Shown: one piece after another, positions 1-64,000 of the stretch
How the letters are laid out: each line of letters opens with the position of its first letter
Numbering within the stretch: position 1 is the first letter of the stretch
Origin: Bradyrhizobium commune
Lineage (GTDB): Bacteria; Pseudomonadota; Alphaproteobacteria; Rhizobiales; Xanthobacteraceae
Direction of reading: 5' to 3'
Assembly (NCBI RefSeq): GCF_015624505.1
Contig: NZ_CP061379.1
Location: forward strand, 4,960,001 to 5,024,000
DNA length: 64,000 nucleotides
Notes under the pieces: generated by a model
Databases searched by the model: none
Told to the model about the DNA's origin: nothing
Seen by the model: the letters and a program-made list of their open reading frames with translations, nothing else
Program-made: the position numbers and the translations under genes

Positions 1-290
1 AGGTTGACCTCCTGGTAGACCGTGGCGATGCCGGCCTGAAGCGCGGCCTTGGCCGAGCGCGGCGCGACCTCATCGCCTCCTAAGCGGATCACACCGGCAT
101 CGCGCGGGAACACACCGGTGACGACCTTGATCAGCGTCGATTTTCCGGCGCCATTCTCGCCGAGCAGCGCATGGATCTCACCGGCGCGAAGCGTGAAGTC
201 GACCTCCTGCAACGCGCGCACCGTGCCGAAACTCTTGCTGATCCCGCGCGCCTCCAGCAGGGAAGGAGCAGGATCAAGGCTGTTCTCCAT
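1..290 (-). CDS. ytfR: Sugar ABC transporter ATP-binding protein, YtfR-like (partial)
   Basis: This is the N-terminal part, about 96 residues, of a sugar-type ABC ATPase; the gene runs off the left edge of the window. The translation from the ATG at 290 has a Walker A motif (GENGAGKST, about residue 40) and the start of the Q-loop (TVYQE) near the edge. The sequence around Walker A (EIHALLGENGAGKSTLIKV) is typical of the tandem-domain RbsA/MglA/YtfR family, which energises monosaccharide import. It lies just downstream of a clear ytfQ homologue on the same strand, which points to YtfR rather than another sugar ATPase. The second ATPase domain and the permease genes would lie outside the window. 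Confidence 0.85.
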   Translation of the reverse strand, partial: MENSLDPAPSLLEARGISKSFGTVRALQEVDFTLRAGEIHALLGENGAGKSTLIKVVTGVFPRDAGVIRLGGDEVAPRSAKAALQAGIATVYQEVN

Positions 291-408
291 AGCGACGTCA
301 CTCCCACCGGCGCCCGCTTATGCCGCGGACGCCCAGCCTATTCGTTCGCGCAGCGGAATCGAAGGGGCTTGCAGCGCGGGACCACATGGTCCCGCGCTGC
401 ATCTCGCC

Positions 409-1374
409 TCAGTAGCCGAGGCCCTTCTTGCTGTCGTAGATCTTCTGCGGATCGTCAGCCGCCGTATAGAGTTTCGAATCCGTCTGGATCCATTTCGGCG
501 GAACAGCGCCCTTGTCCTTGAAGGCCGCGATGGCGTCGAGCGCCGGGCCCGCCATGTTCGGCGTCAGCTCGACCGTGGCATTGGCTTCGCCCGCGGCCAT
601 CGCCTTGAAGATATCAGGGACCGCGTCGATGGAGACGGTGAGGATGTCCTTGCCTGGCTTGAGGCCGGCTTCCTTCATCGCCTGGATCGCACCAACCATC
701 ATGTCGTCATTGTGCGCATAGACCGCGCAGATCGACTTGCCGCCGCCTTCGGCCTTGATGAAGCTCTCCATGACTTCCTTGCCCTTGGCGCGGGTAAAGT
801 CGCCAGTCTGGCTGCGCACCACTTTCAGGTTCGGATGCTTGGCTACGGCCGTGTCAAAACCCTTCTTGCGGTTGGCGGCGACGCTGGCGCCGACCGTGCC
901 CTGCAATTCGACGATATTGCAGGCCTTCTCGCCGACCGTCTTGGCCAGCCAGTCGCCGGCGACCTCGCCTTCGTGCACGCTGTCCGAGGTGACGGCGGTG
1001 AGATAGAGGTCCTTGCCGGAAGGATCGATGTCGCGGTCGAGCAGCACGACCGGGATCTTGGCCTCCTTGGCTTCCTTCAGCACCGAGTCCCAGCCGGTCG
1101 AGACCACGGGCGCAAGGAAGATCGCATCGACGTTCTGCGCGATGAAGGAGCGGATCGCCTTGATCTGGTTCTCCTGCTTCTGCTGGGCGTCGGCGATCTT
1201 GAGATTGACCTTGCGCTTGGCGGCCTCCTGCTTGGAGACCGAGGTCTCGGCCGCGCGCCAGCCGGATTCCGATCCGATCTGCGAGAAGCCGATGGTGAGC
1301 TCGGCCGCACCGGCCGGGAGCGCGAGCAGCAACGCGGCCATGGCGCTGGCCGCATAGAGGGCTTTGAGGGTCAT
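409..1374 (-). CDS. ytfQ: Periplasmic sugar-binding protein YtfQ (galactofuranose/pentose ABC transporter)
   Basis: A 321-residue periplasmic binding protein for an ABC sugar importer. A Sec signal peptide (about residues 1-23, ending PAGAA) precedes the mature start. From memory of E. coli YtfQ, long blocks match closely, including GFSQIGSESGWRAAET, QQKQENQIKAIRSF, VELQGTVGASVA, GKEVMESFIKAE and VELTPNMAGPA, so orthology is likely. YtfQ in E. coli binds galactofuranose; soil alphaproteobacteria often use relatives for arabinose or xylose. The start at 1374 is chosen because a GGGAGA ribosome site lies about 9 bases upstream and because the signal peptide begins there. It is followed on the same strand by the YtfR ATPase (118-base gap) and preceded by a xylonate-pathway enzyme, which suggests pentose use. 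Confidence 0.93.
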   Translation of the reverse strand: MTLKALYAASAMAALLLALPAGAAELTIGFSQIGSESGWRAAETSVSKQEAAKRKVNLKIADAQQKQENQIKAIRSFIAQNVDAIFLAPVVSTGWDSVLKEAKEAKIPVVLLDRDIDPSGKDLYLTAVTSDSVHEGEVAGDWLAKTVGEKACNIVELQGTVGASVAANRKKGFDTAVAKHPNLKVVRSQTGDFTRAKGKEVMESFIKAEGGGKSICAVYAHNDDMMVGAIQAMKEAGLKPGKDILTVSIDAVPDIFKAMAAGEANATVELTPNMAGPALDAIAAFKDKGAVPPKWIQTDSKLYTAADDPQKIYDSKKGLGY

Positions 1375-1630
1375 CAGGCGTGTCTCCCAAAAGACGTCTT
1401 GTGTTATTCCGGGCGCTCGTTGGTAACATCGCACCCGAAGACCGCCCTTTGCGGGCGACGAGCGGCACTATTTCACGGAAGACAGGTTCCGACTAGTCAT
1501 ATTATCTGACTATTCGGATGAAATGATGAGAAGATGGGCTGACTGCGCACATGACACGCCAAGCGCGATTTTGTTCCGTCGATGCAACGCGGAGATGAAG
1601 AAAATGATGCGACCTGGATGAAGCCACACC

Positions 1631-1717
1631 CGTCATGGCCGGGCTTGTGCCGGCCATCCACGCCTTGCCACACGGCACGAAGAACGTGGATGCCCGGGAC
1701 AGGCCCGGGCATCACGG
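1631..1717. repeat. Palindromic intergenic repeat (nested hairpins)
   Basis: The gene-free stretch 1375-1741 holds two strong GC hairpins: ATGGCCGG/CCGGCCAT at 1635-1657 and GATGCCCGGG/GCCCGGGCATC at 1689-1713. An outer CATCCACG/CGTGGATG pairing joins them, so the whole could fold as a cloverleaf. This is the form of short dispersed palindromic elements common in Bradyrhizobium-type genomes (family assignment from memory). It sits between ytfQ and xylX, which run the same way. The rest of the gap, up to about 1500, probably contains the ytfQ promoter, but I could not pick out -35/-10 boxes with confidence. Confidence 0.65.
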
Positions 1718-1741
1718 CCGTGGATAGAGAGAGGCGAAGAC

Positions 1742-2914
1742 CTAGATCAGCTTCCGCTGCGCGAGGTTCTTCATCAGCGCGCCGATGCCGAAGGTCCAGG
1801 GCTCGCACTCGTCGCTGGTGCGCATGCGGTTGACGAGCTTGCCGAGCTGGGGCGCGGCGATGGTGACGATGTCGTCGCGCTTGTGGGTAAACCCCTGCCC
1901 CGGCGCATCGCGATCCTTGACGGGTGCGAACATCGTGCCGAGGAACAGCACGAAGCCATCAGGATATTGATGCACCTTGCCGATGGTCTGCTCGACGAGG
2001 TCGGTCGGATCGCGGCTGATCTTGCTGATCGAGGAATGGCCGTCGAGGACAAAGCCGTCGGTCCCCTTCACGTTCAGGCCGATGTCGAGCCTGCGCGCGT
2101 CGTCGAGCGTGAAGGTATCGTCGAACAGACGCAGCAGCGGGCCGATCGCGCAGGACGCGTTGTTGTCCTTGGCCTTCGACAGCAGCAGCGCCGAGCGTCC
2201 TTCGAAGTCGCGCAGGTTCACGTCGTTGCCGAGCGCGCCGCCGACGATCTTGCCGCGGCTCGACACGAACAGCACGAGCTCCGGCTCTGGGTTGTTCCAG
2301 GTCGATTTCGGATGCAGGCCGGCGTCCATGCCGGTGCCGACCGAGGACATGGTCGGCGCCTTGGTGAAGACCTCGGCATCCGGGCCGATCCCGACTTCGA
2401 GATACTGGCTCCAGGCGTTCTGGTCGATCAGCACCTGCTTCAGGTGCATCGCCTGGTCCGAGCCCGGCTTGAGCTTTGACAGATCGTCGCCGATCAGCCG
2501 CGTCACTTCTTTGCGGATTGCTTCGGCCGAAGCCGGATTGCCCTTGGCCCGCTCCTCGATCACGCGCTCCAGCATCGAGATGGCGAAGGTGACGCCAGCC
2601 GCCTTCAAGGTCTGGAGATCGACCGGCGCGAGCAGCCAGGGCTTCTTGGGGTCACGCCCATCGGGCGCCGTGTTGGCAACGATCGCATCGAGATCGCCGA
2701 TGCGCTCGCCCCTGGTCGCGGCGAGGGCCTTGGCCGGATTGTCTTCCTCGCAGAGCGCGCTGACGGTCGGAAATTTTGCGGTGACGTCGAAGACACCATC
2801 GGCGCGGATGGCGACCACGGCCGGGCCGTTCACCTGCGGCAGCCAGAGGCGGCCGACCAGCGTACCCCGCACGCCATCCTCGGGGAGAAGGTCTTTCACG
2901 GACAGTGTCGTCAT
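1742..2914 (-). CDS. xylX: 2-keto-3-deoxy-D-xylonate dehydratase, XylX-like (FAH superfamily)
   Basis: A 390-residue member of the fumarylacetoacetate hydrolase (FAH) superfamily. It resembles Caulobacter XylX, as remembered, over its whole length. Shared blocks include LKAAGVTFAISMLERVIEER, QYLEVGIGPDAEVFTKAPT, WNNPEPELVLF, GNDVNLRDFEGRSALLLSKA and ASCAIGPLLRLFD. XylX dehydrates 2-keto-3-deoxy-D-xylonate to alpha-ketoglutarate semialdehyde in the Weimberg pathway, and related enzymes act on the arabinonate epimer. The ATG at 2914 is used because the protein family begins with a similar short SVKDLLPED stretch; in-frame sequence upstream looks non-coding. Its position beside the YtfQ/R sugar importer supports a pentose role, but the exact sugar cannot be read from sequence. 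Confidence 0.85.
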   Translation of the reverse strand: MTTLSVKDLLPEDGVRGTLVGRLWLPQVNGPAVVAIRADGVFDVTAKFPTVSALCEEDNPAKALAATRGERIGDLDAIVANTAPDGRDPKKPWLLAPVDLQTLKAAGVTFAISMLERVIEERAKGNPASAEAIRKEVTRLIGDDLSKLKPGSDQAMHLKQVLIDQNAWSQYLEVGIGPDAEVFTKAPTMSSVGTGMDAGLHPKSTWNNPEPELVLFVSSRGKIVGGALGNDVNLRDFEGRSALLLSKAKDNNASCAIGPLLRLFDDTFTLDDARRLDIGLNVKGTDGFVLDGHSSISKISRDPTDLVEQTIGKVHQYPDGFVLFLGTMFAPVKDRDAPGQGFTHKRDDIVTIAAPQLGKLVNRMRTSDECEPWTFGIGALMKNLAQRKLI

Positions 2915-3016
2915 GACCGGCGTCCTCGCTGTTTCTAAGGACCGGCCGCGCTCATAGCGGCCGATCCCATTGGCGAAGACCAATAAACGTCTGGCAGGGG
3001 AAGTCCAGAGCGGCGG

Positions 3017-3994
3017 CTATGCCCCTGCCCGCGCCTTTCGCGCCGCGATCTGCTGGAGCGCCCAGCGCGCGTTCTTGCGCACGTCGGGATCGGCATCGTC
3101 GGCGATCACGGCAAGGAATGCTTCACCGTCAGGGTGGGCGATCTCGCCGAGTGCTGCGGCGGCTTCCTTCCGCAAGTTTGCCTGATCATGATTGATGCAA
3201 TTGCCGACCGGCCGTACCGCGCGCTCGATCTTCATCTTGCCGAGGCTGCGGATCGCCTTCAGGCGGACCTGCCAGAATTCATCGGCAAGCGAACCGATGA
3301 GCTGGTCGGCCGCGATCGAACCGTTGACGTTGAGGCCGAGTGTCTCGGCGGCCATCTCGCGGACCATCCAGTCCGAATCCTTCAGCGCACGCGTGATCGT
3401 CTCCGCCGCGGGCTTCATCTGCGAGAACGCCAGCGCGCTCACCGCGGCGCGGCGCACATGGGCATCGGGATCGTTGATCAGCGCCGTCAGCGCGGGGATC
3501 GATTCTTCGAGCTTGAGGAAGCCGATCACGCCGATCGCCTGGACGCGCACGGCGGCATCGGAATCCTGGAGCGCTTCCAGCGCCGGCTTCAGCGTGTCCT
3601 TGCAGCGCAGCTCCTTCAGCGCGCGCAGCGCGCCCATGCGGACGAAGGCGTGAGTGTGCTTGACCAGCGGCAGGATGATTTCGGCGCAGGCCGGATCCTT
3701 GAACTCGGCCATGCTGTCGGCCGCGGCCGATGCCACGATTCGTTCGGGATCAACCAGCAGCTTCACCAGCGCGCTCGCCGCCTCCGGCCCGTCGAACTCG
3801 CCGAGCGCCATCGCGACCTGCTGGCGCACGCCGGCATCGGGATCGGCGACCATGTTGGCGAGATGGCCGACCGCTGCGGGATCGCCGGAATGGCCGAGCG
3901 CGATGATGGCGACGCGGCGTTCGGCGGGATCGGCAGCCTGAAGCCGCTCGTCGGCGTCTTCGAGATCGTCGTAGGATTCGAACGGACTCGACAT
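3017..3994 (-). CDS. HEAT-repeat protein linked to flavoprotein/ferredoxin genes
   Basis: A 325-residue protein built almost entirely of about nine HEAT-like repeats of roughly 31 residues. Each has the pattern of an aspartate-rich turn followed by VR and an A-rich helix (for example DPDAGVRQQVAMALGEF, DSDAAVRVQAIGVIGFL, DPDVRKNARWALQQI). There is no signal peptide or membrane segment, so it should be a cytoplasmic scaffold; the lyase-type PBS HEAT proteins are the nearest family. Its start codon lies two bases after the stop of the ferredoxin gene, and the flavoprotein precedes that, so the three are almost certainly one transcript. A role in assembling or docking the flavoprotein-ferredoxin complex is inference. 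Confidence 0.85.
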   Translation of the reverse strand: MSSPFESYDDLEDADERLQAADPAERRVAIIALGHSGDPAAVGHLANMVADPDAGVRQQVAMALGEFDGPEAASALVKLLVDPERIVASAAADSMAEFKDPACAEIILPLVKHTHAFVRMGALRALKELRCKDTLKPALEALQDSDAAVRVQAIGVIGFLKLEESIPALTALINDPDAHVRRAAVSALAFSQMKPAAETITRALKDSDWMVREMAAETLGLNVNGSIAADQLIGSLADEFWQVRLKAIRSLGKMKIERAVRPVGNCINHDQANLRKEAAAALGEIAHPDGEAFLAVIADDADPDVRKNARWALQQIAARKARAGA

Positions 3995-3996
3995 GA

Positions 3997-4230
3997 TCAC
4001 CTCAGGAGATAGGGAATGTTGACGGTGACGGCGCCGGTCGGGCAATCGGCCTCGCAGGGCATGCAGTACCAGCACTCGTCATAGGCCATATAGGCCTTGC
4101 CGGTCATGTCGCTGATGCGGAGCACGTCGAGCGGGCAGACGTCGACACAGACGGTGCAGCCCTTGTCGGCGATGCATTTGGCGTCGTCGACGACCACCGG
4201 AACCGAAGTCTGATAGGACGCGAGAGGCAT
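3997..4230 (-). CDS. Small 2x[4Fe-4S] ferredoxin
   Basis: A 77-residue ferredoxin with two cluster motifs. C19-x5-C25-x2-C28-x3-C32-P is the first, slightly expanded, and C53-x2-C56-x2-C59-x3-C63-P is the second. The start at 4230 has an AGGAGA ribosome site 7 bases upstream. It sits 31 bases downstream of the flavoprotein gene and just ahead of the HEAT gene. The pairing of an AprA-like flavoprotein with an AprB-like ferredoxin recalls dissimilatory APS reductase. However, AprB is about twice this length with a C-terminal tail, so this is a minimal version and the electron partner may be the nearby Fpr. Confidence 0.92.
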   Translation of the reverse strand: MPLASYQTSVPVVVDDAKCIADKGCTVCVDVCPLDVLRISDMTGKAYMAYDECWYCMPCEADCPTGAVTVNIPYLLR

Positions 4231-4261
4231 TTGACGTCTCCTGTTGCTCTGGTGCGGTGGA

Positions 4262-6004
4262 TCAGGCGGTGGCGCGGATGCGCTGCTTGTCGTAGAGGTC
4301 CTTCTCGTCGTCGGCGATCGGGACGACATAGGGCTCGACCGCGCGCTTCTCGCTGGTCATCTTGCCGTTCTGCTTCGACAGCAGCGTGTGGCAGAACCAG
4401 TTCTCGTTGTCCTTCTCAGGGAAATCCGTGCGCCAGTGGTAGAGGCCCCAGCGGCTTTCCTCGCGGTAGAGCGAGGCATGCACGGCCATATCGGCGCAAT
4501 CCATGATCGATTGCACTTCGAGCGCACGAAGCAGCTCATGCGCATTGCGCGCGATCATGCGCTCCTGCATGTCCTCGCGCGCCTCGGCGAGACGGCGCAT
4601 GCCAAGCTCGTATTTGCGCGTGACTTTTGGCGGCTGGAGGTAGTCGTTGACGAGACGGCGGGTCTTGTACTCGATCTGATTCGGCGGAATGCCGTCCTCG
4701 CGCTTGGTCGGCGCCAGCACACGGTCGCGCTCCTTGGCGACATCAGCGGCGTCGAACTCCGCAAAGTCGTGATTGTCGGCGAACTCCATCGCGTCGATAC
4801 CGGCGACCGAGCCGTTGGTGAAAGCGCCCAGCATGTAATTGTGCGGCACGCTCGCCATGTCGCCGGCGGCATAGAGGCCGGGCACGGTGGTGCGGGCATT
4901 GTCGTCGACAAACACGCCGGAGGCGCTGTGGCCGGAGCAGAAGCCGATCTCAGAAATGTGCATCTCGATCGACTCGTTGCGGTAATCGACCCCGCGCCCC
5001 TGCTGGAACAGGCCGCGCGTGGGACGCTCGACCTTGTGCAGGGTCGATTCGATTTCCTCGATCGTGTTCGGATGGAGGTGCTTGAGCTGGAGGAACACGG
5101 GGCCCTTGCCGGAGAGCAGCTCGTTATAGAATTCGAGCATCATCTGGCCGGACCAGTAGTCGCATTCGATGAATCGTGAGCCTTGGTTATTGGCCGTAAA
5201 CGCGCCGAAGGGACCGGCGACGTAAGCGCAGGCCGGGCCATTATAGTCCTTGATCAGCGGATTGATCTGGTAGCATTCGAGGTTCGCGAGTGCGGCACCG
5301 GCATGGTAGGCCATCGCGTAGCCGTCGCCGGAATTGGCGGCATTCTCGTAGGTGCCGAACATGTAGCCGGAGGTCGGCAGGCCGAGGCGGCCGGCAGCCC
5401 CCATGCACAGGATCACGGCCTTGGCCTTGATCACCAGGATCTCAGCGGTACGGGTGTTGACGCTGATCGCGCCGGCGATGCGGCCATCCGAAGACTTCAG
5501 CAGCCGCGTCGCCATGTAGCGGTTCGAGATCAGGATGCGGGCACGTCGGAGCTGGCGATACAGTGCCTTCTTCACGGTCTCGCCATTCGGCATCGGCAGC
5601 ACGTAGGTGCCGATGTGGTGCACCTTCTTGACGGCATAGTCGCCGTTCTCGTTCTTCAGGAAGCGGATGCCGAAACTGTCGAGCTCTTCGATGATCTCAA
5701 AGCAGTTCTGGGCGTATTTATAGACCGCCTTCTGATCGACGATGCCGTCGTTGGCAATGGTGATTTCCTTGGTGTACTGCTCCGGCGTCGCATAGCCGGG
5801 GATGACGGCGTTGTTCAAGCCGTCCATGCCCATCGAGATCGCACCGGAGCGCTTGACGTTGGCCTTTTCGAGCAGGACGACATTGGCCTTCGGGTTCTTC
5901 AGCTTCGCTTTCAGCGCCGCCATCGGGCCGGCCGTGCCGCCGCCGATGACGAGCACATCGCAGGAAACCTCCGAAAGTCCGTCGACGATCTGATCTAGTG
6001 CCAT
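4262..6004 (-). CDS. AprA/FrdA-like FAD-dependent oxidoreductase, large subunit
   Basis: A 580-residue flavoprotein of the fumarate reductase/succinate dehydrogenase/APS reductase superfamily. The FAD dinucleotide-binding motif is at about residues 18-30 (DVLVIGGGTAGPMAALKA). An EKANVKRSGAISMGMDGLNN block follows, resembling AprA more than SdhA. A second FAD motif near residue 395 reads TTVPGLYAAGDMASV. There is no Tat signal, so it is cytoplasmic. The start has AGGAG 6 bases upstream. It heads a three-gene set with ferredoxin and HEAT protein. The substrate is unknown; APS reduction, sulfite oxidation or a different sulfur, nitrogen or organic substrate are all possible. The nearby SsuABC-like importer makes an imported anion attractive, but that is inference. 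Confidence 0.85.
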   Translation of the reverse strand: MALDQIVDGLSEVSCDVLVIGGGTAGPMAALKAKLKNPKANVVLLEKANVKRSGAISMGMDGLNNAVIPGYATPEQYTKEITIANDGIVDQKAVYKYAQNCFEIIEELDSFGIRFLKNENGDYAVKKVHHIGTYVLPMPNGETVKKALYRQLRRARILISNRYMATRLLKSSDGRIAGAISVNTRTAEILVIKAKAVILCMGAAGRLGLPTSGYMFGTYENAANSGDGYAMAYHAGAALANLECYQINPLIKDYNGPACAYVAGPFGAFTANNQGSRFIECDYWSGQMMLEFYNELLSGKGPVFLQLKHLHPNTIEEIESTLHKVERPTRGLFQQGRGVDYRNESIEMHISEIGFCSGHSASGVFVDDNARTTVPGLYAAGDMASVPHNYMLGAFTNGSVAGIDAMEFADNHDFAEFDAADVAKERDRVLAPTKREDGIPPNQIEYKTRRLVNDYLQPPKVTRKYELGMRRLAEAREDMQERMIARNAHELLRALEVQSIMDCADMAVHASLYREESRWGLYHWRTDFPEKDNENWFCHTLLSKQNGKMTSEKRAVEPYVVPIADDEKDLYDKQRIRATA

Positions 6005-6067
6005 CGCTTGCTCCTGGTTCGCCGGCGCACCGGTGCTTCTGCATCAGATTTGTTCAGGTGGCTTTCC

Positions 6068-6090
6068 GGCGATAGCAATTAGTTGTCGCC
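6068..6090. promoter_or_regulatory. Candidate operator, GCAACTAATTGC-type, upstream of flavoprotein operon
   Basis: GCAATTAGTTGT at 6075-6086 is one of three near-identical motifs in this module's intergenic regions. Here it is framed by GGCGA/TCGCC arms (6068-6072 and 6086-6090). It lies about 65 bases upstream of the flavoprotein start, where a regulator would act. The proposed binder is the Crp-family protein at 7474; this is inference. Confidence 0.5.
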
Positions 6091-6107
6091 AGGACGCGAA
6101 TTGCGCC

Positions 6108-6881
6108 TCAGCGCTCGACAAAAGCCTTTTCGATGACGAAGTGGCCGGGCTGGCTGTGATTGCCCTCGACAAACCCGCGCGCGGTGAACATCGCGGGGAG
6201 TTCCTCGAGCATCGCCGGGCTGCCGCACAGCATGATGCGATCGGTCTCGATGTCGAGGCCGGACCGCCCGATATCGTCGAACAGCTGGTTCGATGCGATC
6301 AGATCGGTGATGCGGCCACGGTTCCGGAACGGCTCGCGGGTGACGGTCGGGTAATAGACCAGCTTGTCGCGGATCAGGGGGCCGAAGAATTCGTGGTTGC
6401 ACAGGGCGTCGACGAGGTGCTCGCCATAGGCCAGCTCGGAGACCTGGCGACAGCCATGGGCGAGCACGATGGTCTCGTAATTCTCGTAGACATCAGGGTC
6501 CTTGATCAGGCTGGCGAACGGCGCGAGGCCCGTTCCGGTCGAGAGCAGCAGCAGACGCTTGCCCGGAATGAGATTGCCGGTGATCAGCGTGCCCGTCGCC
6601 TTGCGGCCGACCAGGATGATGTCGCCTTCCCTGATCTTCTGGAGGCGCGAGGTCAGCGGACCGTCCTGCACCTTGATCGAGAAGAATTCAAGCGCTTCCT
6701 CATGATTGGCGCTCGCCATGCTGTAGGCCCGCATCAACGGCTTGCCCTCGACCTCCAGGCCGATCATCGCGAACTGGCCGTTCTGGAAGCGGAAGCCGGG
6801 ATCGCGCGTCGCGGTGAAGCTGAACAGGGACTCGGTCCAGTGCCGGACCGACAAAACCGTTTCCTTCTGAAATGCGCTCAT
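6108..6881 (-). CDS. fpr: Ferredoxin-NADP reductase
   Basis: A 257-residue bacterial ferredoxin-NADP(+) reductase moving electrons between NADPH and ferredoxin or flavodoxin. The FAD-binding RAYSMAS motif lies near residue 50, an NADP-binding GTGLAP motif follows near 115, and the CGSPAMLEE motif near 210. The C terminus, FVIEKAFVER, is the extended tail typical of subclass I bacterial FPRs. The start at 6881 has GGAGAG upstream; a further in-frame ATG 15 bases earlier overlaps that ribosome site and was rejected. It is transcribed toward the flavoprotein operon but about 100 bases separate them. It is a plausible electron source or sink for the 77-residue ferredoxin. Confidence 0.92.
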   Translation of the reverse strand: MSAFQKETVLSVRHWTESLFSFTATRDPGFRFQNGQFAMIGLEVEGKPLMRAYSMASANHEEALEFFSIKVQDGPLTSRLQKIREGDIILVGRKATGTLITGNLIPGKRLLLLSTGTGLAPFASLIKDPDVYENYETIVLAHGCRQVSELAYGEHLVDALCNHEFFGPLIRDKLVYYPTVTREPFRNRGRITDLIASNQLFDDIGRSGLDIETDRIMLCGSPAMLEELPAMFTARGFVEGNHSQPGHFVIEKAFVER

Positions 6882-7034
6882 CCGTCGTCTCTCCATGCCT
6901 TGGTTGCGCACAAGGTTTCGGAGAGAGGAGAGTCCGGCAACGCGGAAGTAAAATTCCCGGTCGATTAGTTTCACATTTCGCGGGCGATGATTGAAGAGCA
7001 GGCACACGGTCACACAAGCTGCGCGTCCGCGCTG

Positions 7035-7046
7035 GCAATTAGTTGC
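7035..7046. promoter_or_regulatory. Candidate operator between divergent fpr and DUF971 genes
   Basis: GCAATTAGTTGC is a perfect GCAA-N4-TTGC inverted repeat, 48 bases before the DUF971 start and about 155 bases before fpr. It matches the sites at 6075 and 8316 (the latter on the other strand). Regulation by the adjacent Crp-family gene is inferred from the shared motif and location. Confidence 0.55.
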
Positions 7047-7093
7047 TATTCGCGCGCGCCAGCGCGGGCGTAGAGAGAGATCGGAGGTTCGTC

Positions 7094-7396
7094 ATGACCA
7101 TGACCCTGGTGGCACCGACCTTGGCTGATTATGAAGCGAGCGCCGATCTCGCGACGCTCCTCGTCCGTACCACCGAGGGCGACGCGCTCAGCGTGTCCGC
7201 CGAAACACTCCGCCTCTCCTGCAAATGCGCCCACTGCACCCGCGCCCGCTTCGACGGCCGCTTCCCCGACGGGTTTCCGGGGATTGCCATCGTCGAGATC
7301 GGCGATCTCGGTTACGGGCTGAACATCTCGTTTTCGGATGGGCACAATCGCGGGATTTACCCCACGCCGTATCTGCTGAGCCTGGCGGGGCGTTAG
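7094..7396 (+). CDS. DUF971 protein (gamma-butyrobetaine hydroxylase N-terminal-like domain)
   Basis: A 100-residue DUF971 protein. The family core is visible as LRLSCKCAHCTRA near residue 42, then IAIVEIGDLGYGLNISFSDGHNRGIYP near residue 64. The CxCxxC arrangement resembles the small metal site of the N-terminal domain of gamma-butyrobetaine hydroxylase. Stand-alone DUF971 proteins are often encoded beside Fe-S cluster carrier or maturation genes (established association), which fits an Fe-S enzyme module. The ATG at 7094 follows GGAGG by seven bases. It is divergent from fpr and 77 bases upstream of the Crp-family gene. Its biochemical role is unknown. Confidence 0.82.
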   Translation: MTMTLVAPTLADYEASADLATLLVRTTEGDALSVSAETLRLSCKCAHCTRARFDGRFPDGFPGIAIVEIGDLGYGLNISFSDGHNRGIYPTPYLLSLAGR

Positions 7397-7473
7397 TCGC
7401 CCGTTTGCCCGGCCCCCATCTGGCACGGACATTGCTCCTCTTTAGAACGATTTGAACGTTCCGGAGGCAGGTG

Positions 7474-8247
7474 ATGTTGCAGGCGGCGAGTGCGGTTCGC
7501 GGGGCGGTTCCCCCGGCAGTCCGGCCTGCGGGCAGTTCCTCGCTGCTGCTCACCGAGAACCAGCAATGGATCGGCGGGCCGCCGCCGCTGATGGACAAGC
7601 TGACGCCACGCGAGCGGGAGCTGGTGCTGAAGCAGGGCCGCCGCAAGGTGCTCAACCGCGGCCAGACACTGTTCAGCCAGGGCGGCAAGCATGACGGCAT
7701 CTGGCTGGTCGAGAGCGGCCGCATCCGCGTGTTCTACACTTCCCCGCTCGGCCGCGAGATCACACTCGCCTATTGGCATGTCGGCAATTTCGTCGGCGGC
7801 CCCGAAGTGTTCGAAGGCACCGTGCATCAATGGTCCGGTGTCGCATCCAGCAATTGCAGCGTCGTGCACCTGCCCGGAAAGGAACTGCGGTCGCTTGCCG
7901 TTGAGATTCCGAACCTCGCGATCGGCCTGATCGAAGGCCTCACCTTCAAGGGCAAATGCTATTCGGCGCTGGCCCAGATGCTGGGAACGCGCTCGATCAC
8001 GCAGCGCCTTGCGCATCTCTTGCTGCATCTCGTCGATCTCTATGGCGTCGAGGATGCTGACGGCCGCGTGATCGCGGCGGCCTTCACCCATGCCGACATC
8101 GCCCACATGGTCGGCGCGACCCGGCAATGGGTCACCATCAGCCTGAAGCGGATGCAGGAGAAGGGAATCGTCTTGACCAAGCGGTCGCAGATCGTGGTGT
8201 GCCGAACCGACATCCTGGAAGAGATGCGCGGCCAAGCGGCCGATTGA
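7474..8247 (+). CDS. Crp/Fnr-family transcriptional regulator
   Basis: A 257-residue regulator. The cyclic-nucleotide-type sensor fold covers about residues 45-165, with GIWLVESGRIRVFY and the LAYWHVGNFVGGPEVF segment. A C-terminal winged helix-turn-helix follows (about 205-245; FTHADIAHMVGATRQWVTISLKRM). No N-terminal cysteine cluster of FNR type is present, so direct oxygen sensing by Fe-S is unlikely; two cysteines, in SSNCS and KGKCYS, lie in the sensor part. The ATG at 7474 is preferred over the GTG at 7471 because GGAGG lies at 7463-7467. It sits at the centre of the redox and transport module and is its likely regulator; the ligand is unknown. Confidence 0.9.
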   Translation: MLQAASAVRGAVPPAVRPAGSSSLLLTENQQWIGGPPPLMDKLTPRERELVLKQGRRKVLNRGQTLFSQGGKHDGIWLVESGRIRVFYTSPLGREITLAYWHVGNFVGGPEVFEGTVHQWSGVASSNCSVVHLPGKELRSLAVEIPNLAIGLIEGLTFKGKCYSALAQMLGTRSITQRLAHLLLHLVDLYGVEDADGRVIAAAFTHADIAHMVGATRQWVTISLKRMQEKGIVLTKRSQIVVCRTDILEEMRGQAAD

Positions 8248-8315
8248 GGCCGGTGCCCAGGCAAGCGGCTTTATAGTGCAGGACTGCCCAAGGAGTATGC
8301 AATCAGCTTTTCCCG

Positions 8316-8327
8316 GCAACTAATCGA
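8316..8327. promoter_or_regulatory. Candidate operator upstream of the ABC transporter operon
   Basis: GCAACTAATCGA matches the reverse complement of the site at 7035 in 10 of 12 positions. It lies about 90 bases upstream of the binding-protein start, in an otherwise featureless 165-base gap after the Crp-family gene. It is the third copy of the motif in this module. Confidence 0.45.
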
Positions 8328-8412
8328 CTGCGGCACCCATTCCGGATTTGCCCTGTCCGCGCCCCCACCCAATCATGGCAACCACAGCACATCCAACCGA
8401 ATGAGGATGAGA

Positions 8413-9834
8413 ATGGTCCGCCATCTTCCCACGCTCTCGATCGCGATGTCGGTGACGTCGCTGGCGCTAATCCTCGCGCAGCCGGCCTCGGCGGAAACCG
8501 TCACGCTCGGCATCGGAACGCAGGACACCACGACCAACACGGTGACCGCCGGCGTCGTCATCCGCCAGCTTCACCTGCTCGAAAAATACCTGCCGAAGGA
8601 CGGCAAATACGCCAACATCAAGTTCGAGCTGGAGTGGCAGAATTTCACCTCCGGTCCGCCCGTCACCAATGCGATGATGGCGAACAAGCTGCAAATCGGC
8701 ATGATGGGCGACTATCCGCTGATCGTGAACGGCTTCACCTTCGACAGCAATCCGGAAAGCAAGAGCCGCCTGATCGGCATCGCCGCCTACAGCCTCTCCG
8801 GCTCCGGCAACGGCATCGTCGTTCACAAGGATTCGCCCTATTACGATCTCGCCGATCTCAAGGGCAAGCTCGTCAGCGTGCCCTTCGGCTCGGCCGCGCA
8901 CGGCATGGTGCTCAAGGCGATGCAGGATCGCGGCTATTCGTCCGATTTCTTCCAGCTCGTCAGCCAGAGTCCCGAAGTCGGCTCGACCAATCTCCAGGAA
9001 AAGAAGATCGACGCGCATGCCGACTTCGTCCCCTTTGCAGAATTGCTGCCGTTCCGCGGTTTCGCGCGAAAAATCTTTGACGGCGTCGAGACCAATCTGC
9101 CGACCTTCCACGGTATCGTCGTCCGCACCGACTTCGCCGAGAAATATCCGGAGGTCGTGGTTGCCTACTTCAAGGCGCTGATCGCCGCCAACCAGTGGCT
9201 TCGCGACGATCCGAAACTCGCCGCGGAAAAGATCCAGGAATGGACCGGTATCAACAAGGAAGTCGTCTACATCTTCCTTGGCCCCAGCGGCAACATGACC
9301 ACCGATCCCACGATCAAGCCGGCGCTGATCGATGCCGCCGCGACCGACGTCAAGGTTCTTCAGAACCTCGGCCGCATGAAGGAGTTCGATCCGAAGAAAT
9401 GGGTCGACGACAGCTACATCCGCAAGGCCTATGCCGAGATGAAGCTCGACTATGACGCGCAGCTTGCGAGCACCAAGAACTACGAGATCTCAGGCGAAGA
9501 CGCTTTCTGCAAGAAGCCGGTCACGGATCCGCGCAAGGCCGGCGAGGTCTGGGTCGATGAGGCCGGCATCATGCCGTTCTCGTCGGCGAGCTGCACGCTC
9601 GGCGCCTACGCGGACTTCAAGGCCAAAGGCAAGAAGATCAACGTCGCCTATGTCTTCGACACCATTCGCGGCATCAAGCTGTTCGCCGACCAGGCCTTCT
9701 TCGCGGTCGGCAATGGCGAGGTCGCGCCGTTCCTGCTGAAGAAGGACGCCGAAGCCTATGCCGGCAAGATCAGCGGCAAGGTGCTCGGCTTCGACGACGC
9801 GGTGAAGGCGGCAGTCAGCGGAGGCAAGACGTGA
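8413..9834 (+). CDS. ABC transporter substrate-binding protein with NosL-like C-terminal domain
   Basis: A 473-residue exported protein. A signal peptide ends near ASAET. The next 320 or so residues are an SsuA/TauA/NMT1-type solute-binding domain (GPPVTNAMMANKLQIGMMGDYP, LKGKLVSVPFGSAAHGM). From about residue 362 an extra domain follows. In it AGIMPFSSASCTLGAYADF, then VAYVFDTIRGIKLFADQAFFAVG and VAPFLLKKDAEAYAGKISGKVLGFD, resembles NosL, the copper-binding accessory protein of nitrous-oxide reductase. The NosL match is by eye. Three ATGs occur (8401, 8407, 8413); the last is chosen because GAGGA precedes it by five bases. It is the first gene of a three-gene importer operon. The ligand is unknown. 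Confidence 0.85.
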   Translation: MVRHLPTLSIAMSVTSLALILAQPASAETVTLGIGTQDTTTNTVTAGVVIRQLHLLEKYLPKDGKYANIKFELEWQNFTSGPPVTNAMMANKLQIGMMGDYPLIVNGFTFDSNPESKSRLIGIAAYSLSGSGNGIVVHKDSPYYDLADLKGKLVSVPFGSAAHGMVLKAMQDRGYSSDFFQLVSQSPEVGSTNLQEKKIDAHADFVPFAELLPFRGFARKIFDGVETNLPTFHGIVVRTDFAEKYPEVVVAYFKALIAANQWLRDDPKLAAEKIQEWTGINKEVVYIFLGPSGNMTTDPTIKPALIDAAATDVKVLQNLGRMKEFDPKKWVDDSYIRKAYAEMKLDYDAQLASTKNYEISGEDAFCKKPVTDPRKAGEVWVDEAGIMPFSSASCTLGAYADFKAKGKKINVAYVFDTIRGIKLFADQAFFAVGNGEVAPFLLKKDAEAYAGKISGKVLGFDDAVKAAVSGGKT

Positions 9835-10733
9835 GCAGTCCCGCCATCCTCAGACAGTCCGAGGACAGCATGCCGGCAATTGCAGAGGCGGGCCCCGCGC
9901 CCGCCGCCGCGCCGCCCGCAACACCGCCCTCCTTCGGTACGCTCGCGCTGCGCTGGTACCGTCTCAATCAGGGCCGGCTGCGCGCGACCGCGATCGGCAT
10001 CATTTCGCTGCTCGCGTTCCTGCTGGTCTGGCACCTGCTCACGACCTACCGCGTCGTATTCTTCGTGCGCTTCACCAACGTGCCCTCGCCGCTCGCGGTC
10101 TATGCGAGCTTCGCCAAGGCGATCCACGATCCCAAGTTCCTGCTGCACATCGCACTCAGCTGCCGGCGCATCTTCATCGGCTTCTCGCTCGCGGCGATCG
10201 TCGGCGTGCCGCTCGGCCTGATCATGGGCCGCTTCAAGCTTGTCCATGAGATCATCTTCCCGGTCGCCGAGGTGCTGCGGCCGATCCCAGCGATCGCGTG
10301 GGTGCCGATGGCGATCATGCTGTGGCCGACCAACGAGCAGAGCATCGTCTTCATCACCTTCCTCGGCTCGTTCTTCCCGATCCTGATCAACACACTGCAC
10401 GGAATGTCCTTGGTCGATCCCGTGCTGGTGCGCGCCGCGCAATGCCTCGGCGCCCGCGAGCGCTCGATCTTCCGCGAGGTGTATTTCCCGGCCTCGCTGC
10501 CGCACATCTTCACCGGCCTCACGGTCGGCATGGGCGTGGCGTGGGTCTCGCTGATCGCGGCCGAGATGATCTCGGGCCAGTACGGCATCGGCTACTTCAC
10601 CTGGGAAGCCTATTCGCTGGTTCAATATGCCGACATCGCGCTCGGAATGATCGCGATCGGCGTGCTTGGGCTCGGATCGAGCCTGTTGATCCGTGGCGCC
10701 GGGCAATTGGTGATGCCGTGGAGGTCGACATGA
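9831..10733 (+). CDS. ABC transporter permease, SsuC/TauC family
   Basis: A 300-residue inner-membrane permease of the nitrate/sulfonate/taurine importer family. Six or so hydrophobic segments are visible. The EAA-type cytoplasmic loop that docks the ATPase lies near residue 205 (CLGARERSIFREVYFPASLPHIFTGL). It starts with GTG, which overlaps the stop of the binding-protein gene (GTGA), with a GGAGG site just upstream, so translation is coupled. An unusually long N-terminal proline/alanine-rich tail of about 35 residues precedes the first helix. Confidence 0.93.
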   Translation: MSSPAILRQSEDSMPAIAEAGPAPAAAPPATPPSFGTLALRWYRLNQGRLRATAIGIISLLAFLLVWHLLTTYRVVFFVRFTNVPSPLAVYASFAKAIHDPKFLLHIALSCRRIFIGFSLAAIVGVPLGLIMGRFKLVHEIIFPVAEVLRPIPAIAWVPMAIMLWPTNEQSIVFITFLGSFFPILINTLHGMSLVDPVLVRAAQCLGARERSIFREVYFPASLPHIFTGLTVGMGVAWVSLIAAEMISGQYGIGYFTWEAYSLVQYADIALGMIAIGVLGLGSSLLIRGAGQLVMPWRST

Positions 10734-11602
10734 GCGAGATGCTGACGACCCCGTCGAAAGGCCATATCGAGGTCAGGAATTTTTCCCTCAGCTATGACAG
10801 TATCGAGGGACCGGTTCAGGCCGTCACTGACACACAGATCCACGTGAAGCCCGGCGAGTTCGTCTCGATCGTCGGTCCCTCCGGCTGCGGAAAGTCCACG
10901 CTCCTTAACGCAGTCGCGGGCTTCCTGAAACCCACCACAGGCATTGTCACCGTCGACGGCGAGCGGGTGAACGGACCCAGTGCCGAGCGCGGCATGGTGT
11001 TCCAGCAATATTCGCTGTTTCCCTGGAAGACGGTGCGGGAGAACGTCGAATTCGGCCTGAAGATGCGCGGCATGGCCCGCTCGCAGCGCGAACGCGCCGC
11101 GCGCACGCTGCTCGGGCTCGCCGGCCTCGAGGCGTTCGAAAAGCATTATCCGGAAAAGCTTTCCGGCGGCATGAAGCAGCGCGTCGGCATCGTGCGCGCG
11201 CTGGCCACGGGACCGAAGGTGCTGCTGCTCGACGAGCCCTTCGGTGCGCTCGACGCGCAGACCCGCGTCATCATGCAGCAGATCCTCACTAACATGTGGC
11301 AACGGCTGAAAATCTCGGTGCTGTTCGTCACCCACGACATCGACGAAGCCATCTTCCTGTCCGACCGCGTCTACTGCATGACCGCACGCCCCGGCTCGAT
11401 CAAGGCGGAGATCCCGATCCCGCTGGAGCGGCCAAGGCAGCAGTCGATGATGATGTCGTCGGAGTTTCTGGCGCTGCGCCGCGGGCTGATGTCGCTGATC
11501 CGCGAGGAAAGCATCAAGGCGATGGGCGGCGAGATCAACGACATGGGCCTACAGGGCCTCAACATCGAGCTGCACGGGCATTCGCTGGCGGATGTGATTT
11601 GA
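10730..11602 (+). CDS. ABC transporter ATP-binding protein, SsuB/TauB family
   Basis: A 290-residue ATPase energising the importer. All diagnostic motifs are present: Walker A GPSGCGKST (near residue 47), Q-loop VFQQYSLFPW, signature LSGGMKQRVGIVRA, Walker B VLLLDEPFGALDAQT and switch histidine in FVTHDIDEAIF. The ATG overlaps the permease stop by four bases (ATGA), with GGAG upstream. About 30 extra C-terminal residues (MGLQGLNIELHGHSLADVI) follow the usual end; their role is unknown. It ends the operon and is followed by a palindromic repeat. Confidence 0.95.
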   Translation: MSEMLTTPSKGHIEVRNFSLSYDSIEGPVQAVTDTQIHVKPGEFVSIVGPSGCGKSTLLNAVAGFLKPTTGIVTVDGERVNGPSAERGMVFQQYSLFPWKTVRENVEFGLKMRGMARSQRERAARTLLGLAGLEAFEKHYPEKLSGGMKQRVGIVRALATGPKVLLLDEPFGALDAQTRVIMQQILTNMWQRLKISVLFVTHDIDEAIFLSDRVYCMTARPGSIKAEIPIPLERPRQQSMMMSSEFLALRRGLMSLIREESIKAMGGEINDMGLQGLNIELHGHSLADVI

Positions 11603-11607
11603 TGTCA

Positions 11608-11737
11608 CCTCGCCCCGCTTGCGGGGAGAGGTCGATCGCGTAGCGATCGGGTGAGGGGGACCGTCCGCATATCCTACTCTCACCGTCCTTGCGGAGACTC
11701 CCCCTTACCCCACCCTCTCCCCGCAAGCGGGGCGAAG
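11608..11737. repeat. Long inverted repeat between convergent genes
   Basis: Two 24-base arms (11608-11631 and 11714-11737) are nearly exact reverse complements. Each contains its own CCCCGC/GCGGGG hairpin around TT or AA. The 82-base spacer is GC-rich. The structure lies between the convergent ATPase and YeiH-family genes, so it may also act as a bidirectional terminator. It resembles the dispersed CTCCCCGC repeat of Bradyrhizobium-type genomes. Confidence 0.6.
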
Positions 11738-11759
11738 GAGTGCACGAGCTTCGCGCGCC

Positions 11760-12818
11760 TCACTTGAACCAGTGCACCAGCGCGATGCTGATGCCGAGCA
11801 GCAGCATCAGTGACAGCGTCACCGCCGCTGTCACGCGGCCGCCGACATTGGCGAGCACCTTCACGTCGACGCCCAGGCCCAGCGCGGCCATCGACACCAC
11901 GGTGAGGAAGCTGGTGATCTTCGTGATCGGACCAACCACTGTACCCGGCACGATCTCCAGCGACCGTAACGTCGCGAGCGCGAGAAAGCCGAGGATGAAC
12001 CAGGGGACCAGGCGGAAGAATCCGACATTGGTCTTCTTGGCGCCGGTCTGCCAGCGCGAGGCGACGAGCGAGAGGCCGACGACGACCGGACCGAGCATCA
12101 GCACGCGCATCAGCTTGACCAGCGTGCCGATCTGCGTGGAGATCAGGCCCGCCGGCACTGTCGCGGCGAGCACTTGCGGTACCGCATAAACGGTGAGGCC
12201 GGCGAGGATGCCATATTGCGTGGCGGTCAGTTGCAAGAGCGGAATCAGCAGCGGCAGGCCCAGCACCATCATCACGCCGAGGATCGCGGTGAACGAGATC
12301 GAGGATGCGATCTCGTCGCTATTCGCGCCGATGATCGGCGCCACGGCCGCAATCGCCGAGTTGCCGCAGATCGAGTTGCCGCAGGCAATCAGGATCGAGA
12401 GGCGGGTCGAGAGCCCGAGCAGACGGCTCAGGCCGAAGGACACGCTGAGCGCGATCACGACGACGGCTGCGATCGACGCCAATAGGGCAATGCCGGAGGC
12501 CGCGATCGCGGCAAAGCTGATGGAGGCGCCGAGCAGCATCACCGCGACTTCGAGCAGCTGCTTGGCGCTGAAGGCGATGCCGGCCTGCCAGCGTGGCGCC
12601 GGCTTCCAGAAGCTCCGCACGGCCATCCCGAGCAGGATCGCCATCACCAGCGCCTCGACATAGGGGTGCTCGAAGACGCCGAGCTCGGCGCGCTCCAGCA
12701 GGGCCGAAATACCGGCGACGGCGATACAGAGGAGGATGCCGGGAATCAGCGCGAGGATGCGGCTAGCGGCGGTGGCCGGCTTGGAATCGGCCGGGCTGGA
12801 TGCTTGATTCTGCGACAC
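11760..12818 (-). CDS. YeiH/UPF0324-family membrane protein
   Basis: A 352-residue polytopic membrane protein with about ten hydrophobic segments, matching the YeiH (PSE, putative sulfate exporter) family. The signature region ACGNSICGNSAIAAVAPII is present near residue 145. Family members are linked to export of anions such as sulfate or to stress responses, but few are characterised. It begins with GTG, supported by a GGGAGAG site 5-6 bases upstream. It is convergent with the SsuABC-like operon; a functional link through sulfur oxyanions is attractive but unproven. Confidence 0.85.
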   Translation of the reverse strand: MSQNQASSPADSKPATAASRILALIPGILLCIAVAGISALLERAELGVFEHPYVEALVMAILLGMAVRSFWKPAPRWQAGIAFSAKQLLEVAVMLLGASISFAAIAASGIALLASIAAVVVIALSVSFGLSRLLGLSTRLSILIACGNSICGNSAIAAVAPIIGANSDEIASSISFTAILGVMMVLGLPLLIPLLQLTATQYGILAGLTVYAVPQVLAATVPAGLISTQIGTLVKLMRVLMLGPVVVGLSLVASRWQTGAKKTNVGFFRLVPWFILGFLALATLRSLEIVPGTVVGPITKITSFLTVVSMAALGLGVDVKVLANVGGRVTAAVTLSLMLLLGISIALVHWFK

Positions 12819-12929
12819 AAATCTCTCCCTAGGGAGAAAGATTTATACGCAGCGATGCCCGGCGAGGAAATAAGTTTTCGGCATATCAGGGCCGAGGGAA
12901 GTTCTATCCTCGGCCCGGAATAATCCGGC

Positions 12930-13148
12930 TCAGAACAGTAGGTTCTTGGCGAGCGAGGCCACGTGGTTGAAACTGTCATAGACGCCGGGCTCGAAGAAGG
13001 CTGCGCGGGCGAAAACGATCGCCGCGACCAGCGACCAGAACACGCCGGTGCCGGCCCGCAGCACGAGCTTTGCAGCGCGCGACTGCGGCTGGGTGTCCGT
13101 CGCGGACACCAGCTGCTCGCCGAAGGGCTCAAATCCAGTGCGTTCCAT
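12930..13148 (-). CDS. Small membrane protein of unknown function
   Basis: A 72-residue protein with one predicted transmembrane helix (about residues 33-50; AGTGVFWSLVAAIVFARAAFF). The N terminus is polar (MERTGFEPFGEQLVSATDTQ). The start at 13148 has a purine-rich GGATTGGCGG stretch upstream, so the ribosome site is only moderate. It lies 111 bases upstream of the YeiH-family gene on the same strand. I do not recognise a family. Coding status rests on reading frame, start context and G/C third-position bias. Confidence 0.5.
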   Translation of the reverse strand: MERTGFEPFGEQLVSATDTQPQSRAAKLVLRAGTGVFWSLVAAIVFARAAFFEPGVYDSFNHVASLAKNLLF

Positions 13149-13392
13149 GGCCGCCAATCCATCAATTTGTGAAGGAAATGTCGTTGTTTCCGCCCAAAAC
13201 AGCAATGGAAGCGATTGGCGTTTTTGCGGCCTCAAGGGGAAACTCCTTCCGCCGGACAGACGTCAGGCAATAGGTTTCTTCTTTTGGCCGGTTTATCGGT
13301 CCGGAGGCAGCCCGAGACCGGCCGCATAGACGATCAACCCCTGGTCGATTACCGTGCGAACGAGCCGGACCGCCGGAGATCAGAAAAAGACG

Positions 13393-15303
13393 ATGAACAT
13401 CGCATCTCCACACAAGCCACTCGACCTCGCATCCGCAATCGCCGAAGGCGACATCCGCTGCCTCCTGATGGTGCTCGTGCACATGACCGGCGATGCGGCC
13501 TGGCTCGAGCCACCCTATCTGCCGAAGCGCGACATCCGCCTCATCCCGGATCCCGAGGCCGGCGTGCCGAAGGAGGTCCAGGACGAGATCCGGGCCGCGG
13601 TGGTCAAGCTGTTTGCCGACGGCACGCCGAATCCCGTCATCACCGATCCCGGCGACGAGCTGATGCTGAAGATGATGCGCGCCTGCCTCGGCGAAAACGT
13701 CGCGCCGGAATATGCGCCTTTGATGCGCGAGGAGATGGGCTTCGTGTCGCGCGAGGCGCAGTGGGCGAAGCGACCTTCCGACGACAAGCTCGCAGAGCGA
13801 CACGTCCTGATCGTCGGCGCCGGAGTCTGCGCCATCGCGCTTGGCGTTGCGCTCGGCCATCTCGGCATACCCTACACCATCATCGAGAAGAATGCCGAGC
13901 TTGGCGGCACCTGGTGGATCAACCGCTATCCCGGCTGCGGCGTCGACACACCGAACCACTCCTATTCGTACTCGTTCGGCTCGGGCAATGCATGGACGCG
14001 CTATTTCTGCCAGCGCGAGGAGCTGCTCGGCTATCTCCTGAAGGTCGCGGACGAATACGGCATCCGCAAGCATCTGCGCGTCAACACCGAGCTGACCTCA
14101 TCGCGCTGGGATGAAGAGAAGCGCCGCTGGATCTCGACGTTGAAGACGAGCGACGGCGAGGAGACCTTCGAATCCACCGCGTTGGTCTCGGCCATCGGCC
14201 AACTCAACGATCCCTCCCGCGCCCGCTTCAACGGCGAAGAGGATTTCAAGGGAACGATCCTGCACTCGGCGCTGTGGTCGGACGACATCAAGCTCGACGG
14301 CAAGCATGTCGCCGTGATCGGCACCGGCGCGACATCGATGCAGCTGGTGCCGACGATTGCCGGCCGCGTTGCTTCCGTCACCGTCTACCAGCGCAGCGCG
14401 CAATGGGCGCGGCCGGTGAAGGGTTATGCCGATCCGATCACCGAAGGCGCGCGCTGGCTGCTCGCGCATCTGCCGTTCTATGTGCAGTGGTATCGCTTCA
14501 ACATGTTCTGGCGCTATGGCGACGGCCTGCTGCCGTTCCTGCGCAAGGACCCGGCCTGGCCGCATCCCGAGCGCGCCGTCAACAAGGGCAACGACCGGCA
14601 TCGCCAGGAATTGACCGACTTCATTCTCACCGAGCTGAAGGACCGGCCCGACCTGATCGCAAAATGCGTACCGACCTATCCGCCGTACGGCAAGCGCATC
14701 CTGCTCGACAACAATTGGTTCAAGACGCTGACACGGGACAATGTCGAGCTCGTCACCGACACGATCGACCATTTTGACCGCGACGGCATCGTCACCGCCG
14801 ACGGCGAGCACCGCCCCGCCGACATCATCGTGATCGCCACCGGCTTCAAGGTGACGGAGATGGCCGCGCGCCTCAACATCAGGGGCCGCGACGGCAAGGC
14901 TCTGCGTGAAGCCTGGGCCAACGACAACCCGACCGCGTTCCTCGGCCTCACCGTTCCCGATTTTCCCAACTTCTTCTGCATGCTCGGCCCGAACTCGGGC
15001 CCAGCCCATGGCGGCAGCGTCATCTTCCAGTCGGAGTGCCAGAGCCGCTACATCTCCGCCTGTCTCGTCGACATGATCGAGCACGACGTCGCCGCCATCG
15101 ACGTCCGCCCGGGCGTGCTCGACGATTACGTTCGCAAGGTCGATGCCGAGCACGAGGCGATGATCTGGACCCATCCGGGCATGAGCACCTACTATCGCAA
15201 CAGCAGCGGTCGCGTGTTTTCGGCGATGCCGTGGCGATTCGTGGATTACTGGCGCATGACGCATGATCCGGATTTCGGGCAGTACAGGGTGACGAAGGCG
15301 TGA
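13393..15303 (+). CDS. Flavin-containing Baeyer-Villiger-type monooxygenase (HAPMO-like)
   Basis: A 636-residue flavoprotein monooxygenase. It has an FAD-binding GxGxxG motif (VLIVGAGVCAIALG, near residue 140), followed by GGTWWINRYPGCGVDTPNHSYSYS, typical of the family. A Baeyer-Villiger fingerprint-like FKGTILHSALWSDD lies near residue 283, and an NADPH-binding GTGATSMQ follows. About 130 extra N-terminal residues precede the FAD fold, as in 4-hydroxyacetophenone monooxygenase, which is about 640 residues. Such enzymes insert oxygen beside ketones using NADPH and O2. The substrate cannot be predicted. It stands alone between a 244-base gap and alanine dehydrogenase. Confidence 0.85.
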   Translation: MNIASPHKPLDLASAIAEGDIRCLLMVLVHMTGDAAWLEPPYLPKRDIRLIPDPEAGVPKEVQDEIRAAVVKLFADGTPNPVITDPGDELMLKMMRACLGENVAPEYAPLMREEMGFVSREAQWAKRPSDDKLAERHVLIVGAGVCAIALGVALGHLGIPYTIIEKNAELGGTWWINRYPGCGVDTPNHSYSYSFGSGNAWTRYFCQREELLGYLLKVADEYGIRKHLRVNTELTSSRWDEEKRRWISTLKTSDGEETFESTALVSAIGQLNDPSRARFNGEEDFKGTILHSALWSDDIKLDGKHVAVIGTGATSMQLVPTIAGRVASVTVYQRSAQWARPVKGYADPITEGARWLLAHLPFYVQWYRFNMFWRYGDGLLPFLRKDPAWPHPERAVNKGNDRHRQELTDFILTELKDRPDLIAKCVPTYPPYGKRILLDNNWFKTLTRDNVELVTDTIDHFDRDGIVTADGEHRPADIIVIATGFKVTEMAARLNIRGRDGKALREAWANDNPTAFLGLTVPDFPNFFCMLGPNSGPAHGGSVIFQSECQSRYISACLVDMIEHDVAAIDVRPGVLDDYVRKVDAEHEAMIWTHPGMSTYYRNSSGRVFSAMPWRFVDYWRMTHDPDFGQYRVTKA

Positions 15304-15315
15304 GCCGGCCGCGCC

Positions 15316-16431
15316 TTACGCCGCAAGCCCGCTCCCGACAGGCGCGAAGTCCAACCCGAGGCTTTCCGCCACCGCCTTGTTGGTGACGCGACCGCGATGG
15401 ACGTTCAGCCCGTTGCGCAAATGCTGATTTTCCAGCACCGCGGCAAAACCCTTGTTCGCGAGCATCAGGCCGAACGGCAGCGTCGCATTGTTCAGCGCCT
15501 GGCTCGACGTCACCGGCACAGCGCCCGGCATGTTGGCGACGCAATAATGCACGACACCATCGACTTCATAGGTCGGGTCGGTGTGCGTCGTCGGATGCGA
15601 GGTCTCGAAGCAGCCGCCCTGGTCGATCGCGACGTCGACCAGCACGGCGCCCGGCCGCATCGATGGCAGCATCGCGCGCGTGACGAGTTTTGGTGCGCTA
15701 GCGCCGGGCACCAGCACGGCGCCGATCACGACATCGGCATTGAACACCTCCTCCTCGACCGACTCGATGGTCGAGAACCGCGTGCGAATGCGTCCGGCGA
15801 AGAGATCGTCGAGCTCGCGCAGCCGCGGGATCGCGCGGTCGATCACCGTGACCTCCGCGCCAAGGCCCGCGGCCATGCGCGCGGCCTGCGTTCCGACCAC
15901 GCCGCCGCCAAGCACGACCACGCGTGCCGGCTGCACGCCGGGCACGCCGCCCAACAACAGCCCGCGACCGCCAGCTGACCGCTTGAGCGCCGCGCCGGCG
16001 GCCTCGATGGCGAGGCGGCCGGCGACTTCGCTCATCGGCGCAAGCAGGGGGAGGTGACCGGCCGCGTCGGTGACGGTTTCATAGGCGATCGCAGTACAGC
16101 CCGACGCGAGCAGACCCTTGGCCTGTTCAGGATCCGGCGCGAGATGGAGATAGGTAAACAGGATCTGGCCCTCGCGAAGCTGGGCCCATTCGCCCTTCTG
16201 CGGCTCCTTCACCTTCACGATCATGTCGGACTTCGCGAAGATGTCGCGCGCACTCGCAGCGATGAAGGCCCCTGCCCGCTGGTACACCTCGTCGGAGGCG
16301 CCGATGCCGCCGCCTGCGCCGGTTTCGACCGTCACCTGATGCCCGGCCGCGACGTATTCGCGGACCGCGCCCGGGGTGAGCCCGACGCGATATTCCTGCA
16401 CCTTGATCTCCTTGGGCACACCGACACGCAT
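15316..16431 (-). CDS. ald: Alanine dehydrogenase
   Basis: A 371-residue NAD-dependent L-alanine dehydrogenase, interconverting alanine and pyruvate plus ammonia. The N terminus MRVGVPKEIKVQEYRVGLTP, the YLHLAPDPEQ segment with the catalytic histidine, and VVVLGGGVVGTQAARMAAGLGA (NAD fold) are diagnostic. The length equals the family norm. The ATG at 16431 follows GAGGAG at the right spacing; an upstream in-frame ATG would overlap that site. It is divergent from an Lrp/AsnC regulator, the classical arrangement for alanine-responsive control of ald. Confidence 0.95.
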   Translation of the reverse strand: MRVGVPKEIKVQEYRVGLTPGAVREYVAAGHQVTVETGAGGGIGASDEVYQRAGAFIAASARDIFAKSDMIVKVKEPQKGEWAQLREGQILFTYLHLAPDPEQAKGLLASGCTAIAYETVTDAAGHLPLLAPMSEVAGRLAIEAAGAALKRSAGGRGLLLGGVPGVQPARVVVLGGGVVGTQAARMAAGLGAEVTVIDRAIPRLRELDDLFAGRIRTRFSTIESVEEEVFNADVVIGAVLVPGASAPKLVTRAMLPSMRPGAVLVDVAIDQGGCFETSHPTTHTDPTYEVDGVVHYCVANMPGAVPVTSSQALNNATLPFGLMLANKGFAAVLENQHLRNGLNVHRGRVTNKAVAESLGLDFAPVGSGLAA

Positions 16432-16538
16432 CCTGGGCTCCTCTTGATTCACCCCCGCGATCGTAGCGATGTGGCCAGTTTGGTTTCGTGCAAATATCCG
16501 CTAGTTTCGCATGCCTAGCGCCGGTTTCGGGCGCGGAA

Positions 16539-17045
16539 ATGCCCTCTCGCGCTGGAAACGAAACCTTGGCCCTCGACCGCAAAGATATCGCCATTCTCGC
16601 GGAACTCACCACCAATGCGCGCGCCAGCCACACGGAACTCGCCAATAAGGTTGGCCTGTCGAGCACCGCGCTGGCGCGGCGGCAGAAGGCGCTGGAGGAC
16701 GACGGCTACATCCAGGGCTACCAGGCGGCGCTCGATCTCGCGCAGTTCGGCCTCACCACGACGGTGTTGGTGCGCATCGCCCTGGAGAGCCAGAGCGACG
16801 AAGCGCTGAAGGCGTTCGAGGCGGAGGTGGTGAAATGCCCCTCCGTCGTGCGCTGCTTCCTGATGTCAGGCACCGACGACTACATCCTGATCGTGCTCGC
16901 CCGCGACATCCAGGATTTCGAGCGCATCCACCGCACCGAGTTGTCGCGCCTGCCGCGCGTCGCACGCGTACAATCGAGCTTCGCGCTGCGCGAGATCGTC
17001 AACCGCGCGGTGCCGACCGTGGTGTTTGCGGAGGTGAAGCGCTGA
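16539..17045 (+). CDS. Lrp/AsnC-family regulator, probable activator of ald
   Basis: A 168-residue Lrp/AsnC-family regulator. An N-terminal helix-turn-helix (about residues 20-58; ILAELTTNARASHTELANKV, then LSSTALARRQKALEDDGYI) is followed by the ligand-binding RAM domain (about 70-160; RCFLMSGTDDYILIVLARD). The ATG at 16539 is used; a TTG at 16567 just before LALDRKD is an alternative start. The 107-base divergent spacer with ald contains repeated TTTCG-type runs that may be binding sites. By family precedent it would activate ald in response to L-alanine; this is inference. Confidence 0.9.
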   Translation: MPSRAGNETLALDRKDIAILAELTTNARASHTELANKVGLSSTALARRQKALEDDGYIQGYQAALDLAQFGLTTTVLVRIALESQSDEALKAFEAEVVKCPSVVRCFLMSGTDDYILIVLARDIQDFERIHRTELSRLPRVARVQSSFALREIVNRAVPTVVFAEVKR

Positions 17046-17228
17046 TTGGCGTCGGGCGCGGGTCGGATCGCGCTGTCAAGCGCGTCACTTCACAGCGGCT
17101 TTCATTCCATCATCAAAGATAATTGACGTTTCAGCCGAACGATTGAGGGTGTTCATCAGACCTAATGGAAGGAGGCGTAGCCGGGTTCGTGGTCCCTTAA
17201 TACAACCTTCTGATATTCGAGGTCTTCG

Positions 17229-18416
17229 ATGTTCAAATCCAACCGACGTGTTTTCATTCAGTCCGTTGCCTTCGGCGCTGGTGTATTGGGCGCTTCACAA
17301 TCAGCGATTGCAGCCCCAGACGGGCACGCCGCGGGTTACGACGTCGCTCCGGCGTCGGAATTCCTCAAGACGATCCCGCGGAAGTCCGGCGATCCCATGG
17401 CGTTCACGGCGTCGCTGGACAGGGCGCCGATCAAGGCCACCTCGGGCGGCTGGGCGCGCGAAGTCACGACCCGTACCCTTCCGCTCGCGACCGGCATTGC
17501 CGGCGCGCATCTCTTCGTCAACGCGGGCGGCGCCCGGGAAATGCATTGGCATAATTCGGCCGAATGGGCCTTCGTCGTCGACGGCCATTGTCAGGTGACG
17601 GTGGTCGATCCCGAGGGCCAGCTCGAAATCGTCAATCTCGCACCCGGCGATCTCTGGTACTTCCCGAAAGGCCACAGCCACGCTATCCAGACGCTGGGGC
17701 CCTCCCCCTGTCACGCCGTTCTCGCCTTCGATGACGGCCTTTATTCCGAGCACGGCACGTTCGGCATCAGCGACTGGATGAGCCGCTACGACGCCCCGAC
17801 CCTGTCGCAGGCGCTCGGCGTTTCCACGGAGATCTTCGGCGCCAATCCGAAGGCCGAGACCTACATCATGCAGGGCGAGGTGCTGGCGCTCGACGGCCCG
17901 CAGGCGAAGACTGCGCGCGCGCTGGATCGCGACCGGACCCACCGCTTCGCGCTGATGTCCCAGAAGCCACGTGTCAGCACGGCCGGCGGCCAGCTCTACG
18001 TGGCCTCCGCCAAGGAGTTTCCGGTCTCGAGCGGAATGACCGGGCTGGTCCTCAAGCTCAAGCCCGGCGCGATGCACGAACCGCATTGGCACACCGATGC
18101 CAACGAATGGCACTACGTGCTGAAGGGACGCACGCGCGTGACCCTGTTCGCCTTCGACAAGCGTGTCGCCGTCGCCGAGCTGTCGCCCGGAGACTGCGCC
18201 TACATTCCGCGCAATTGCGGCCACTCGATCGAGAATATCGGCAAGGAGGACGCCGAAATGGTCGGCGTGCTCGACAATGGCGCATATCGCGAAAGCAGCC
18301 TGACCGATTGGCTGGCGAAGGCGCCGCGCCATCTGCTGGCCAACAATTTCGGCCTTCCGGAGGCGGCGGTGGCGAATTTCGGGCGGAAGCGGATGATCAT
18401 TGCCGCGGCAAGCTGA
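17229..18416 (+). CDS. oxdC: Bicupin oxalate decarboxylase, Tat-exported
   Basis: A 395-residue two-domain cupin of the oxalate decarboxylase family, which splits oxalate to formate and CO2 with manganese. Cupin 1 carries H106-W-H108 and E112, with a later GHSH; cupin 2 carries H286-W-H288 in HWHTDANEW. The N terminus (NRRVFIQS then a hydrophobic stretch ending AIAAP) is a twin-arginine signal, so it acts in the periplasm. The active-site lid after cupin 1 reads S173-E174-H175-G176; the Bacillus decarboxylase has SENS there. The glutamate thought to set decarboxylase chemistry is kept, but the following residues differ. GAGG precedes the ATG. It is 17 kb from the oxc/frc locus. Confidence 0.85.
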   Translation: MFKSNRRVFIQSVAFGAGVLGASQSAIAAPDGHAAGYDVAPASEFLKTIPRKSGDPMAFTASLDRAPIKATSGGWAREVTTRTLPLATGIAGAHLFVNAGGAREMHWHNSAEWAFVVDGHCQVTVVDPEGQLEIVNLAPGDLWYFPKGHSHAIQTLGPSPCHAVLAFDDGLYSEHGTFGISDWMSRYDAPTLSQALGVSTEIFGANPKAETYIMQGEVLALDGPQAKTARALDRDRTHRFALMSQKPRVSTAGGQLYVASAKEFPVSSGMTGLVLKLKPGAMHEPHWHTDANEWHYVLKGRTRVTLFAFDKRVAVAELSPGDCAYIPRNCGHSIENIGKEDAEMVGVLDNGAYRESSLTDWLAKAPRHLLANNFGLPEAAVANFGRKRMIIAAAS

Positions 18417-18501
18417 GCGCTCCACAGCGGCGCGCGCCGTCGTCATAGAACTGTCATCGAATGTGCAGAGACCTGTCGGACTCGCACATTCGGGACACGC
18501 C

Positions 18502-20859
18502 ATGGACTATTTCAAGCGCTTCAACTTCCTGTTCGCCGCACCTGTGTTCGACACCGACGATCTCGAGGGCGTCCGCTTCAACCAGATCATCGAGGAGATC
18601 CAGCGCTCCGGCTTCGAGGTGGTCCGGGCCCGCAAGCTGGAAGACGCCGAGATGGCCGTGCAGACCGATGCCGCGATCGGCTGCATGGTGGTCGACTGGG
18701 GCAAGAAGGGCCTGGAGGGCAAGACCTCGGCGCTGATCAATCTGATGCGGCGACGCGGCCTCGACTTCCCGATCATCCTCCTGATCCGGCGCAAGCGCTT
18801 CGAGGATTTGCCAGTCGAGGTGCTCGACTTCATCGACGGCTACGTCTTCCTGTCCGAGGAGACGCCGACCTTCATCGCCAAGAATTTGATCAGCCGGCTC
18901 AAGCAATATGCCGAGACGCTGAAGACGCCGTTCTTCGGCGCCCTGGTCGACTATGCCGAGGAAGGCAACCAGCTCTGGACCTGCCCGGGCCATAATGGCG
19001 GCGTGTTCTACAACCGCAGCCCGATCGGCCGGGTCTTCGTCGAGCATCTCGGCGAATCCGTGTTCCGCGACGACCTCGACAATTCCGTGCTCGACCTCGG
19101 CGACCTCCTCACCCATGAAGGCCCGGCGCTGAAGGCGCAGAAGGAGGCCGCTGCCATCTTCGGCGCGGAGAAGACCTATTTCGTGCTCAACGGCACCTCG
19201 ACCTCGAACAAGGTCGCACTCGGCGCCCTCGTCACCGACGGCGACCTCGTGCTATTCGACCGCAACAATCACAAGGCCGCCCATCACGGCGCGCTTCTGA
19301 TCAATGGCGGCATCCCGATCTACGTGCCGACCATCCGCAACGCCTGGGGCCTGATCGGCCCGATGCGCTGGGATGTACTGGACGAAAAGGCCCTGCGCGA
19401 GGCGATCCGCAATCACCCGCTGGTGACGGACAAGGACGTCTGGCGCAAGGAGCGGCCGTTCCGCGTTGCCGTTGTCGAGCAGTGCACCTATGACGGCACG
19501 ATTCACAACGCCGAGATGATCCTGAAGCGCATCGGCCATCTCTGCGAATACATTTTGTTCGACGAGGCCTGGGCTGGCTTCATGAAATTCCACCCGCTTT
19601 ATGCCGGCCGCTTTGCCATGGGACTGGCAAATCTTGCCCCCGAGGCGCCCGGTATCATCGCGACGCAGTCGACCCACAAGCAGCTCGCGAGCTTCTCGCA
19701 GGCCTCTCAGATCCATATCAAGGACCGTCATATCCGCGGCCAGAAGCGGCGCGTCGAGCACCGGCGCTTCAACGAAAGCTTTATGCAGCACGCGTCCACG
19801 TCGCCATTCTACCCACTATTTGCGTCTCTGGATGTCGGCGCGCAGATGATGAAGGGTCGCTCCGGCGAGGTGCTGTGGGACGACACGATCCGGCTCGGCA
19901 TCGAGCTGCGCAAGAAGATCCGCGCGATGCGCCGGGAGTTCGAGGAGAAGGAGCAGAACGCGGACCGGCGCTGGTTCTTCGAACCCTTCGTGCCCGATCG
20001 CGTCGCGATCCCCGATGTCAGCCGCCCCGGCAGCGCGCACAACGTCGCCTGGGAGACTCTCTCGACCGACGAGCTCGCCACCAATCCCGCGCTGTGGCAG
20101 CTCTCCCCCGATACCGACTGGCATGGCTTTCCCGGCCTCACCGAAGGCTTTGCCATGACCGACCCGAACAAGCTGACACTGCTCACGCCCGGCTTCGACC
20201 GCGCCACAGGCGCCTATGCCGAGCATGGCATCCCCGCACCCGTCGTCGCGCAATATTTGCGCGAGAACCGCATCGTGCCCGAGAAGAACGACCTCAACTC
20301 GCTGCTGTTCCTGCTCACCCCCGGGGTCGAGGCGAGCAAGGCCGGCACGCTGATCTCCGGCCTCGTCGCCTTCAAGCGGCTGCACGATGACAATGCGCTC
20401 CTGGCCGACGCGATTCCGGAATTCTATCAGCGGCGCCAGGCCCGCTATGCCGGCGTGCGGCTGCGCGATCTCTGCGGCGAGATGCACCGCTTCTTCCGCT
20501 CAGCCGATGTCAGCGCGCTCCAGGCGCGGCAATTCATGCCCGAGCACATGCCGGAGATCGCGATGTCGCCCCGCGATGCCGCGCGCCGGCTGATCCGTAA
20601 CGATGTCGACTATCTGCCGATCGAGGCAATCGCGGGTCGCATCGCCACCACACCCTTCGTGGTCTATCCGCCCGGCATCGCTACGATCGTGCCCGGCGAG
20701 CGGCTGACGGAACGGGCCAAGCCCATGGTGGATTACCTCAAGATGTTCGAGGCCTGCTTCAACAATTTTCCAGGCTTCGATGTGGAAATCCAGGGCGTCT
20801 ACAAGGAGGTCGATGCGCAGGGTCGCATCGGGCTCTATACTTACGTCGCTGCCGAGTAG
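18502..20859 (+). CDS. Orn/Lys/Arg decarboxylase (PLP fold type I)
   Basis: A 785-residue decarboxylase of the large biodegradative arginine/ornithine/lysine family. It has an N-terminal response-regulator-like wing domain (about residues 1-125), the PLP core starting near LWTCPGHNGGVFYNRSP, and a C-terminal domain. The PLP lysine is K393 in ATQSTHKQLASFSQ. The YDGTIHNAE and DEAWAGFMKFHP segments are typical of the core. Such enzymes make agmatine, putrescine or cadaverine; the substrate cannot be chosen with certainty by eye. The ATG at 18502 fits the family start although its ribosome site is weak. A GNAT acetyltransferase starts seven bases after its stop, so the two are likely co-transcribed. 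Confidence 0.9.
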   Translation: MDYFKRFNFLFAAPVFDTDDLEGVRFNQIIEEIQRSGFEVVRARKLEDAEMAVQTDAAIGCMVVDWGKKGLEGKTSALINLMRRRGLDFPIILLIRRKRFEDLPVEVLDFIDGYVFLSEETPTFIAKNLISRLKQYAETLKTPFFGALVDYAEEGNQLWTCPGHNGGVFYNRSPIGRVFVEHLGESVFRDDLDNSVLDLGDLLTHEGPALKAQKEAAAIFGAEKTYFVLNGTSTSNKVALGALVTDGDLVLFDRNNHKAAHHGALLINGGIPIYVPTIRNAWGLIGPMRWDVLDEKALREAIRNHPLVTDKDVWRKERPFRVAVVEQCTYDGTIHNAEMILKRIGHLCEYILFDEAWAGFMKFHPLYAGRFAMGLANLAPEAPGIIATQSTHKQLASFSQASQIHIKDRHIRGQKRRVEHRRFNESFMQHASTSPFYPLFASLDVGAQMMKGRSGEVLWDDTIRLGIELRKKIRAMRREFEEKEQNADRRWFFEPFVPDRVAIPDVSRPGSAHNVAWETLSTDELATNPALWQLSPDTDWHGFPGLTEGFAMTDPNKLTLLTPGFDRATGAYAEHGIPAPVVAQYLRENRIVPEKNDLNSLLFLLTPGVEASKAGTLISGLVAFKRLHDDNALLADAIPEFYQRRQARYAGVRLRDLCGEMHRFFRSADVSALQARQFMPEHMPEIAMSPRDAARRLIRNDVDYLPIEAIAGRIATTPFVVYPPGIATIVPGERLTERAKPMVDYLKMFEACFNNFPGFDVEIQGVYKEVDAQGRIGLYTYVAAE

Positions 20860-20865
20860 GTGCCG

Positions 20866-21444
20866 ATGAGCGAAACAGCCGTAATTCGTGCGGATGACGA
20901 GCCGGTCCTGGTCCGTCCCTCCCGTGAGAGCGATATCGAAGCCATGATGGCGATCTATCGCTATCATGTCCGCAATGGCGTTCCGCGCGACGTCGAGGGA
21001 ACCGGCGCGCCTGAGCCGGACGATCTGCGCGACCGGCGCAAGAATTTGAAGCAGACCCGCCTGCCGCATCTGGTCGCGACCTTTCGTGGCGAGGTCGTCG
21101 GCTATGCCTATGCGGTGCTGTTTCGCAAGCGCCCGGCCTATCGCTACACGGCCAAGCATTCGATCTACGTCCACCATGAGCATCTTGGCCGCGGGGTCGG
21201 ACGGCTGTTGCTCGGAGAATTGATCGATGCCTGTGCTGCGGCGGGCTTTCGCCAGATGATCGGCTACATCGATGCCGACAACGCCCCGTCACTGGCGCTG
21301 CATGAAAGATTTGGGTTCGCCCGGGTCGGCCTGTTGTGCGGCGTCGCCTATCGCCACGGCCGCTGGTGCGACACCGCCATGGTCCAGCGCTCGCTCGGCG
21401 CGGGCGTGACCGCCCCTCCGCCTGTCCCCACGCCCGGGCGCTGA
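20866..21444 (+). CDS. GNAT-family N-acetyltransferase (phosphinothricin acetyltransferase-like)
   Basis: A 192-residue acetyltransferase. The acetyl-CoA-binding motif near residue 112 reads HHEHLGRGVGRLLLGELI, and the downstream IGYIDADNAPSLALHERFGF block is characteristic of the PAT/MddA subgroup that acetylates amino acids or phosphinothricin-like compounds. It lies directly downstream of the decarboxylase, so a role in acetylating the resulting amine is possible but not shown. A GTG at 20860 is an alternative start; the ATG at 20866 has AGG at a better distance. A proline-rich tail ends the protein. Confidence 0.85.
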   Translation: MSETAVIRADDEPVLVRPSRESDIEAMMAIYRYHVRNGVPRDVEGTGAPEPDDLRDRRKNLKQTRLPHLVATFRGEVVGYAYAVLFRKRPAYRYTAKHSIYVHHEHLGRGVGRLLLGELIDACAAAGFRQMIGYIDADNAPSLALHERFGFARVGLLCGVAYRHGRWCDTAMVQRSLGAGVTAPPPVPTPGR

Positions 21445-21447
21445 CAC

Positions 21448-21660
21448 CTAGGACGCAAAGTCAGCCGGCCTGACCTGGATGCGGTCTGCATGCAGCGACC
21501 AGTGATGCAACGCCTGGTCCTTGCAAAACCTCGCCTTCGCCCGCTCCCTCGCCTCGTCCTCGTCGGCGGCGTCGATCTCGAGTGTACCCTGGCAGACCTC
21601 AATCTGCCGGCCGTACTGGCCGAGCACGTCCTTCATGAACCTGACGACGTAAGTGGACAT
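21448..21660 (-). CDS. Conserved-looking small protein of unknown function
   Basis: A 70-residue cytoplasmic protein with no signal or membrane segment: MSTYVVRFMKDVLG, then IDAADEDEARERAKARF, then HHWSLHADRIQV. The start has a strong GGGAGG ribosome site six bases upstream, which supports it as real. The predicted pattern is strand-helix-strand. It overlaps no other plausible frame and is convergent with the acetyltransferase, ending four bases after that gene's stop. I do not recognise a family. Confidence 0.65.
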   Translation of the reverse strand: MSTYVVRFMKDVLGQYGRQIEVCQGTLEIDAADEDEARERAKARFCKDQALHHWSLHADRIQVRPADFAS

Positions 21661-21785
21661 GGGACCTCCCTGTGCCCCCCGCAGCATTCTAGTCCCATTT
21701 TGCCCGGACGGGGGAAGGAGATTTTGATGGAGATCAAAGGTCGGCGACGGTTCCCGCCGCCGCGTCGGTTCGATCCCGTCAGCCA

Positions 21786-22235
21786 TCACGTCGTGATATC
21801 GAGGAGCGACTTCTCCGTTTCGGAGTAGGCTTGAATGACCTTCGCATTGGCAATGAAACTGTACTTTGCGGTCGCCATTTGAACGAACTCGTTGGTGAGA
21901 TCGACATTTGGCGCTGCGACCAGGCCGTCCTGGTTTGCGAAGGGAGCGCTCGAGTCATATTGTGCCGTATAGCTCGGCGAAACTGTCGACACGGTCGCGC
22001 TCGTACCGCCTGGCGTCGAACCGCTCGATTGGTCGACCTGATCGACGCGCAACGGCACATAAGCCGCGGGATAAGCCGAACTCGTGCTCGAACTGCCAGC
22101 ACCGGCCAATGTGCCCGATCCGCCTGACGCGGGCAACGGGCCGGTCGTGCGGACATTGGCGATGTTGCTCGCGGCCACGTTCAACCGCAAACTCGCCGCA
22201 TTAAGCCCGGATGTCGCAATCGAAAATATGCTCAT
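21786..22235 (-). CDS. FlgC-like flagellar basal-body rod-family protein (isolated)
   Basis: A 149-residue protein with the two ends of flagellar rod proteins. The N-terminal GLNAASLRLNVAASNIANVRTTGP matches the rod-protein signature, and the C-terminal NVDLTNEFVQMATAKYSFIANAKVIQAYSETE matches the C-terminal domain. Between them is a serine/glycine/threonine-rich linker. FlgC is normally about 140 residues and sits in a flgB-flgC-fliE cluster; none of those partners is here. It could be a diverged paralogue or an orphan. A GGGGTG site precedes the ATG at 22235. The nearby 70-residue gene is on the same strand but separated by 125 bases. Confidence 0.8.
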   Translation of the reverse strand: MSIFSIATSGLNAASLRLNVAASNIANVRTTGPLPASGGSGTLAGAGSSSTSSAYPAAYVPLRVDQVDQSSGSTPGGTSATVSTVSPSYTAQYDSSAPFANQDGLVAAPNVDLTNEFVQMATAKYSFIANAKVIQAYSETEKSLLDITT

Positions 22236-22353
22236 GCACCCCGGTTTACAGAACAAGTCATACGTGATCATTCACGCTATCGATAAGATGCGCCACTTTG
22301 TGTTTTCATCGTGGTAACCAAGGACTGGCGCGCATGAGCCCTTCGCGCGCACC

Positions 22354-23403
22354 CTACCCCGGGGTGAGGCCGAACGTCTGCTTGAACCGCTCCGCATAGA
22401 TCGGCCAGACCTCGGGATTGATGATGCGTGGTGGCCGCTTGCCGTCGAGCGTCTCCAGCACCTGCTCGGCGGCGATGCGGCCCATGTTCTGGCGCGCCTC
22501 GATCGTCACACCGGCCGTGTGCGGGCTCGCCAGCACGTTGTCGAACTGGAGCAGCGGATGCTCCGGCGGCGGCGGCTCCTTGGACCAGACGTCGAGGCCG
22601 GCCCCTGCGATGCGCCTGTCGCGCAACGCCCCAAGCAGCGCGTCCTCGTCGTGGATGAAGCCGCGGGCCGTGGTGATGAAATAGGCGTGCGGCTGCATCA
22701 GCGCGAATTCGCGCGTGCTCATCATGTTACGGCTGCCCTTGTTGAGCGGGCAGGAGATCGAGACAAAATCGGCGCGGCGCAGGAGCTCGTCGAGCTCGAC
22801 CTTCTCGCCGCCGCGCTCGGCCATCACTTCGGCGGACAGATACGGGTCGTAAGCCAGCACCTTCATGCCGAACAGGCCGTTGCACAGCGCCGCAATGCGG
22901 CGGCCGACATTGCCGAGCCCGATAATGCCGACGGTCTTGTGCTCGATCTCGTTGCCGACGAGCTCGTTGCGGTTGACGTTGGACTCCCTGCGGAGCTTGC
23001 GGTCTGACTGGATGATGCGCTTGGACAGCGTCAGCATCATCGCCAGCGCGTGCTCTGCGACGGAATGCGCGTTGCCGCCGGACTGGTTCACGACCAGCAC
23101 GCCCGCATCCGTGCAGGCCTCGACATCGACGGGGTCGAAGCCTGCGCCATTGCTGGAGACCAGCAGCAGGTTCGGCGTCCGCTTCAGGAAGGCGGCGTCG
23201 ACATGGAAATGCGGTGCCAGCTCATCGCGGGCGGCACCGATCTGGTAGACATGGGCCGCCCCCAGGATCGGAGCGTAAAAGTCCTCGGGGCTCTCGTTCT
23301 CGATGCGGTCGAGCCGGACGTCGGGCCGCGCTTTCAGGATGTCGATATAGATCGGATTGGCCAGGTATTTGACGTAGAAGACGCGCTTGCTGTTGACCGA
23401 CAT
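22354..23403 (-). CDS. D-isomer-specific 2-hydroxyacid dehydrogenase
   Basis: A 349-residue NAD(P)-dependent dehydrogenase. It shows the NAD-binding TVGIIGLGNVGRRIA motif (near residue 158), the arginine region ITTARGFIHDEDAL, the glutamate in GLDVWSKEPP, and the catalytic histidine in ASPHTAGVT. It reversibly reduces 2-keto acids to D-2-hydroxy acids; the substrate is not predictable. The ATG at 23403 is chosen because GGAAGGG precedes it; upstream in-frame sequence is arginine-rich and looks non-coding. It is divergent from the two-subunit ThDP decarboxylase genes across a 243-base spacer, hinting at a shared keto-acid substrate. Confidence 0.9.
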   Translation of the reverse strand: MSVNSKRVFYVKYLANPIYIDILKARPDVRLDRIENESPEDFYAPILGAAHVYQIGAARDELAPHFHVDAAFLKRTPNLLLVSSNGAGFDPVDVEACTDAGVLVVNQSGGNAHSVAEHALAMMLTLSKRIIQSDRKLRRESNVNRNELVGNEIEHKTVGIIGLGNVGRRIAALCNGLFGMKVLAYDPYLSAEVMAERGGEKVELDELLRRADFVSISCPLNKGSRNMMSTREFALMQPHAYFITTARGFIHDEDALLGALRDRRIAGAGLDVWSKEPPPPEHPLLQFDNVLASPHTAGVTIEARQNMGRIAAEQVLETLDGKRPPRIINPEVWPIYAERFKQTFGLTPG

Positions 23404-23646
23404 CAGGACCCTTCCGGCTCTCTCGCGGAGACCCACAAGGCCAGCGCAATGCGCGCCCCGTCCATGCGTTCCTCCCGTTTTCTCGTTATCGCCGCTTATG
23501 ACACGGCGGCGCCGGCAACGGCAGGCCGTCTGGCGCAGGTCACGGTGCCGGCCGGGACATGTTGACAATCCCGCCCGCTCCGTCAAGTTCGGGAGATCGC
23601 CGCGACGGCCCAAGAAGAAGCGCGCGCGGCTGAAGGGGAGAACGCA

Positions 23647-24204
23647 ATGGCGGTTGCGGAGCAACAGACCTCGTCACAGGCGTCCAGCGACAAAAGCTGG
23701 CACGGCATCGTCCTGCAAACCCTGAAGCGAAACGAGATCAGCCTCGTGCCTTACGTCCCCGACCGGGTGCTGACACCACTGATCAAGAACCTGCATGCCG
23801 ATCCTTTCTTCACGAGCTTCGCCACCGCCCGCGAGGAAGAGGCCGTCGGCATCGTCTCAGGCGCCTGGATGGGCGGCAGGCGCGGCGCGGTGCTGATGCA
23901 GACCTCGGGTTTCGCCACGCTCGCCAATGTGCTGGCCTCGCTCGCGGTGCCCTACCAGATCCCGCTGATCATGTTCGTCTCCGAGCGCGGCACGCTTGGC
24001 GAGTTCAACTACGGCCAGTCGCTGGTCTGCCGCACCATGCGACCGGTGCTGGATTCGCTCGCGCTCGAGCATCACACCATCACCCGGCTCGACGAGCTCG
24101 AATTCATCGCCGACCGCTCGATCAAGCAGGCCGTGACGACGCAGGCGCCGGTGGCGCTGATCCTCAACCCGCTGCTCACCGGCGGCAAGACTTTCGACAA
24201 GTGA
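23647..24204 (+). CDS. ThDP-dependent decarboxylase, alpha (PYR-domain) subunit
   Basis: A 185-residue protein equal to the PYR half of a ThDP enzyme. The cofactor-activating glutamate lies in TAREEEAVGIVSGAWMGG, and QTSGFATLANVLASL follows. The layout resembles ComD of sulfopyruvate decarboxylase and the related phosphonopyruvate decarboxylases split into two subunits. GGGGAG precedes the ATG. The beta subunit begins eight bases after the stop. Substrate assignment (sulfopyruvate, phosphonopyruvate or another 3-substituted pyruvate) is not secure. Confidence 0.82.
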   Translation: MAVAEQQTSSQASSDKSWHGIVLQTLKRNEISLVPYVPDRVLTPLIKNLHADPFFTSFATAREEEAVGIVSGAWMGGRRGAVLMQTSGFATLANVLASLAVPYQIPLIMFVSERGTLGEFNYGQSLVCRTMRPVLDSLALEHHTITRLDELEFIADRSIKQAVTTQAPVALILNPLLTGGKTFDK

Positions 24205-24212
24205 GGTCAGCG

Positions 24213-24809
24213 ATGGACACCCGCAATACCAAGGTGATGAACCGCTTCGACGTGACTTCGCGTCTGATCGGAAAGCTCAAGCGAGAGGAAGCCGTGATCG
24301 GCGGCATCGGCAACACCAATTTCGACCTCTGGGCCGCCGGCCACCGTCCGCAGAACTTTTACATGCTGGGCAGCATGGGCCTCGCCTTCCCGATCGCGCT
24401 CGGCGTCGCGCTGGCGCAGCCCGACCGTCGAGTCTTTGCGCTCGAAGGCGATGGCTCGCTCTTGATGCAGCTCGGATCGCTCTCGACGATTGCGACGCTG
24501 AAGCCGAAGAACCTGATCATGATCGTGATGGACAACGGTATCTACCAGATCACCGGCGCGCAGCCGACGCCGGCCGCAAGTGTGGCTGACATCGTCGCGA
24601 TCGCGTTGGGCTCGGGTCTCGCCCACAGCGCCTGGGCGGCAGACGAGGAAGATTTTGAGCGCCTGGTCGATGAAGCGATGTCCGCCTCCGAGCCGAGCCT
24701 GATCGCCGTCCGCATCGATGACAAGCCCGGCGTCGGCGCCACCCGGCGCGATCCCGTCCAGATCCGCGAACGCTTCATGCACGGCCTCGGCGTGCGCGAG
24801 CCACTCTGA
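24213..24809 (+). CDS. ThDP-dependent decarboxylase, beta (PP-domain) subunit
   Basis: A 198-residue protein carrying the ThDP diphosphate-binding motif GDGSLLMQ...MDN at about residues 84-112, preceded by NFYMLGSMGLAFPIALG. This is the ComE-type half of a split ThDP decarboxylase. The ATG at 24213 follows GAGG by six bases; a GTG at 24201 overlapping the alpha stop is an alternative. With the alpha subunit it should form an active heteromer in the cytoplasm. The divergent 2-hydroxyacid dehydrogenase could act on the same keto acid or product. Confidence 0.82.
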   Translation: MDTRNTKVMNRFDVTSRLIGKLKREEAVIGGIGNTNFDLWAAGHRPQNFYMLGSMGLAFPIALGVALAQPDRRVFALEGDGSLLMQLGSLSTIATLKPKNLIMIVMDNGIYQITGAQPTPAASVADIVAIALGSGLAHSAWAADEEDFERLVDEAMSASEPSLIAVRIDDKPGVGATRRDPVQIRERFMHGLGVREPL

Positions 24810-24828
24810 CGTCTGGACATCAAAGACA

Positions 24829-24859
24829 CGGCCCCGCGGAGTGGTACTCCGCAGGGCCG
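24829..24859. terminator. Bidirectional hairpin between convergent genes
   Basis: A 31-base hairpin: CGGCCC and GCGGAGT on one side pair with ACTCCGC and GGGCCG on the other around a three-base loop, with one mismatch. It lies between the convergent ThDP beta subunit and DUF1236 genes. There is no long T run, so termination efficiency is uncertain. Confidence 0.6.
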
Positions 24860-24886
24860 ACTTGCTTTAGCCTACGTTCGCCGCAC

Positions 24887-25270
24887 TCAGTCGATGATCT
24901 TGACCACCCGCCGCGTGCGCGGCTCGACGATCACGCGACGGTCGTTGACGACCGCATAGCGATATTCGGTATAATTCGGCACGGGTCGTAGTTCGACGGT
25001 CGCCGGCAGCGGCTCGCCGACCACGACGCGCTCCTGGACCACGACCGAACGCTCACGCGGAAGACCGCCCAAGACCGCATTCGGAATCTCCAGACCGGCG
25101 CCGACGGCCGCACCGACAGTGCCGCCAACCATCGCGCCGACCGGGCCACCGATGTCGCCACCCGCACGCGCGCCGTTCCTGGCGCCCTGTTCGGTCGTCG
25201 ACTGGGCAAAGGCTGCACTCGACGCCAGCAGCGACACGGCAGCCAACGAAATCGCAAGACGGGTCTTCAT
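24887..25270 (-). CDS. DUF1236-family secreted protein
   Basis: A 127-residue exported protein. The signal peptide ends at about residue 22 (SSAAFAQ). A glycine-rich stretch follows (about 30-62; GGDIGGPVGAMVGGTVGAAV), then a strand-rich tail with NYTEYRYAVVNDRRVIVEP near the C terminus, the DUF1236 core. The family is abundant in Bradyrhizobium-like bacteria and has no known function. It is probably periplasmic, with the glycine segment possibly membrane-associated. It lies 114 bases downstream of glxR on the same strand but looks like a separate unit. Confidence 0.8.
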   Translation of the reverse strand: MKTRLAISLAAVSLLASSAAFAQSTTEQGARNGARAGGDIGGPVGAMVGGTVGAAVGAGLEIPNAVLGGLPRERSVVVQERVVVGEPLPATVELRPVPNYTEYRYAVVNDRRVIVEPRTRRVVKIID

Positions 25271-25384
25271 GTCCACACCCTCCAGTGTTTGTTGATGTGC
25301 CTTCAACCGCGCGGCCGGACCATTGTTCCGGTTCCCGCGCGCCGAAAGTTGCTTCGCATCTGAAGAGTGTTACCGCGTAACAGT

Positions 25385-26272
25385 TCAGGCCGCGGCGATC
25401 TCGTGCCCCGCCATCAGTTCCAGCGCCCGCACCATCGCCGAGTGATCCCAGGCCTTGCCGCCATGCGCCGCGCAGGACGAGAATAATTGCTGCGCGACCG
25501 CCGTACTCGGCAACGACAGGCCGAGTACGCGGGCGCCTTCGAGCGCGAGGTTGAGATCCTTCTGGTGCAGCTCGATGCGGAAACCCGGATCGAAATTGCG
25601 CTTCACCATGCGTTCGCCATGGACCTCGAGAATTCGCGACGACGCAAAGCCGCCCATCAGCGCCTTGCGCACCAGCGCAGGGTCGGCGCCGGCCTTGGAT
25701 GCGAACAGCAGCGCTTCGCTCACCGCCTCGATCGTCAGCGCGACGATGATCTGGTTGGCGACCTTTGTCGTCTGGCCATCGCCATTGGCGCCGACATGGG
25801 TGACATTCTTGCCCATCTTGTCGAAGATCGGCTTCATCGTGCCGAAGGCCCGCTCCGGTCCGCCGACCATGATGGTGAGGCTCGCCGCCTTGGCGCCGAC
25901 CTCTCCGCCCGACACCGGCGCGTCGAGATAATCCGCGCCGAGCGCCACGATCTTCTTGGCGAACTCTTTCGTCGCCAGCGGCGAGATCGAGCTCATATCG
26001 ACGACGATCTTGCCTTTGGAGATGCCGCTCGCAACGCCGTCCTTGCCGAACAGCACGGCTTCCACATGTGGCGTATCCGGCACCATGATGATGACGGCAT
26101 CCGCCTCCTCCGCCACCTCCTTGGCCGACTTGCAGGCAACGCCGCCGGCCGCGATCAGCTCCGGCGCAACAGGCGCGACGTCATGCAGGACAACGCGATG
26201 GCCCGCGGCCAGGAGATGGCCGGCCATCGGCCGTCCCATGGTGCCAAGTCCGATGAAGCCGATGTCGATCAT
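25385..26272 (-). CDS. glxR: Tartronate semialdehyde reductase (2-hydroxy-3-oxopropionate reductase)
   Basis: A 295-residue beta-hydroxyacid dehydrogenase. It has the N-terminal GFIGLGTMGRPMAGHLLAAGH dinucleotide motif, the DAPVSGGEVGAKAASLTIMVGG substrate motif near residue 117, and the catalytic lysine region GQTTKVANQIIV near 165. It reduces tartronate semialdehyde to glycerate with NAD(P)H, the third step of glyoxylate assimilation. It starts 12 bases after hyi ends, and gcl lies upstream of that, so all three form one operon. Confidence 0.92.
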   Translation of the reverse strand: MIDIGFIGLGTMGRPMAGHLLAAGHRVVLHDVAPVAPELIAAGGVACKSAKEVAEEADAVIIMVPDTPHVEAVLFGKDGVASGISKGKIVVDMSSISPLATKEFAKKIVALGADYLDAPVSGGEVGAKAASLTIMVGGPERAFGTMKPIFDKMGKNVTHVGANGDGQTTKVANQIIVALTIEAVSEALLFASKAGADPALVRKALMGGFASSRILEVHGERMVKRNFDPGFRIELHQKDLNLALEGARVLGLSLPSTAVAQQLFSSCAAHGGKAWDHSAMVRALELMAGHEIAAA

Positions 26273-26284
26273 GTCTGCGTTTCC

Positions 26285-27070
26285 TCAGGTCTCAAACGTT
26301 TGTGCCGCGTGCCAGGACAGGCCTTCCAGCGTCGTGGTGCGCGGCTTGTATTCGCAGCCGATCCAGCCGCGATAGCCGATCGCGTCGAGATGGCGGAACA
26401 GGAAAGGATAGTTGATCTCGCCGGTGCCGGGCTCGTGCCGGCCGGGATTGTCGGCGAGCTGAATGTGGGCGATCTGGGGCAGATATTCCTGCATGGTGCG
26501 GGCGAGATCGCCCTCCATGATCTGCATGTGGTAGATGTCGTACTGGATGAAGACGTTGTTCGATCGTACCTCGGAGATCAGCTGCACCGCCTGCTCGGTG
26601 CCGTTGAGGAAGAAACCGGGGATGTCGAGCGTGTTGATCGGCTCGACCAGCAGCTTGATGTTCTCGCGCGCCAGCGTCGAGGCGGCGAAACGCAGATTGC
26701 CGACCAGCGTCTCCTGAAGCTCGCGCGGATCAGCGTCCACTGGTGCGATGCCGACGAGGCAGTTGAGCTGATCGCAATCGAGCGCTTTGGCGTAGTCGAT
26801 GGCGCGGAACACGCTGTCGCGAAATTCGGCGACGCGATCGGGCATGATCGCGATGCCGCGCTCGCCGGCGGCCCAGTTGCCGGCCGGCAGGTTGTGCAGC
26901 ACCTGGGTCAGACCGTGAGCCTCCAACTGCTCGCGCAATAGCGCCTTGTCGAACTCATAGGGGAAGAGATATTCGACTCCGCTGAATCCGGCCGCTTTCG
27001 CCGCAGCAAAACGGTCGGGAAATGGCATCTCGTTGAAGAGCATGGTGAGGTTGGCGGCGAATTTCGGCAT
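26285..27070 (-). CDS. hyi: Hydroxypyruvate isomerase
   Basis: A 261-residue TIM-barrel enzyme of the xylose-isomerase-like family. MPKFAANLTMLFNEMPFPDRFAAAKAAGF at the start, LLVEPINTLDIPGFFL near residue 140, and the C-terminal GCEYKP block match Hyi. It interconverts hydroxypyruvate and tartronate semialdehyde. It lies between gcl and glxR with 12-base gaps on both sides, the classic glyoxylate operon order. Confidence 0.93.
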   Translation of the reverse strand: MPKFAANLTMLFNEMPFPDRFAAAKAAGFSGVEYLFPYEFDKALLREQLEAHGLTQVLHNLPAGNWAAGERGIAIMPDRVAEFRDSVFRAIDYAKALDCDQLNCLVGIAPVDADPRELQETLVGNLRFAASTLARENIKLLVEPINTLDIPGFFLNGTEQAVQLISEVRSNNVFIQYDIYHMQIMEGDLARTMQEYLPQIAHIQLADNPGRHEPGTGEINYPFLFRHLDAIGYRGWIGCEYKPRTTTLEGLSWHAAQTFET

Positions 27071-27082
27071 GATGCTGTCCCC

Positions 27083-28873
<1,791 letters not shown>

Positions 28874-28949
28874 ATCGGACCTCGCTTGGTTACGTCAGCG
28901 AGCGAGATCATCGGGCGCGCAAGATGCGATCTCAACGAGATCGATTTTA

Positions 28950-28977
28950 TTTTCCACGATGCGGCAGCCGTGGAAAA
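28950..28977. promoter_or_regulatory. Candidate IclR-type operator before gcl
   Basis: TTTTCCAC (28950-28957) and GTGGAAAA (28970-28977) are perfect 8-base inverted repeats separated by 12 bases, in the 150-base gap between ade and gcl. TTTCCA/TGGAAA half-sites are common for IclR-family regulators, some of which control glyoxylate genes. The IclR gene at 31823-32671 is a candidate binder; this is inference. Confidence 0.5.
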
Positions 28978-29023
28978 ATCGCGGGTGTCTCAATCGGTTA
29001 GATCGAGAAGCGCATGAAAGAGA

Positions 29024-30826
29024 TCACTCGAACAGCGGTGCGAGCTCCATCTGAGGCACCAGCACCAGACCCTTGTCGGTGATGCGAATTTCCGGAATGA
29101 CCGACAGCGGAATGAGATTGAAGCCCATGTAGGGGATGGTGCAGCCGGCCTCGGCCCATTCCTTCTTCAGCACCTTGACCTCTTCCGCCACTTCGGTGAC
29201 GCGCTTGTCGGACAGGAGCCCCGCGATCGGCAGCGGGACCAGCGCCCTCACCTTGGCATCGGCGACGACGCAGACGGCGCCCTGATGCTCCTTGATGGCT
29301 GATATTGCGACCTGCATGTCGGGCTCGTTGGTGCCGGCGACGATGAGGTTGTGGCTGTCATGGCCGACGCTGGAGGCGACCGCGCCGCGCTTGAGGCCAA
29401 AATCCTTGAGCAGGCCATAGGCCACGTTGCCGGCCGACTTGCCGTGGCGTTCGACCACCGTCACAAAACACAGGCCGTAGCGCGCGAACAGCGATGGCCA
29501 GTCCTTGGCCGGCTCGATCGCGACCTTCTCGTGGATCAGCGTGATGCCCGGCAGCGCCGTCCTGATGGTGTTGACGGTGCAGGCCCTCGCCGGCAATTCC
29601 GGCGTCAGCTTCAGCTTTTCCGGCAGCTTCACGGTGACACAGGCTGCCTTCGGATATTGATAGCGCTGCGACAGCGCCTGATCGAGCCGCGGCGTGATCT
29701 TGCGGTTCTCCACCACCAGCTCGCCGCCATACCAGGTGCATTGTGGCTTCAGATTGTCATCCATCAGCACCAGATCGGCGCGGCGGCCACCGCCGAGCCC
29801 GCCGATATCGCCGTCCATGCCGAAGCGCGTCGCACCATGCAGCGAGCCCATCGACCAGGCCTGCTCCGGCGACATCCCCGCCTTCACGGCTTCGCGCACC
29901 ACCCAGTCGAGGCCGAACAGCAGCAAATCATCAGCATCGCGGTCGTCGGTGCAGACCGCGGTGCGTTTGTGCGAAGCGCCGAGCTCGGTGATCGTCCGGA
30001 TCGCCTGCGGCAGCGAATGCCAGGGCGTGGTCGGCGGACCGCCACGCAGGAAAATCCAGACGCCGGCATCAAGCAGATCGTCGGCAATGTCACGGTCGAT
30101 CGCCTCATGGGTATCGGTCACGCCGCTCGCCGCATAGGCCGCGACGAATTCGCGGCCGTAGATATGGCCGGACACTGGTCGCCCACGTGTCAGGGCGGCA
30201 GCGATGATCGCGTGGCTGCGCTCGTCCCCCATCGTCACCGGTACAAAATCCATCTTCTCCCCGAGCGCGACGGCTTCGGGCCAGCGATCGAACAGGCCGG
30301 CGATCTTGTCAGGCGTGAGATCGCCGCCCGCGGTCTCCAGCGCGGCCGAGGTTGCCGGCACGGTCGACGGCACGGTCAAGAAGATCGACAGCGGCGCCTC
30401 GCGCGCGTCCTCCAGCATCGCCTCGACGCCGGCGACGTCCATGACATTGCCGATCTCGTGGCTGTCGCAGAAGATCGTGGTGGTGCCGTTCAGCAGCGCG
30501 GCCTCGGCGTAGGCGCAGGCCGTCACCATCGAGGATTCGATGTGGATGTGCGGATCGACCAGACCCGGCGCGATGATGCCGCCGGCGGCGTCGTAGAGCG
30601 GCACGCTGCTCCAGACCTTTTTCGCCGTCCCGGCCGGCTTGACGGCGGCGACGCGGCCGGTGGTGATCCAGACCTCACGTCCCGGATGGATCCGCTCGGA
30701 ATAGGTCGAGAGCACCCGCGCATCGGTGATCACGAGATCGGGCGCGACGCGGGCCGAGGCGACATCGGCGAGGCGCCGCGTCATTGCATGCAGCGGCGCA
30801 ACGGCAAAGCGGGTGAGTTTGGTCAT
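29024..30826 (-). CDS. ade: Adenine deaminase
   Basis: A 600-residue amidohydrolase that converts adenine to hypoxanthine and ammonia. Metal-binding motifs are visible: [15 protein letters not shown] (near residue 88), CDSHEIGNV (near 118), [11 protein letters not shown], and [18 protein letters not shown] in the C-terminal part. The length agrees with the family (about 590). It lies upstream of gcl on the same strand with a 150-base gap, so it is probably a separate transcript. The link to glyoxylate metabolism would be purine breakdown, which feeds glyoxylate through allantoin and ureidoglycolate, but no allantoin genes are in the window. Confidence 0.93.
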
Positions 30827-30912
30827 CAGGATCTCGCGTGGCGTTACGATTGGGGGCGATGGTTACGCCCTGCGCCAAACTGGGCAAGCTCAAATATAAC
30901 GGCACGCCCTGC

Positions 30913-31713
30913 TTACGCCTTAGGCGGCGGACCGCCCGCCGTCCCTGACCTGGCAGGTCTGCGCGAGTTCCGCGTCCTCGGCGGGGATGCGGCAGTGGGT
31001 TTGACCCGAATCCGCATCGATCGGCCCTTTGGCTCATCGATCTCGAATGAATTTGTCTTTCGCACGAGGTCACTCAGCTTGCGGAAGCCAAAAGTCCTCG
31101 GATCGAAATCGGACGCCAAATTGGCAAGCTGCCGTCCGACTTCGCCAAGCGCGACCCAGCCGTCTTCGCTCTCCATCTGGGTGATGACCTTCTTGATGAT
31201 GGGGGTCGCTGCATCGGGCGGCTGAAGCGATGTCGATCTCAGGGCGGCGTCCTGGTTGTTCGCCGGGGTGGCCAGCAGGTTCTCCGTATAGACGAATCTG
31301 CGGCAGGCCTGCCTGAAGCTTTCCGGTGTCTTCTGTTCGCCGAACCCAAAGACATCGACGCCCTGCTCCCGGATGCGGGCGGCAAGACGGGTGAAGTCGC
31401 TGTCGGACGACACCAGGCAAAAGCCATCGAACCGACCGCTGTGAAGCAGGTCCATTGCATCGATGACCAGCGTTATGTCGGAGGCATTCTTTCCCGTCGT
31501 ATAGGCGAACTGCTGCTGGGGGATGATGGCGTGCTTCGAGAGAATGTCGGCCCAGCCTCGGGACCTGGCATTGGAGAAGTCGCCGTAGATGCGGCGAACG
31601 CTCGCCTCCCCGATCTTGGCAATTTCCTCGAACAGGCCATCGGCGATTTTTGCGGAGGCATTGTCGGCGTCGATCAGGACAGCGAGACGGGGCGAACGGA
31701 GCTCGGAAGGCAT
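30913..31713 (-). CDS. NYN-domain (LabA/PIN-like) protein with LOTUS/OST-HTH domain
   Basis: A 266-residue protein. The NYN (PIN-like RNase) domain spans about residues 8-150: LAVLIDADNASAKIADGLFEE, then TTGKNASDITLVIDAMDLLHS and FCLVSSDSDFTRLAARIREQG contribute the acidic active-site residues. A LOTUS/OST-HTH-like domain follows at about 170-240 (VITQMESEDGWVALGEVGRQL, FGFRKLSDLVRKT). The C-terminal 25 residues are basic and proline-rich. Such proteins are thought to cleave or bind RNA. GGGGGAA precedes the ATG at 31713. It stands alone between ade and the IclR gene. Confidence 0.88.
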   Translation of the reverse strand: MPSELRSPRLAVLIDADNASAKIADGLFEEIAKIGEASVRRIYGDFSNARSRGWADILSKHAIIPQQQFAYTTGKNASDITLVIDAMDLLHSGRFDGFCLVSSDSDFTRLAARIREQGVDVFGFGEQKTPESFRQACRRFVYTENLLATPANNQDAALRSTSLQPPDAATPIIKKVITQMESEDGWVALGEVGRQLANLASDFDPRTFGFRKLSDLVRKTNSFEIDEPKGRSMRIRVKPTAASPPRTRNSRRPARSGTAGGPPPKA

Positions 31714-31822
31714 GACATTCCCCCAAAAAGGACGCGACAACGGTAGATGGATATACCGATGTTGGGGCTCGTGCCGCCAGAGCTGATTTCATTCAGGGGT
31801 CACGACGGATAGCACACCCGGC

Positions 31823-32671
31823 TCAGGCCGACTTTAGCACCGGCGTCACGCCCCCGAGCGCAGCGGTCAGCTCCGCCGCGACCTCGCGCACCACGCGGCC
31901 GATCTCCGGCAGCCGGGCGTCGGTGACGCGGCTGGTCAGGCCCGAGACGGAGATCGCGGCCAGCGGCTCAGCGAGCGCGTTGTAGACCACGGCGGCGACG
32001 CAGCGCAGTCCCATCTCAGCTTCCTCATCGTCGATCGCATAGCCTTGCTTGCGGATCGTCGCGAGTTCCCGGAACAGATCGCCCGGCCGCACGATCGATC
32101 TCTCCGTCAGTCGCGGCATGCCGTGATGGCGGATGATCGCGCCGACGTCCTCGTCGGAATAGGTCGCGAGCACGGCCTTGCCGACCCCCGATGTCACCAT
32201 CGCGACACGACCGCCGACCTTGGTCAGCGAGCGCATGATCTCGCGGCTCTCCATGCGGGTCAGCACGATGATGAATTCATCGTCGACCACGGCGAGATTG
32301 GCGGTCTCGCGGGTGAGGTCGCGCAGCTTGCGCAAATATGGAATGGCCTGTGCTGTGAAATTGCGACGTCGCGCGAAGCTCGCGCCCACCGTAAAGCTGC
32401 GGACGCCGACGTGCCATTTGGATTCGGCACGGTCGAACTGTACGAAACGGCGGCTTTCCAGCGTCGCCAGCAGGCGGTGCACGGTCGAGGCCGATAGCCC
32501 CGTCCGCACCGCGAGATCGCTAAGGCGGTAGCCTTCGTCGTCCTCGGCCAGTGTCTCGAGGATCGACAACGCGCGGTCGACGGACTGCACGCCGCCGTCA
32601 CGCGCATCGGGCTCGGCCTCCGATGGAGACCGAGTTTCGAGCGATTTGCGCCGGATCACGTTCTTGCCCAT
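31823..32671 (-). CDS. IclR-family transcriptional regulator
   Basis: A 282-residue regulator with an N-terminal winged helix-turn-helix (about residues 28-95; SVDRALSILETLAE, LSDLAVRTGLSASTVHRLL) and a C-terminal effector-binding GAF-like domain ending near GRVVREVAAELTAALGG. IclR proteins of this type sense small acids such as glyoxylate, pyruvate or aromatic acids. It may control the gcl operon 3 kb away, or the acyl-CoA synthetase gene just upstream. An alternative start upstream would run through a terminator-like hairpin, so the ATG at 32671 is preferred. Confidence 0.88.
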   Translation of the reverse strand: MGKNVIRRKSLETRSPSEAEPDARDGGVQSVDRALSILETLAEDDEGYRLSDLAVRTGLSASTVHRLLATLESRRFVQFDRAESKWHVGVRSFTVGASFARRRNFTAQAIPYLRKLRDLTRETANLAVVDDEFIIVLTRMESREIMRSLTKVGGRVAMVTSGVGKAVLATYSDEDVGAIIRHHGMPRLTERSIVRPGDLFRELATIRKQGYAIDDEEAEMGLRCVAAVVYNALAEPLAAISVSGLTSRVTDARLPEIGRVVREVAAELTAALGGVTPVLKSA

Positions 32672-32688
32672 CGCGACCTGACCGTTCC

Positions 32689-32716
32689 CACCTCTCCCCA
32701 CAAGCGGGGAGAGGTG
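32689..32716. terminator. Hairpin after the acyl-CoA synthetase gene
   Basis: CACCTCTCCCC and GGGGAGAGGTG form a perfect 11-base stem around a six-base loop, 17 bases beyond the stop of the ADP-forming synthetase and 18 bases before the iclR start. No T run follows, so it may instead be a copy of the CTCCCC-type dispersed repeat also seen at 11608. Confidence 0.5.
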
Positions 32717-32732
32717 CATGGACTTCGTCAGC

Positions 32733-34862
32733 TCAGAGCAGCCCTGCCCCGCGCGCCCATTTGTACTTGGCGCCCAGGACCTCGACCGGAAGCTCGGTCG
32801 AATAGGCGTAGGCCGGGATGCCGTTCTGGTAGAGATATTCGGCGGCTTCCTCGACCTCGACGTCGCCGGCGAGCGAGGCCACGATCGGCTTCACGAAGCC
32901 CTTGGCCTCCATCTCCTTCTTCACCTCGACCATGTTGCGGGCGAACACCATCGGCGGCGTGACGATGGTGTGCCAGTAGCCGAGGATCAGCGAGTGGATG
33001 CGCTCGTCCGACAGGCCGAGCTTCACCGTGTTGACATAGGTGATCGGAGGCTCGCCGCCGGTGATGTCCACAGGATTTCCGGCCGCACCAAACGGCGGAA
33101 TGAACTTGCGGAAGGCCGCGTCCAGATCCGGGGGCATCGACATCAGCGACAGGCCGTTGTCGACACAGGAGTCCGACAGCAGCACACCCGAGCCGCCGGC
33201 GCCGGTGATGATCAGCACGTTCTCGCCCTTCGGCGTCGGCAGCACCGGCACGCCGCGGGCGAATTCGAGCAGCTGGCGCAGCGAGCGGGCGCGGATCACG
33301 CCGGACTGCGCCAGGACGTCCTCATAGATCTTGTCATTGCCGGCGAGCGCGCCGGTGTGCGACGAGGCCGCCTTCGCGCCGGCCGAGGTGCGGCCGGCCT
33401 TGAGCACGACGACCGGCTTCTTCTTGGAGACGCGCTTGGCGGCTTCCGCGAAGGCGCGGCCATCCTTGAGGTCTTCGCAGTGCTGCGCGATCAGGTTGGT
33501 GTTCGGATCCTGCTCGAAGAAGGCAAGCAGATCGTCCTCGTCGATGTCAGATTTGTTGCCGAGGCCGACGATCGCCGACACGCCCATCTTGGCCGAGCGC
33601 GAGAAGCCGATGATGGCCATGCCGATGCCGCCCGACTGCGACGACAGCGCCGCATGACCCTTGACGTCATAGGCGGTGCAGAAGGTCGCGCAGAGGTTAG
33701 CGGGGGTATAGTAGAAGCCATAGATGTTCGGCCCCATCAGGCGGATGTCGTATTTCTTGCCGACCTCGACGATCTCGGCCTGGAGCTCCGGCGCGCCGGC
33801 TTCAGCGAAGCCCGACGGGATCAGCACCGCGCCAGGGATTTTCTTCTCGCCGCATTCGGTCAGCGCCGCAGCCACGAACTTCGCGGGGATGGCGAACACC
33901 GCGGTGTCGATCACGCCCGGCACGTCCTTGACGCTCTTATAGGCCTTGTAGCCCAGAATCTCGGAGGCCTTGGGGTGGATCGGATAGATCTCGCCCTTGT
34001 AGCCGCCGTTGATGAGGTTCTTCATCACGGAGTTGCCGATCTTGCCGTCTTCGGCGGAGGCGCCGACCACGGCGACTGCTTTCGGCTGCATGATGCGGCT
34101 CATGGCCGCTACGATCTCTTCGGTCGGGCGCGGCTTCGGCTTGGGCTTGTAGGCGAAGTCGACGACGATACGGACGTCGGCGGCAATTGCGTCCTTCGCC
34201 GTCGCGAAGACGGGATTGAGGTCGAGCTCGATGATCTCAGGGAAATCGGTGACGAGCTGCGAGACCTTGACGATAACGTCGGCCAGCGCCGCGCGGTTCA
34301 CCGGCTCGCCGCCGCGAACGCCCTTCAAAATCTCATGCGCCTGGATGCCGTCAAGCATCGAGAGCGCATCTTCCTTGGTCGCGGGTGCGAGGCGGAAGGT
34401 GATGTCCTTCAGCACTTCGACCAGCACGCCGCCGAGGCCGAAGGCGACCAGCTTGCCGAACGAGCCGTCGGTGATCGAGCCGACGATCACCTCGGTGCCG
34501 CCGGCCAGCATCTGCTGCACCTGGATGCCCTCGATCTTGGCATCGGCCTTGTACTTCTTGGCGTTGCCGAGAATCGTCTCGTAGGCCTTTTCGGCATCCT
34601 GCGCCGTCTTGACGCCGACGATGACGCCACCGGCTTCGGTCTTGTGGAGAATGTCCGGCGAGACGATCTTCATCACCACCGGGAAGCCCATGGAGGAGGC
34701 CATCTTGCCGGCCTCGCCTGCCGACTTCGCGACGCCCTCCTTCGGCACCGGAATGCCGTAGGCGTCGCAGACCAGCTTGCCTTCCGGCGCCGTCAGGCTG
34801 GTGCGGTTGTCCGCCTTGACCTGGTCAAGGACTTTTCGGACGGCGTCTTTGGAATTGGACAT
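32733..34862 (-). CDS. ADP-forming acyl-CoA synthetase (acetate-CoA ligase family)
   Basis: A 709-residue fusion. The N-terminal ATP-grasp (beta-type) domain covers about residues 15-235 (GFPVVMKIVSPDILHKTEAGG, ELDLNPVF). A CoA-binding domain follows from about 255 (PKAVAVVGASAEDGKIGNSV), then two succinyl-CoA-synthetase-like domains. The phosphorylated histidine is H502 in SSHTGALAGND. Such enzymes make an acyl-CoA from acid, CoA and ATP, giving ADP. It is divergent from gntR, across a region with two operators, and next to oxc/frc, so oxalate, formate or acetate activation is plausible. GGGAGAA precedes the ATG. The acid substrate is unproven. Confidence 0.88.
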   Translation of the reverse strand: MSNSKDAVRKVLDQVKADNRTSLTAPEGKLVCDAYGIPVPKEGVAKSAGEAGKMASSMGFPVVMKIVSPDILHKTEAGGVIVGVKTAQDAEKAYETILGNAKKYKADAKIEGIQVQQMLAGGTEVIVGSITDGSFGKLVAFGLGGVLVEVLKDITFRLAPATKEDALSMLDGIQAHEILKGVRGGEPVNRAALADVIVKVSQLVTDFPEIIELDLNPVFATAKDAIAADVRIVVDFAYKPKPKPRPTEEIVAAMSRIMQPKAVAVVGASAEDGKIGNSVMKNLINGGYKGEIYPIHPKASEILGYKAYKSVKDVPGVIDTAVFAIPAKFVAAALTECGEKKIPGAVLIPSGFAEAGAPELQAEIVEVGKKYDIRLMGPNIYGFYYTPANLCATFCTAYDVKGHAALSSQSGGIGMAIIGFSRSAKMGVSAIVGLGNKSDIDEDDLLAFFEQDPNTNLIAQHCEDLKDGRAFAEAAKRVSKKKPVVVLKAGRTSAGAKAASSHTGALAGNDKIYEDVLAQSGVIRARSLRQLLEFARGVPVLPTPKGENVLIITGAGGSGVLLSDSCVDNGLSLMSMPPDLDAAFRKFIPPFGAAGNPVDITGGEPPITYVNTVKLGLSDERIHSLILGYWHTIVTPPMVFARNMVEVKKEMEAKGFVKPIVASLAGDVEVEEAAEYLYQNGIPAYAYSTELPVEVLGAKYKWARGAGLL

Positions 34863-35018
34863 ATGGCTTCTCCCTTGACCTCAGTTCTTGCTTTGCAAAG
34901 CGCGCGTGATGCGGCTGCCCGTGACACTTGCCATCGCCGCGCTTTGTTCCGCGCCGCGGAATGGACCGGCAAAAATGCCTGGACTATCCCGCCAGCTTGG
35001 ATCAAAAATGGCTAGCGA

Positions 35019-35035
35019 TGGCATTTGGTATGCCA
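35019..35035. promoter_or_regulatory. GntR-type operator 1 (ligase/gntR divergent region)
   Basis: TGGCATTTGGTATGCCA is a perfect TGGCAT-N5-ATGCCA palindrome, 157 bases upstream of the ligase start. It is one of six related 17-base sites in the window and one of two in this 310-base divergent region. Confidence 0.7.
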
Positions 35036-35099
35036 GAAGCCAACTTGTCAAGCCAAAGCACACTCCAGAACGCCGCAAAAAATAGCCAGCTTGACATTC

Positions 35100-35116
35100 T
35101 GGCATGTGGTATGCCA
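35100..35116. promoter_or_regulatory. GntR-type operator 2 (before gntR)
   Basis: TGGCATGTGGTATGCCA is a perfect TGGCAT-N5-ATGCCA palindrome 56 bases upstream of the gntR start, spaced 81 bases from operator 1. Auto-regulation by the GntR protein is the simplest reading. Confidence 0.72.
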
Positions 35117-35172
35117 AAAACTTTCCGGCAAATATTCCTGTAAAAGACGACTCCCACTGGAGGAGAATCGTC

Positions 35173-35904
35173 GTGTCACTGCGGAAACCAACCAAGGCGT
35201 TGCCGAACATGGCCGAGGCAGACATCGCAATCGTTCGTATTGCCCCGGAGTCGAGCTTCAAGAACAAGGCGTATGACGCCTTGAAGGAAGCCATCCTCAA
35301 GATGGACATTTACTCGACGCCCGAGCCGGTGATGCTCGACGAGCGGGCATTGTCCGAACGTCTGGGTGTCAGCCGCACGCCGATCCGCGAAGCGATCGCG
35401 ATGCTCGAGCAGGACGGTTTCGTGAAAACCGTTCCGCGCCGCGGCATCATGGTGGTGCGCCGGACCAAGAGCGAGATCGTCGACATGATCCGCGCCTGGG
35501 CGGCGCTGGAGAGCATGGCGGCGCGCCTCATCACCACCACCGCGCGCAAGAAGGACATCACGGCGCTGCGCGACTATTTCAAGGACTTCAGCAAGGATCG
35601 CCTGCCCGAGGATCATGTCGAGGAATATTCGCGCGCCAACATCGCCTTCCACCAGGCGCTTATCTCGCTGTCGGAATCGCCGGTGCTGGTCGATCTCACC
35701 AACGATCTCCTGCTGCACGTGCGCGGCTATCGCCAGCTGACGATCGGACGCAAGGACCGCACCGCGACCTCGCTGCCCGAGCATCTCGGCATGATCGAAG
35801 CGCTGGAAGCACGCGACACCGAGCTCGCCGAGAAGCGCGCCCGCGACCACACCCTTGGCCTTGCCGCTTACGTCGAAGCGCACGGTCAGGAACTCTTCAC
35901 CTAG
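35173..35904 (+). CDS. GntR-family regulator (FCD subfamily), probable oxalate-regulon controller
   Basis: A 243-residue regulator. The N-terminal winged helix spans about residues 28-90 (LDERALSERLGVSRTPIREAIAMLEQDGFVKTVPRRG), and a C-terminal FCD ligand-binding domain follows (about 100-235) with its metal-site histidines. A GTG start at 35173 is preferred because GGAGGAGA lies about seven bases upstream; the next ATG, at 35209, has a poor ribosome site. It is followed 63 bases later by oxc and preceded by two palindromic operators that also occur before the OxlT-like transporters 20 kb away. Oxalate or oxalyl-CoA as ligand is inference. Confidence 0.9.
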   Translation: MSLRKPTKALPNMAEADIAIVRIAPESSFKNKAYDALKEAILKMDIYSTPEPVMLDERALSERLGVSRTPIREAIAMLEQDGFVKTVPRRGIMVVRRTKSEIVDMIRAWAALESMAARLITTTARKKDITALRDYFKDFSKDRLPEDHVEEYSRANIAFHQALISLSESPVLVDLTNDLLLHVRGYRQLTIGRKDRTATSLPEHLGMIEALEARDTELAEKRARDHTLGLAAYVEAHGQELFT

Positions 35905-35967
35905 CAACCTTCACCAGAAGGGCGAACCATTCGCCCCACCTATCTTGAGACCAGGGAGACAAGGCCC

Positions 35968-37701
35968 ATGCTGAACACCGCGACCAAGTCCGAAGCACCG
36001 GGCACCGAGCAGGAACTGACGGATGGCTTTCATCTCGTCATCGACGCGCTCAAGCTGAACGGCATCAACACCATCTATAATGTGCCGGGCATCCCGATCA
36101 CGGATCTGGGCCGCATGGCGCAGGCCGAAGGCATTCGCGTGATCTCGTTCCGCCACGAGCAGAATGCCGGCTACGCCGCCGGCATCGCCGGCTATCTCAC
36201 CAAGAAGCCCGGCGTCTGCCTCACCGTCTCCGCACCCGGCTTCCTCAACGGTCTCACCGCGCTCGCGCACGCCACCACCAACTGCTACCCGATGATCCTG
36301 GTCTCGGGCTCCTCCGAGCGCGAGATCGTCGACCTCCAGCAGGGCGACTACGAGGAGATGGACCAGCTCGCGATCGCCAAGCCGCTGTGCAAGGCGGCCT
36401 ATCGCGTGCTGCACGCCCAGGACATCGGCATCGGCTTTGCCCGCGCCATCCGCGCCGCGGTCTCGGGCCGTCCGGGCGGCGTCTATCTCGACCTGCCGGC
36501 AAAGCTGTTCGGCCAGGTGATGAATGCTGACGCCGGCCAGAAGTCGCTGGTCAAGGTGATCGACGCGGCGCCCGCCCAGCTCCCCTCGCCCGCTTCGGTG
36601 AAGCGCGCACTTGACGTTCTCAAGAGCGCAAAGCGTCCGCTCATCATTCTCGGCAAGGGCGCGGCCTACGCGCAGGCCGATGAGGAGATCAAGACTTTCG
36701 TCGAGAAGAGCGGCGTGCCGTTCCTCCCCATGAGCATGGCCAAGGGCCTCCTCCCCGACACCCATCCGCAATGCGCCGGCGCAGCGCGCTCGACGGTGCT
36801 GAAGGATTCCGACGTCGTGATGCTGATCGGCGCGCGGCTGAACTGGCTGCTCTCGCACGGCAAGGGCAAGAGCTGGGGCGAGACGCCGAAGAAGTTCATC
36901 CAGGTCGATATCGAGCCGAGGGAAATGGACTCCAACATCGAGATCGTCGCGCCCGTGGTCGGCGACATCGGCTCGGTCGTCTCCGCCTTCAATCAGGCGC
37001 TCGCGTCGGGCTGGACTGCGCCGCCGGCCGACTGGACCAAGTCCATCGTGTCCAAGCGCGACGAGAACGTCGCCAAGATGGCGCCGAAGCTCATGAACAA
37101 CAAATCGCCGATGGACTATCACGGCGCGCTCGGCGTGCTGAAGACCATCATCAAGGATCACCCCGAGGCGATCCTCGTCAACGAGGGCGCCAACACGCTC
37201 GACCTCGCCCGCGGCGTCATCGACATGTACCGCCCGCGCAAGCGTCTCGACGTCGGCACCTGGGGCGTGATGGGCATCGGCATGGGCCAGGCGATCGCGG
37301 CCGCGCTCGAGACCGGACACCCCGTGCTCGCGGTGGAAGGCGACTCGGCGTTCGGCTTCTCCGGCATGGAGGTCGAGACCATCTGCCGCTACAACCTTCC
37401 GATCTGCGTCGTCATCTTCAACAATGACGGCATCTATCGCGGCACCGACGTCAACAACGTCAACGCGGATCCCGCGACGACGGTGTTCGTCAAGGGCGCG
37501 CGCTACGACAAGATGATGGAAGCCTTCGGCGGCGTCGGCGTGAATGCGACCTCGCCGGATGAGCTGAAGCGTGCCGTCAACGAGGCGATGGCCTCGGGCA
37601 AGCCGACGCTGATCAACGCGGTGATCGATCCGGCCGCGGGCTCGGAGAGCGGCCGCATCGGCAACCTCAATCCGCAGAGCGTTCTTCAGAAGAAAAAGTA
37701 A
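35968..37701 (+). CDS. oxc: Oxalyl-CoA decarboxylase
   Basis: A 577-residue ThDP enzyme that turns oxalyl-CoA into formyl-CoA and CO2. The PYR-domain glutamate lies in [20 protein letters not shown] (near residue 70). The ThDP/Mg motif is [29 protein letters not shown] (near 455), and the C terminus contains [12 protein letters not shown], all typical of Oxc. GGGAG precedes the ATG. It is 67 bases upstream of frc, and the pair completes the oxalate cycle. It differs clearly from the Gcl paralogue at 27083, which lacks the glutamate. Confidence 0.96.
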
Positions 37702-37768
37702 GTCCTCCCCCTCAACCCATTATTCCCTGCCGGGTGCAGGGGCAGACACAGAGTACGGAGCAAATACG

Positions 37769-39046
37769 ATGACCAAGGCGCTCACGGGCGTTCGCATTCT
37801 CGACTTCACCCACGTCCAGTCCGGGCCGACCTGCACGCAGCTTCTGGCCTGGTTCGGCGCCGACGTGATCAAGGTGGAACGCCCGGGCGTGGGTGACATC
37901 ACCCGCGGCCAGCTTCAGGACATCCCGAACGTGGACAGCCTGTATTTCACCATGCTGAACCACAACAAGCGCTCGATCACGCTCGACACCAAAAACCCCA
38001 AGGGCAAGGAAGTCCTCACCGAGCTGATCAAGAAGTGCGACGTGCTGGTCGAAAACTTCGGCCCCGGCGTGCTCGATCGCATGGGCTTCCCCTGGGAGAA
38101 GATCCAGTCGATCAACCCGAAGATGATCGTCGCCTCGATCAAGGGCTTCGGCCCCGGCCCCTACGAAGACTGCAAGGTCTATGAGAACGTCGCGCAGTGC
38201 ACGGGAGGCGCCGCCTCCACCACCGGCTTCCGCGACGGCCTGCCGCTCGTCACCGGCGCGCAGATCGGCGACTCTGGCACCGGCCTTCACCTCGCGCTCG
38301 GCATCGTCACCGCGCTCTATCAGCGCACCCATTCGGGCAAGGGCCAGCGCGTCACCGCCGCGATGCAGGACGGCGTGCTCAATCTCGCGCGCGTAAAACT
38401 GCGCGACCAGCAGCGCCTCGCGCACGGCCCCCTCAAGGAATACAGCCAGTTCGGCGAAGGCATTCCGTTCGGCGATGCCGTACCGCGCGCCGGCAACGAT
38501 TCCGGCGGCGGCCAGCCCGGCCGCATCCTGAAGTGCAAAGGCTGGGAGACCGACCCGAACGCCTACATCTACTTCATCACCCAGGCCCCGGTCTGGGAGA
38601 AGATCTGCGACGTGATCGGCGAGCCCACCTGGAAGACCGACCCGAACTACGCCAAGCCTGCGGCCCGTCTGCCGCGCCTCAATGAAATCTTCGGCCGCAT
38701 CGAACAGTGGACGATGACGAAGACAAAATTCGAGGCGATGGAAATCCTCAACAAGGACGACATCCCGTGCGGCCCGATCCTGTCGATGAAGGAGATCGCC
38801 GAGGACCAGTCGCTGCGCGCGACCGGCACCGTGGTCGAGGTCGATCATCCGACCCGAGGCAAGTACATCTCGGTCGGCAACCCGATCAAGCTGTCGGACT
38901 CAGCGAGCGACGTCACCCGCTCGCCGCTGCTCGGCGAGCACACCGACGAGATCCTGCGCGCGGTGCTCGGCTTCAGCGACCACCAGGTCGCCGAGATCCA
39001 CAAGTCCGGCGCGCTCGATCCGCCGCAGAAGCAGGCCGCCGAGTAA
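37769..39046 (+). CDS. frc: Formyl-CoA:oxalate CoA-transferase
   Basis: A 425-residue class III CoA-transferase moving CoA from formyl-CoA to oxalate. The catalytic aspartate is D168 in [16 protein letters not shown], and the glycine-rich loop [18 protein letters not shown] near residue 250 is diagnostic of Frc. The start [26 protein letters not shown] and total length agree with the enterobacterial and Oxalobacter enzymes. It follows oxc and is closed by a strong terminator, so oxc-frc is one transcript, perhaps begun at the gntR promoter. Confidence 0.97.
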
Positions 39047-39073
39047 GCGGCGTCGCCTTAACGTGAAGCATGA

Positions 39074-39101
39074 GGGCCGCCTGTCGAGGCGGCCCTTTTT
39101 T
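39074..39101 (+). terminator. Rho-independent terminator after frc
   Basis: GGGCCGCC and GGCGGCCC form a perfect eight-base stem with a six-base loop, followed directly by TTTTTT at 39096-39101. It ends the gntR-oxc-frc unit. Confidence 0.9.
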
Positions 39102-39104
39102 CAT

Positions 39105-39421
39105 CAACGCGGCGCAAACCCAGGCCGCTGACTCAAAAGTTGCAAAACAACCCCATGCACAGTAGCCAATCCGTTGGCCCCGAAGTGATTTCGTATTTTG
39201 CGAAGCTCGTTTGACTCGTCGGGCAAAACAGGGGTATGATGCCATCGTCCGAAAAGTGAATGTCCGGCTCGGTGAAGAGCATTTCGCGACACGCAACCCT
39301 TTGTTGGCTTCCGCGCGACGCGCCTTTGCACTGCCCCTAATTTCACCTTGAGCGGGAACCAGCCCCGGCATAGCCTCGGGGCGTTTTCAGAGAATTCATT
39401 TTCATCGAAGGGAATTTGGCC
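39105..39421. other. Gene-free leader region before the MFS gene
   Basis: No plausible gene is seen here. The stretch from about 39205 (TTTGACTCGTCGGGCAAAAC) resembles a short sequence recalled as recurring between genes in Bradyrhizobium genomes. GCCCCG/CGGGGC at 39362-39382, followed by GTTTT, is a weak terminator-like or attenuator hairpin 40 bases before the MFS start. Confidence 0.4.
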
Positions 39422-40702
39422 ATGGTTGCGGAGTTCATGGCGCGGCAAGCTGCCGCTCGCAACATCCACTACGGCTGGGTGATGGCGGCGCTGGGATTTC
39501 TCTACTCCCTGTTTGCAAGCTCGGCACTCGGCGTGCCCGCCGTCCTGATGCGGCAGATTGCGTCCGACGTTCACGTCAGCATGGGCGAGCTGTCGGCGTC
39601 GCAAGGACTTCGCTTCGCGCTGTTCGGGCTGGTGGCACCGTTCGCCGGTGGCCTGATGCTGCGCTACGGCCCGAGGATGATGCTGGCGGTCGCCGGCACG
39701 CTGGCGCTGGCCGGCTTGCTGCTGACGATCGTCATGACCGGCCGGTTCGAGATGTGGCTCGGCCTCGGGCTCATTCTCGGCATCGCGCCGGGGTTGACGG
39801 CGCTGCAGCTCGCAGCGGTCATTTCGGTGCGCTGGTTCACGACCCATCGCGGCTTGGTGGTCGGGCTCCTCAACGGCTCGATCGCGACCGGCACCTTGAT
39901 CTTCATGCCGCTCGGCGCATGGATCGCCGAGCATTGGGGCTGGCGCGTCGCGCTGATCCCCTCCGGCCTCGGACTTCTCCTGTCGCTCGCCCTGTTTCTG
40001 TTGTTCGGGAAGGATCGCCCGCAGGAATTGGGGCTGGCGCCGCTCGGAGAGACGGCGATGCCGCCGATCCCCGCCATGCCGACGCAGAATTTTGCGGCGA
40101 TCAGCTTCCAGGGCCTGCGCCTGGCCTCAACCCGCCTGGTGTTCTGGGTGCTGGCGCTGACCTTCCTGATCTGCGGCGTCTCCAGCTACGGGCTGACATC
40201 GACCCACTTCGTGCCGTTCTGCGGCGATCTCGGCTTGCCGGCGGTGACGTCGGCAGGCCTGCTCGCCATGATCGGTGTGTTCGACCTGATCGGCACGATC
40301 GGTTCTGGATGGCTGTCCGACCGCTACGACAACCGATGGCTGCTCGCGATCTATTACGGCTTTCGCGGGCTCGCGCTGATCTGGCTCGTCGGATCCAACG
40401 CGACGCTGGGCGCGATGAGCGCGTTTGCGATGCTCTATGGGCTCGACTTCATCGCGACCGTTCCGCCGACGGTGAGACTGACGGTCGGTGCGTTCGGGCG
40501 GGAGATGGGACCGGTGATCTTCGGCTGGATCTTCGCCGCCCATCAGCTCGGCGTCGGCCTGATGGCCTTTGCCGCGGGCGTCAGCCGGGATGCGCTCGGG
40601 ACTTACGTGCCGGCGTTCCTTCTGGCCGGAATCCTCTGCCTGCTGGCGGCCGCGGCCTTTGCCCTGGTGAGGCGACCGGCGCCGGCGGCGGTTGCTGCGT
40701 AG
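39422..40702 (+). CDS. MFS transporter (monocarboxylate/OFA-like), intact parent of two nearby remnants
   Basis: A 426-residue major facilitator with about twelve hydrophobic segments. The first half includes NIHYGWVMAALGFLYSLF and VISVRWFTTHRGLVVGLLNGS; the second has IGSGWLSDRYDNRWLLAIYYGFRG. Related proteins carry mono- and dicarboxylates. AAGGGA lies eight bases before the ATG at 39422; a TTG six bases earlier is less likely. Its 3' end (about 40441-40702) is the source of two truncated copies at 46690 and 48446 that bracket the downstream island, so this gene seems to be where the insertion or duplication took place. Confidence 0.88.
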   Translation: MVAEFMARQAAARNIHYGWVMAALGFLYSLFASSALGVPAVLMRQIASDVHVSMGELSASQGLRFALFGLVAPFAGGLMLRYGPRMMLAVAGTLALAGLLLTIVMTGRFEMWLGLGLILGIAPGLTALQLAAVISVRWFTTHRGLVVGLLNGSIATGTLIFMPLGAWIAEHWGWRVALIPSGLGLLLSLALFLLFGKDRPQELGLAPLGETAMPPIPAMPTQNFAAISFQGLRLASTRLVFWVLALTFLICGVSSYGLTSTHFVPFCGDLGLPAVTSAGLLAMIGVFDLIGTIGSGWLSDRYDNRWLLAIYYGFRGLALIWLVGSNATLGAMSAFAMLYGLDFIATVPPTVRLTVGAFGREMGPVIFGWIFAAHQLGVGLMAFAAGVSRDALGTYVPAFLLAGILCLLAAAAFALVRRPAPAAVAA

Positions 40703-41302
40703 CGGGCGCCAAACATTGCAGCACCATTAGAGCCCATTTCGATGGAACCGGAACGGGTTCCAGATATTTGACTCGTTTTCTTTACGCAACCGAACATTGA
40801 CGCAACAATGCGCGACGTCACCTTCGGGACCCATCGCGACATTTGCCGTAGTTTGCGTACGGACCGTCGGTATCGGAGCGAAGCAGACATCACCGACGAT
40901 TTATCAGTACGCGCCCCCGTACCTCTACCACCTTCCGACACTTTCAAATCTGCGTCGGATCACACTTTGTCGGACCCGATTCAAATTCTACGAGTCTGAT
41001 GTCCTGAACGCTCTGCCGGTGATAGTAGCTTGGCAACGGCAGCCCAATGGCAACACGCTAACATGCTGAGAACTAGTCGTTGCCCGCGCCCGCATCGCTC
41101 GAGGCCTCGGTTCCGCGAGCGAGTTTCTGGCGGGCACGATCCGTGCTTTGCGTCGCCAAAACGTTGCAAATTGCTAATGTCTCAACCACACTAGTGTTCA
41201 GCTGTGAGCATCGGTCAGTCTGGCATCAATGTCATCATCCAGATGACCGTTAATCTTGAGTGTATCTGTGGTTTGATCCTTTCGAAGATCGTGAGGAAAT
41301 TC
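40703..41302. other. Gene-free 600-base left margin of the island
   Basis: No convincing gene was found. Composition falls from GC-rich to mixed after about 40780. The first 100 bases (around TTTGACTCGTTTTCTTTACG) resemble common Bradyrhizobium intergenic sequence; the rest looks like decayed or unique DNA. The promoter of the hydrolase/caspase pair should lie within the last 200 bases, but no clear box was identified. Confidence 0.5.
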
Positions 41303-42145
41303 ATGGTGCGAGTGATTGGTGTGCACGGAGTCGGTCATCAATTTTCGGGTGAAAACACGATACGATCGGCTTGGCTGCCGGCGCTAAAGGACGGGTTGTG
41401 TCGCGTCGATCGATCCATGGCTTCGGATGACGACTTCGCATGCGCTTTCTATGGGGATTTGTTTCGACCACTAGGAAAGGCTACGATGGTGCCACCGCTG
41501 GATGCATCGGACATCACAGACGAGAGGGAGAAGGAGTTACTTGAGCGCTGGTGGCTAGAAGCCGCGCGGATCGATCCGATGGTCATTGGCGTCGGTGCGC
41601 AAACAAAAGTACGAACGCCGACCTCTGTTCAGCGAGCTCTCAATGCTTTGAGCCAGTCGAAATTCTTCGCCGGGATTGGCGAAAGGGCTCTAATCTTTGA
41701 TCTCAAACAAGTAAGGCGGTACTTGATCGATCAAGAAGTGCGCCGCACCGCGCAAGAGCGAATAGAGCGAAAGATAGACTCTGATACTTCGGTAATTGTC
41801 GCGCATTCTCTCGGATCAGTTGTTGCATATGAATCGCTTTGCAATCATCCCGAGTGGCCTGTGCACACCTTCGTGACAATCGGCTCCCCCCTCGGAATCA
41901 GCAACATCATCTTCGAAGAACTTCGGCCTGCCCCGCAACAGGACACTGGAATTTGGCCTCCAGGGGTGCGGCGATGGTTCAATATCGCGGACAAATATGA
42001 TGTTGTTGCCCTCGTGAAGGCGCTCTCGAGCCGCTTTGGCGACGACGTGACGGATGCGTCAATAGACAATGGCGCCAATGCGCACGACGCCACCCGCTAT
42101 CTCACGACTAAAGAGTTAGGTCATGCCGTCGCGTCAGGACTCTGA
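41303..42145 (+). CDS. Alpha/beta hydrolase partner of the caspase-STAND protein
   Basis: A 280-residue cytoplasmic alpha/beta hydrolase. The N-terminal VIGVHGVGHQFSGENT supplies the oxyanion loop. The nucleophile is S169 in IVAHSLGSVVAYESL; the acid is probably in NIADKYDVVALV and the histidine in NGANAHDATRYL. Lipase, esterase or peptidase activity is possible. The ATG at 41303 has GAGGAA six bases upstream; earlier in-frame sequence lacks such a site. Its last 23 bases overlap the next gene, so the two are translationally coupled. Base composition is well below that of the surrounding genes, pointing to transfer. A serine-hydrolase effector or regulator in a conflict system is the likely role, inferred from the partner. 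Confidence 0.85.
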   Translation: MVRVIGVHGVGHQFSGENTIRSAWLPALKDGLCRVDRSMASDDDFACAFYGDLFRPLGKATMVPPLDASDITDEREKELLERWWLEAARIDPMVIGVGAQTKVRTPTSVQRALNALSQSKFFAGIGERALIFDLKQVRRYLIDQEVRRTAQERIERKIDSDTSVIVAHSLGSVVAYESLCNHPEWPVHTFVTIGSPLGISNIIFEELRPAPQQDTGIWPPGVRRWFNIADKYDVVALVKALSSRFGDDVTDASIDNGANAHDATRYLTTKELGHAVASGL

Positions 42146-45100
42146 AACGACCCGTCGGCTCTTGATCGCCGCTGGAACGGCGCAATTCAGGGAATTGGCC
42201 GATCTCAATCTCCCGCTCGTGCCCCAAGAGCTGGATCGTATTTCGCACAGTCTGGCTTCTCTGGGGTACGATCGACAGCAAAGAGCCTCGAGTCTTGATC
42301 CCAGCAAGACTCAGATCCAGAAGGCCCTCGAAGATTTGCGAAATGACAGCCGTGCCGACGATCTTATCGTCGTCTATTATACCGGCCACGGTGTCCGCGA
42401 CAACGAGCGGTTCTATTTATTGGTGCACGATTCGATTGATTCCGACTACGACACGACCGCCCTTCCAGCCGAGGACCTTGCTCGACTCCTGACGAAAAAC
42501 TCCAAGGCGTCCCAAATTATGGTGATGCTCGACACATGCTACGCAGGTGCTGGAGCGGCAGAATTTTCGCAAATCGTCCACGATTTGGCCGGAAAGACTG
42601 GTGGAGGGCCTTCCGTTTTCGTTATGGCTGCCGCGAGACCGAAGCAGGAAGCGCAACAAGGAGCCTTCTCCGCCGCGCTCGCATTAGCATTGGCTAATCG
42701 AGACGAACAACTTGGTGGCGCGACGCAAGCTTACCTAGCTATCGACGAAGTCATGGAAGCGGTCGATGGCTATTTATCCAAACATTACCCCACGCAAATT
42801 GCTTCGTGGTCGAGCGCTAACGTTCGTGGACGCTGCAGAATTTTTCCCAACCCACACTTTAATTCACAAATACGCTCGGGTCTGGATCTGGATACACAAA
42901 GGTCCTTTTTGAATCACTGGCTTCCGAAAGCCCGTGGCGCAAGCCTTGACGTGAGTGGGTGGTATTTCACGGGCCGTCGAGTGGCTCTCCGTGACCTCGT
43001 CACTTGGTTGTCGGGAGATACCTCCTTGGGCTATCCACACGTCGTCACCGGGGGCGCAGGCAGCGGAAAATCAGCATTACTTGCCCGTCTCGTGACGCTT
43101 GCTGATCGATCCTACCGACAAGAAGTATTGGCAGCAGCAAGTCGAACGGGTCTTGACCCGAGAACCGTCCCGCCGGAAGGCATCATCGATGTCGCGGTTC
43201 ATGCTCGACACAAACTTTTGTCGGATGTGACCAAAGAAATTGCTGCTCGATTATCCCTAGATGCGGCAGACCCTTCGAGCCTGATATCTGCAATCTCTCA
43301 ATTGGGTAGGAAGGTCGTGATCGTGTTGGATGCGCTCGACGAGGCCGTTGAGCCTGACCAAATCAGTATTCAGCTGCTTCGACCTCTCGCCGAACATTGG
43401 CACGTGTTCTTGCTGATAGGTAGTCGTCCCGATTCAACCGCGGATGAAAGATTTCGAACGATTGCCAAAAGGGTTATCGAGATCGATCTTGATGACGAAA
43501 GATACATCGAACCGAACGATGTGCGACAATATGTTCTGTCTCGCCTGCTCGCCACGGAAGAGCCGGGACGTTTAACACCTTACAATAACTTGGAGGAGCG
43601 TGCGGAAGAAGTTGCTTCGGCGATTGCAGAGTGCGCAAAGAACGTTTTCCTCGTTGCACACACGGCGGTGCAAGCCTTGTTGGCTACTGAATCTGCGGTG
43701 GATACAACGGAAGTTGGTTGGATCGACAGATTACCGACTGGCGTCGATGAAGCCTTTGATCAGTTTCTTTCCGGTCTTTTTGTTCGCAGCCGAGGCAGTG
43801 TCACGTCTTCGACGGCTCGCGCCGTTCTGCTTCCGCTGGCGTTCGCGGAAGGAGAAGGTCTTCCCTGGGCGGACATCTGGTCTCCAGTTGCCACCTCGCT
43901 CTCTGGTCTAGGTATCACCGACATCGACATCTCAAACGTACGAAGATTTGTTGCCGCATTTATCGTCGAGGCGTCCGAGCACGATCGTTCAGTCTACCGA
44001 CTGTATCATGAAAGTATCGCAAAATATCTCCGCGGCAGTTTAGAGGATGATAGGGCCGCTCAGGAGCGCATTGTGGCTTGTCTTCTCGATAGGAGAGCAT
44101 CGCGTATCACTCGCGGGCGTGTATCCGATTGGTCTGACGCCCATCCGTATTTGTTGAATCACCTAGCGGCACATGCGCTCAAAGCGGGAATTCTGGCAGA
44201 GCTGGTGGCCGATATTGAGTTTCTTATATGTGCTGATGCCGAACGTCTCTATCAGGCTTTGTCAAACTCGACCGATTCTAGATCAGCTGCAGTCTACACC
44301 TGCTATTCAATCGCTTTTGAGCGGATCCGCGACCAGTTGCCAGATGTTCGGTTAGCTCGTTTGCAGATGATCGCACGGCAGCAAGGTTACGAGACTTTAG
44401 CGGATCATTGGAACGTACCTGATCGACTTCCTTGGTTCGTCCAATGGGCAAATTGGCAAGCGATATCGACTCACCGATCGTTCTCCACGATCGCGCAAGT
44501 TGAATATCTAAAAGTGGTCTTGATCGACGATCGGCCTTCGATTCTTGCCGCGCTGAACGATGAATCCATTCAAGTTTGGGATATCACCACGGGCACGATT
44601 CTCCGCGAGCTACCGTCAGCTAGGTTCGGCTTTCTAACAAATTGTAATGGTCGGCCCACCGCGATCGTTGTAGATCGAAATCGCCTGAAATTGATGGACA
44701 TCATGTTGGGAACGTATTGGGATGAGTTTCTAGCGATCGAGAACGAGCAAATCGATGAGGAAATAACCTCGATCGCGCTTGGGCAAGTTCATGACCAGCC
44801 GGTCGCGATAACAGGGTCATTCGGCGGCGGCGTTCGGATTTGGGAGGTTAAAACCGGCTGGCAACACATCGCACCGGCAACGCGCTGGAAAGAAAGAGTT
44901 ACCTCGATTGCCCTAGTGACTGACAGAGACAAGCCGATTGTGCTCATCGGGTCAGCCCGCGGAAGAGTTGATCTCCTCGAATTGGATTCTGGGGCGCACC
45001 GAACTCTAGTCGAGAGTGGCTCGGGTGTAATCTCGATAGTCGTTGGTGAAGTGGACAAGCAATCCCTTGCCGTGTCCGGAGGGCAAGACGGTGTAATTCA

Positions 45101-46316
45101 TGTTTGGAATCTTGCTGCCAGTCTAATGGACAAGCGGTTGCTACAGGGTCACGTCGGCGAGATCCGTTCTCTTCTGATAGGCGTGCTGGAAGGTTTACCA
45201 ACCATCTTCTCAGGTGGCTCGGATGGCACGATCAGGCTATGGGATCCAAATTCTGGTGTTCAACGTGGTGAACCCTTGGTCGGGCACGAGGGTGACGTTG
45301 CGGCGCTCGCGCTCTTGGAGATCAATAATCGACCAGTTCTCGTGTCGGGCGGCAGAGACCTAAAGCTTCGTGTTTGGGATTTGAATGCACGCCATCTCTC
45401 CGATCGCCAGACTACAATCGGTGTCTCGGCTCTAACCTGTGGTACTATAGATGGCAAAGACCTTGTCGTCGCAGGCTGCACCGATGGAATCATCAGATTC
45501 TTTGACTTAGCTTCGGGAAAGATGCTCGGCAGAACTCTTCAGGGGCTCTCGAGCGCCGTGACATCCGTGGTTTTAGCGAGAATCGACGATCGGGCCGTGA
45601 TCTTGTCCGCGAGCGCCGATCGAAAGATCCGTATTTGGGATTATGTGACAGGTGCTCAACACTTCGTTGGCAATCCGATTGAAGGACCAAGGAGGAGAGC
45701 TTGGTTCGCAATCGGGGCATTGACAGACAAAGCAGTTGTTATTTCACGGAGTGATGCACAGCATGTCCAAGATTGGCGCCTTGCGCTGGATGCGACGGCC
45801 CTTGTCGAGGATGATCCATTGCGTGGCTGCGTATTGGGAATAAGCCCATCTGCATTTGGAACCATAAATGATATGCCGATCGCGGTTCTGGTCGAGAATG
45901 GAACGACTAAGGCGGTGATAGTAATTTTGCTTGAGTCCGGCGCCCAGCTTAGGAGACTTTATTGCGAAGATTGGATCTCTTCAGTTGCGCTCGGTTATCT
46001 TGGTGAAAGTCTCATTTTGGTATTTGGAAGCGGTGGGAAAGTACATCTGTGGGACCTTTCTTCAGACAAGAAGTTGGTGGAGCCTCAATCCGGCTTGGGA
46101 GCGTCGTCCGTTGCGTTCGCAATATTGAATGAGCGACCGGTCGTCGTCTCCAGCGGTGGCGAGACGTTGCACATGTGGGATTTGGAGACCGGAGAAGTTC
46201 TTAGATCTGAGGTGGGGAGCACGATAACCGGAATTTCAGTTTCGAACGACGCAATTATTGTCGGGACACGCAACGGAATTCTATCGCTCCGTTGCTTGAA
46301 CACGCGAATGAACTGA
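42123..46316 (+). CDS. Caspase-like peptidase - NACHT/STAND ATPase - WD40 double-propeller protein
   Basis: A 1397-residue multidomain protein. Residues 10-240 form a caspase (peptidase C14) domain with the dyad H89 (VVYYTGHGVRD) and C139 (MLDTCYAGAG). A NACHT-type ATPase follows: Walker A at 310-317 (GGAGSGKS, K316) and Walker B at 399-408 (VIVLDALDEA). A helical region runs to about 780. The rest is about 14 WD40-like blades (IQVWDITTG, VRIWEVKTG, IHVWNL, IRLWDPNSG, LRVWDLNAR, IRIWDYVTG, LHMWDLETG), enough for two seven-bladed propellers. This is the sensor-switch-effector layout of STAND proteins acting in phage defence or cell suicide. It overlaps the hydrolase gene by 23 bases and shares its low GC. 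Confidence 0.92.
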   Translation: MPSRQDSETTRRLLIAAGTAQFRELADLNLPLVPQELDRISHSLASLGYDRQQRASSLDPSKTQIQKALEDLRNDSRADDLIVVYYTGHGVRDNERFYLLVHDSIDSDYDTTALPAEDLARLLTKNSKASQIMVMLDTCYAGAGAAEFSQIVHDLAGKTGGGPSVFVMAAARPKQEAQQGAFSAALALALANRDEQLGGATQAYLAIDEVMEAVDGYLSKHYPTQIASWSSANVRGRCRIFPNPHFNSQIRSGLDLDTQRSFLNHWLPKARGASLDVSGWYFTGRRVALRDLVTWLSGDTSLGYPHVVTGGAGSGKSALLARLVTLADRSYRQEVLAAASRTGLDPRTVPPEGIIDVAVHARHKLLSDVTKEIAARLSLDAADPSSLISAISQLGRKVVIVLDALDEAVEPDQISIQLLRPLAEHWHVFLLIGSRPDSTADERFRTIAKRVIEIDLDDERYIEPNDVRQYVLSRLLATEEPGRLTPYNNLEERAEEVASAIAECAKNVFLVAHTAVQALLATESAVDTTEVGWIDRLPTGVDEAFDQFLSGLFVRSRGSVTSSTARAVLLPLAFAEGEGLPWADIWSPVATSLSGLGITDIDISNVRRFVAAFIVEASEHDRSVYRLYHESIAKYLRGSLEDDRAAQERIVACLLDRRASRITRGRVSDWSDAHPYLLNHLAAHALKAGILAELVADIEFLICADAERLYQALSNSTDSRSAAVYTCYSIAFERIRDQLPDVRLARLQMIARQQGYETLADHWNVPDRLPWFVQWANWQAISTHRSFSTIAQVEYLKVVLIDDRPSILAALNDESIQVWDITTGTILRELPSARFGFLTNCNGRPTAIVVDRNRLKLMDIMLGTYWDEFLAIENEQIDEEITSIALGQVHDQPVAITGSFGGGVRIWEVKTGWQHIAPATRWKERVTSIALVTDRDKPIVLIGSARGRVDLLELDSGAHRTLVESGSGVISIVVGEVDKQSLAVSGGQDGVIHVWNLAASLMDKRLLQGHVGEIRSLLIGVLEGLPTIFSGGSDGTIRLWDPNSGVQRGEPLVGHEGDVAALALLEINNRPVLVSGGRDLKLRVWDLNARHLSDRQTTIGVSALTCGTIDGKDLVVAGCTDGIIRFFDLASGKMLGRTLQGLSSAVTSVVLARIDDRAVILSASADRKIRIWDYVTGAQHFVGNPIEGPRRRAWFAIGALTDKAVVISRSDAQHVQDWRLALDATALVEDDPLRGCVLGISPSAFGTINDMPIAVLVENGTTKAVIVILLESGAQLRRLYCEDWISSVALGYLGESLILVFGSGGKVHLWDLSSDKKLVEPQSGLGASSVAFAILNERPVVVSSGGETLHMWDLETGEVLRSEVGSTITGISVSNDAIIVGTRNGILSLRCLNTRMN

Positions 46317-46689
46317 ATTTGCGGTGAGATGGGTCGATCGTGCTTCTTCGGGATCAACGGCTCCTCGTTGGCAAATGCATGTCAGTTGGAAGCTCTGACG
46401 CCGTTCCCCGGGCGCAAATTGGTCACTCAGCGCCCCCAATTTCCTTCGGCAGGCGCCGCGACCATTTCTCAAGTGGATCTAAGGCGCAGATGGACGCCAT
46501 CTATAAACGTTGGCTTTGGTAAGCCTAAACGCGGGGCGGATATTTCGCCCTCTTTTGTACACGTCCAGGGAAGGAAAATGAGTTAGCCAAATGCAGCAAT
46601 TCCCTGCGCTACGATTTCGTGTTGAGGATTATTCCGAGCGGAGCGCGACTTCGATGCGCCGGAGCAATTTCTTGCACGGGCCAGGTCAG
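46317..46689. other. Gene-free stretch after the caspase gene
   Basis: About 370 bases with no supportable gene. Short reading frames here lack ribosome sites and biased codons. No T-run terminator is evident directly after the caspase stop. GC rises again toward the MFS remnant that follows. Confidence 0.5.
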
Positions 46690-46940
46690 GGGCGGCGGCA
46701 TCGCCGTTCACGCCGTCGATCCCCGCGATGCCGAAGCAGAACTTCGCGGCGACCCGCCGGCTGGATCTTTGCCGCCCATCAGCTCGGCGTCGGCCTGATG
46801 GCCTTTGCCGCGGGCGTCAGCCGGGATGCGCTCGGGACTTACGTGCCGGCGTTCCTTCTGGCCGGAATCCTCTGCCTGCTGGCGGCCGCGGCGTTTGCCT
46901 TGGTGAGGCGACCGGTGCCGGCGGCAGTGCCTGCGTGACA
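46690..46940 (+). pseudogene. MFS remnant B: internally deleted copy of the 39422 gene
   Basis: The stretch at about 46715-46750 matches the middle of the intact MFS gene (near 40065-40100: GATCCCCGC-ATGCCGA-GCAGAA). It then jumps to its 3' end, so roughly 430 bases are missing. Bases 46771-46892 are identical to 40535-40656 over 122 positions by direct reading. The remaining frame ends with a stop equivalent to that of the parent. No start codon with a ribosome site belongs to it. It is a dead duplicate or a recombination scar inside the island. Confidence 0.8.
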
Positions 46941-47210
46941 GATCAAACATCACAGGCAGATCACGCCAGGGGGCTTCAGTGCGCAAGGCCCAGAAGATGC
47001 CCATGAGGACACGACGGTCAGACTTTCCGTGTTGAGCCGATGCAACCTTGGTGTTATCTTCAACCTACATCATTCCCCCTAGGTCTGATGCACGGGCGGG
47101 TGATCAGGCTTACGGACTGCCGCCTGTATTTGAGAATGGAATACTTGAAGCCATAGGCCCCGCCTCCGGACGCATTTCAAAGCCGGCCGGGCAAAGTTCA
47201 TTGACGTTAA

Positions 47211-47252
47211 CGCCCTCCGTTCTTCCCATTGACTCGGAGGCGGGTCTTTTTT
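47211..47252 (+). terminator. Possible terminator, or 3' end of an unannotated transcript
   Basis: CCTCCG (47214-47219) pairs with CGGAGG (47235-47240), with extra CGCC/GGCG-type pairing outside, followed by GTCTTTTTT. No gene ends just upstream, so it may close a non-coding RNA from the 46941-47210 gap or be a relic. Confidence 0.35.
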
Positions 47253-47362
47253 CTGTCGAACGTTGACCAAAAAAGCGATTTCGCATGCCCATTCCGACAT
47301 GCCGAGCCGATTGCAGGGCAGGCAATGATCATTCCAGTGCAGGCCGAATTGGCCGTTACTTC

Positions 47363-48040
47363 ATGGCATCCATGCTTTGTGTGGCTTGCGGGGTTCCGTT
47401 CGCGAGCACCACGTGGGCTCAATGCGCAGCCCGGGATGTGTTGCAGAACCAGCTAAAGCTCACCATACGCTCCGCCCAAGCGCCTCAACTGCCTATAGAG
47501 TCCGCTCGCGACATTGCGACGTGGAAGACGATTGCGATCGGCACCTTTGCTGACTCGATCAGGCTGCGTAACGAGCTGGATCGGATGGGCTGCAATGTCG
47601 GAGGGCAGGCCGCGGAAATCCTTGCTCGGTCGGCATTTACCGTTGGCGCTCACAAGATAGATGTGGATCTTATCGCCGTCACACCGGCGCAGCTTGGCTT
47701 CACGTCCGATACCGTGACGTTGGCAAACGTTTACGCGCGCGCTCGACAGCTCGGCTTCGAACTTGCTGCGGCCGAGGTCGGCCCGCAATTGCGCATCCAG
47801 TATCTTGATCAGCCTATGGGTGAATTTCTCATCATTGGAATGGAGCCAATCACGACCTGGAGTGGCGAGCCAATCATCCTGAATGTTGCAAATGGCGGAG
47901 CCGGATTGATCCTCATCGGCCAAGACGGTAGAGCCACAGCGGAAATACACGTGGCATCGCGTTTTGTTTTCGCGCGTTCCCGTCAATCCGCGCCCAACCC
48001 TCAACTGGTCGTGGGAGCGGCAGGACGTCTGCCGCCGTAA
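47363..48040 (+). CDS. Secreted protein of unknown function
   Basis: A 225-residue protein with a likely signal peptide (MASMLCVACGVPFASTTWAQC). The mature part includes SARDIATWKTIAIGTFADSIRLRNELDRMGC, IDVDLIAVTPAQLGF and LRIQYLDQPMGEFLIIGMEPI. Strands and helices alternate and two or three cysteines are present. The ribosome site is weak; an in-frame ATG at 47285 would add 26 residues before the signal and is less likely. GC content is nearer to the chromosome than to the caspase gene. I do not recognise a family. It lies between the two MFS remnants, so it may have travelled with the island. Confidence 0.6.
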   Translation: MASMLCVACGVPFASTTWAQCAARDVLQNQLKLTIRSAQAPQLPIESARDIATWKTIAIGTFADSIRLRNELDRMGCNVGGQAAEILARSAFTVGAHKIDVDLIAVTPAQLGFTSDTVTLANVYARARQLGFELAAAEVGPQLRIQYLDQPMGEFLIIGMEPITTWSGEPIILNVANGGAGLILIGQDGRATAEIHVASRFVFARSRQSAPNPQLVVGAAGRLPP

Positions 48041-48193
48041 GCGTTCAGGCCTTGGGCTACCGGGTGCGGGCTTGTTCGCGACGCCAAAGGATTACCAACG
48101 AAATCTCCTTGAAACATTCGGGAAGCATAATCGTCCCATTAGCGATCAATTTTTCAAGCTCTCCGTTTTTTATCACCATCAGGGATTGTTCAA

Positions 48194-48427
48194 ATGCCCG
48201 TCACCCTTGTTGCGGTGCTCTGTTCCATTGCTTCCAGCAACTGCACCGAAGTGGTCGTGACAAACTCCAATCTGGATGCCGCAATTACTTTTCAACAATG
48301 CCTGATCGGGGCCCAAGCAGGCCTTGCTCAATGGAAGACCAATCACCCGATCTATCGGTCGGATGATTGGCGGATTGATCGCTACAAATGTGTAGCTGGA
48401 CAATACGTGGCAAAAGCGAAAATCTAA
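48194..48427 (+). CDS. Small protein of unknown function (77 residues)
   Basis: A 77-residue protein. The start MPVTLVAVLCSIASSNCTEVVV is a short hydrophobic segment, perhaps a signal or anchor. The rest reads ITFQQCLIGAQAGLAQWKTNH, then RSDDWRIDRYKCVAG, with three cysteines. AGGGA lies eight bases upstream of the ATG. From memory, similar small proteins are frequent in Bradyrhizobium, so it is probably real; the function is unknown. It lies just before MFS remnant C. Confidence 0.6.
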   Translation: MPVTLVAVLCSIASSNCTEVVVTNSNLDAAITFQQCLIGAQAGLAQWKTNHPIYRSDDWRIDRYKCVAGQYVAKAKI

Positions 48428-48445
48428 CTGCTATCGGTCATCTCG

Positions 48446-48711
48446 GCTCGACTTCATCGCGACCGTTCCGCCGACAGTCAGATTGACGGTCGGTGCGTTC
48501 GGGCGAGAAATGGGCCCGGTGATCTTCGGCTGGATCTTCGCCGCCCATCAGCTCGGCGTCGGGCTGATGGCCTTTGCCGCGGGCGTCAGCAGAGATGCGG
48601 GACTTATGTGCCGGCGTTTCTTCTGGCCGGAATCCTCTGCCTGCTGGCGGCCGCGGCCTTTGCTTTGGTGAAGCGTCCCGGCGGCGGCAGTGCCTGCATA
48701 GCGGCTGTCTC
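48446..48711 (+). pseudogene. MFS remnant C: frameshifted 3' copy of the 39422 gene
   Basis: The sequence from 48446 (GCTCGACTTCATCGCGACCG) aligns with 40441 onward of the intact MFS gene. Four bases are missing after GATGCG near 48600, which shifts the frame so that the end no longer reads as the MFS. The match continues a little past the parental stop (GCGCCAAAC). It has more point differences from the parent than remnant B. It marks the right margin of the island. Confidence 0.8.
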
Positions 48712-48735
48712 GCGCGCCAAACGTTGGCGCACGGC

Positions 48736-49308
48736 CTATCTGCGAACCAGCGGGATCTGAAGATTGGTGGGCCGGTTCTGCTCGGCGTCGAAGCCACGAC
48801 CGTCGATGTTGCGGGCGCCCCAGAACAGGAGATCGCCTCGGAGATAGACGAGGTCGTACTCCATGAAGTTCGTCCCCGCCGCGAGAGCAAACGGCGCAAA
48901 GACCTTGCCGAAAATGCTCTGGGATGAATTGACGGCCCAAGGCGCATATCCGGCTGAAGCCACCTTGTTAAGCAGATCGGCGAACCCCTGCGCGAGCGGC
49001 GTGACCTCGTAGGCTTCGTCGGCGACGAAGTCGACCTTCTGCGCGCCCGGCGCGATCGGATGGGCGCCGCGCCACAGCATGTGGCCGCCGATCCTCATCC
49101 GAACCAGCGGCACGGCGCCGTAGGGGTCGGCCGAGTTGATGACGTCGAGCTCGAAGCGGTCGGACGGCAAATATTTGAAGGTGCGCTTGAGATAAAATGG
49201 CTTGAGCGTGCCGTCCGGGTTCTTGCTCGCGCTCGGCCGCACCTCCGGCGCGATGCTCTCCCACGCACCGAGCATCGCCTGCTGAAGTGCCACGACGTCC
49301 GTTTCCAT
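48736..49308 (-). CDS. Protein of unknown function, divergent from LysR gene
   Basis: A 190-residue cytoplasmic protein without signal or membrane segment. The sequence is rich in strands (FYLKRTFKYLPSDRFELDVI, VPLVRMRIGGHMLWRG, TNFMEYDLVYLRGDLLFWGARNIDG), suggesting a small beta-barrel such as a lipocalin-like fold, but I cannot assign a family. An AGGG stretch lies about 11 bases before the ATG at 49308. It is divergently paired with the LysR regulator 156 bases away, so it is probably its target. MFS remnant C ends just beyond its stop. Confidence 0.75.
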   Translation of the reverse strand: METDVVALQQAMLGAWESIAPEVRPSASKNPDGTLKPFYLKRTFKYLPSDRFELDVINSADPYGAVPLVRMRIGGHMLWRGAHPIAPGAQKVDFVADEAYEVTPLAQGFADLLNKVASAGYAPWAVNSSQSIFGKVFAPFALAAGTNFMEYDLVYLRGDLLFWGARNIDGRGFDAEQNRPTNLQIPLVRR

Positions 49309-49464
49309 CCGCTTGCCCTGCCAAATGAAGATGTCGGCCTTGCGACAGGCTCTGCTTCCGAGGCAGATCCGACATGAGGCCCTGCTGTCTGCTATAGAGA
49401 GGCTGGCCCGCGGGAAAAAGACTTTGTAGGCTGGGCCCATGCCTGCGAGATATGGGAGATTGTG

Positions 49465-50355
49465 ATGGAGCTCCGGCATCTCCGCTACTTCGTCGCCGTG
49501 GCCGACGCGGGCAGCCTGACCGTTGCCGCCGAGCAAACGCTCCACACCTCCCAGCCGTCGCTCAGCCGGCAAATCCGCGATCTCGAGCAGGAGATCGGCG
49601 CTCAATTGATGATACGCAGCGCCCAGGGCATCGAGCTGACACCGGCGGGCAAGGCTTTTCTCGATCATGCCCGCATGGCGCTCGTGCAGGCGGAGGCGGC
49701 CAAGGAAGCCGCGCTGCGCGCAGCTCAGCCCGGACAACCGACTTTCGCGCTCGGCTTTCTATCCGGGGCCGAGATCGGATTGCTGCCCGAGGTGGACCGC
49801 GTGTTGCGCGGCGAATTTCCCGACATCGACATCCGCCTGTCGAGCGACTACTCGCCTGCGCTTGCAAAAGCCCTGTTGAGGCGCAAGCTCGATGCGGCCT
49901 TCATGCGGCCGGAAGAGCACATGGGCGATCTGGCGACGCGGCGCGTGCGCACGGATCCCCTGCTGTTCGTTCTTCCGAGCGACCATCCTCTCGCGTCGCA
50001 AGCCGCGATCGCACCGGACGAGATCTTGAACGAGACATTCTACTTCCCGTCCAAGGCCGCTCCCGCCGTGCGCCGCGTCGTCCTGGACTATTTCAAGCGC
50101 ACCGGAATCGACCTCAAGCCGGACCGCGAGGTGCACAATGTCGTCCATGCGATCTCGATGATCACGTCGACCCGCGCGATCATGCTGCTGCCGGCCTACA
50201 CCAAGCGCTACCTCCCGGAATCGATCACGACCCGCCCGGTGCAAGGCGAAGTGCCGACACTCGACCTCGTCATCGCCTATCACAAGGCGAACACATCGCC
50301 GATCCTGAAGCTGCTGCTCGCCAAGGCCGGCAAGCTTGCCGGGGCGTCCAGCTGA
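49465..50355 (+). CDS. LysR-family transcriptional regulator
   Basis: A 296-residue LysR-type regulator. The N-terminal helix-turn-helix is clear (MELRHLRYFVAVADAGSLTVAAEQTLHTSQPSLSRQIRDLE), and the effector-binding domain follows from about residue 90 (FALGFLSGAEIGLLPEV). It resembles the HcaR/AlsR-like group that senses small aromatic or carboxylic acids. The ATG at 49465 is preferred to GTG at 49462 because of a GGGAGA site. The likely target is the divergent 190-residue gene. Confidence 0.92.
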   Translation: MELRHLRYFVAVADAGSLTVAAEQTLHTSQPSLSRQIRDLEQEIGAQLMIRSAQGIELTPAGKAFLDHARMALVQAEAAKEAALRAAQPGQPTFALGFLSGAEIGLLPEVDRVLRGEFPDIDIRLSSDYSPALAKALLRRKLDAAFMRPEEHMGDLATRRVRTDPLLFVLPSDHPLASQAAIAPDEILNETFYFPSKAAPAVRRVVLDYFKRTGIDLKPDREVHNVVHAISMITSTRAIMLLPAYTKRYLPESITTRPVQGEVPTLDLVIAYHKANTSPILKLLLAKAGKLAGASS

Positions 50356-50373
50356 TATGGGCCGCCACGGCGT

Positions 50374-51345
50374 CTACTGCTCTGCGCCGCCGAGCTGCGC
50401 GCGAAAATACTGCACCACGGCCGCGTTGAACTCGCGGTGAAAGGCCGCCCGATCGAAGCCCGGCACGTCGGTGCAGATGCGCGGAATGGCCGCTGCAAGC
50501 TCGGCCGAGCACGGTGCGAGGAACGCAAAGTGACCGGCCGGAACGACGTGAATCTCGGGCTGGCCCGGCAGGCCCTCCGCAACGCGCGCCGTGCCTGAGC
50601 CGTCGCCGACACCGGGCCCGCCGAACTGCGACCGCCAGAACTGGAACGGCAGCTTGACGACGGCGAGATTCTCGCGCGTCAGCACCCCGGGCGCGGGATC
50701 GACGATGACGGCCGTGCGGATACGCGCATCCCTGAGCGGTTCAGGCGGCGTCTCGCCGTTGTGAAGCTCTGCGCAGGCGCCGGTCGTCTCCTTGCAGAAG
50801 CTGGCGATCCGCGCGAAATCCGGCCTGGTCCCCATCAGCACGAAGCCGGTCGCGCCGCCGAGCGAGAAGCCGAAGAAGCCGACCCTGGCGGGATCGATCA
50901 CCGCCCTGTCCTTCCAGTCGTTCAGAACGAAATCGAGCAGACGCACGATGTCCGCGGGTCGCGATCCCCAGAGGGACAGGGCGTCGCGCCGCGACGAGTC
51001 GTTGGTGGTGTCGCCGGGATGGTTGATGGCCGCAACGATGAAGCCGGCATTGGCCAGCGCCTCCTCGGTGTCATGGTTCGCGCCGAACCACCCGCCCCTG
51101 CCATGCGAAAAGATCACCAGTGGCAGCTTTGCGCCGGTGACGGGGCAGTCCTTCGCGCCCGTGAGGTCGAAATCGGCGCCGACCGAGAGCTTGCCGAGTG
51201 CGACATGGGCCGGCTCCGCCGCGCAGGGATACCAGATCGCGCCTGACAGCGCCGGATCTGAGTCGAGAAGCTGAATGCCGGCAGCATCGGCGGGCGAACC
51301 GAGACAGCAGAGAGCGATGGCGAAAGCCCAAAGCGTGATGCGCAA
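50374..51345 (-). CDS. Secreted alpha/beta hydrolase (dienelactone hydrolase/PAF-acetylhydrolase-like)
   Basis: A 323-residue exported hydrolase. A TTG start at 51345 is proposed, because AGGGGGGAC lies six bases upstream and a clean signal peptide begins there (MRITLWAFAIALCCLGSPADA). The core has an oxyanion region IFSHGRGGWFGANHD, the nucleophile serine in VGFFGFSLGGATGF, and a likely histidine in VVPAGHFAFLAPC. Predicted esterase activity is in the periplasm. It is convergent with the LysR gene. The substrate is unknown. Confidence 0.82.
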   Translation of the reverse strand: MRITLWAFAIALCCLGSPADAAGIQLLDSDPALSGAIWYPCAAEPAHVALGKLSVGADFDLTGAKDCPVTGAKLPLVIFSHGRGGWFGANHDTEEALANAGFIVAAINHPGDTTNDSSRRDALSLWGSRPADIVRLLDFVLNDWKDRAVIDPARVGFFGFSLGGATGFVLMGTRPDFARIASFCKETTGACAELHNGETPPEPLRDARIRTAVIVDPAPGVLTRENLAVVKLPFQFWRSQFGGPGVGDGSGTARVAEGLPGQPEIHVVPAGHFAFLAPCSAELAAAIPRICTDVPGFDRAAFHREFNAAVVQYFRAQLGGAEQ

Positions 51346-51437
51346 CGGAAGTCCCCCCTGATCCGGCCCGTGAGCCGATTGGAGACAACACCCAAATTGT
51401 GGCTTCAATTGATCGCCGGATGCTGTCGAGGGCGTGG

Positions 51438-51989
51438 TCAAAGGCCCAACTCGCTCCTGGCCGCGCGAAGAATGTCGTCCGACAGCTTGGGATCGTTCAC
51501 GGCGCGCGCGAGCACGACCGCCCCGACAAGAGAGGACAAGGTCGCGAGCGCCTCATCCTCGCGACGCCTTTGCTTCGCTCCGGCATTCAGTTGGCCGCTG
51601 ATCCAACCCACCATGCCCTTCACCCCGGCCGTGAAGCGATCGCGCGCGGCTTTGCTCTGGTGGCGCATCTCGCAACACAAGGCCGAAAACGGACAGCCGC
51701 CGCCCGGCTCGTCGCGGTGCTCGGGCGAGAGATATTCCGAAACGTAATCGTGGAGCGTGGCTCCCGCGTGCAGCTCCTGTCCTTTGGTCGCGATCGCGTC
51801 GGCGATCGCCTCCTCGACCAGCCGCTCCTTGGAGCCGAACTGGCTGTAGAGGCTGCCGTGAGTCATGCCGGCCGCTTCGGTCAGTTCGTCCACGCCGACC
51901 CCGGAGATGCCGCGTTCGCGCATCAGGCGGGATGCGGCCTTGAGAATTCGATCGCGGTTCTCCGCCGCTTTTTCCTTCGAGATGCGCAT
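51438..51989 (-). CDS. TetR-family repressor
   Basis: A 183-residue TetR-family regulator. The N-terminal helix-turn-helix is NRDRILKAASRLMRERGISG, then VGVDELTEAAGMTHGSLYSQFGSKERLV. The ligand domain has conserved GCPFSALCCEM cysteines, like regulators of oxidoreductases that respond to electrophiles. It is divergent from an SDR gene; two palindromic ATTACGATCGT sites sit in the spacer and are likely its operators. Confidence 0.92.
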   Translation of the reverse strand: MRISKEKAAENRDRILKAASRLMRERGISGVGVDELTEAAGMTHGSLYSQFGSKERLVEEAIADAIATKGQELHAGATLHDYVSEYLSPEHRDEPGGGCPFSALCCEMRHQSKAARDRFTAGVKGMVGWISGQLNAGAKQRRREDEALATLSSLVGAVVLARAVNDPKLSDDILRAARSELGL

Positions 51990-52037
51990 GTTCCAGACCT
52001 TTAACCACGACGCGCCAAGGGGGTCTTGACATTTATA

Positions 52038-52077
52038 ATTACGATCGTCATTTTAAGCAATGATTACGATCGTAATC
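52038..52077. promoter_or_regulatory. Paired operators for the TetR repressor
   Basis: ATTACGATCGTCATT (52038-52052) and GATTACGATCGTAATC (52062-52077, a perfect 16-base palindrome) lie between the divergent tetR and SDR genes. The spacing of about 24 bases centre to centre suits two dimers on nearby DNA faces. Repression of both genes and relief by an electrophile or quinone is inferred. Confidence 0.75.
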
Positions 52078-52170
52078 AAAACACGTGATCCACGGAACGA
52101 ACCGATGCCGGCCATGCGTGGACGATGTGATCGTCCTTCGCCGCCAGCCCGGCATCACCAGGAGAAGCAG

Positions 52171-53025
52171 ATGGCTGCGCCCCATGGGAAGATCGCGCTC
52201 GTGACAGGTGCCTCGTCAGGCATCGGCGAGGCAACCGCAGAGCGGCTCGCGAAGGCCGGCTACGAGGTTTACGGCACCAGCCGACGCGGAGCGCAGGTCG
52301 GCAAGCGATCATTCGAGATGCTGTCGCTCGACGTGACCAGCGACGAATCCGTGGAAGCCGCCGTCAACGAGGTGATAAAACGTTCCGGCCGCATCGATCT
52401 GCTGGTGAACAACGCTGGCTTCGGCGTCGCGCCGGCCGGCGCGGAAGAGAGCTCGCTCGACCAGGCAAGGGCGATCTTCGAAACGAATTTCTTCGGACTG
52501 GTGCGGATGACGCGCGCCGTGGTGCCGCACATGCGCCGCCGGGGGAGCGGCCGCATCATCAACATCGGCTCCGTGCTCGGCTTCCTGCCGATGCCGTATG
52601 GCGCGCTCTATGCCGCCACCAAGCACGCAGTGGAAGGCTATTCGGAATCGCTCGACCACGAGCTCCGCACCTGGGGCATCCGCGTCTCGGTGATCGAGCC
52701 CGCCTATACCAAGACGCCGTTCGACGCGAATTTCATCGAACCCGACGCAAAGCTTGACGCGTACAGCGCGATCCGTGCCGGCGTGAGCAAGCGTGTCAAC
52801 GAAGTGATGGCGACCGCCGAGTCGCCTGGCGTCGTCGCCAATACCGTTCTGGCGGCCGCCGCTGCCGCACGTCCAAAAATCCGATACACGGCCGGCCGTC
52901 TTGCGGGCCGGCTGCGGTTGTTGCGCCGCTTCGCGCCGGCCGGACTGGTCGATGCCGGAATTCGGAAGGACCTGCGGCTTGACGACGGTCGCGTCGCAGC
53001 CGCCAGCCGCGCCCGCGCCTTCTGA
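52171..53025 (+). CDS. Short-chain dehydrogenase/reductase
   Basis: A 284-residue classical SDR. It shows the TGASSGIGEATAERLAKAGYEV cofactor motif, NNAG (LLVNNAGFGVAP), the catalytic serine in INIGSVLGFLP and Y147-x3-K151 (LYAATKHAVEGYS). AGGAGA lies six bases before the ATG at 52171. A quinone oxidoreductase starts 16 bases after its stop, so the two form an operon controlled by the divergent TetR protein. Substrates are unknown; carbonyl or quinone detoxification is likely for such pairs. Confidence 0.92.
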   Translation: MAAPHGKIALVTGASSGIGEATAERLAKAGYEVYGTSRRGAQVGKRSFEMLSLDVTSDESVEAAVNEVIKRSGRIDLLVNNAGFGVAPAGAEESSLDQARAIFETNFFGLVRMTRAVVPHMRRRGSGRIINIGSVLGFLPMPYGALYAATKHAVEGYSESLDHELRTWGIRVSVIEPAYTKTPFDANFIEPDAKLDAYSAIRAGVSKRVNEVMATAESPGVVANTVLAAAAAARPKIRYTAGRLAGRLRLLRRFAPAGLVDAGIRKDLRLDDGRVAAASRARAF

Positions 53026-53041
53026 CCAGAGGCAGGGACAC

Positions 53042-54046
53042 ATGAAAGCGCTCGTCGTGAAACGTTATGGCCGGCCGGATCAGGTCGCATTCGCCGACAC
53101 GCCTCGGCCGGTGCCGAAGCCGGACGACATTCTGGTTGAGGTCCACGCCGCAGGCCTCAATCCCATCGACACCGCGATCCCGAAAGGAACGTTCAAGCCC
53201 ATTCTCAAGCTCGATCTGCCGGCGACGCTCGGCAGCGATCTGGCCGGAATCGTGGTTGAGGTCGGGAGCCGCGTCACCCGCTTCAAGCCGGGCGATGCCG
53301 TCTTTGCCAGCATCTTCGATCTCGGCGACACAGGCGCGCTCGCGGAATTCGCGCGCGTGCCGGAAAGCGCGGCCGCGCTCAAGCCGGCCAATCTCGACTT
53401 CGTGCAGGCCGCCTCGATCCCGATGGTCGGACTGACCTCGTGGCAGGCGCTGAAGGAGCGCGCGCAACTCAAGCCAGGCCAGAAGGCTTTCATCCCGGCA
53501 GGTTCAGGCGGCATCGGCACCTTCGCGATCCAGCTCGCAAAATATCTCGGCGCGGAGGTCGGCACCACCACGAGCACCGGCAATCTCGATCTGGTCCGCA
53601 GCCTCGGGGCCGACGAGGTGGTGGACTACAAGAAGCAGCAGTTCGAGGCTGTGCTGAAGGACTATGATGCCGTGCTGGGGACGGTCAGGGGCGATGCCAT
53701 CGAGAAATCGCTGCGGATCCTGGGGCCCGGAAGCACCATCGTCTCGCTGATCGGCCCGCCCGACGCTGCGTTCGCGCGCGCCCGCGGCATGAATGTCGTG
53801 ATGACGTTCCTGTTCGGAATGCTGAGCCGCAAGATCATCGGCGCCGCCAAGGCGCGCGGCGCGTCCTATTCGTTCCTGTTCGTGCGTCCCGACGGCGGCC
53901 AGCTGGCGGAGATCGGCAAGCTGCTCGAAGCGAAGCGTATCCGGCCAGTGATCGACAAGGTCTTCCCGTTCGACCAGGCCAAGGAGGCGCTGGCCTATCT
54001 CGAGCAGGGCCGCGCCAAGGGCAAGGTGGTCGTGCAGATGCGGTGA
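53042..54046 (+). CDS. NADP-dependent zinc-free oxidoreductase (quinone/enone reductase-like)
   Basis: A 334-residue medium-chain reductase without zinc ligands. It has the LGSDLAGIVVEVGSRVTRFKPGDAVFA block and the NADPH-binding IPAGSGGIGTFAIQLAKYLGA. Members reduce quinones, enones or alkenals. It follows the SDR gene closely, forming a TetR-regulated pair. The ATG at 53042 has AGGGAC upstream. Confidence 0.9.
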   Translation: MKALVVKRYGRPDQVAFADTPRPVPKPDDILVEVHAAGLNPIDTAIPKGTFKPILKLDLPATLGSDLAGIVVEVGSRVTRFKPGDAVFASIFDLGDTGALAEFARVPESAAALKPANLDFVQAASIPMVGLTSWQALKERAQLKPGQKAFIPAGSGGIGTFAIQLAKYLGAEVGTTTSTGNLDLVRSLGADEVVDYKKQQFEAVLKDYDAVLGTVRGDAIEKSLRILGPGSTIVSLIGPPDAAFARARGMNVVMTFLFGMLSRKIIGAAKARGASYSFLFVRPDGGQLAEIGKLLEAKRIRPVIDKVFPFDQAKEALAYLEQGRAKGKVVVQMR

Positions 54047-54081
54047 CGGCAAGAAAATCCGCGGCAGGCCAGAGGCCGGCG

Positions 54082-55413
54082 TTAAGTGATCGCCTCCCGC
54101 TTGACCCCGCCGTCCGCGGTCCATCTGTCCGGGTCCGGACTATGTCCGATCAGGGCAAGCCCATAGGCGATCGACTCGAACTGGTCGCCCGACATCAGCC
54201 GTTCGTTGCCGAATCTTTCGGCGAACAGCTTTCGCACCGCCGGCACGAAGGACGTGCCGCCGGTCAAGAACACTTTTTCGATCTCACGCGCGGTGATGCC
54301 GGCCTCGGCCAGCACCTTGTCGACGGTGGCGCTGAGCCGGGCGACATCGTCGGCGATCCAGGCGTCAAAGTTCTTCCGGGTGATGGCCGCGCCGATGTCG
54401 ACCCCGCCGCCGCTAAAGCGGAAGTCGACCTGGTCCTGCCCCGACAGCGCGACCTTGGCGTCGGACACTGCGCGATAGAGCGAGAAGCCGAGATCGAGAT
54501 CGACGATGGTGATGAAATCCTCGAGCAGTTTTGGTTTCAGCGCGGTGCGCGCCAGCTCGCGGAGCTCGCGCAGATCGCCGTTGCTCTTCATCATCGCGAG
54601 CTGATGCCAGCGCGCGAGGTTGGTGTAATGGCCGCTCGGGACCGGCAGCACCTTGTCGAACGAGCGGAAGCTCGAGCCCTTGCCGAGCCGCGGCGAGACG
54701 ACGTGATCGACGATGCGATAGTCGAAGGTGTCGCCGGCGATGCCGATGCCGGCGTGTCCGAGCGGCTCGGCGCGCAGATGGCCGCCCTGGCGCGAGAAAC
54801 GCATCACCGAGAAATCGCTGGTGCCGCCGCCGAAATCCGCCACCAGCACGGTGGCATCGCGCTCCAGCCTTCGGGCGAAGGAGAACGCGGCACCGACGGG
54901 CTCGTAGACGTAGCGCGCATGGCCGGCGCCGAGACGCTCGAACGCGGCGCGATAACGCTGCATCGCCAGCGCCTCGTCGGGATTGCCGCCGGCGAACCGC
55001 ACCGGGCGGCCGACCGTGATGTTGGCCGCCTCGAAGCCGAATCTGTCGCCGCCATGGCGCGCCAGCGTCCGCAGGAACGCGGCGAGAATGTCCTCGAACT
55101 TGAAGCGCTGCCGGAAAACTTGCGTGCTGTTGAAGCTCGAGCTCGCTGCAAACGTCTTGAAGGATTGAAGGAAGCGGTAGATGTGGCGTCCATCGAGAAA
55201 CTGCTCGATCGCCCACGGCCCGCCTTCGGCCTGCGCGCCGGCGCCCGGCCGATCCTCCCAGAAGCAGAGGGCGGAGACATAGGTGCTGTGCCGCTGTCCG
55301 CCATGCTCGAAGCGGATCGCTTCGACCCGGCGGTCGTCCGCCGCGAGCGCCACGACGGTGTTGCTGGTCCCAAAATCGATGCCGATCGAGACGGCGGGCG
55401 AGGCGCTCGACAT
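54082..55413 (-). CDS. Hsp70-family protein, YegD-like
   Basis: A 443-residue actin-fold ATPase of the Hsp70 superfamily. The phosphate-1 motif is SIGIDFGTSNTVVAL, phosphate-2 is VLVADFGGGTSDFSVMRF, and the adenosine motif is VFLTGGTSFVPAV. The C-terminal peptide-binding domain of DnaK is absent, as in E. coli YegD. It lies convergent with the quinone oxidoreductase. Its cellular role is not well defined. An in-frame ATG 63 bases upstream is unlikely to be used because the IGIDFGTSN fold begins close to the chosen start. Confidence 0.9.
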   Translation of the reverse strand: MSSASPAVSIGIDFGTSNTVVALAADDRRVEAIRFEHGGQRHSTYVSALCFWEDRPGAGAQAEGGPWAIEQFLDGRHIYRFLQSFKTFAASSSFNSTQVFRQRFKFEDILAAFLRTLARHGGDRFGFEAANITVGRPVRFAGGNPDEALAMQRYRAAFERLGAGHARYVYEPVGAAFSFARRLERDATVLVADFGGGTSDFSVMRFSRQGGHLRAEPLGHAGIGIAGDTFDYRIVDHVVSPRLGKGSSFRSFDKVLPVPSGHYTNLARWHQLAMMKSNGDLRELRELARTALKPKLLEDFITIVDLDLGFSLYRAVSDAKVALSGQDQVDFRFSGGGVDIGAAITRKNFDAWIADDVARLSATVDKVLAEAGITAREIEKVFLTGGTSFVPAVRKLFAERFGNERLMSGDQFESIAYGLALIGHSPDPDRWTADGGVKREAIT

Positions 55414-55620
55414 GAACCACTCTGACGGTTGGGTGGAAGGGGGCAGACCACTAACGGCTTCGGCCGCCGCTGCCAAGGCCTTTGATTGTGCACCGCATCA
55501 GTCAAATGAGCCGGATTCGGCAGCATTTGGACGCTTTATGCCCATATCGGCCACTTTAACGCATGATTATGCTGCAATGCGAAGAGTTGCATGCTGCTAT
55601 GCAATGGCATGCATAGACTT

Positions 55621-55637
55621 TGGCATCTGGTATACAT
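55621..55637. promoter_or_regulatory. GntR-type operator 3 (before 45-residue ORF)
   Basis: TGGCATCTGGTATACAT matches TGGCAT-N5-ATRCCA with changes only at the end of the right arm. It lies 56 bases upstream of the small ORF, the same distance as operator 2 from gntR. A second TGGCAT occurs just upstream, at about 55605. Confidence 0.6.
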
Positions 55638-55692
55638 AGATTGCCTTTCGAATGAGACAGCAATACTGACCGTCTCGAGAAAGGATTGTCCG

Positions 55693-55830
55693 ATGTCCAA
55701 GACCGCCACCGTCGCGCTCGCGCCCTCCGCCTCGCTGTTCGCCCGCTTCATGGCCGCGGTTGACCGCTTCCTGATGGCGAGCGCCGAGATCTCCAATCAC
55801 AACGGCGACCTGCCCCGCTTTGGCCTGTAA
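55693..55830 (+). CDS. 45-residue small protein, candidate GntR-regulon member
   Basis: A short ORF, MSKTATVALAPSASLFARFMAAVDRFLMASAEISNHNGDLPRFGL. The middle (about residues 12-32) can form one amphipathic helix. AAAGGA lies eight bases before the ATG, a GntR-type operator lies upstream, and a terminator follows 70 bases after the stop, so it forms a compact transcription unit. It precedes the OFA transporter. The function is unknown; a small regulator or membrane-associated partner of the transporter is possible. Confidence 0.6.
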   Translation: MSKTATVALAPSASLFARFMAAVDRFLMASAEISNHNGDLPRFGL

Positions 55831-55900
55831 AGCTGCCTCAAGGCCCTGGCGCGTCGAATTGTCGCGCCGGTTGTAAAACCAGCGAACTCCTACTTTCGAA

Positions 55901-55934
55901 GAATGGCCCTGCATCGCGGGGCCATTCTTATTTG
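55901..55934 (+). terminator. Terminator after the 45-residue ORF
   Basis: GAATGGCCC (55901-55909) and GGGCCATTC (55919-55927) form a perfect nine-base stem with a nine-base loop, followed by TTATTTGG. It separates the small ORF from the OFA transporter gene. Confidence 0.75.
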
Positions 55935-56009
55935 GAATCGGCTCATTCACGCGACCCGCAAACGAGGTTGCGTCATAAGCGCACAATGGGCCGGCGTGCG
56001 CTTGAAGCT

Positions 56010-56026
56010 TGGCATAATGAATACAA
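56010..56026. promoter_or_regulatory. GntR-type operator 4 (before first OFA transporter)
   Basis: TGGCATAATGAATACAA is the weakest of the six sites but keeps TGGCAT and the ATAC core. It lies 52 bases upstream of the transporter start, close to the spacing of the other sites. Confidence 0.5.
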
Positions 56027-56077
56027 AAATGCCGCCAACGCTCGCTCAAAAAAACAGGAGCGCTCATTGGAGGATTC

Positions 56078-57367
56078 ATGACGGACATGGTGCAGGCCAC
56101 AACAGCCCCTACAGCCGCGCGCGTCAGCGACACGTATCGCTGGGCGCAACTGGCGGTCGGCGTAGCGGCCATGGTGATGATCGCCAACTACCAATATGGC
56201 TGGACGTTCTTCGTCCCCGACATCCAGAAAACCTTCGGTTGGGATCGCGCCTCGATCCAGTGGGCCTTCACGCTGTTTGTCCTGTTCGAGACCTGGCTGG
56301 TGCCGGTCGAAGGATGGTTTGTCGATAAATACGGCCCGCGCATCGTCGTGCTGGTCGGCGGCGTGCTCTGCGCGATCGGCTGGGCGATCAACGCGCAGGC
56401 GACCACGCTCAACGGCTACTATCTCGGCATGATCATCGCCGGCATCGGCGCCGGCGGCGTCTACGGCACCTGCGTCGGCAATGCGCTGAAATGGTTTCCG
56501 GACAAGCGCGGTCTCGCGGCGGGCATCACGGCCGCAGGCTTCGGTGCCGGCTCTGCGCTCACCGTTGCGCCGATCCAGGCGATGATCAAGGACAGTGGCT
56601 TCCAGACCACCTTCCTCTATTTCGGCCTCGGACAAGGCATCATCATCTGCATTCTCGCCTTCTTCCTGCTGGCGCCGAAGCCTGGCCAGGTGCCGAGCGT
56701 CGTGGCGAACGCTGCGCTCGCGCAGACGCGGCGCAACTACCAGCCCACGGAAGTTTTGCGTCAGCCGATCTTCTGGCTGATGTACTTCATGTTCGTGATC
56801 GTCGGCGCCGGCGGGTTGATGGTGACGGCGAACCTCAAGCCGATCGCGGTCGACTGGAAGGTCGACGCGGTGCCGGTGACGCTGATCGGCATGACCATGA
56901 CCGCGGTGACGTTCGCAGCCACCATCGACCGCGTGCTCAACGGCCTGACGCGTCCGTTCTTCGGCTGGATCTCCGACATGATCGGCCGCGAGAACACGAT
57001 GTTCATCGCCTTCGGCATGGAAGGTTTCGGCATCTGGATGCTCTATCTCTGGGGCCACGATCCGATCTGGTTCGTGATCCTGTCGGGCTTCGTATTCTTT
57101 GCCTGGGGCGAGATCTACTCGCTGTTCCCCTCGACCTGCACCGACACTTTCGGCGCGAAATTCGCGACCACCAATGCCGGCCTGCTCTACACCGCGAAAG
57201 GTACGGCTGCGTTGCTGGTGCCGCTCGCGAATTACGTGCAGCAGACCTCGGGCCATTGGGACAACGTGTTCATCCTCGCGGCCGGCGCCAACATTCTGGC
57301 CTCGCTGCTCGCGCTCGTGGTGCTGAAACCCTGGCGCAAGGTGGTGGTCGCGCAATCGACCACCTGA
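56078..57367 (+). CDS. OFA-family (OxlT-like) MFS transporter 1
   Basis: A 429-residue MFS protein with about twelve helices. The OFA signature segments QYGWTFFVPDIQKTFGW, WFVDKYGPRIVVLVGG and NALKWFPDKRGLAAGITAAGFGAG match Oxalobacter OxlT as remembered. GLLYTAKGTAALLVP in helix 11 carries a lysine in the position of the oxalate-binding lysine of OxlT. Oxalate uptake or oxalate-formate exchange is therefore likely but not certain. GGAGG lies just before the ATG, and a GntR-type operator 52 bases before it. It is closed by a terminator. Confidence 0.88.
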   Translation: MTDMVQATTAPTAARVSDTYRWAQLAVGVAAMVMIANYQYGWTFFVPDIQKTFGWDRASIQWAFTLFVLFETWLVPVEGWFVDKYGPRIVVLVGGVLCAIGWAINAQATTLNGYYLGMIIAGIGAGGVYGTCVGNALKWFPDKRGLAAGITAAGFGAGSALTVAPIQAMIKDSGFQTTFLYFGLGQGIIICILAFFLLAPKPGQVPSVVANAALAQTRRNYQPTEVLRQPIFWLMYFMFVIVGAGGLMVTANLKPIAVDWKVDAVPVTLIGMTMTAVTFAATIDRVLNGLTRPFFGWISDMIGRENTMFIAFGMEGFGIWMLYLWGHDPIWFVILSGFVFFAWGEIYSLFPSTCTDTFGAKFATTNAGLLYTAKGTAALLVPLANYVQQTSGHWDNVFILAAGANILASLLALVVLKPWRKVVVAQSTT

Positions 57368-57390
57368 AGCACGACCATCCCACCCATGAC

Positions 57391-57421
57391 GCCCGGCCTC
57401 GCGGCCGGGCGTTTTCGTTTT
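57391..57421 (+). terminator. Terminator after OFA transporter 1
   Basis: GCCCGGCC and GGCCGGGC form a perfect eight-base stem with a TCGC loop, followed by GTTTTCGTTTT. Confidence 0.88.
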
Positions 57422-57504
57422 CCGCGAAACGCTCCCAATTCCAGGAATCCGAATGGAACAGCCCTATTTTGCTGCGGCGCGTCGCAAGATAGGGCTTGCT
57501 TTCT

Positions 57505-57521
57505 GGAATATGGTATACCAA
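57505..57521. promoter_or_regulatory. GntR-type operator 5 (before second OFA transporter)
   Basis: TGGAATATGGTATACCA contains the fully symmetric TGGTATACCA core. It lies 116 bases upstream of the second OFA transporter start. Confidence 0.65.
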
Positions 57522-57620
57522 GCTGCCAGCCGCGCTTGCGACGATAAGCCACAATATTTGCGACACTCCGTCATTTGGGCGGCGCGTGTCGTGACCAGAC
57601 AGGCGCTTGGGAGGTTGTTG

Positions 57621-58955
57621 ATGATGTCCAGCACGGACGGCGCGGTGACCGCTGCGCCCTTACGAACCGGTTTCCGTTGGCTCCAGCTCGCAATGGGCAT
57701 CGTCTGCATGGCGATGATCGCAAACCTGCAATATGGCTGGACGCTGTTCGTCGATCCGATCGACGCCAAGTACCATTGGGGTCGCGCCGCGATCCAGCTT
57801 GCTTTCACCATCTTCGTCGTCACCGAGACCTGGCTGGTGCCGGTCGAAGCCTGGTTCGTCGACAAGTACGGCCCACGCATCGTCATCATGTTCGGCGGCG
57901 TGATGATCGCGCTGTCCTGGATTCTGAACTCCTACGCCGATAGCCTTCCCCTGCTTTACACGGCGGCCGTCGTCGGCGGCATGGGCGCGGGCGCCGTGTA
58001 CGGCACCTGCGTCGGCAATGCGCTGAAATGGTTTCCCGATCGCCGCGGCCTCGCCGCCGGCGCGACCGCCGCAGGCTTCGGCGCAGGTGCCGCGCTCACC
58101 GTGGTGCCGATCGCGACCATGATCGCCTCGAGCGGCTATCAGCACGCGTTCCTCACTTTCGGCATCGGCCAGGGCCTGATCGTTTTCGTGCTCGCTTTCT
58201 TCATCCAGCCGCCGCGGATCTCGATCCCGCCGAAGAAGAAGCAGCTCAATCTGCCGCAGACCAAGATCGACTTCACCCCGCCACAGGTGCTGCGCAGCCC
58301 GATTTTCTGGGTGATGTATCTCGTCTTCGTGATGGTCGCCTCCGGCGGCTTGATGACCGCCGCGCAGATCGCGCCGATCGCGCACGACTTCAAGATCGCC
58401 GACACGCCGGTGACGCTCGCGGGCTTCCAGATGGCGGCGCTGACGTTTGCGATCTCGCTCGACCGCATCTTCGACGGCTTCGGACGTCCGTTCTTCGGTT
58501 TTGTCTCCGACAATATCGGTCGCGAGAACACCATGTTCATCGCCTTCGGTACCGCAGCGCTGATGCTGCTGACGTTGTCGGCCTATGGGCACATCCCGAT
58601 CGTGTTCGTGCTTGCGACCGCGGTTTACTTCGGCGTGTTCGGCGAGATCTACTCGCTGTTCCCCGCCACCTGCGGCGACACCTTCGGCTCGAAATATGCC
58701 ACCACCAATAACGGCATGCTCTACACCGCGAAGGGCACAGCGTCCCTGCTCGTCCCGCTCGCGAGTGTGATTTCGATCGCCTATGGCTGGAAGGCCGTGT
58801 TCGTGGTGGCAGTGGCGTTGAACGCGACCGCTGCGCTGATGGCGCTGTTCGTGATCAAGCCGCTGCGCCGCTCCTTCATCCTCGGCAAGGAAGCCGAGAG
58901 CGCCAGCACCGCGACGGCCAACGCCAAGACCACTGCCAAGACAGAGACGGCGTAA
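57621..58955 (+). CDS. OFA-family (OxlT-like) MFS transporter 2
   Basis: A 444-residue MFS protein clearly paralogous to transporter 1 (both have FxxxTWLVPVEAWFVDKYGPRI-type and NALKWFPD-RGLAAG segments). MLYTAKGTASLLVPLA keeps the helix 11 lysine. The C terminus has an Ala/Thr/Lys-rich tail. GGGAGG precedes the ATG at 57621; an ATG directly after it is equally possible. Tandem OFA genes may handle oxalate and formate or differ in affinity. A GntR-type operator precedes it and a terminator follows. Confidence 0.88.
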   Translation: MMSSTDGAVTAAPLRTGFRWLQLAMGIVCMAMIANLQYGWTLFVDPIDAKYHWGRAAIQLAFTIFVVTETWLVPVEAWFVDKYGPRIVIMFGGVMIALSWILNSYADSLPLLYTAAVVGGMGAGAVYGTCVGNALKWFPDRRGLAAGATAAGFGAGAALTVVPIATMIASSGYQHAFLTFGIGQGLIVFVLAFFIQPPRISIPPKKKQLNLPQTKIDFTPPQVLRSPIFWVMYLVFVMVASGGLMTAAQIAPIAHDFKIADTPVTLAGFQMAALTFAISLDRIFDGFGRPFFGFVSDNIGRENTMFIAFGTAALMLLTLSAYGHIPIVFVLATAVYFGVFGEIYSLFPATCGDTFGSKYATTNNGMLYTAKGTASLLVPLASVISIAYGWKAVFVVAVALNATAALMALFVIKPLRRSFILGKEAESASTATANAKTTAKTETA

Positions 58956-58983
58956 GCGACCACACGCCATTGCACGGGCCGGA

Positions 58984-59013
58984 AAAGGGGCGCAGCATTG
59001 CGCCCCTTTTTCT
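58984..59013 (+). terminator. Terminator after OFA transporter 2
   Basis: AAAGGGGCGC and GCGCCCCTTT form a ten-base stem with a six-base loop; the T run continues as TTTTTCT. Confidence 0.9.
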
Positions 59014-59087
59014 GTTTTGACGGAGAACAAACGTCAGCATCACTGCCGCAAGAATTTTCGGATCACCCAAATCCAGGGTTTGACAAT

Positions 59088-59104
59088 TGGCATAATGTAT
59101 ACCA
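59088..59104. promoter_or_regulatory. GntR-type operator 6 (before CBS-domain gene)
   Basis: TGGCATAATGTATACCA keeps both arms of TGGCAT-N5-ATRCCA, 34 bases before the CBS-protein start. Confidence 0.65.
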
Positions 59105-59138
59105 CACTTGATCCCATCGTTCACCTAGGGAGGTTGCA

Positions 59139-59567
59139 ATGCTGGTCGGAGACATTCTGCGCAAGAAGACGCCGCGCGTTGTCACGGTGCGAATGAACGA
59201 AACAGTGGGTATCGCCGCCAAGCTGATGCGCACCAACAACATCAGCGCCCTGGTGGTGAAGGACGTGGTCCGCTCCGAAGGCAACACCGCAGTCGGCATG
59301 TTCACCGAGCGCGACGTGGTGCGCGCCGTTGCCGAGCACGGCGCCAATGGTGTGAACGTCAAGGTCGCGCAGCTCGTCTCCGTGCAGCAGCTCGTCTCCT
59401 GCACCTCGAGCGACACGATCGAGCAGGTCCGGCACCTCATGAACGTGAATCATATCCGGCACCTGCCGGTGATCGACAACTACAGCCTCGTCTCCGTCAT
59501 CAGCATGCGCGACATCGCTGCTGCCGTCGACGAAGCGATCAACGGCTCGCCGCAAGCAGCAGCCTAA
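59139..59567 (+). CDS. CBS-domain pair protein
   Basis: A 142-residue protein made of two CBS motifs (about residues 7-65 and 75-135; MFTERDVVRAVAEHG ends the first, and MNVNHIRHLPVIDNYSLVSVISMRDI the second). CBS pairs bind adenine nucleotides and often tune enzymes or transporters. GGGAGG lies five bases before the ATG. A GntR-type operator upstream links it to the oxalate genes, suggesting an energy-sensing role for that pathway; this is inference. Confidence 0.92.
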   Translation: MLVGDILRKKTPRVVTVRMNETVGIAAKLMRTNNISALVVKDVVRSEGNTAVGMFTERDVVRAVAEHGANGVNVKVAQLVSVQQLVSCTSSDTIEQVRHLMNVNHIRHLPVIDNYSLVSVISMRDIAAAVDEAINGSPQAAA

Positions 59568-59668
59568 GGCAGCGCGACTCCTCCCCTGTGACTATCGGCC
59601 CCGGCTCGGACCCGTCCGCGCCGGACCGGATCCTTCGTCCAAAATTTGGCCTTTCCCGCGAGGATTTC

Positions 59669-60688
59669 ATGAAGATCTGCATCTACGGCGCCGGCGCGAT
59701 CGGCGGATATCTTGGAGTGCAGCTTGCGCGCGCTGGCGCCGATGTCAGCCTGGTCGCCCGCGGTGCGCACCTTGCCGCGATGCGCGAACAGGGGCTGACG
59801 CTGCTCGCGGGCGAGGACAAGCACACCGTCTATCCGCGCTGCACCGACAATGCCGCCGAGCTCGGCGTGCAGGACTACGTCATCGTGACGCTGAAGGCGC
59901 ATTCGATCACCGGCGTGATCGAGAAGATGCAACCGCTGCTCGGGCCCCGCACCCGCATCGTCACCGCGGTCAACGGCATCCCCTATTGGTACTTCCACAA
60001 GCACGGCGGCGATTACGAGAACTCGACGCTGGAGAGCATTGATCCCGGCGGACGGCAATGGCGCGAGCTTGGGGCCGAGCGCGCCATCGGCTGCATCGTC
60101 TATCCCGCGACCGAGATCGAGGCGCCCGGCGTGATCCGCCACGTCTACGGCAATAATTTTCCGCTGGGTGAGCCCTCGGGCGAGATCACGAGCGACGTGC
60201 AGCGCCTCGCCGATCTCTTCGTCGCCGCCGGGCTGAAAGCGCCGGTGCTCGACCGCATCCGCGACGAGATCTGGCTCAAGCTCTGGGGCAATGTCTGCTT
60301 CAACCCGATCAGCGCGCTGACGCATGCGACGCTCGACGTGATCTGCACCGATCCGGCCACGCGCGCGCTGTCGCGTGCGATCATGGTGGAGACGCAAGGC
60401 ATTGCCGAGACCTTTGGCGTCAAATTCCGCGTCGACGTCGAGCGGCGCATCGAGGGCGCCCGCAAGGTCGGCGCGCACAAGACCTCGATGCTCCAGGATC
60501 TCGAGCGCGGCCGCCCAATGGAGATCGACCCGCTCGTCACCGTGGTGCAGGAGATGGGCCGGCTGACCGGAATCCCGACGCCGGCGCTCGACTCGGTGCT
60601 GGCGATGGTGACCCAGCGTGCCCGTATCGCCGGCCTCTATGACGGCGTCTCGGCGCCATCCGATCCCCGTGCACTGGCGGTGGCGTGA
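59669..60688 (+). CDS. Ketopantoate reductase-family protein
   Basis: A 339-residue PanE/ApbA-type reductase. The N-terminal MKICIYGAGAIGGYLGVQLARAGADV NADP motif and the catalytic region DEIWLKLWGNVCFNPISALTHATLDV are typical, and the conserved GRPMEIDPLVTVVQEMGRLTGIPTPALDSV closes the C-terminal domain. It may be a true 2-dehydropantoate reductase or a relative acting on another 2-keto acid; its coupling to a FAH-family gene favours the latter. GAGGA precedes the ATG. Confidence 0.88.
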   Translation: MKICIYGAGAIGGYLGVQLARAGADVSLVARGAHLAAMREQGLTLLAGEDKHTVYPRCTDNAAELGVQDYVIVTLKAHSITGVIEKMQPLLGPRTRIVTAVNGIPYWYFHKHGGDYENSTLESIDPGGRQWRELGAERAIGCIVYPATEIEAPGVIRHVYGNNFPLGEPSGEITSDVQRLADLFVAAGLKAPVLDRIRDEIWLKLWGNVCFNPISALTHATLDVICTDPATRALSRAIMVETQGIAETFGVKFRVDVERRIEGARKVGAHKTSMLQDLERGRPMEIDPLVTVVQEMGRLTGIPTPALDSVLAMVTQRARIAGLYDGVSAPSDPRALAVA

Positions 60689-61473
60689 TGGCGGACGACC
60701 TGACGAAGTGGCTGCGCTTCCGTTACGCCGGCACGACCGGCTTCGGCACGCTGACGCCTGACGGCATCAGCGTGCATGACGGCGAGATGTTTGGCCGCAA
60801 TGCGCCAAACGGCAAGATTCTGGCGCTGTCGGAGGTCGAGCTGCTCGCGCCTTGCGCACCCAGCAAGATCGTCGCGCTCTGGAATAATTTTCGCGCGCTC
60901 GCCGCCAAGCTGAACCAGCCCGAGCCACCGGAGCCGCTCTATCTCCTGAAGGCCACCACCAGCATCACGACGCCCGGCGCCGTGATCCGCCGCCCATCTT
61001 ATTATGACGGCAAGACAACCTATGAGGGCGAGCTCGGCATCGTCATCGGCAAGACCTGCGCGCGCGTGTCGCCTGCGGAAGCCGGCGGCTTCATCTTCGG
61101 CTACACCTGCGTCAACGACATCACCGCCAACGATATCCTGACCGGCGACCCCACCTTCCCGCAATGGGCCCGCGCCAAGGGCATCGACGATTACGGCCCG
61201 TTCGGCCCGGTGATCGCGACCGGCCTCGATCCGGCCGAGCTTACTGTCCGTACCATCCTCAACGGCGCCGAACGGCAGAACTACCCGATCGCCGACATGA
61301 TCTTCCCGGCCGAGGTGCTGGTCAGCAGGATCTCCCACGACATGACCCTGCTCCCGGGCGACCTCATCGCGGTCGGCACCTCGGTCGGGGTCGGCGTCAT
61401 GAAAGAGCCGGTCAACACGGTGACTGTCGCGATCGACGGCATCGGCGAGCTGACCAACGAGTTTCGGCTGTAA
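60688..61473 (+). CDS. Fumarylacetoacetate hydrolase-family enzyme
   Basis: A 261-residue FAH-fold protein. The metal-binding E...E...D set lies in TTYEGELGIVIGKTCARVSP and GYTCVNDITANDIL. Other family landmarks are DDYGPFGPVIATG and the C-terminal LPGDLIAVGTSVGVGVM. Such proteins are hydrolases, decarboxylases or isomerases of 2-keto acid derivatives (HpaG-like). The ATG overlaps the stop of the reductase gene by one base, so translation is coupled and the two probably act in one catabolic path. The substrate is unknown. Confidence 0.9.
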   Translation: MADDLTKWLRFRYAGTTGFGTLTPDGISVHDGEMFGRNAPNGKILALSEVELLAPCAPSKIVALWNNFRALAAKLNQPEPPEPLYLLKATTSITTPGAVIRRPSYYDGKTTYEGELGIVIGKTCARVSPAEAGGFIFGYTCVNDITANDILTGDPTFPQWARAKGIDDYGPFGPVIATGLDPAELTVRTILNGAERQNYPIADMIFPAEVLVSRISHDMTLLPGDLIAVGTSVGVGVMKEPVNTVTVAIDGIGELTNEFRL

Positions 61474-61484
61474 CGGCTCGGTCT

Positions 61485-61602
61485 TTCCGGGGCGCGACGT
61501 CGTCGCGAGCCATGATGCGCAATTGCGCATCTGGGAATCCATGTGTCCGCGGAGCCTGCCGCCCGATGGATTGCGGGCTCGGCGCTGCGCGCCGCCCCGG
61601 AA
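61485..61602. repeat. REP-like palindromic element in a 296-base gap
   Basis: TTCCGGGGCG (61485-61494) pairs with CGCCCCGGAA (61593-61602). Inside lies an 18-base perfect palindrome, GATGCGCAATTGCGCATC (61514-61531). The rest of the 61474-61769 gap holds no gene. The form matches dispersed elements of Bradyrhizobium-type chromosomes and may end the reductase/FAH transcript. Confidence 0.65.
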
Positions 61603-61769
61603 CGACGAGCCCGAATTCGGGAAAACCTGGCACCCCTCACCCGATCGGTTGACCCAGCCGGTTGGGGATGGCTCGCCCGGAAACACGCCGCGACGCGGCC
61701 GCCCCTTGATCTCGGTTCCACTCTCCAATAGCAACACGGGGATATTTGTGCCGGCGTGAGGTCTTCACG

Positions 61770-63176
61770 ATGTGGCTGGTTTTCCTGCTTGCCTGGTTTG
61801 CCCTGCTGGCCGTCATCGCTGCCTTCGCCCAACTGGCGTTTGGCTACGACGTCACCCATCTGCCCGCTCAGTTTTCGGCGCTGCCGACGCCGCAGCGCAT
61901 CGCCACCGGCGCGCTGGTGGTCGTAGGCCTGGTGCTGATCGGTGCGTCCGTCTGGCTGCTCTCGCGCCAGGACCGGCGTCTCAACACCCTGCGCGATCGC
62001 CTGAAAAAGACCCGCGAGGACGTCGTCGTCGCCCACGCCCTGCAAAACCACCTGGACGCGACGGTCCAGCACCTGATCGAGACCGACCCCAGAGAGGCGG
62101 TCTCCGCCCTCCACGACAAGCTGGGTGAAACCGAGCAGCGGGCTCTGCTTCAGCAGAGCCGCAACCAGTCCACCGACATGCACGACCAGCTCGCCGAAAT
62201 CCGCCGCCGCCAGCAGGCGCTGCGCGAGACGGTCGGCAAGGTCGCCGACCAGCGGCGGGTGGTCGAGCCTGTCTTCACCGAGATCCGCGACCGCCAGAAC
62301 CAGCTCGAACGGTCCCTGCTCGACCTCGAAACCGACGACCGCAAGAATAATCTCGCCGACCGGCTGCGGGACATCGCACGCGACGTATCGACGCTGCTGA
62401 CGCGGGTCGGCGTGGTCCAGGACACTTTCGCGACGCTGAACCAGTACAAGGAAGATCTGGCCAAATCCCACGCCGAGCTGGTGCCGCTGCGCTCGTCGGA
62501 CGCCGGCATCAATGTCCTGATCGGCGAATTGAGCCTCAGCCATGAGCGCCTCGCCAAGAGCGTCGATGAGCTCGAGACCGGCGGCGAAGCCCCGCTCTCC
62601 GCGCGCGTCGAGACGCTGTCGAAGAACAAGATCGAGATCGAGCAACGTCTCGCCCGCATCGACGACAGCGCCAACATCCTCAAGGCGATCCGGCTCGATT
62701 TCGAGGAGCTCGGCCAGCGCCAGGCCCAGCTCGAACGCTCGCTCGCCGAAGTCGAAACGGACGACGACGGCAAGACGCTGGCCGACCGCCAGAACGCGCT
62801 GAACGATTTCGTCATCCAGTCGCGCCAGCGCCTCGGCGCGTTGCAGGAGACGCTGGCGACGCTGAACGCCTTCAAGGCCGAGCTGTCGAAGTCGCAGGCC
62901 GACACCGTGCCGCTGAAGGCGCCCGTGTTCGGCATCGAGGCCCTGATCGCGGAGGTGAGCACCACCCGCGATCTCCTCGCCAAGACCGTCGGCGAGATCG
63001 AGGCCAACGGCGGCGTGACGCTCGCCTCGCGCGTCGACACGCTGACCAAGAGCAAGCGCGAGGTCGAGGACCGCCTCGCCCGCATCTTCGAGAATTTCAA
63101 CGCGCTCGACAGCTTGCGCAAGGACATCGGCGGCATCTTCTCGACGATCAGGAACAGCCTGAACCGGATCGGGTGA
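61770..63176 (+). CDS. Membrane-anchored coiled-coil protein with internal repeat
   Basis: A 468-residue protein. Two transmembrane helices lie in the first 66 residues (MWLVFLLAWFALLAVIAAF and IATGALVVVGLVLIGASVWLL); the rest is long charged coiled coil. A block of about 142 residues is duplicated: RQNQLERSLLDLETDD starts near residue 175 and RQAQLERSLAEVETDD near 317, each continuing through an ATLN-K-DLAKS-like stretch to an LLAKTV/RLAKSV segment. No enzymatic motif is seen. A structural or tethering role is likely. GAGG lies eight bases before the ATG. Confidence 0.85.
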   Translation: MWLVFLLAWFALLAVIAAFAQLAFGYDVTHLPAQFSALPTPQRIATGALVVVGLVLIGASVWLLSRQDRRLNTLRDRLKKTREDVVVAHALQNHLDATVQHLIETDPREAVSALHDKLGETEQRALLQQSRNQSTDMHDQLAEIRRRQQALRETVGKVADQRRVVEPVFTEIRDRQNQLERSLLDLETDDRKNNLADRLRDIARDVSTLLTRVGVVQDTFATLNQYKEDLAKSHAELVPLRSSDAGINVLIGELSLSHERLAKSVDELETGGEAPLSARVETLSKNKIEIEQRLARIDDSANILKAIRLDFEELGQRQAQLERSLAEVETDDDGKTLADRQNALNDFVIQSRQRLGALQETLATLNAFKAELSKSQADTVPLKAPVFGIEALIAEVSTTRDLLAKTVGEIEANGGVTLASRVDTLTKSKREVEDRLARIFENFNALDSLRKDIGGIFSTIRNSLNRIG

Positions 63177-63338
63177 GGACGGACGTCGCTCAAAAATCAC
63201 ACCTCCCGCCTGCCCGACATAAGCCGCCAACATGTCCCGCGCGCGCCGCACTGTGGACGCATTCCGACGTCCATTTGTGAGGGGTGTCTGGGGGCACGGC
63301 ACGGCCGTGTTTGGGCCAAACCTTCTAGGGGTATCACT

Positions 63339-63536
63339 GTGAAGAAGATTGTTTTTGTTCTGGGTGCGACGCTGGCTCTGGTGACGGCTGCGAACGCGGC
63401 GGATCTGCCGCGCCGGCAGCCCGTGCCGGTCTATCCGGCGGAGCAGGCTCCGATCGGCAAGATGCCGATTGGCAAGAGCCCGGTGGGCAAGGCCCCGATC
63501 GGCAAGGCGCCGGGTCCGGTCGCAGCGCGCTACTGA
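63339..63536 (+). CDS. Small secreted PIGK-repeat protein
   Basis: A 65-residue protein starting at GTG with AGGGG eight bases upstream. Residues 1-20 form a signal peptide (VLGATLALVTAANA). The mature part holds four five-residue repeats, PIGKM, PIGKS, PVGKA, PIGKA, preceded by PVPVYPAEQA. It is probably periplasmic or surface-exposed. Function and family are unknown. It lies upstream of another secreted protein on the same strand. Confidence 0.75.
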   Translation: MKKIVFVLGATLALVTAANAADLPRRQPVPVYPAEQAPIGKMPIGKSPVGKAPIGKAPGPVAARY

Positions 63537-63579
63537 GGCGCAGGCGACATCAGCACGGCCGACAGTCGAGGGGCAAAGC

Positions 63580-64000
63580 GTGACAAACAGATCTGATCGA
63601 TGGCTCGCGGGGTTCGCCCTTGCGGCGATGCTCGCGTGTACGATGCCGTCGGCCTCGGCCCATCAAGCGAACAAGCGCGTTGCGGACGCAAACGCGCTTG
63701 TCACGACCGACATCGCACCACGCCCGGCGCCGCAATCGACGCGGCGCTCGGTCTCGCGTAGCGAGAAGGGTCCCTACTATGTCGACTTCCGCGCCCGCAC
63801 GGCGGCGAGCTGGGGCCACGCCTTCGTCTGGTACGGCAAGACCAGCGAGCGCGCGGTCGACGTCGCGGGTCTCACGCCCGCCGGCGATACCTGGAGCTAT
63901 ATGCTCGGTTATCTCACCTGGGTCCCGTCCGAGACCGGCGCCAGCTACGGCGATCTCGATCCGGACTATCTGACCGCGAGCTATCGCGTCTATCTCAACG
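63580..64000 (+). CDS. Secreted protein of unknown function (partial, runs off the window)
   Basis: A gene starting at GTG 63580 with GAGGGG seven bases upstream. The first 140 codons are open to the edge of the window. Residues 1-27 look like a signal peptide (FALAAMLACTMPSASA). The mature part contains YYVDFRARTAASWGHAFVWYG, then LTPAGDTWSYMLGYLTWVPSETGASYGDLD. The GHAFVWYG segment suggests a small compact domain of unknown enzymatic potential. I do not recognise the family with confidence. Confidence 0.75.
   Translation, partial: MTNRSDRWLAGFALAAMLACTMPSASAHQANKRVADANALVTTDIAPRPAPQSTRRSVSRSEKGPYYVDFRARTAASWGHAFVWYGKTSERAVDVAGLTPAGDTWSYMLGYLTWVPSETGASYGDLDPDYLTASYRVYLN

What the first reader, a model, noticed from the sequence alone, without database searches (positions are those of the whole stretch)
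41303..46316. Two-gene hydrolase / caspase-NACHT-WD40 system, candidate STAND defence or suicide module
The large protein joins a caspase with an intact His89/Cys139 dyad, a NACHT-type ATPase with Walker A and B, and about 14 WD40 blades. This is the architecture of NLR-like STAND conflict proteins (established: bacterial Avs and related STAND ATPases act in phage defence; caspase-like proteases are known effectors). An alpha/beta hydrolase with an intact catalytic serine is translationally coupled through a 23-base overlap. This suggests a second effector or a zymogen substrate of the caspase. The pair has clearly lower GC than its surroundings and lies between copies of an MFS gene end.
Basis: partly seen in the sequence, partly recalled or inferred. 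Interest (0 to 1): 0.85.

Follow-up and report, generated by a model that had tools for sequence, protein, structure and literature searches.

The report
Caspase-hydrolase pair with NLR-like sensor
Two overlapping genes in a bacterium encode an immune-receptor-like protein that carries its own caspase, and a lipase-like enzyme of a family that is nearly always encoded beside such caspases, which points to a cell-suicide switch in which the two enzymes work together.

Summary
Hydrolase (41303-42145) and caspase-NACHT-WD40 protein (42123-46316) overlap by 23 bases in a low-GC insertion between copies of an MFS gene end. Catalytic residues are intact; the big protein has a caspase fold (MALT1 and caspase-7 alike) on an Apaf-1-like chassis.

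Of 80 loci collected with the hydrolase alone, 79 have a caspase gene nearby, 76 abutting. Their sensors differ: NACHT 68, VMAP 5, iSTAND 2, AAA_16-TPR 2, cut by contig end 2. The exception (L042) has a transposase fragment after the hydrolase and a contig end before it. Sensor type needs five changes on the hydrolase tree and five on the caspase tree, so the pair behaves as a portable cassette. Genus relatives encode hydrolase-caspase fusions; one Streptomyces caspase-NACHT gene has an LCAT-type hydrolase gene beside it instead.

Kaur et al. 2020 reported the caspase/hydrolase pairing in VMAP systems; in this sample NACHT receptors are its commonest home. Most likely: sensor oligomerises, caspase activates, lipase-like effector is licensed, cell dies. 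Cleavage, substrate and phage phenotype are not shown; known-defence neighbours are not clearly enriched; more distant hydrolases often lack a caspase neighbour. New variant of a known kind.

The parts
41303..42145 (+). alpha/beta hydrolase (280 aa), lipase-like core with helical insertion; catalytic S169/D233/H261
41293..41298 (+). GAGGAA, Shine-Dalgarno-like, before the hydrolase ATG
   Evidence: sequence, (my reading)
41807..41809 (+). codon of nucleophile S169 (AHSLGS)
   Evidence: invariant in 207 of 207 grouped rows
41465..41497 (+). hydrolase flexible loop 1, residues 55-65 (low pLDDT), candidate gate
   Evidence: gate role is inference
41573..41623 (+). hydrolase flexible loop 2, residues 91-107 (low pLDDT, highest mean entropy of the 8 segments compared), candidate gate
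   Evidence: gate role is inference
42123..42145 (+). 23-base overlap of the two genes
42123..46316 (+). caspase-NACHT-WD40 STAND protein (1397 aa)
42144..42860 (+). caspase domain, about residues 8-246 (H89, D137, C139)
42978..44042 (+). NACHT NTPase and winged-helix-like part, about residues 286-640 (Walker A K316, Walker B D403)
   Evidence: Apaf-1 1z6t_A, Foldseek E 3.5e-8; winged helix is my reading of the model's elements
44439..46313 (+). 14 WD40-like blades, about residues 773-1397, presumed sensor; least conserved part
   Evidence: many WD40 chains match; among them Apaf-1, profile positions 772-1345
46533..46551 (+). terminator-like hairpin with T-rich tail after the operon
   Evidence: 10 such sites found in the scanned stretch, 7.0 expected by chance
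40440..40702 (+). native 3' end of the MFS gene, left border of the insertion
46758..46936 (+). duplicate of the MFS 3' end, right of the cassette
48445..48702 (+). second duplicate of the MFS 3' end

Best explanation
A two-gene, NLR-like conflict (cell-suicide) module. The C-terminal WD40 propellers sense an invader or damage cue and the NACHT NTPase oligomerises (inferred from Apaf-1/NLR likeness). Bringing the N-terminal caspase domains together activates them. The active caspase then licenses the co-translated lipase-like alpha/beta hydrolase, most likely by cutting its flexible lid loops, less likely by binding it. The hydrolase attacks membrane lipid or another acyl ester, so that the infected cell stops growing or dies. 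The hydrolase-caspase pair is a portable effector cassette that has been joined to different sensors. Shown: gene pairing, intact catalytic residues, sensor switching, fold likeness. Inferred: every biochemical step and the anti-phage role.
For: 79 of 80 loci gathered with the hydrolase alone have a caspase gene within 1.4 kb, 76 of 80 abutting or overlapping. Catalytic residues invariant in both enzymes and the NTPase in the rows compared. Sensor types: NACHT 68, VMAP 5, iSTAND 2, AAA_16-TPR 2, cut by contig end 2. Five sensor-type changes are the fewest possible on the hydrolase tree and on the caspase tree; one clade of the same 7 loci, well supported in both (SH-aLRT 98 and 100), holds all four sensor types. 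Hydrolase and caspase distances correlate (r 0.845, n 76; largest of 500 permutations 0.147). Hydrolase-caspase fusion proteins in 4 of 4 examined loci with long frames in the window's genus. LCAT-type hydrolase gene beside a Streptomyces caspase-NACHT that lacks the family hydrolase. Lipase-like fold. Caspase and Apaf-1 likeness of the partner. WD40 part about 31% identical to homologues where caspase and NACHT are about 55% (medians over 14 of the 120 listed homologues). Patchy, GC-odd, insertional. Precedent for an enzyme licensed by a fused protease: PMC12799240 (abstract and passages).
Against: No experiment. No conserved cleavage site: K102 is Leu in 39 of 68 NACHT loci, and two of three control segments hold K/R almost as often as the loops. 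Two unseeded caspase-NACHT proteins lack the family hydrolase: L170 has an LCAT-type neighbour; L171 has none in 16 kb, and 4 neighbours scanned are not hydrolases. More distant hydrolase relatives often stand alone: 8 loci (L090-L094, L133-L135) show no caspase match in the 1-1.5 kb flanks held, nor do viral loci L161 and L164-L166. Known-defence neighbours not clearly enriched. No match in 50,697 phage records. The distance correlation is also expected from mere co-inheritance.
Confidence: 0.55

Rival explanations
1. Two parallel effectors: sensor oligomers switch on both caspase and hydrolase, without the caspase processing the hydrolase; the caspase kills by cutting other proteins.
For: The hydrolase is a complete, compact enzyme (280 aa, pLDDT 92) with no obvious removable pro-domain; the candidate cut loop is not conserved in residue; one caspase-NACHT (L171) has no family hydrolase in the 16 kb held.
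Against: The pairing follows the caspase and not the sensor: the same hydrolase family goes with caspase-VMAP, caspase-iSTAND and caspase-TPR, and 3 NACHT-WD relatives without a caspase match have no family hydrolase in the 12-17 kb held.
Confidence: 0.22
2. The hydrolase is a regulator (guard, inhibitor or maturation factor, antitoxin-like) of the caspase, not an effector.
For: It is the first gene in 61 of 79 paired loci, and in 49 of these 61 the longest-frame reading overlaps the caspase gene, as an antitoxin might; the high conservation of the hydrolase (55-72% among 38 rows) would fit a structural partner.
Against: Ser/Asp/His triad invariant in 207 of 207 grouped rows, which pure binding would not need; gene order is reversed in 17 of 80 loci; an LCAT-type enzyme stands in its place at one locus.
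Confidence: 0.13
3. Not phage defence: a developmental or stress-triggered death or lysis programme (as LypABC controls gene-transfer-agent release, PMC13236601, passages), or a housekeeping function.
For: PADLOC neighbours not clearly enriched; many carriers are actinobacteria and cyanobacteria, where death can be developmental (recalled).
Against: Accessory distribution (1 of 398 genomes of the phylum), odd GC, insertion at a variable site; a housekeeping role is unlikely.
Confidence: 0.1

Closest known systems
VMAP / iSTAND MoxR-vWA ternary conflict systems with caspase plus alpha/beta hydrolase (Kaur et al. 2020, PMC7159879; passages read)
   Same: Same pairing: the paper says that a caspase on VMAP is always accompanied by a neighbouring alpha/beta-hydrolase gene. 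Loci L010, L016, L018, L067, L076 (VMAP) and L028, L033 (iSTAND) carry the hydrolase family of the window.
   Different: The window shows no MoxR, vWA or VMAP match in the proteins scanned; the caspase is fused to a NACHT with intact Walker motifs and to WD40 propellers.
Metacaspase-NACHT-WD40 proteins (Asplund-Samuelsson et al. 2012, PMC3501461; passages read)
   Same: Same architecture, described there as widely distributed; hydrolases are named there among the commonest enzymes in metacaspase operons.
   Different: No specific hydrolase partner or mechanism for this architecture is given in the passages that I read.
Nuclease-protease pairs of Hachiman/AVAST and Canu caspase-nuclease (Tuck et al. 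2025, PMC12799240; abstract and passages read)
   Same: Separate enzyme gene beside a protease that is part of the defence protein; the pair moves among unrelated systems; the protease licenses the enzyme.
   Different: Partner is an alpha/beta hydrolase and not an MBL-fold nuclease; no site-specific cleavage known here.
Apaf-1 and caspases (PDB 1z6t, 3sfz, 3uo8, 4hq0)
   Different: The caspase is covalently part of the receptor instead of being recruited through a CARD (CARD recruitment is recalled).
Avs and bNACHT anti-phage STAND proteins (recalled; Kibby et al. 2023 not held)
   Same: N-terminal effector, central STAND NTPase, C-terminal repeats.
   Different: No PADLOC Avs model matches at E up to 0.1; the effector is a caspase with a separate hydrolase.

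Membership tests
STAND / NLR-like NTPase (works like) | NACHT/NB-ARC NTPase with Walker A and B | tested here: met
   Pfam NACHT above cut-off; K316 185/185, D403 189/189; Apaf-1 hit
STAND / NLR-like NTPase (works like) | C-terminal superstructure-forming repeats | tested here: met
   14 WD-like motifs; WD40 chains incl. Apaf-1 matched
STAND / NLR-like NTPase (works like) | Ligand-triggered oligomerisation | not testable with these tools
   needs biochemistry
Avs (AVAST) systems | Sequence match to an Avs family model | tested here: not met
   PADLOC-DB returned a generic caspase model (E 9.2e-6) and two weak others (E 0.056, 0.074)
VMAP / iSTAND MoxR-vWA ternary system | MoxR AAA+ and vWA genes beside the caspase protein | tested here: not met
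   Neighbours are frc, MFS and LysR; no VMAP, iSTAND, MoxR or vWA family among those listed for 7 window proteins (best 25 of 45 shown for the big protein)
VMAP-type caspase/alpha-beta-hydrolase pairing | Caspase domain with a neighbouring alpha/beta-hydrolase gene of the same family | tested here: met
   79 of 80 loci, including VMAP and iSTAND loci with homologous hydrolases
EACC1 two-gene system | 5' gene encodes EACC1 (single TM helix) | tested here: not met
   5' gene is an alpha/beta hydrolase; NCBIfam caspase_w_EACC1 80.2 bits against cut-off 140
Canu / nuclease-protease pair | MBL-fold nuclease partner | tested here: not met
   Partner is an alpha/beta hydrolase
Caspase-family protease | His/Cys dyad in caspase fold | tested here: met
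Caspase-family protease | Basic P1 preference as in metacaspases and paracaspases | not testable with these tools
   D137 of the D-x-C motif is invariant (195/195); that such an Asp lines an acidic S1 pocket is recalled
Lipase-type alpha/beta hydrolase | Ser-Asp-His triad in alpha/beta-hydrolase fold | tested here: met
Lipase-type alpha/beta hydrolase | Activity on lipid esters | not testable with these tools
   needs enzyme assay
Anti-phage defence system | Enrichment beside known defence genes | tested here: inconclusive
   9 family matches, one member each, among 102 neighbours of 18 loci; 89 control proteins gave 46 family matches, of which the 25 shown have one member each and are mostly PD-T4-6 models
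Anti-phage defence system | Protection from phage | not testable with these tools
   needs plating assays

The most novel reading that the evidence does not exclude
A portable bacterial caspase-activated lipase cassette: an Apaf-1-like receptor with a built-in caspase cuts a gated pro-lipase, so that the cell destroys its own membrane lipids. It would be a lipid-hydrolysing counterpart of the caspase-gasdermin route, shared by at least four sensor types, reduced to a single fused polypeptide in relatives of the window's genus, and perhaps countered by a large phage that carries a lone hydrolase homologue (one contig, L161) as a decoy.
Probability: 0.25. Interest if true: 0.87.

Novelty: new variant of a known kind. 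Interest (0 to 1): 0.66.

Why it matters
If true, it adds a second class of proteolytically licensed enzyme (lipase-like, after nucleases) to bacterial NLR-like immunity; Tuck et al. 2025 (PMC12799240, passages) raised other such enzyme classes as a possibility. It also gives a minimal two-gene system, plus natural fusion proteins, in which caspase-to-lipase signalling can be tested directly.

Tried and rejected
Gate-site test: a conserved caspase cleavage residue in the hydrolase loops. K102 looked promising in the close group (117 of 120) but is Leu in 39 of 68 NACHT loci; K/R occurs in the two loops in 200 and 198 of 200 rows, in three control segments in 41, 188 and 193 of 200. Not established.

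Defence-island test: 102 neighbours of 18 loci against 89 proteins from 18 stretches of 16 of the same 17 genomes, at places that I chose, not drawn at random; genes were called by my own codon-composition rule, so wrong frames may be among them. No clear enrichment.

Prophage origin: no match in the phage collection. IMG/VR gave 6 relatives: 2 (L162, L163) carry the pair, 1 (L161) a lone full-length hydrolase, 3 are weak (31-49 bits) without a caspase match. Whether L162 and L163 are truly viral was not checked.

Distant relatives, told against the reading: plasmid hydrolases of 26-42% identity (8 fetched of 50 records): caspase annotated next door in 2 of 8 and confirmed by Pfam in 1; VMAP in 1; WD40 or ATPase proteins adjacent in 3; a hypothetical protein without a Pfam match in 1; 1 record region without annotation, not examined. 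So the pairing is solid for the family of the window (43-54% identity in the 80 loci), and only partial beyond it.

Avs, EACC1, VMAP-ternary and Canu membership: not met. Sequence search of the hydrolase against the PDB gave nothing below E 0.045.

Prior-art searches that did not show the NACHT-WD40/hydrolase pair described: (open-access library only; of most papers only the listing was seen).

Name of the organism: no call names the host. I suspect Bradyrhizobium from size and gene content; this is recall, not a result.
Full report
What is there. The window is bases 4960001-5024000 of a single-contig 7.62-Mb genome that no call names. Formyl-CoA transferase, an MFS transporter and a LysR regulator surround the finding. 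Gene 1 (41303-42145) encodes 280 aa with an HG-x-G start, an AHSLGS nucleophile elbow and a conserved Ser/Asp/His set. Gene 2 (42123-46316) encodes 1397 aa. They overlap by 23 bases.

The pair is real and caspase-centred. Scripts then looked for caspase genes with a profile from the big-protein homologues. 79 of 80 have one: 61 downstream (50 with NACHT, 11 without), 17 upstream on the same strand with NACHT, 1 on the other strand. 76 of 80 abut or overlap; L019, L026 and L078 lie 588-1342 bases off. In L026 another hydrolase precedes the caspase directly. In L078 a 529-aa frame lies between. In L019 a 317-aa frame on the other strand lies between. The one miss, L042, has a Mutator-family transposase fragment 111 bases after the hydrolase, and the contig ends about 100 bases before it, so an upstream partner could not be seen. 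Of the 11 partners without NACHT, 5 are VMAP, 2 iSTAND, 2 AAA_16-TPR (in L075 the AAA_16 match is below its cut-off) and 2 are cut by contig ends. The L028 iSTAND locus shows AAA, CoxE-type vWA and FGE-sulfatase genes in a row.

Reverse direction. In the 19 genomes that hold 20 chosen loci, a Streptomyces caspase-NACHT query gave 24 matches in 17 genomes. 18 are loci already chosen through the hydrolase. Of the 6 others, 3 have a caspase domain: one has the hydrolase abutting (L167); one has none of the family but a divergently transcribed LCAT-type hydrolase about 100 bases away (L170; LCAT E 3.6e-11); one has no family hydrolase in 16 kb, and its four scanned neighbours are APH, acyl-CoA dehydrogenase, TetR and short-chain dehydrogenase (L171). 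The 3 NACHT relatives without a caspase match have no family hydrolase in the 12-17 kb fetched. In the plasmid collection, 3 of 3 hits of that query lie beside a hydrolase hit; two of them cover the caspase part, the third only the NTPase part.

Portable cassette. On a hydrolase tree (93 rows) the sensor type needs 5 changes, and on a caspase tree (79 rows) also 5; VMAP alone needs 3, of which well-supported branches force 2, on both. On the hydrolase tree one of these changes comes from a distant plasmid row (L132), and two plasmid rows (L125, L128) were labelled NACHT from WD40/ATPase annotation only. The clearest case is a clade of 7 loci that is the same in both trees (SH-aLRT 98 for hydrolase, 100 for caspase): it holds NACHT (L060), VMAP (L067, L076), iSTAND (L028, L033) and AAA-TPR (L044, L075). 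The other VMAP loci L010/L016/L018 have L061, L009 and the window's group as nearest kin in the caspase tree, and the window's group in the hydrolase tree. So hydrolase and caspase moved together between sensors. Their distances correlate (r 0.845, 76 rows), which common inheritance would also give. Both trees are quick ones with modest support; L012, L015, L026, L042 and L078 were left out of the caspase tree.

Fusion evidence. In the genus of the window, 12 of 146 genomes have a match to the hydrolase profile at E up to 1e-3. Four of these loci (L095-L098), all that I examined with frames over 500 aa, turned out to be single 534-669-aa proteins with a Peptidase_C14 domain (E 5e-27 to 3e-28). 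In three, the hydrolase motifs (HGVGH, AHSLGS) precede it; in L096 the frame read starts within the hydrolase part. The hydrolase match is weak (30-37 bits). Five others (L090-L094) are hydrolases without a caspase match in the flanks held. The fusions support joint function independently of NACHT and WD40.

Origin of the locus. The cassette lies in a 52-58% GC stretch (41-49 kb) within 60-68% surroundings. Copies of the MFS 3' end flank it. In relative G009 a partial MFS gene is followed by 1.9 kb of other sequence and then by the 48.1-kb and 50.4-kb regions, without the cassette. In G002 the same neighbourhood holds other genes, one of them an IS110-family transposase. The close hydrolase occurs in 1 of 146 genus genomes, with the next best match at 74 bits, and in 1 of 398 phylum genomes above 76 bits; the caspase-NACHT part likewise in 1 of 398.

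Mechanism. WD40 identity to 14 of the 120 listed homologues is about 31%, against about 55% for caspase and NACHT and 55-72% among 38 aligned hydrolases, as expected if the propellers are the sensor. Most likely the sensor oligomerises, the caspase is activated, and the hydrolase is licensed. Tuck et al. 2025 (PMC12799240; abstract and passages) showed that in Hachiman and AVAST, and in the caspase system Canu, a protease switches on a nuclease encoded beside it, and raised other enzyme classes as a possibility. I looked for the corresponding gate signature. The two flexible loops lie in the inserted part and are the most variable of the 8 segments compared, but no universal cut residue exists. 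Cleavage therefore stays a hypothesis. Lipid as substrate rests on fold likeness, the LCAT replacement, and the lipid role predicted for alpha/beta hydrolases in PMC8195603 (passages).

Against the reading. No phenotype; neighbours not clearly rich in known defence genes; a caspase-NACHT without a hydrolase neighbour exists (L171); beyond the family of the window the pairing is only partial.

What is known. Kaur et al. 2020 (PMC7159879, passages) state that a caspase on VMAP is always accompanied by an alpha/beta-hydrolase gene. Asplund-Samuelsson et al. 2012 (PMC3501461, passages) list metacaspase-NACHT-WD40 as widely distributed. What I add is that NACHT receptors are the commonest home of that pair in this sample, that the hydrolases are one family across sensors, that the pair switches sensors as a unit, and that fused and lipase-replaced forms exist. 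Eight searches of an open-access library did not show this described; subscription papers were not seen.

Noticed in passing
L161:8001-8852 (IMG/VR 226-kb contig): A full-length hydrolase homologue (46% identity) without any caspase match in the 16.8 kb held, beside helicase and RNA-polymerase-like phage genes: possible decoy or captured effector.
   Followed up: partly
   Followed up: partly
L170:9312-10724: LCAT-type hydrolase gene divergent from a caspase-NACHT-WD40 gene that lacks the family hydrolase.
   Followed up: partly
window 40440-48702: Three copies of the 3' end of the MFS gene, as if the site had taken up DNA at least twice; relatives G002 and G009 differ at the same place, G002 with an IS110-family transposase.
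   Followed up: partly
window 47285-48040: 251-aa ORF with no Pfam match at intermediate GC between the two MFS-end copies.
   Followed up: no
window 48077-48450: Stretch 90% identical in relative G009, between the cassette and the second MFS-end copy.
   Followed up: no
L026:4357-10858: Amycolatopsis locus with two hydrolase genes around one caspase-NACHT gene.
   Followed up: no
G000:C1:6057686-6059572: Another locus in the window's own genome with weak matches to the caspase and WD40 parts.
   Followed up: no
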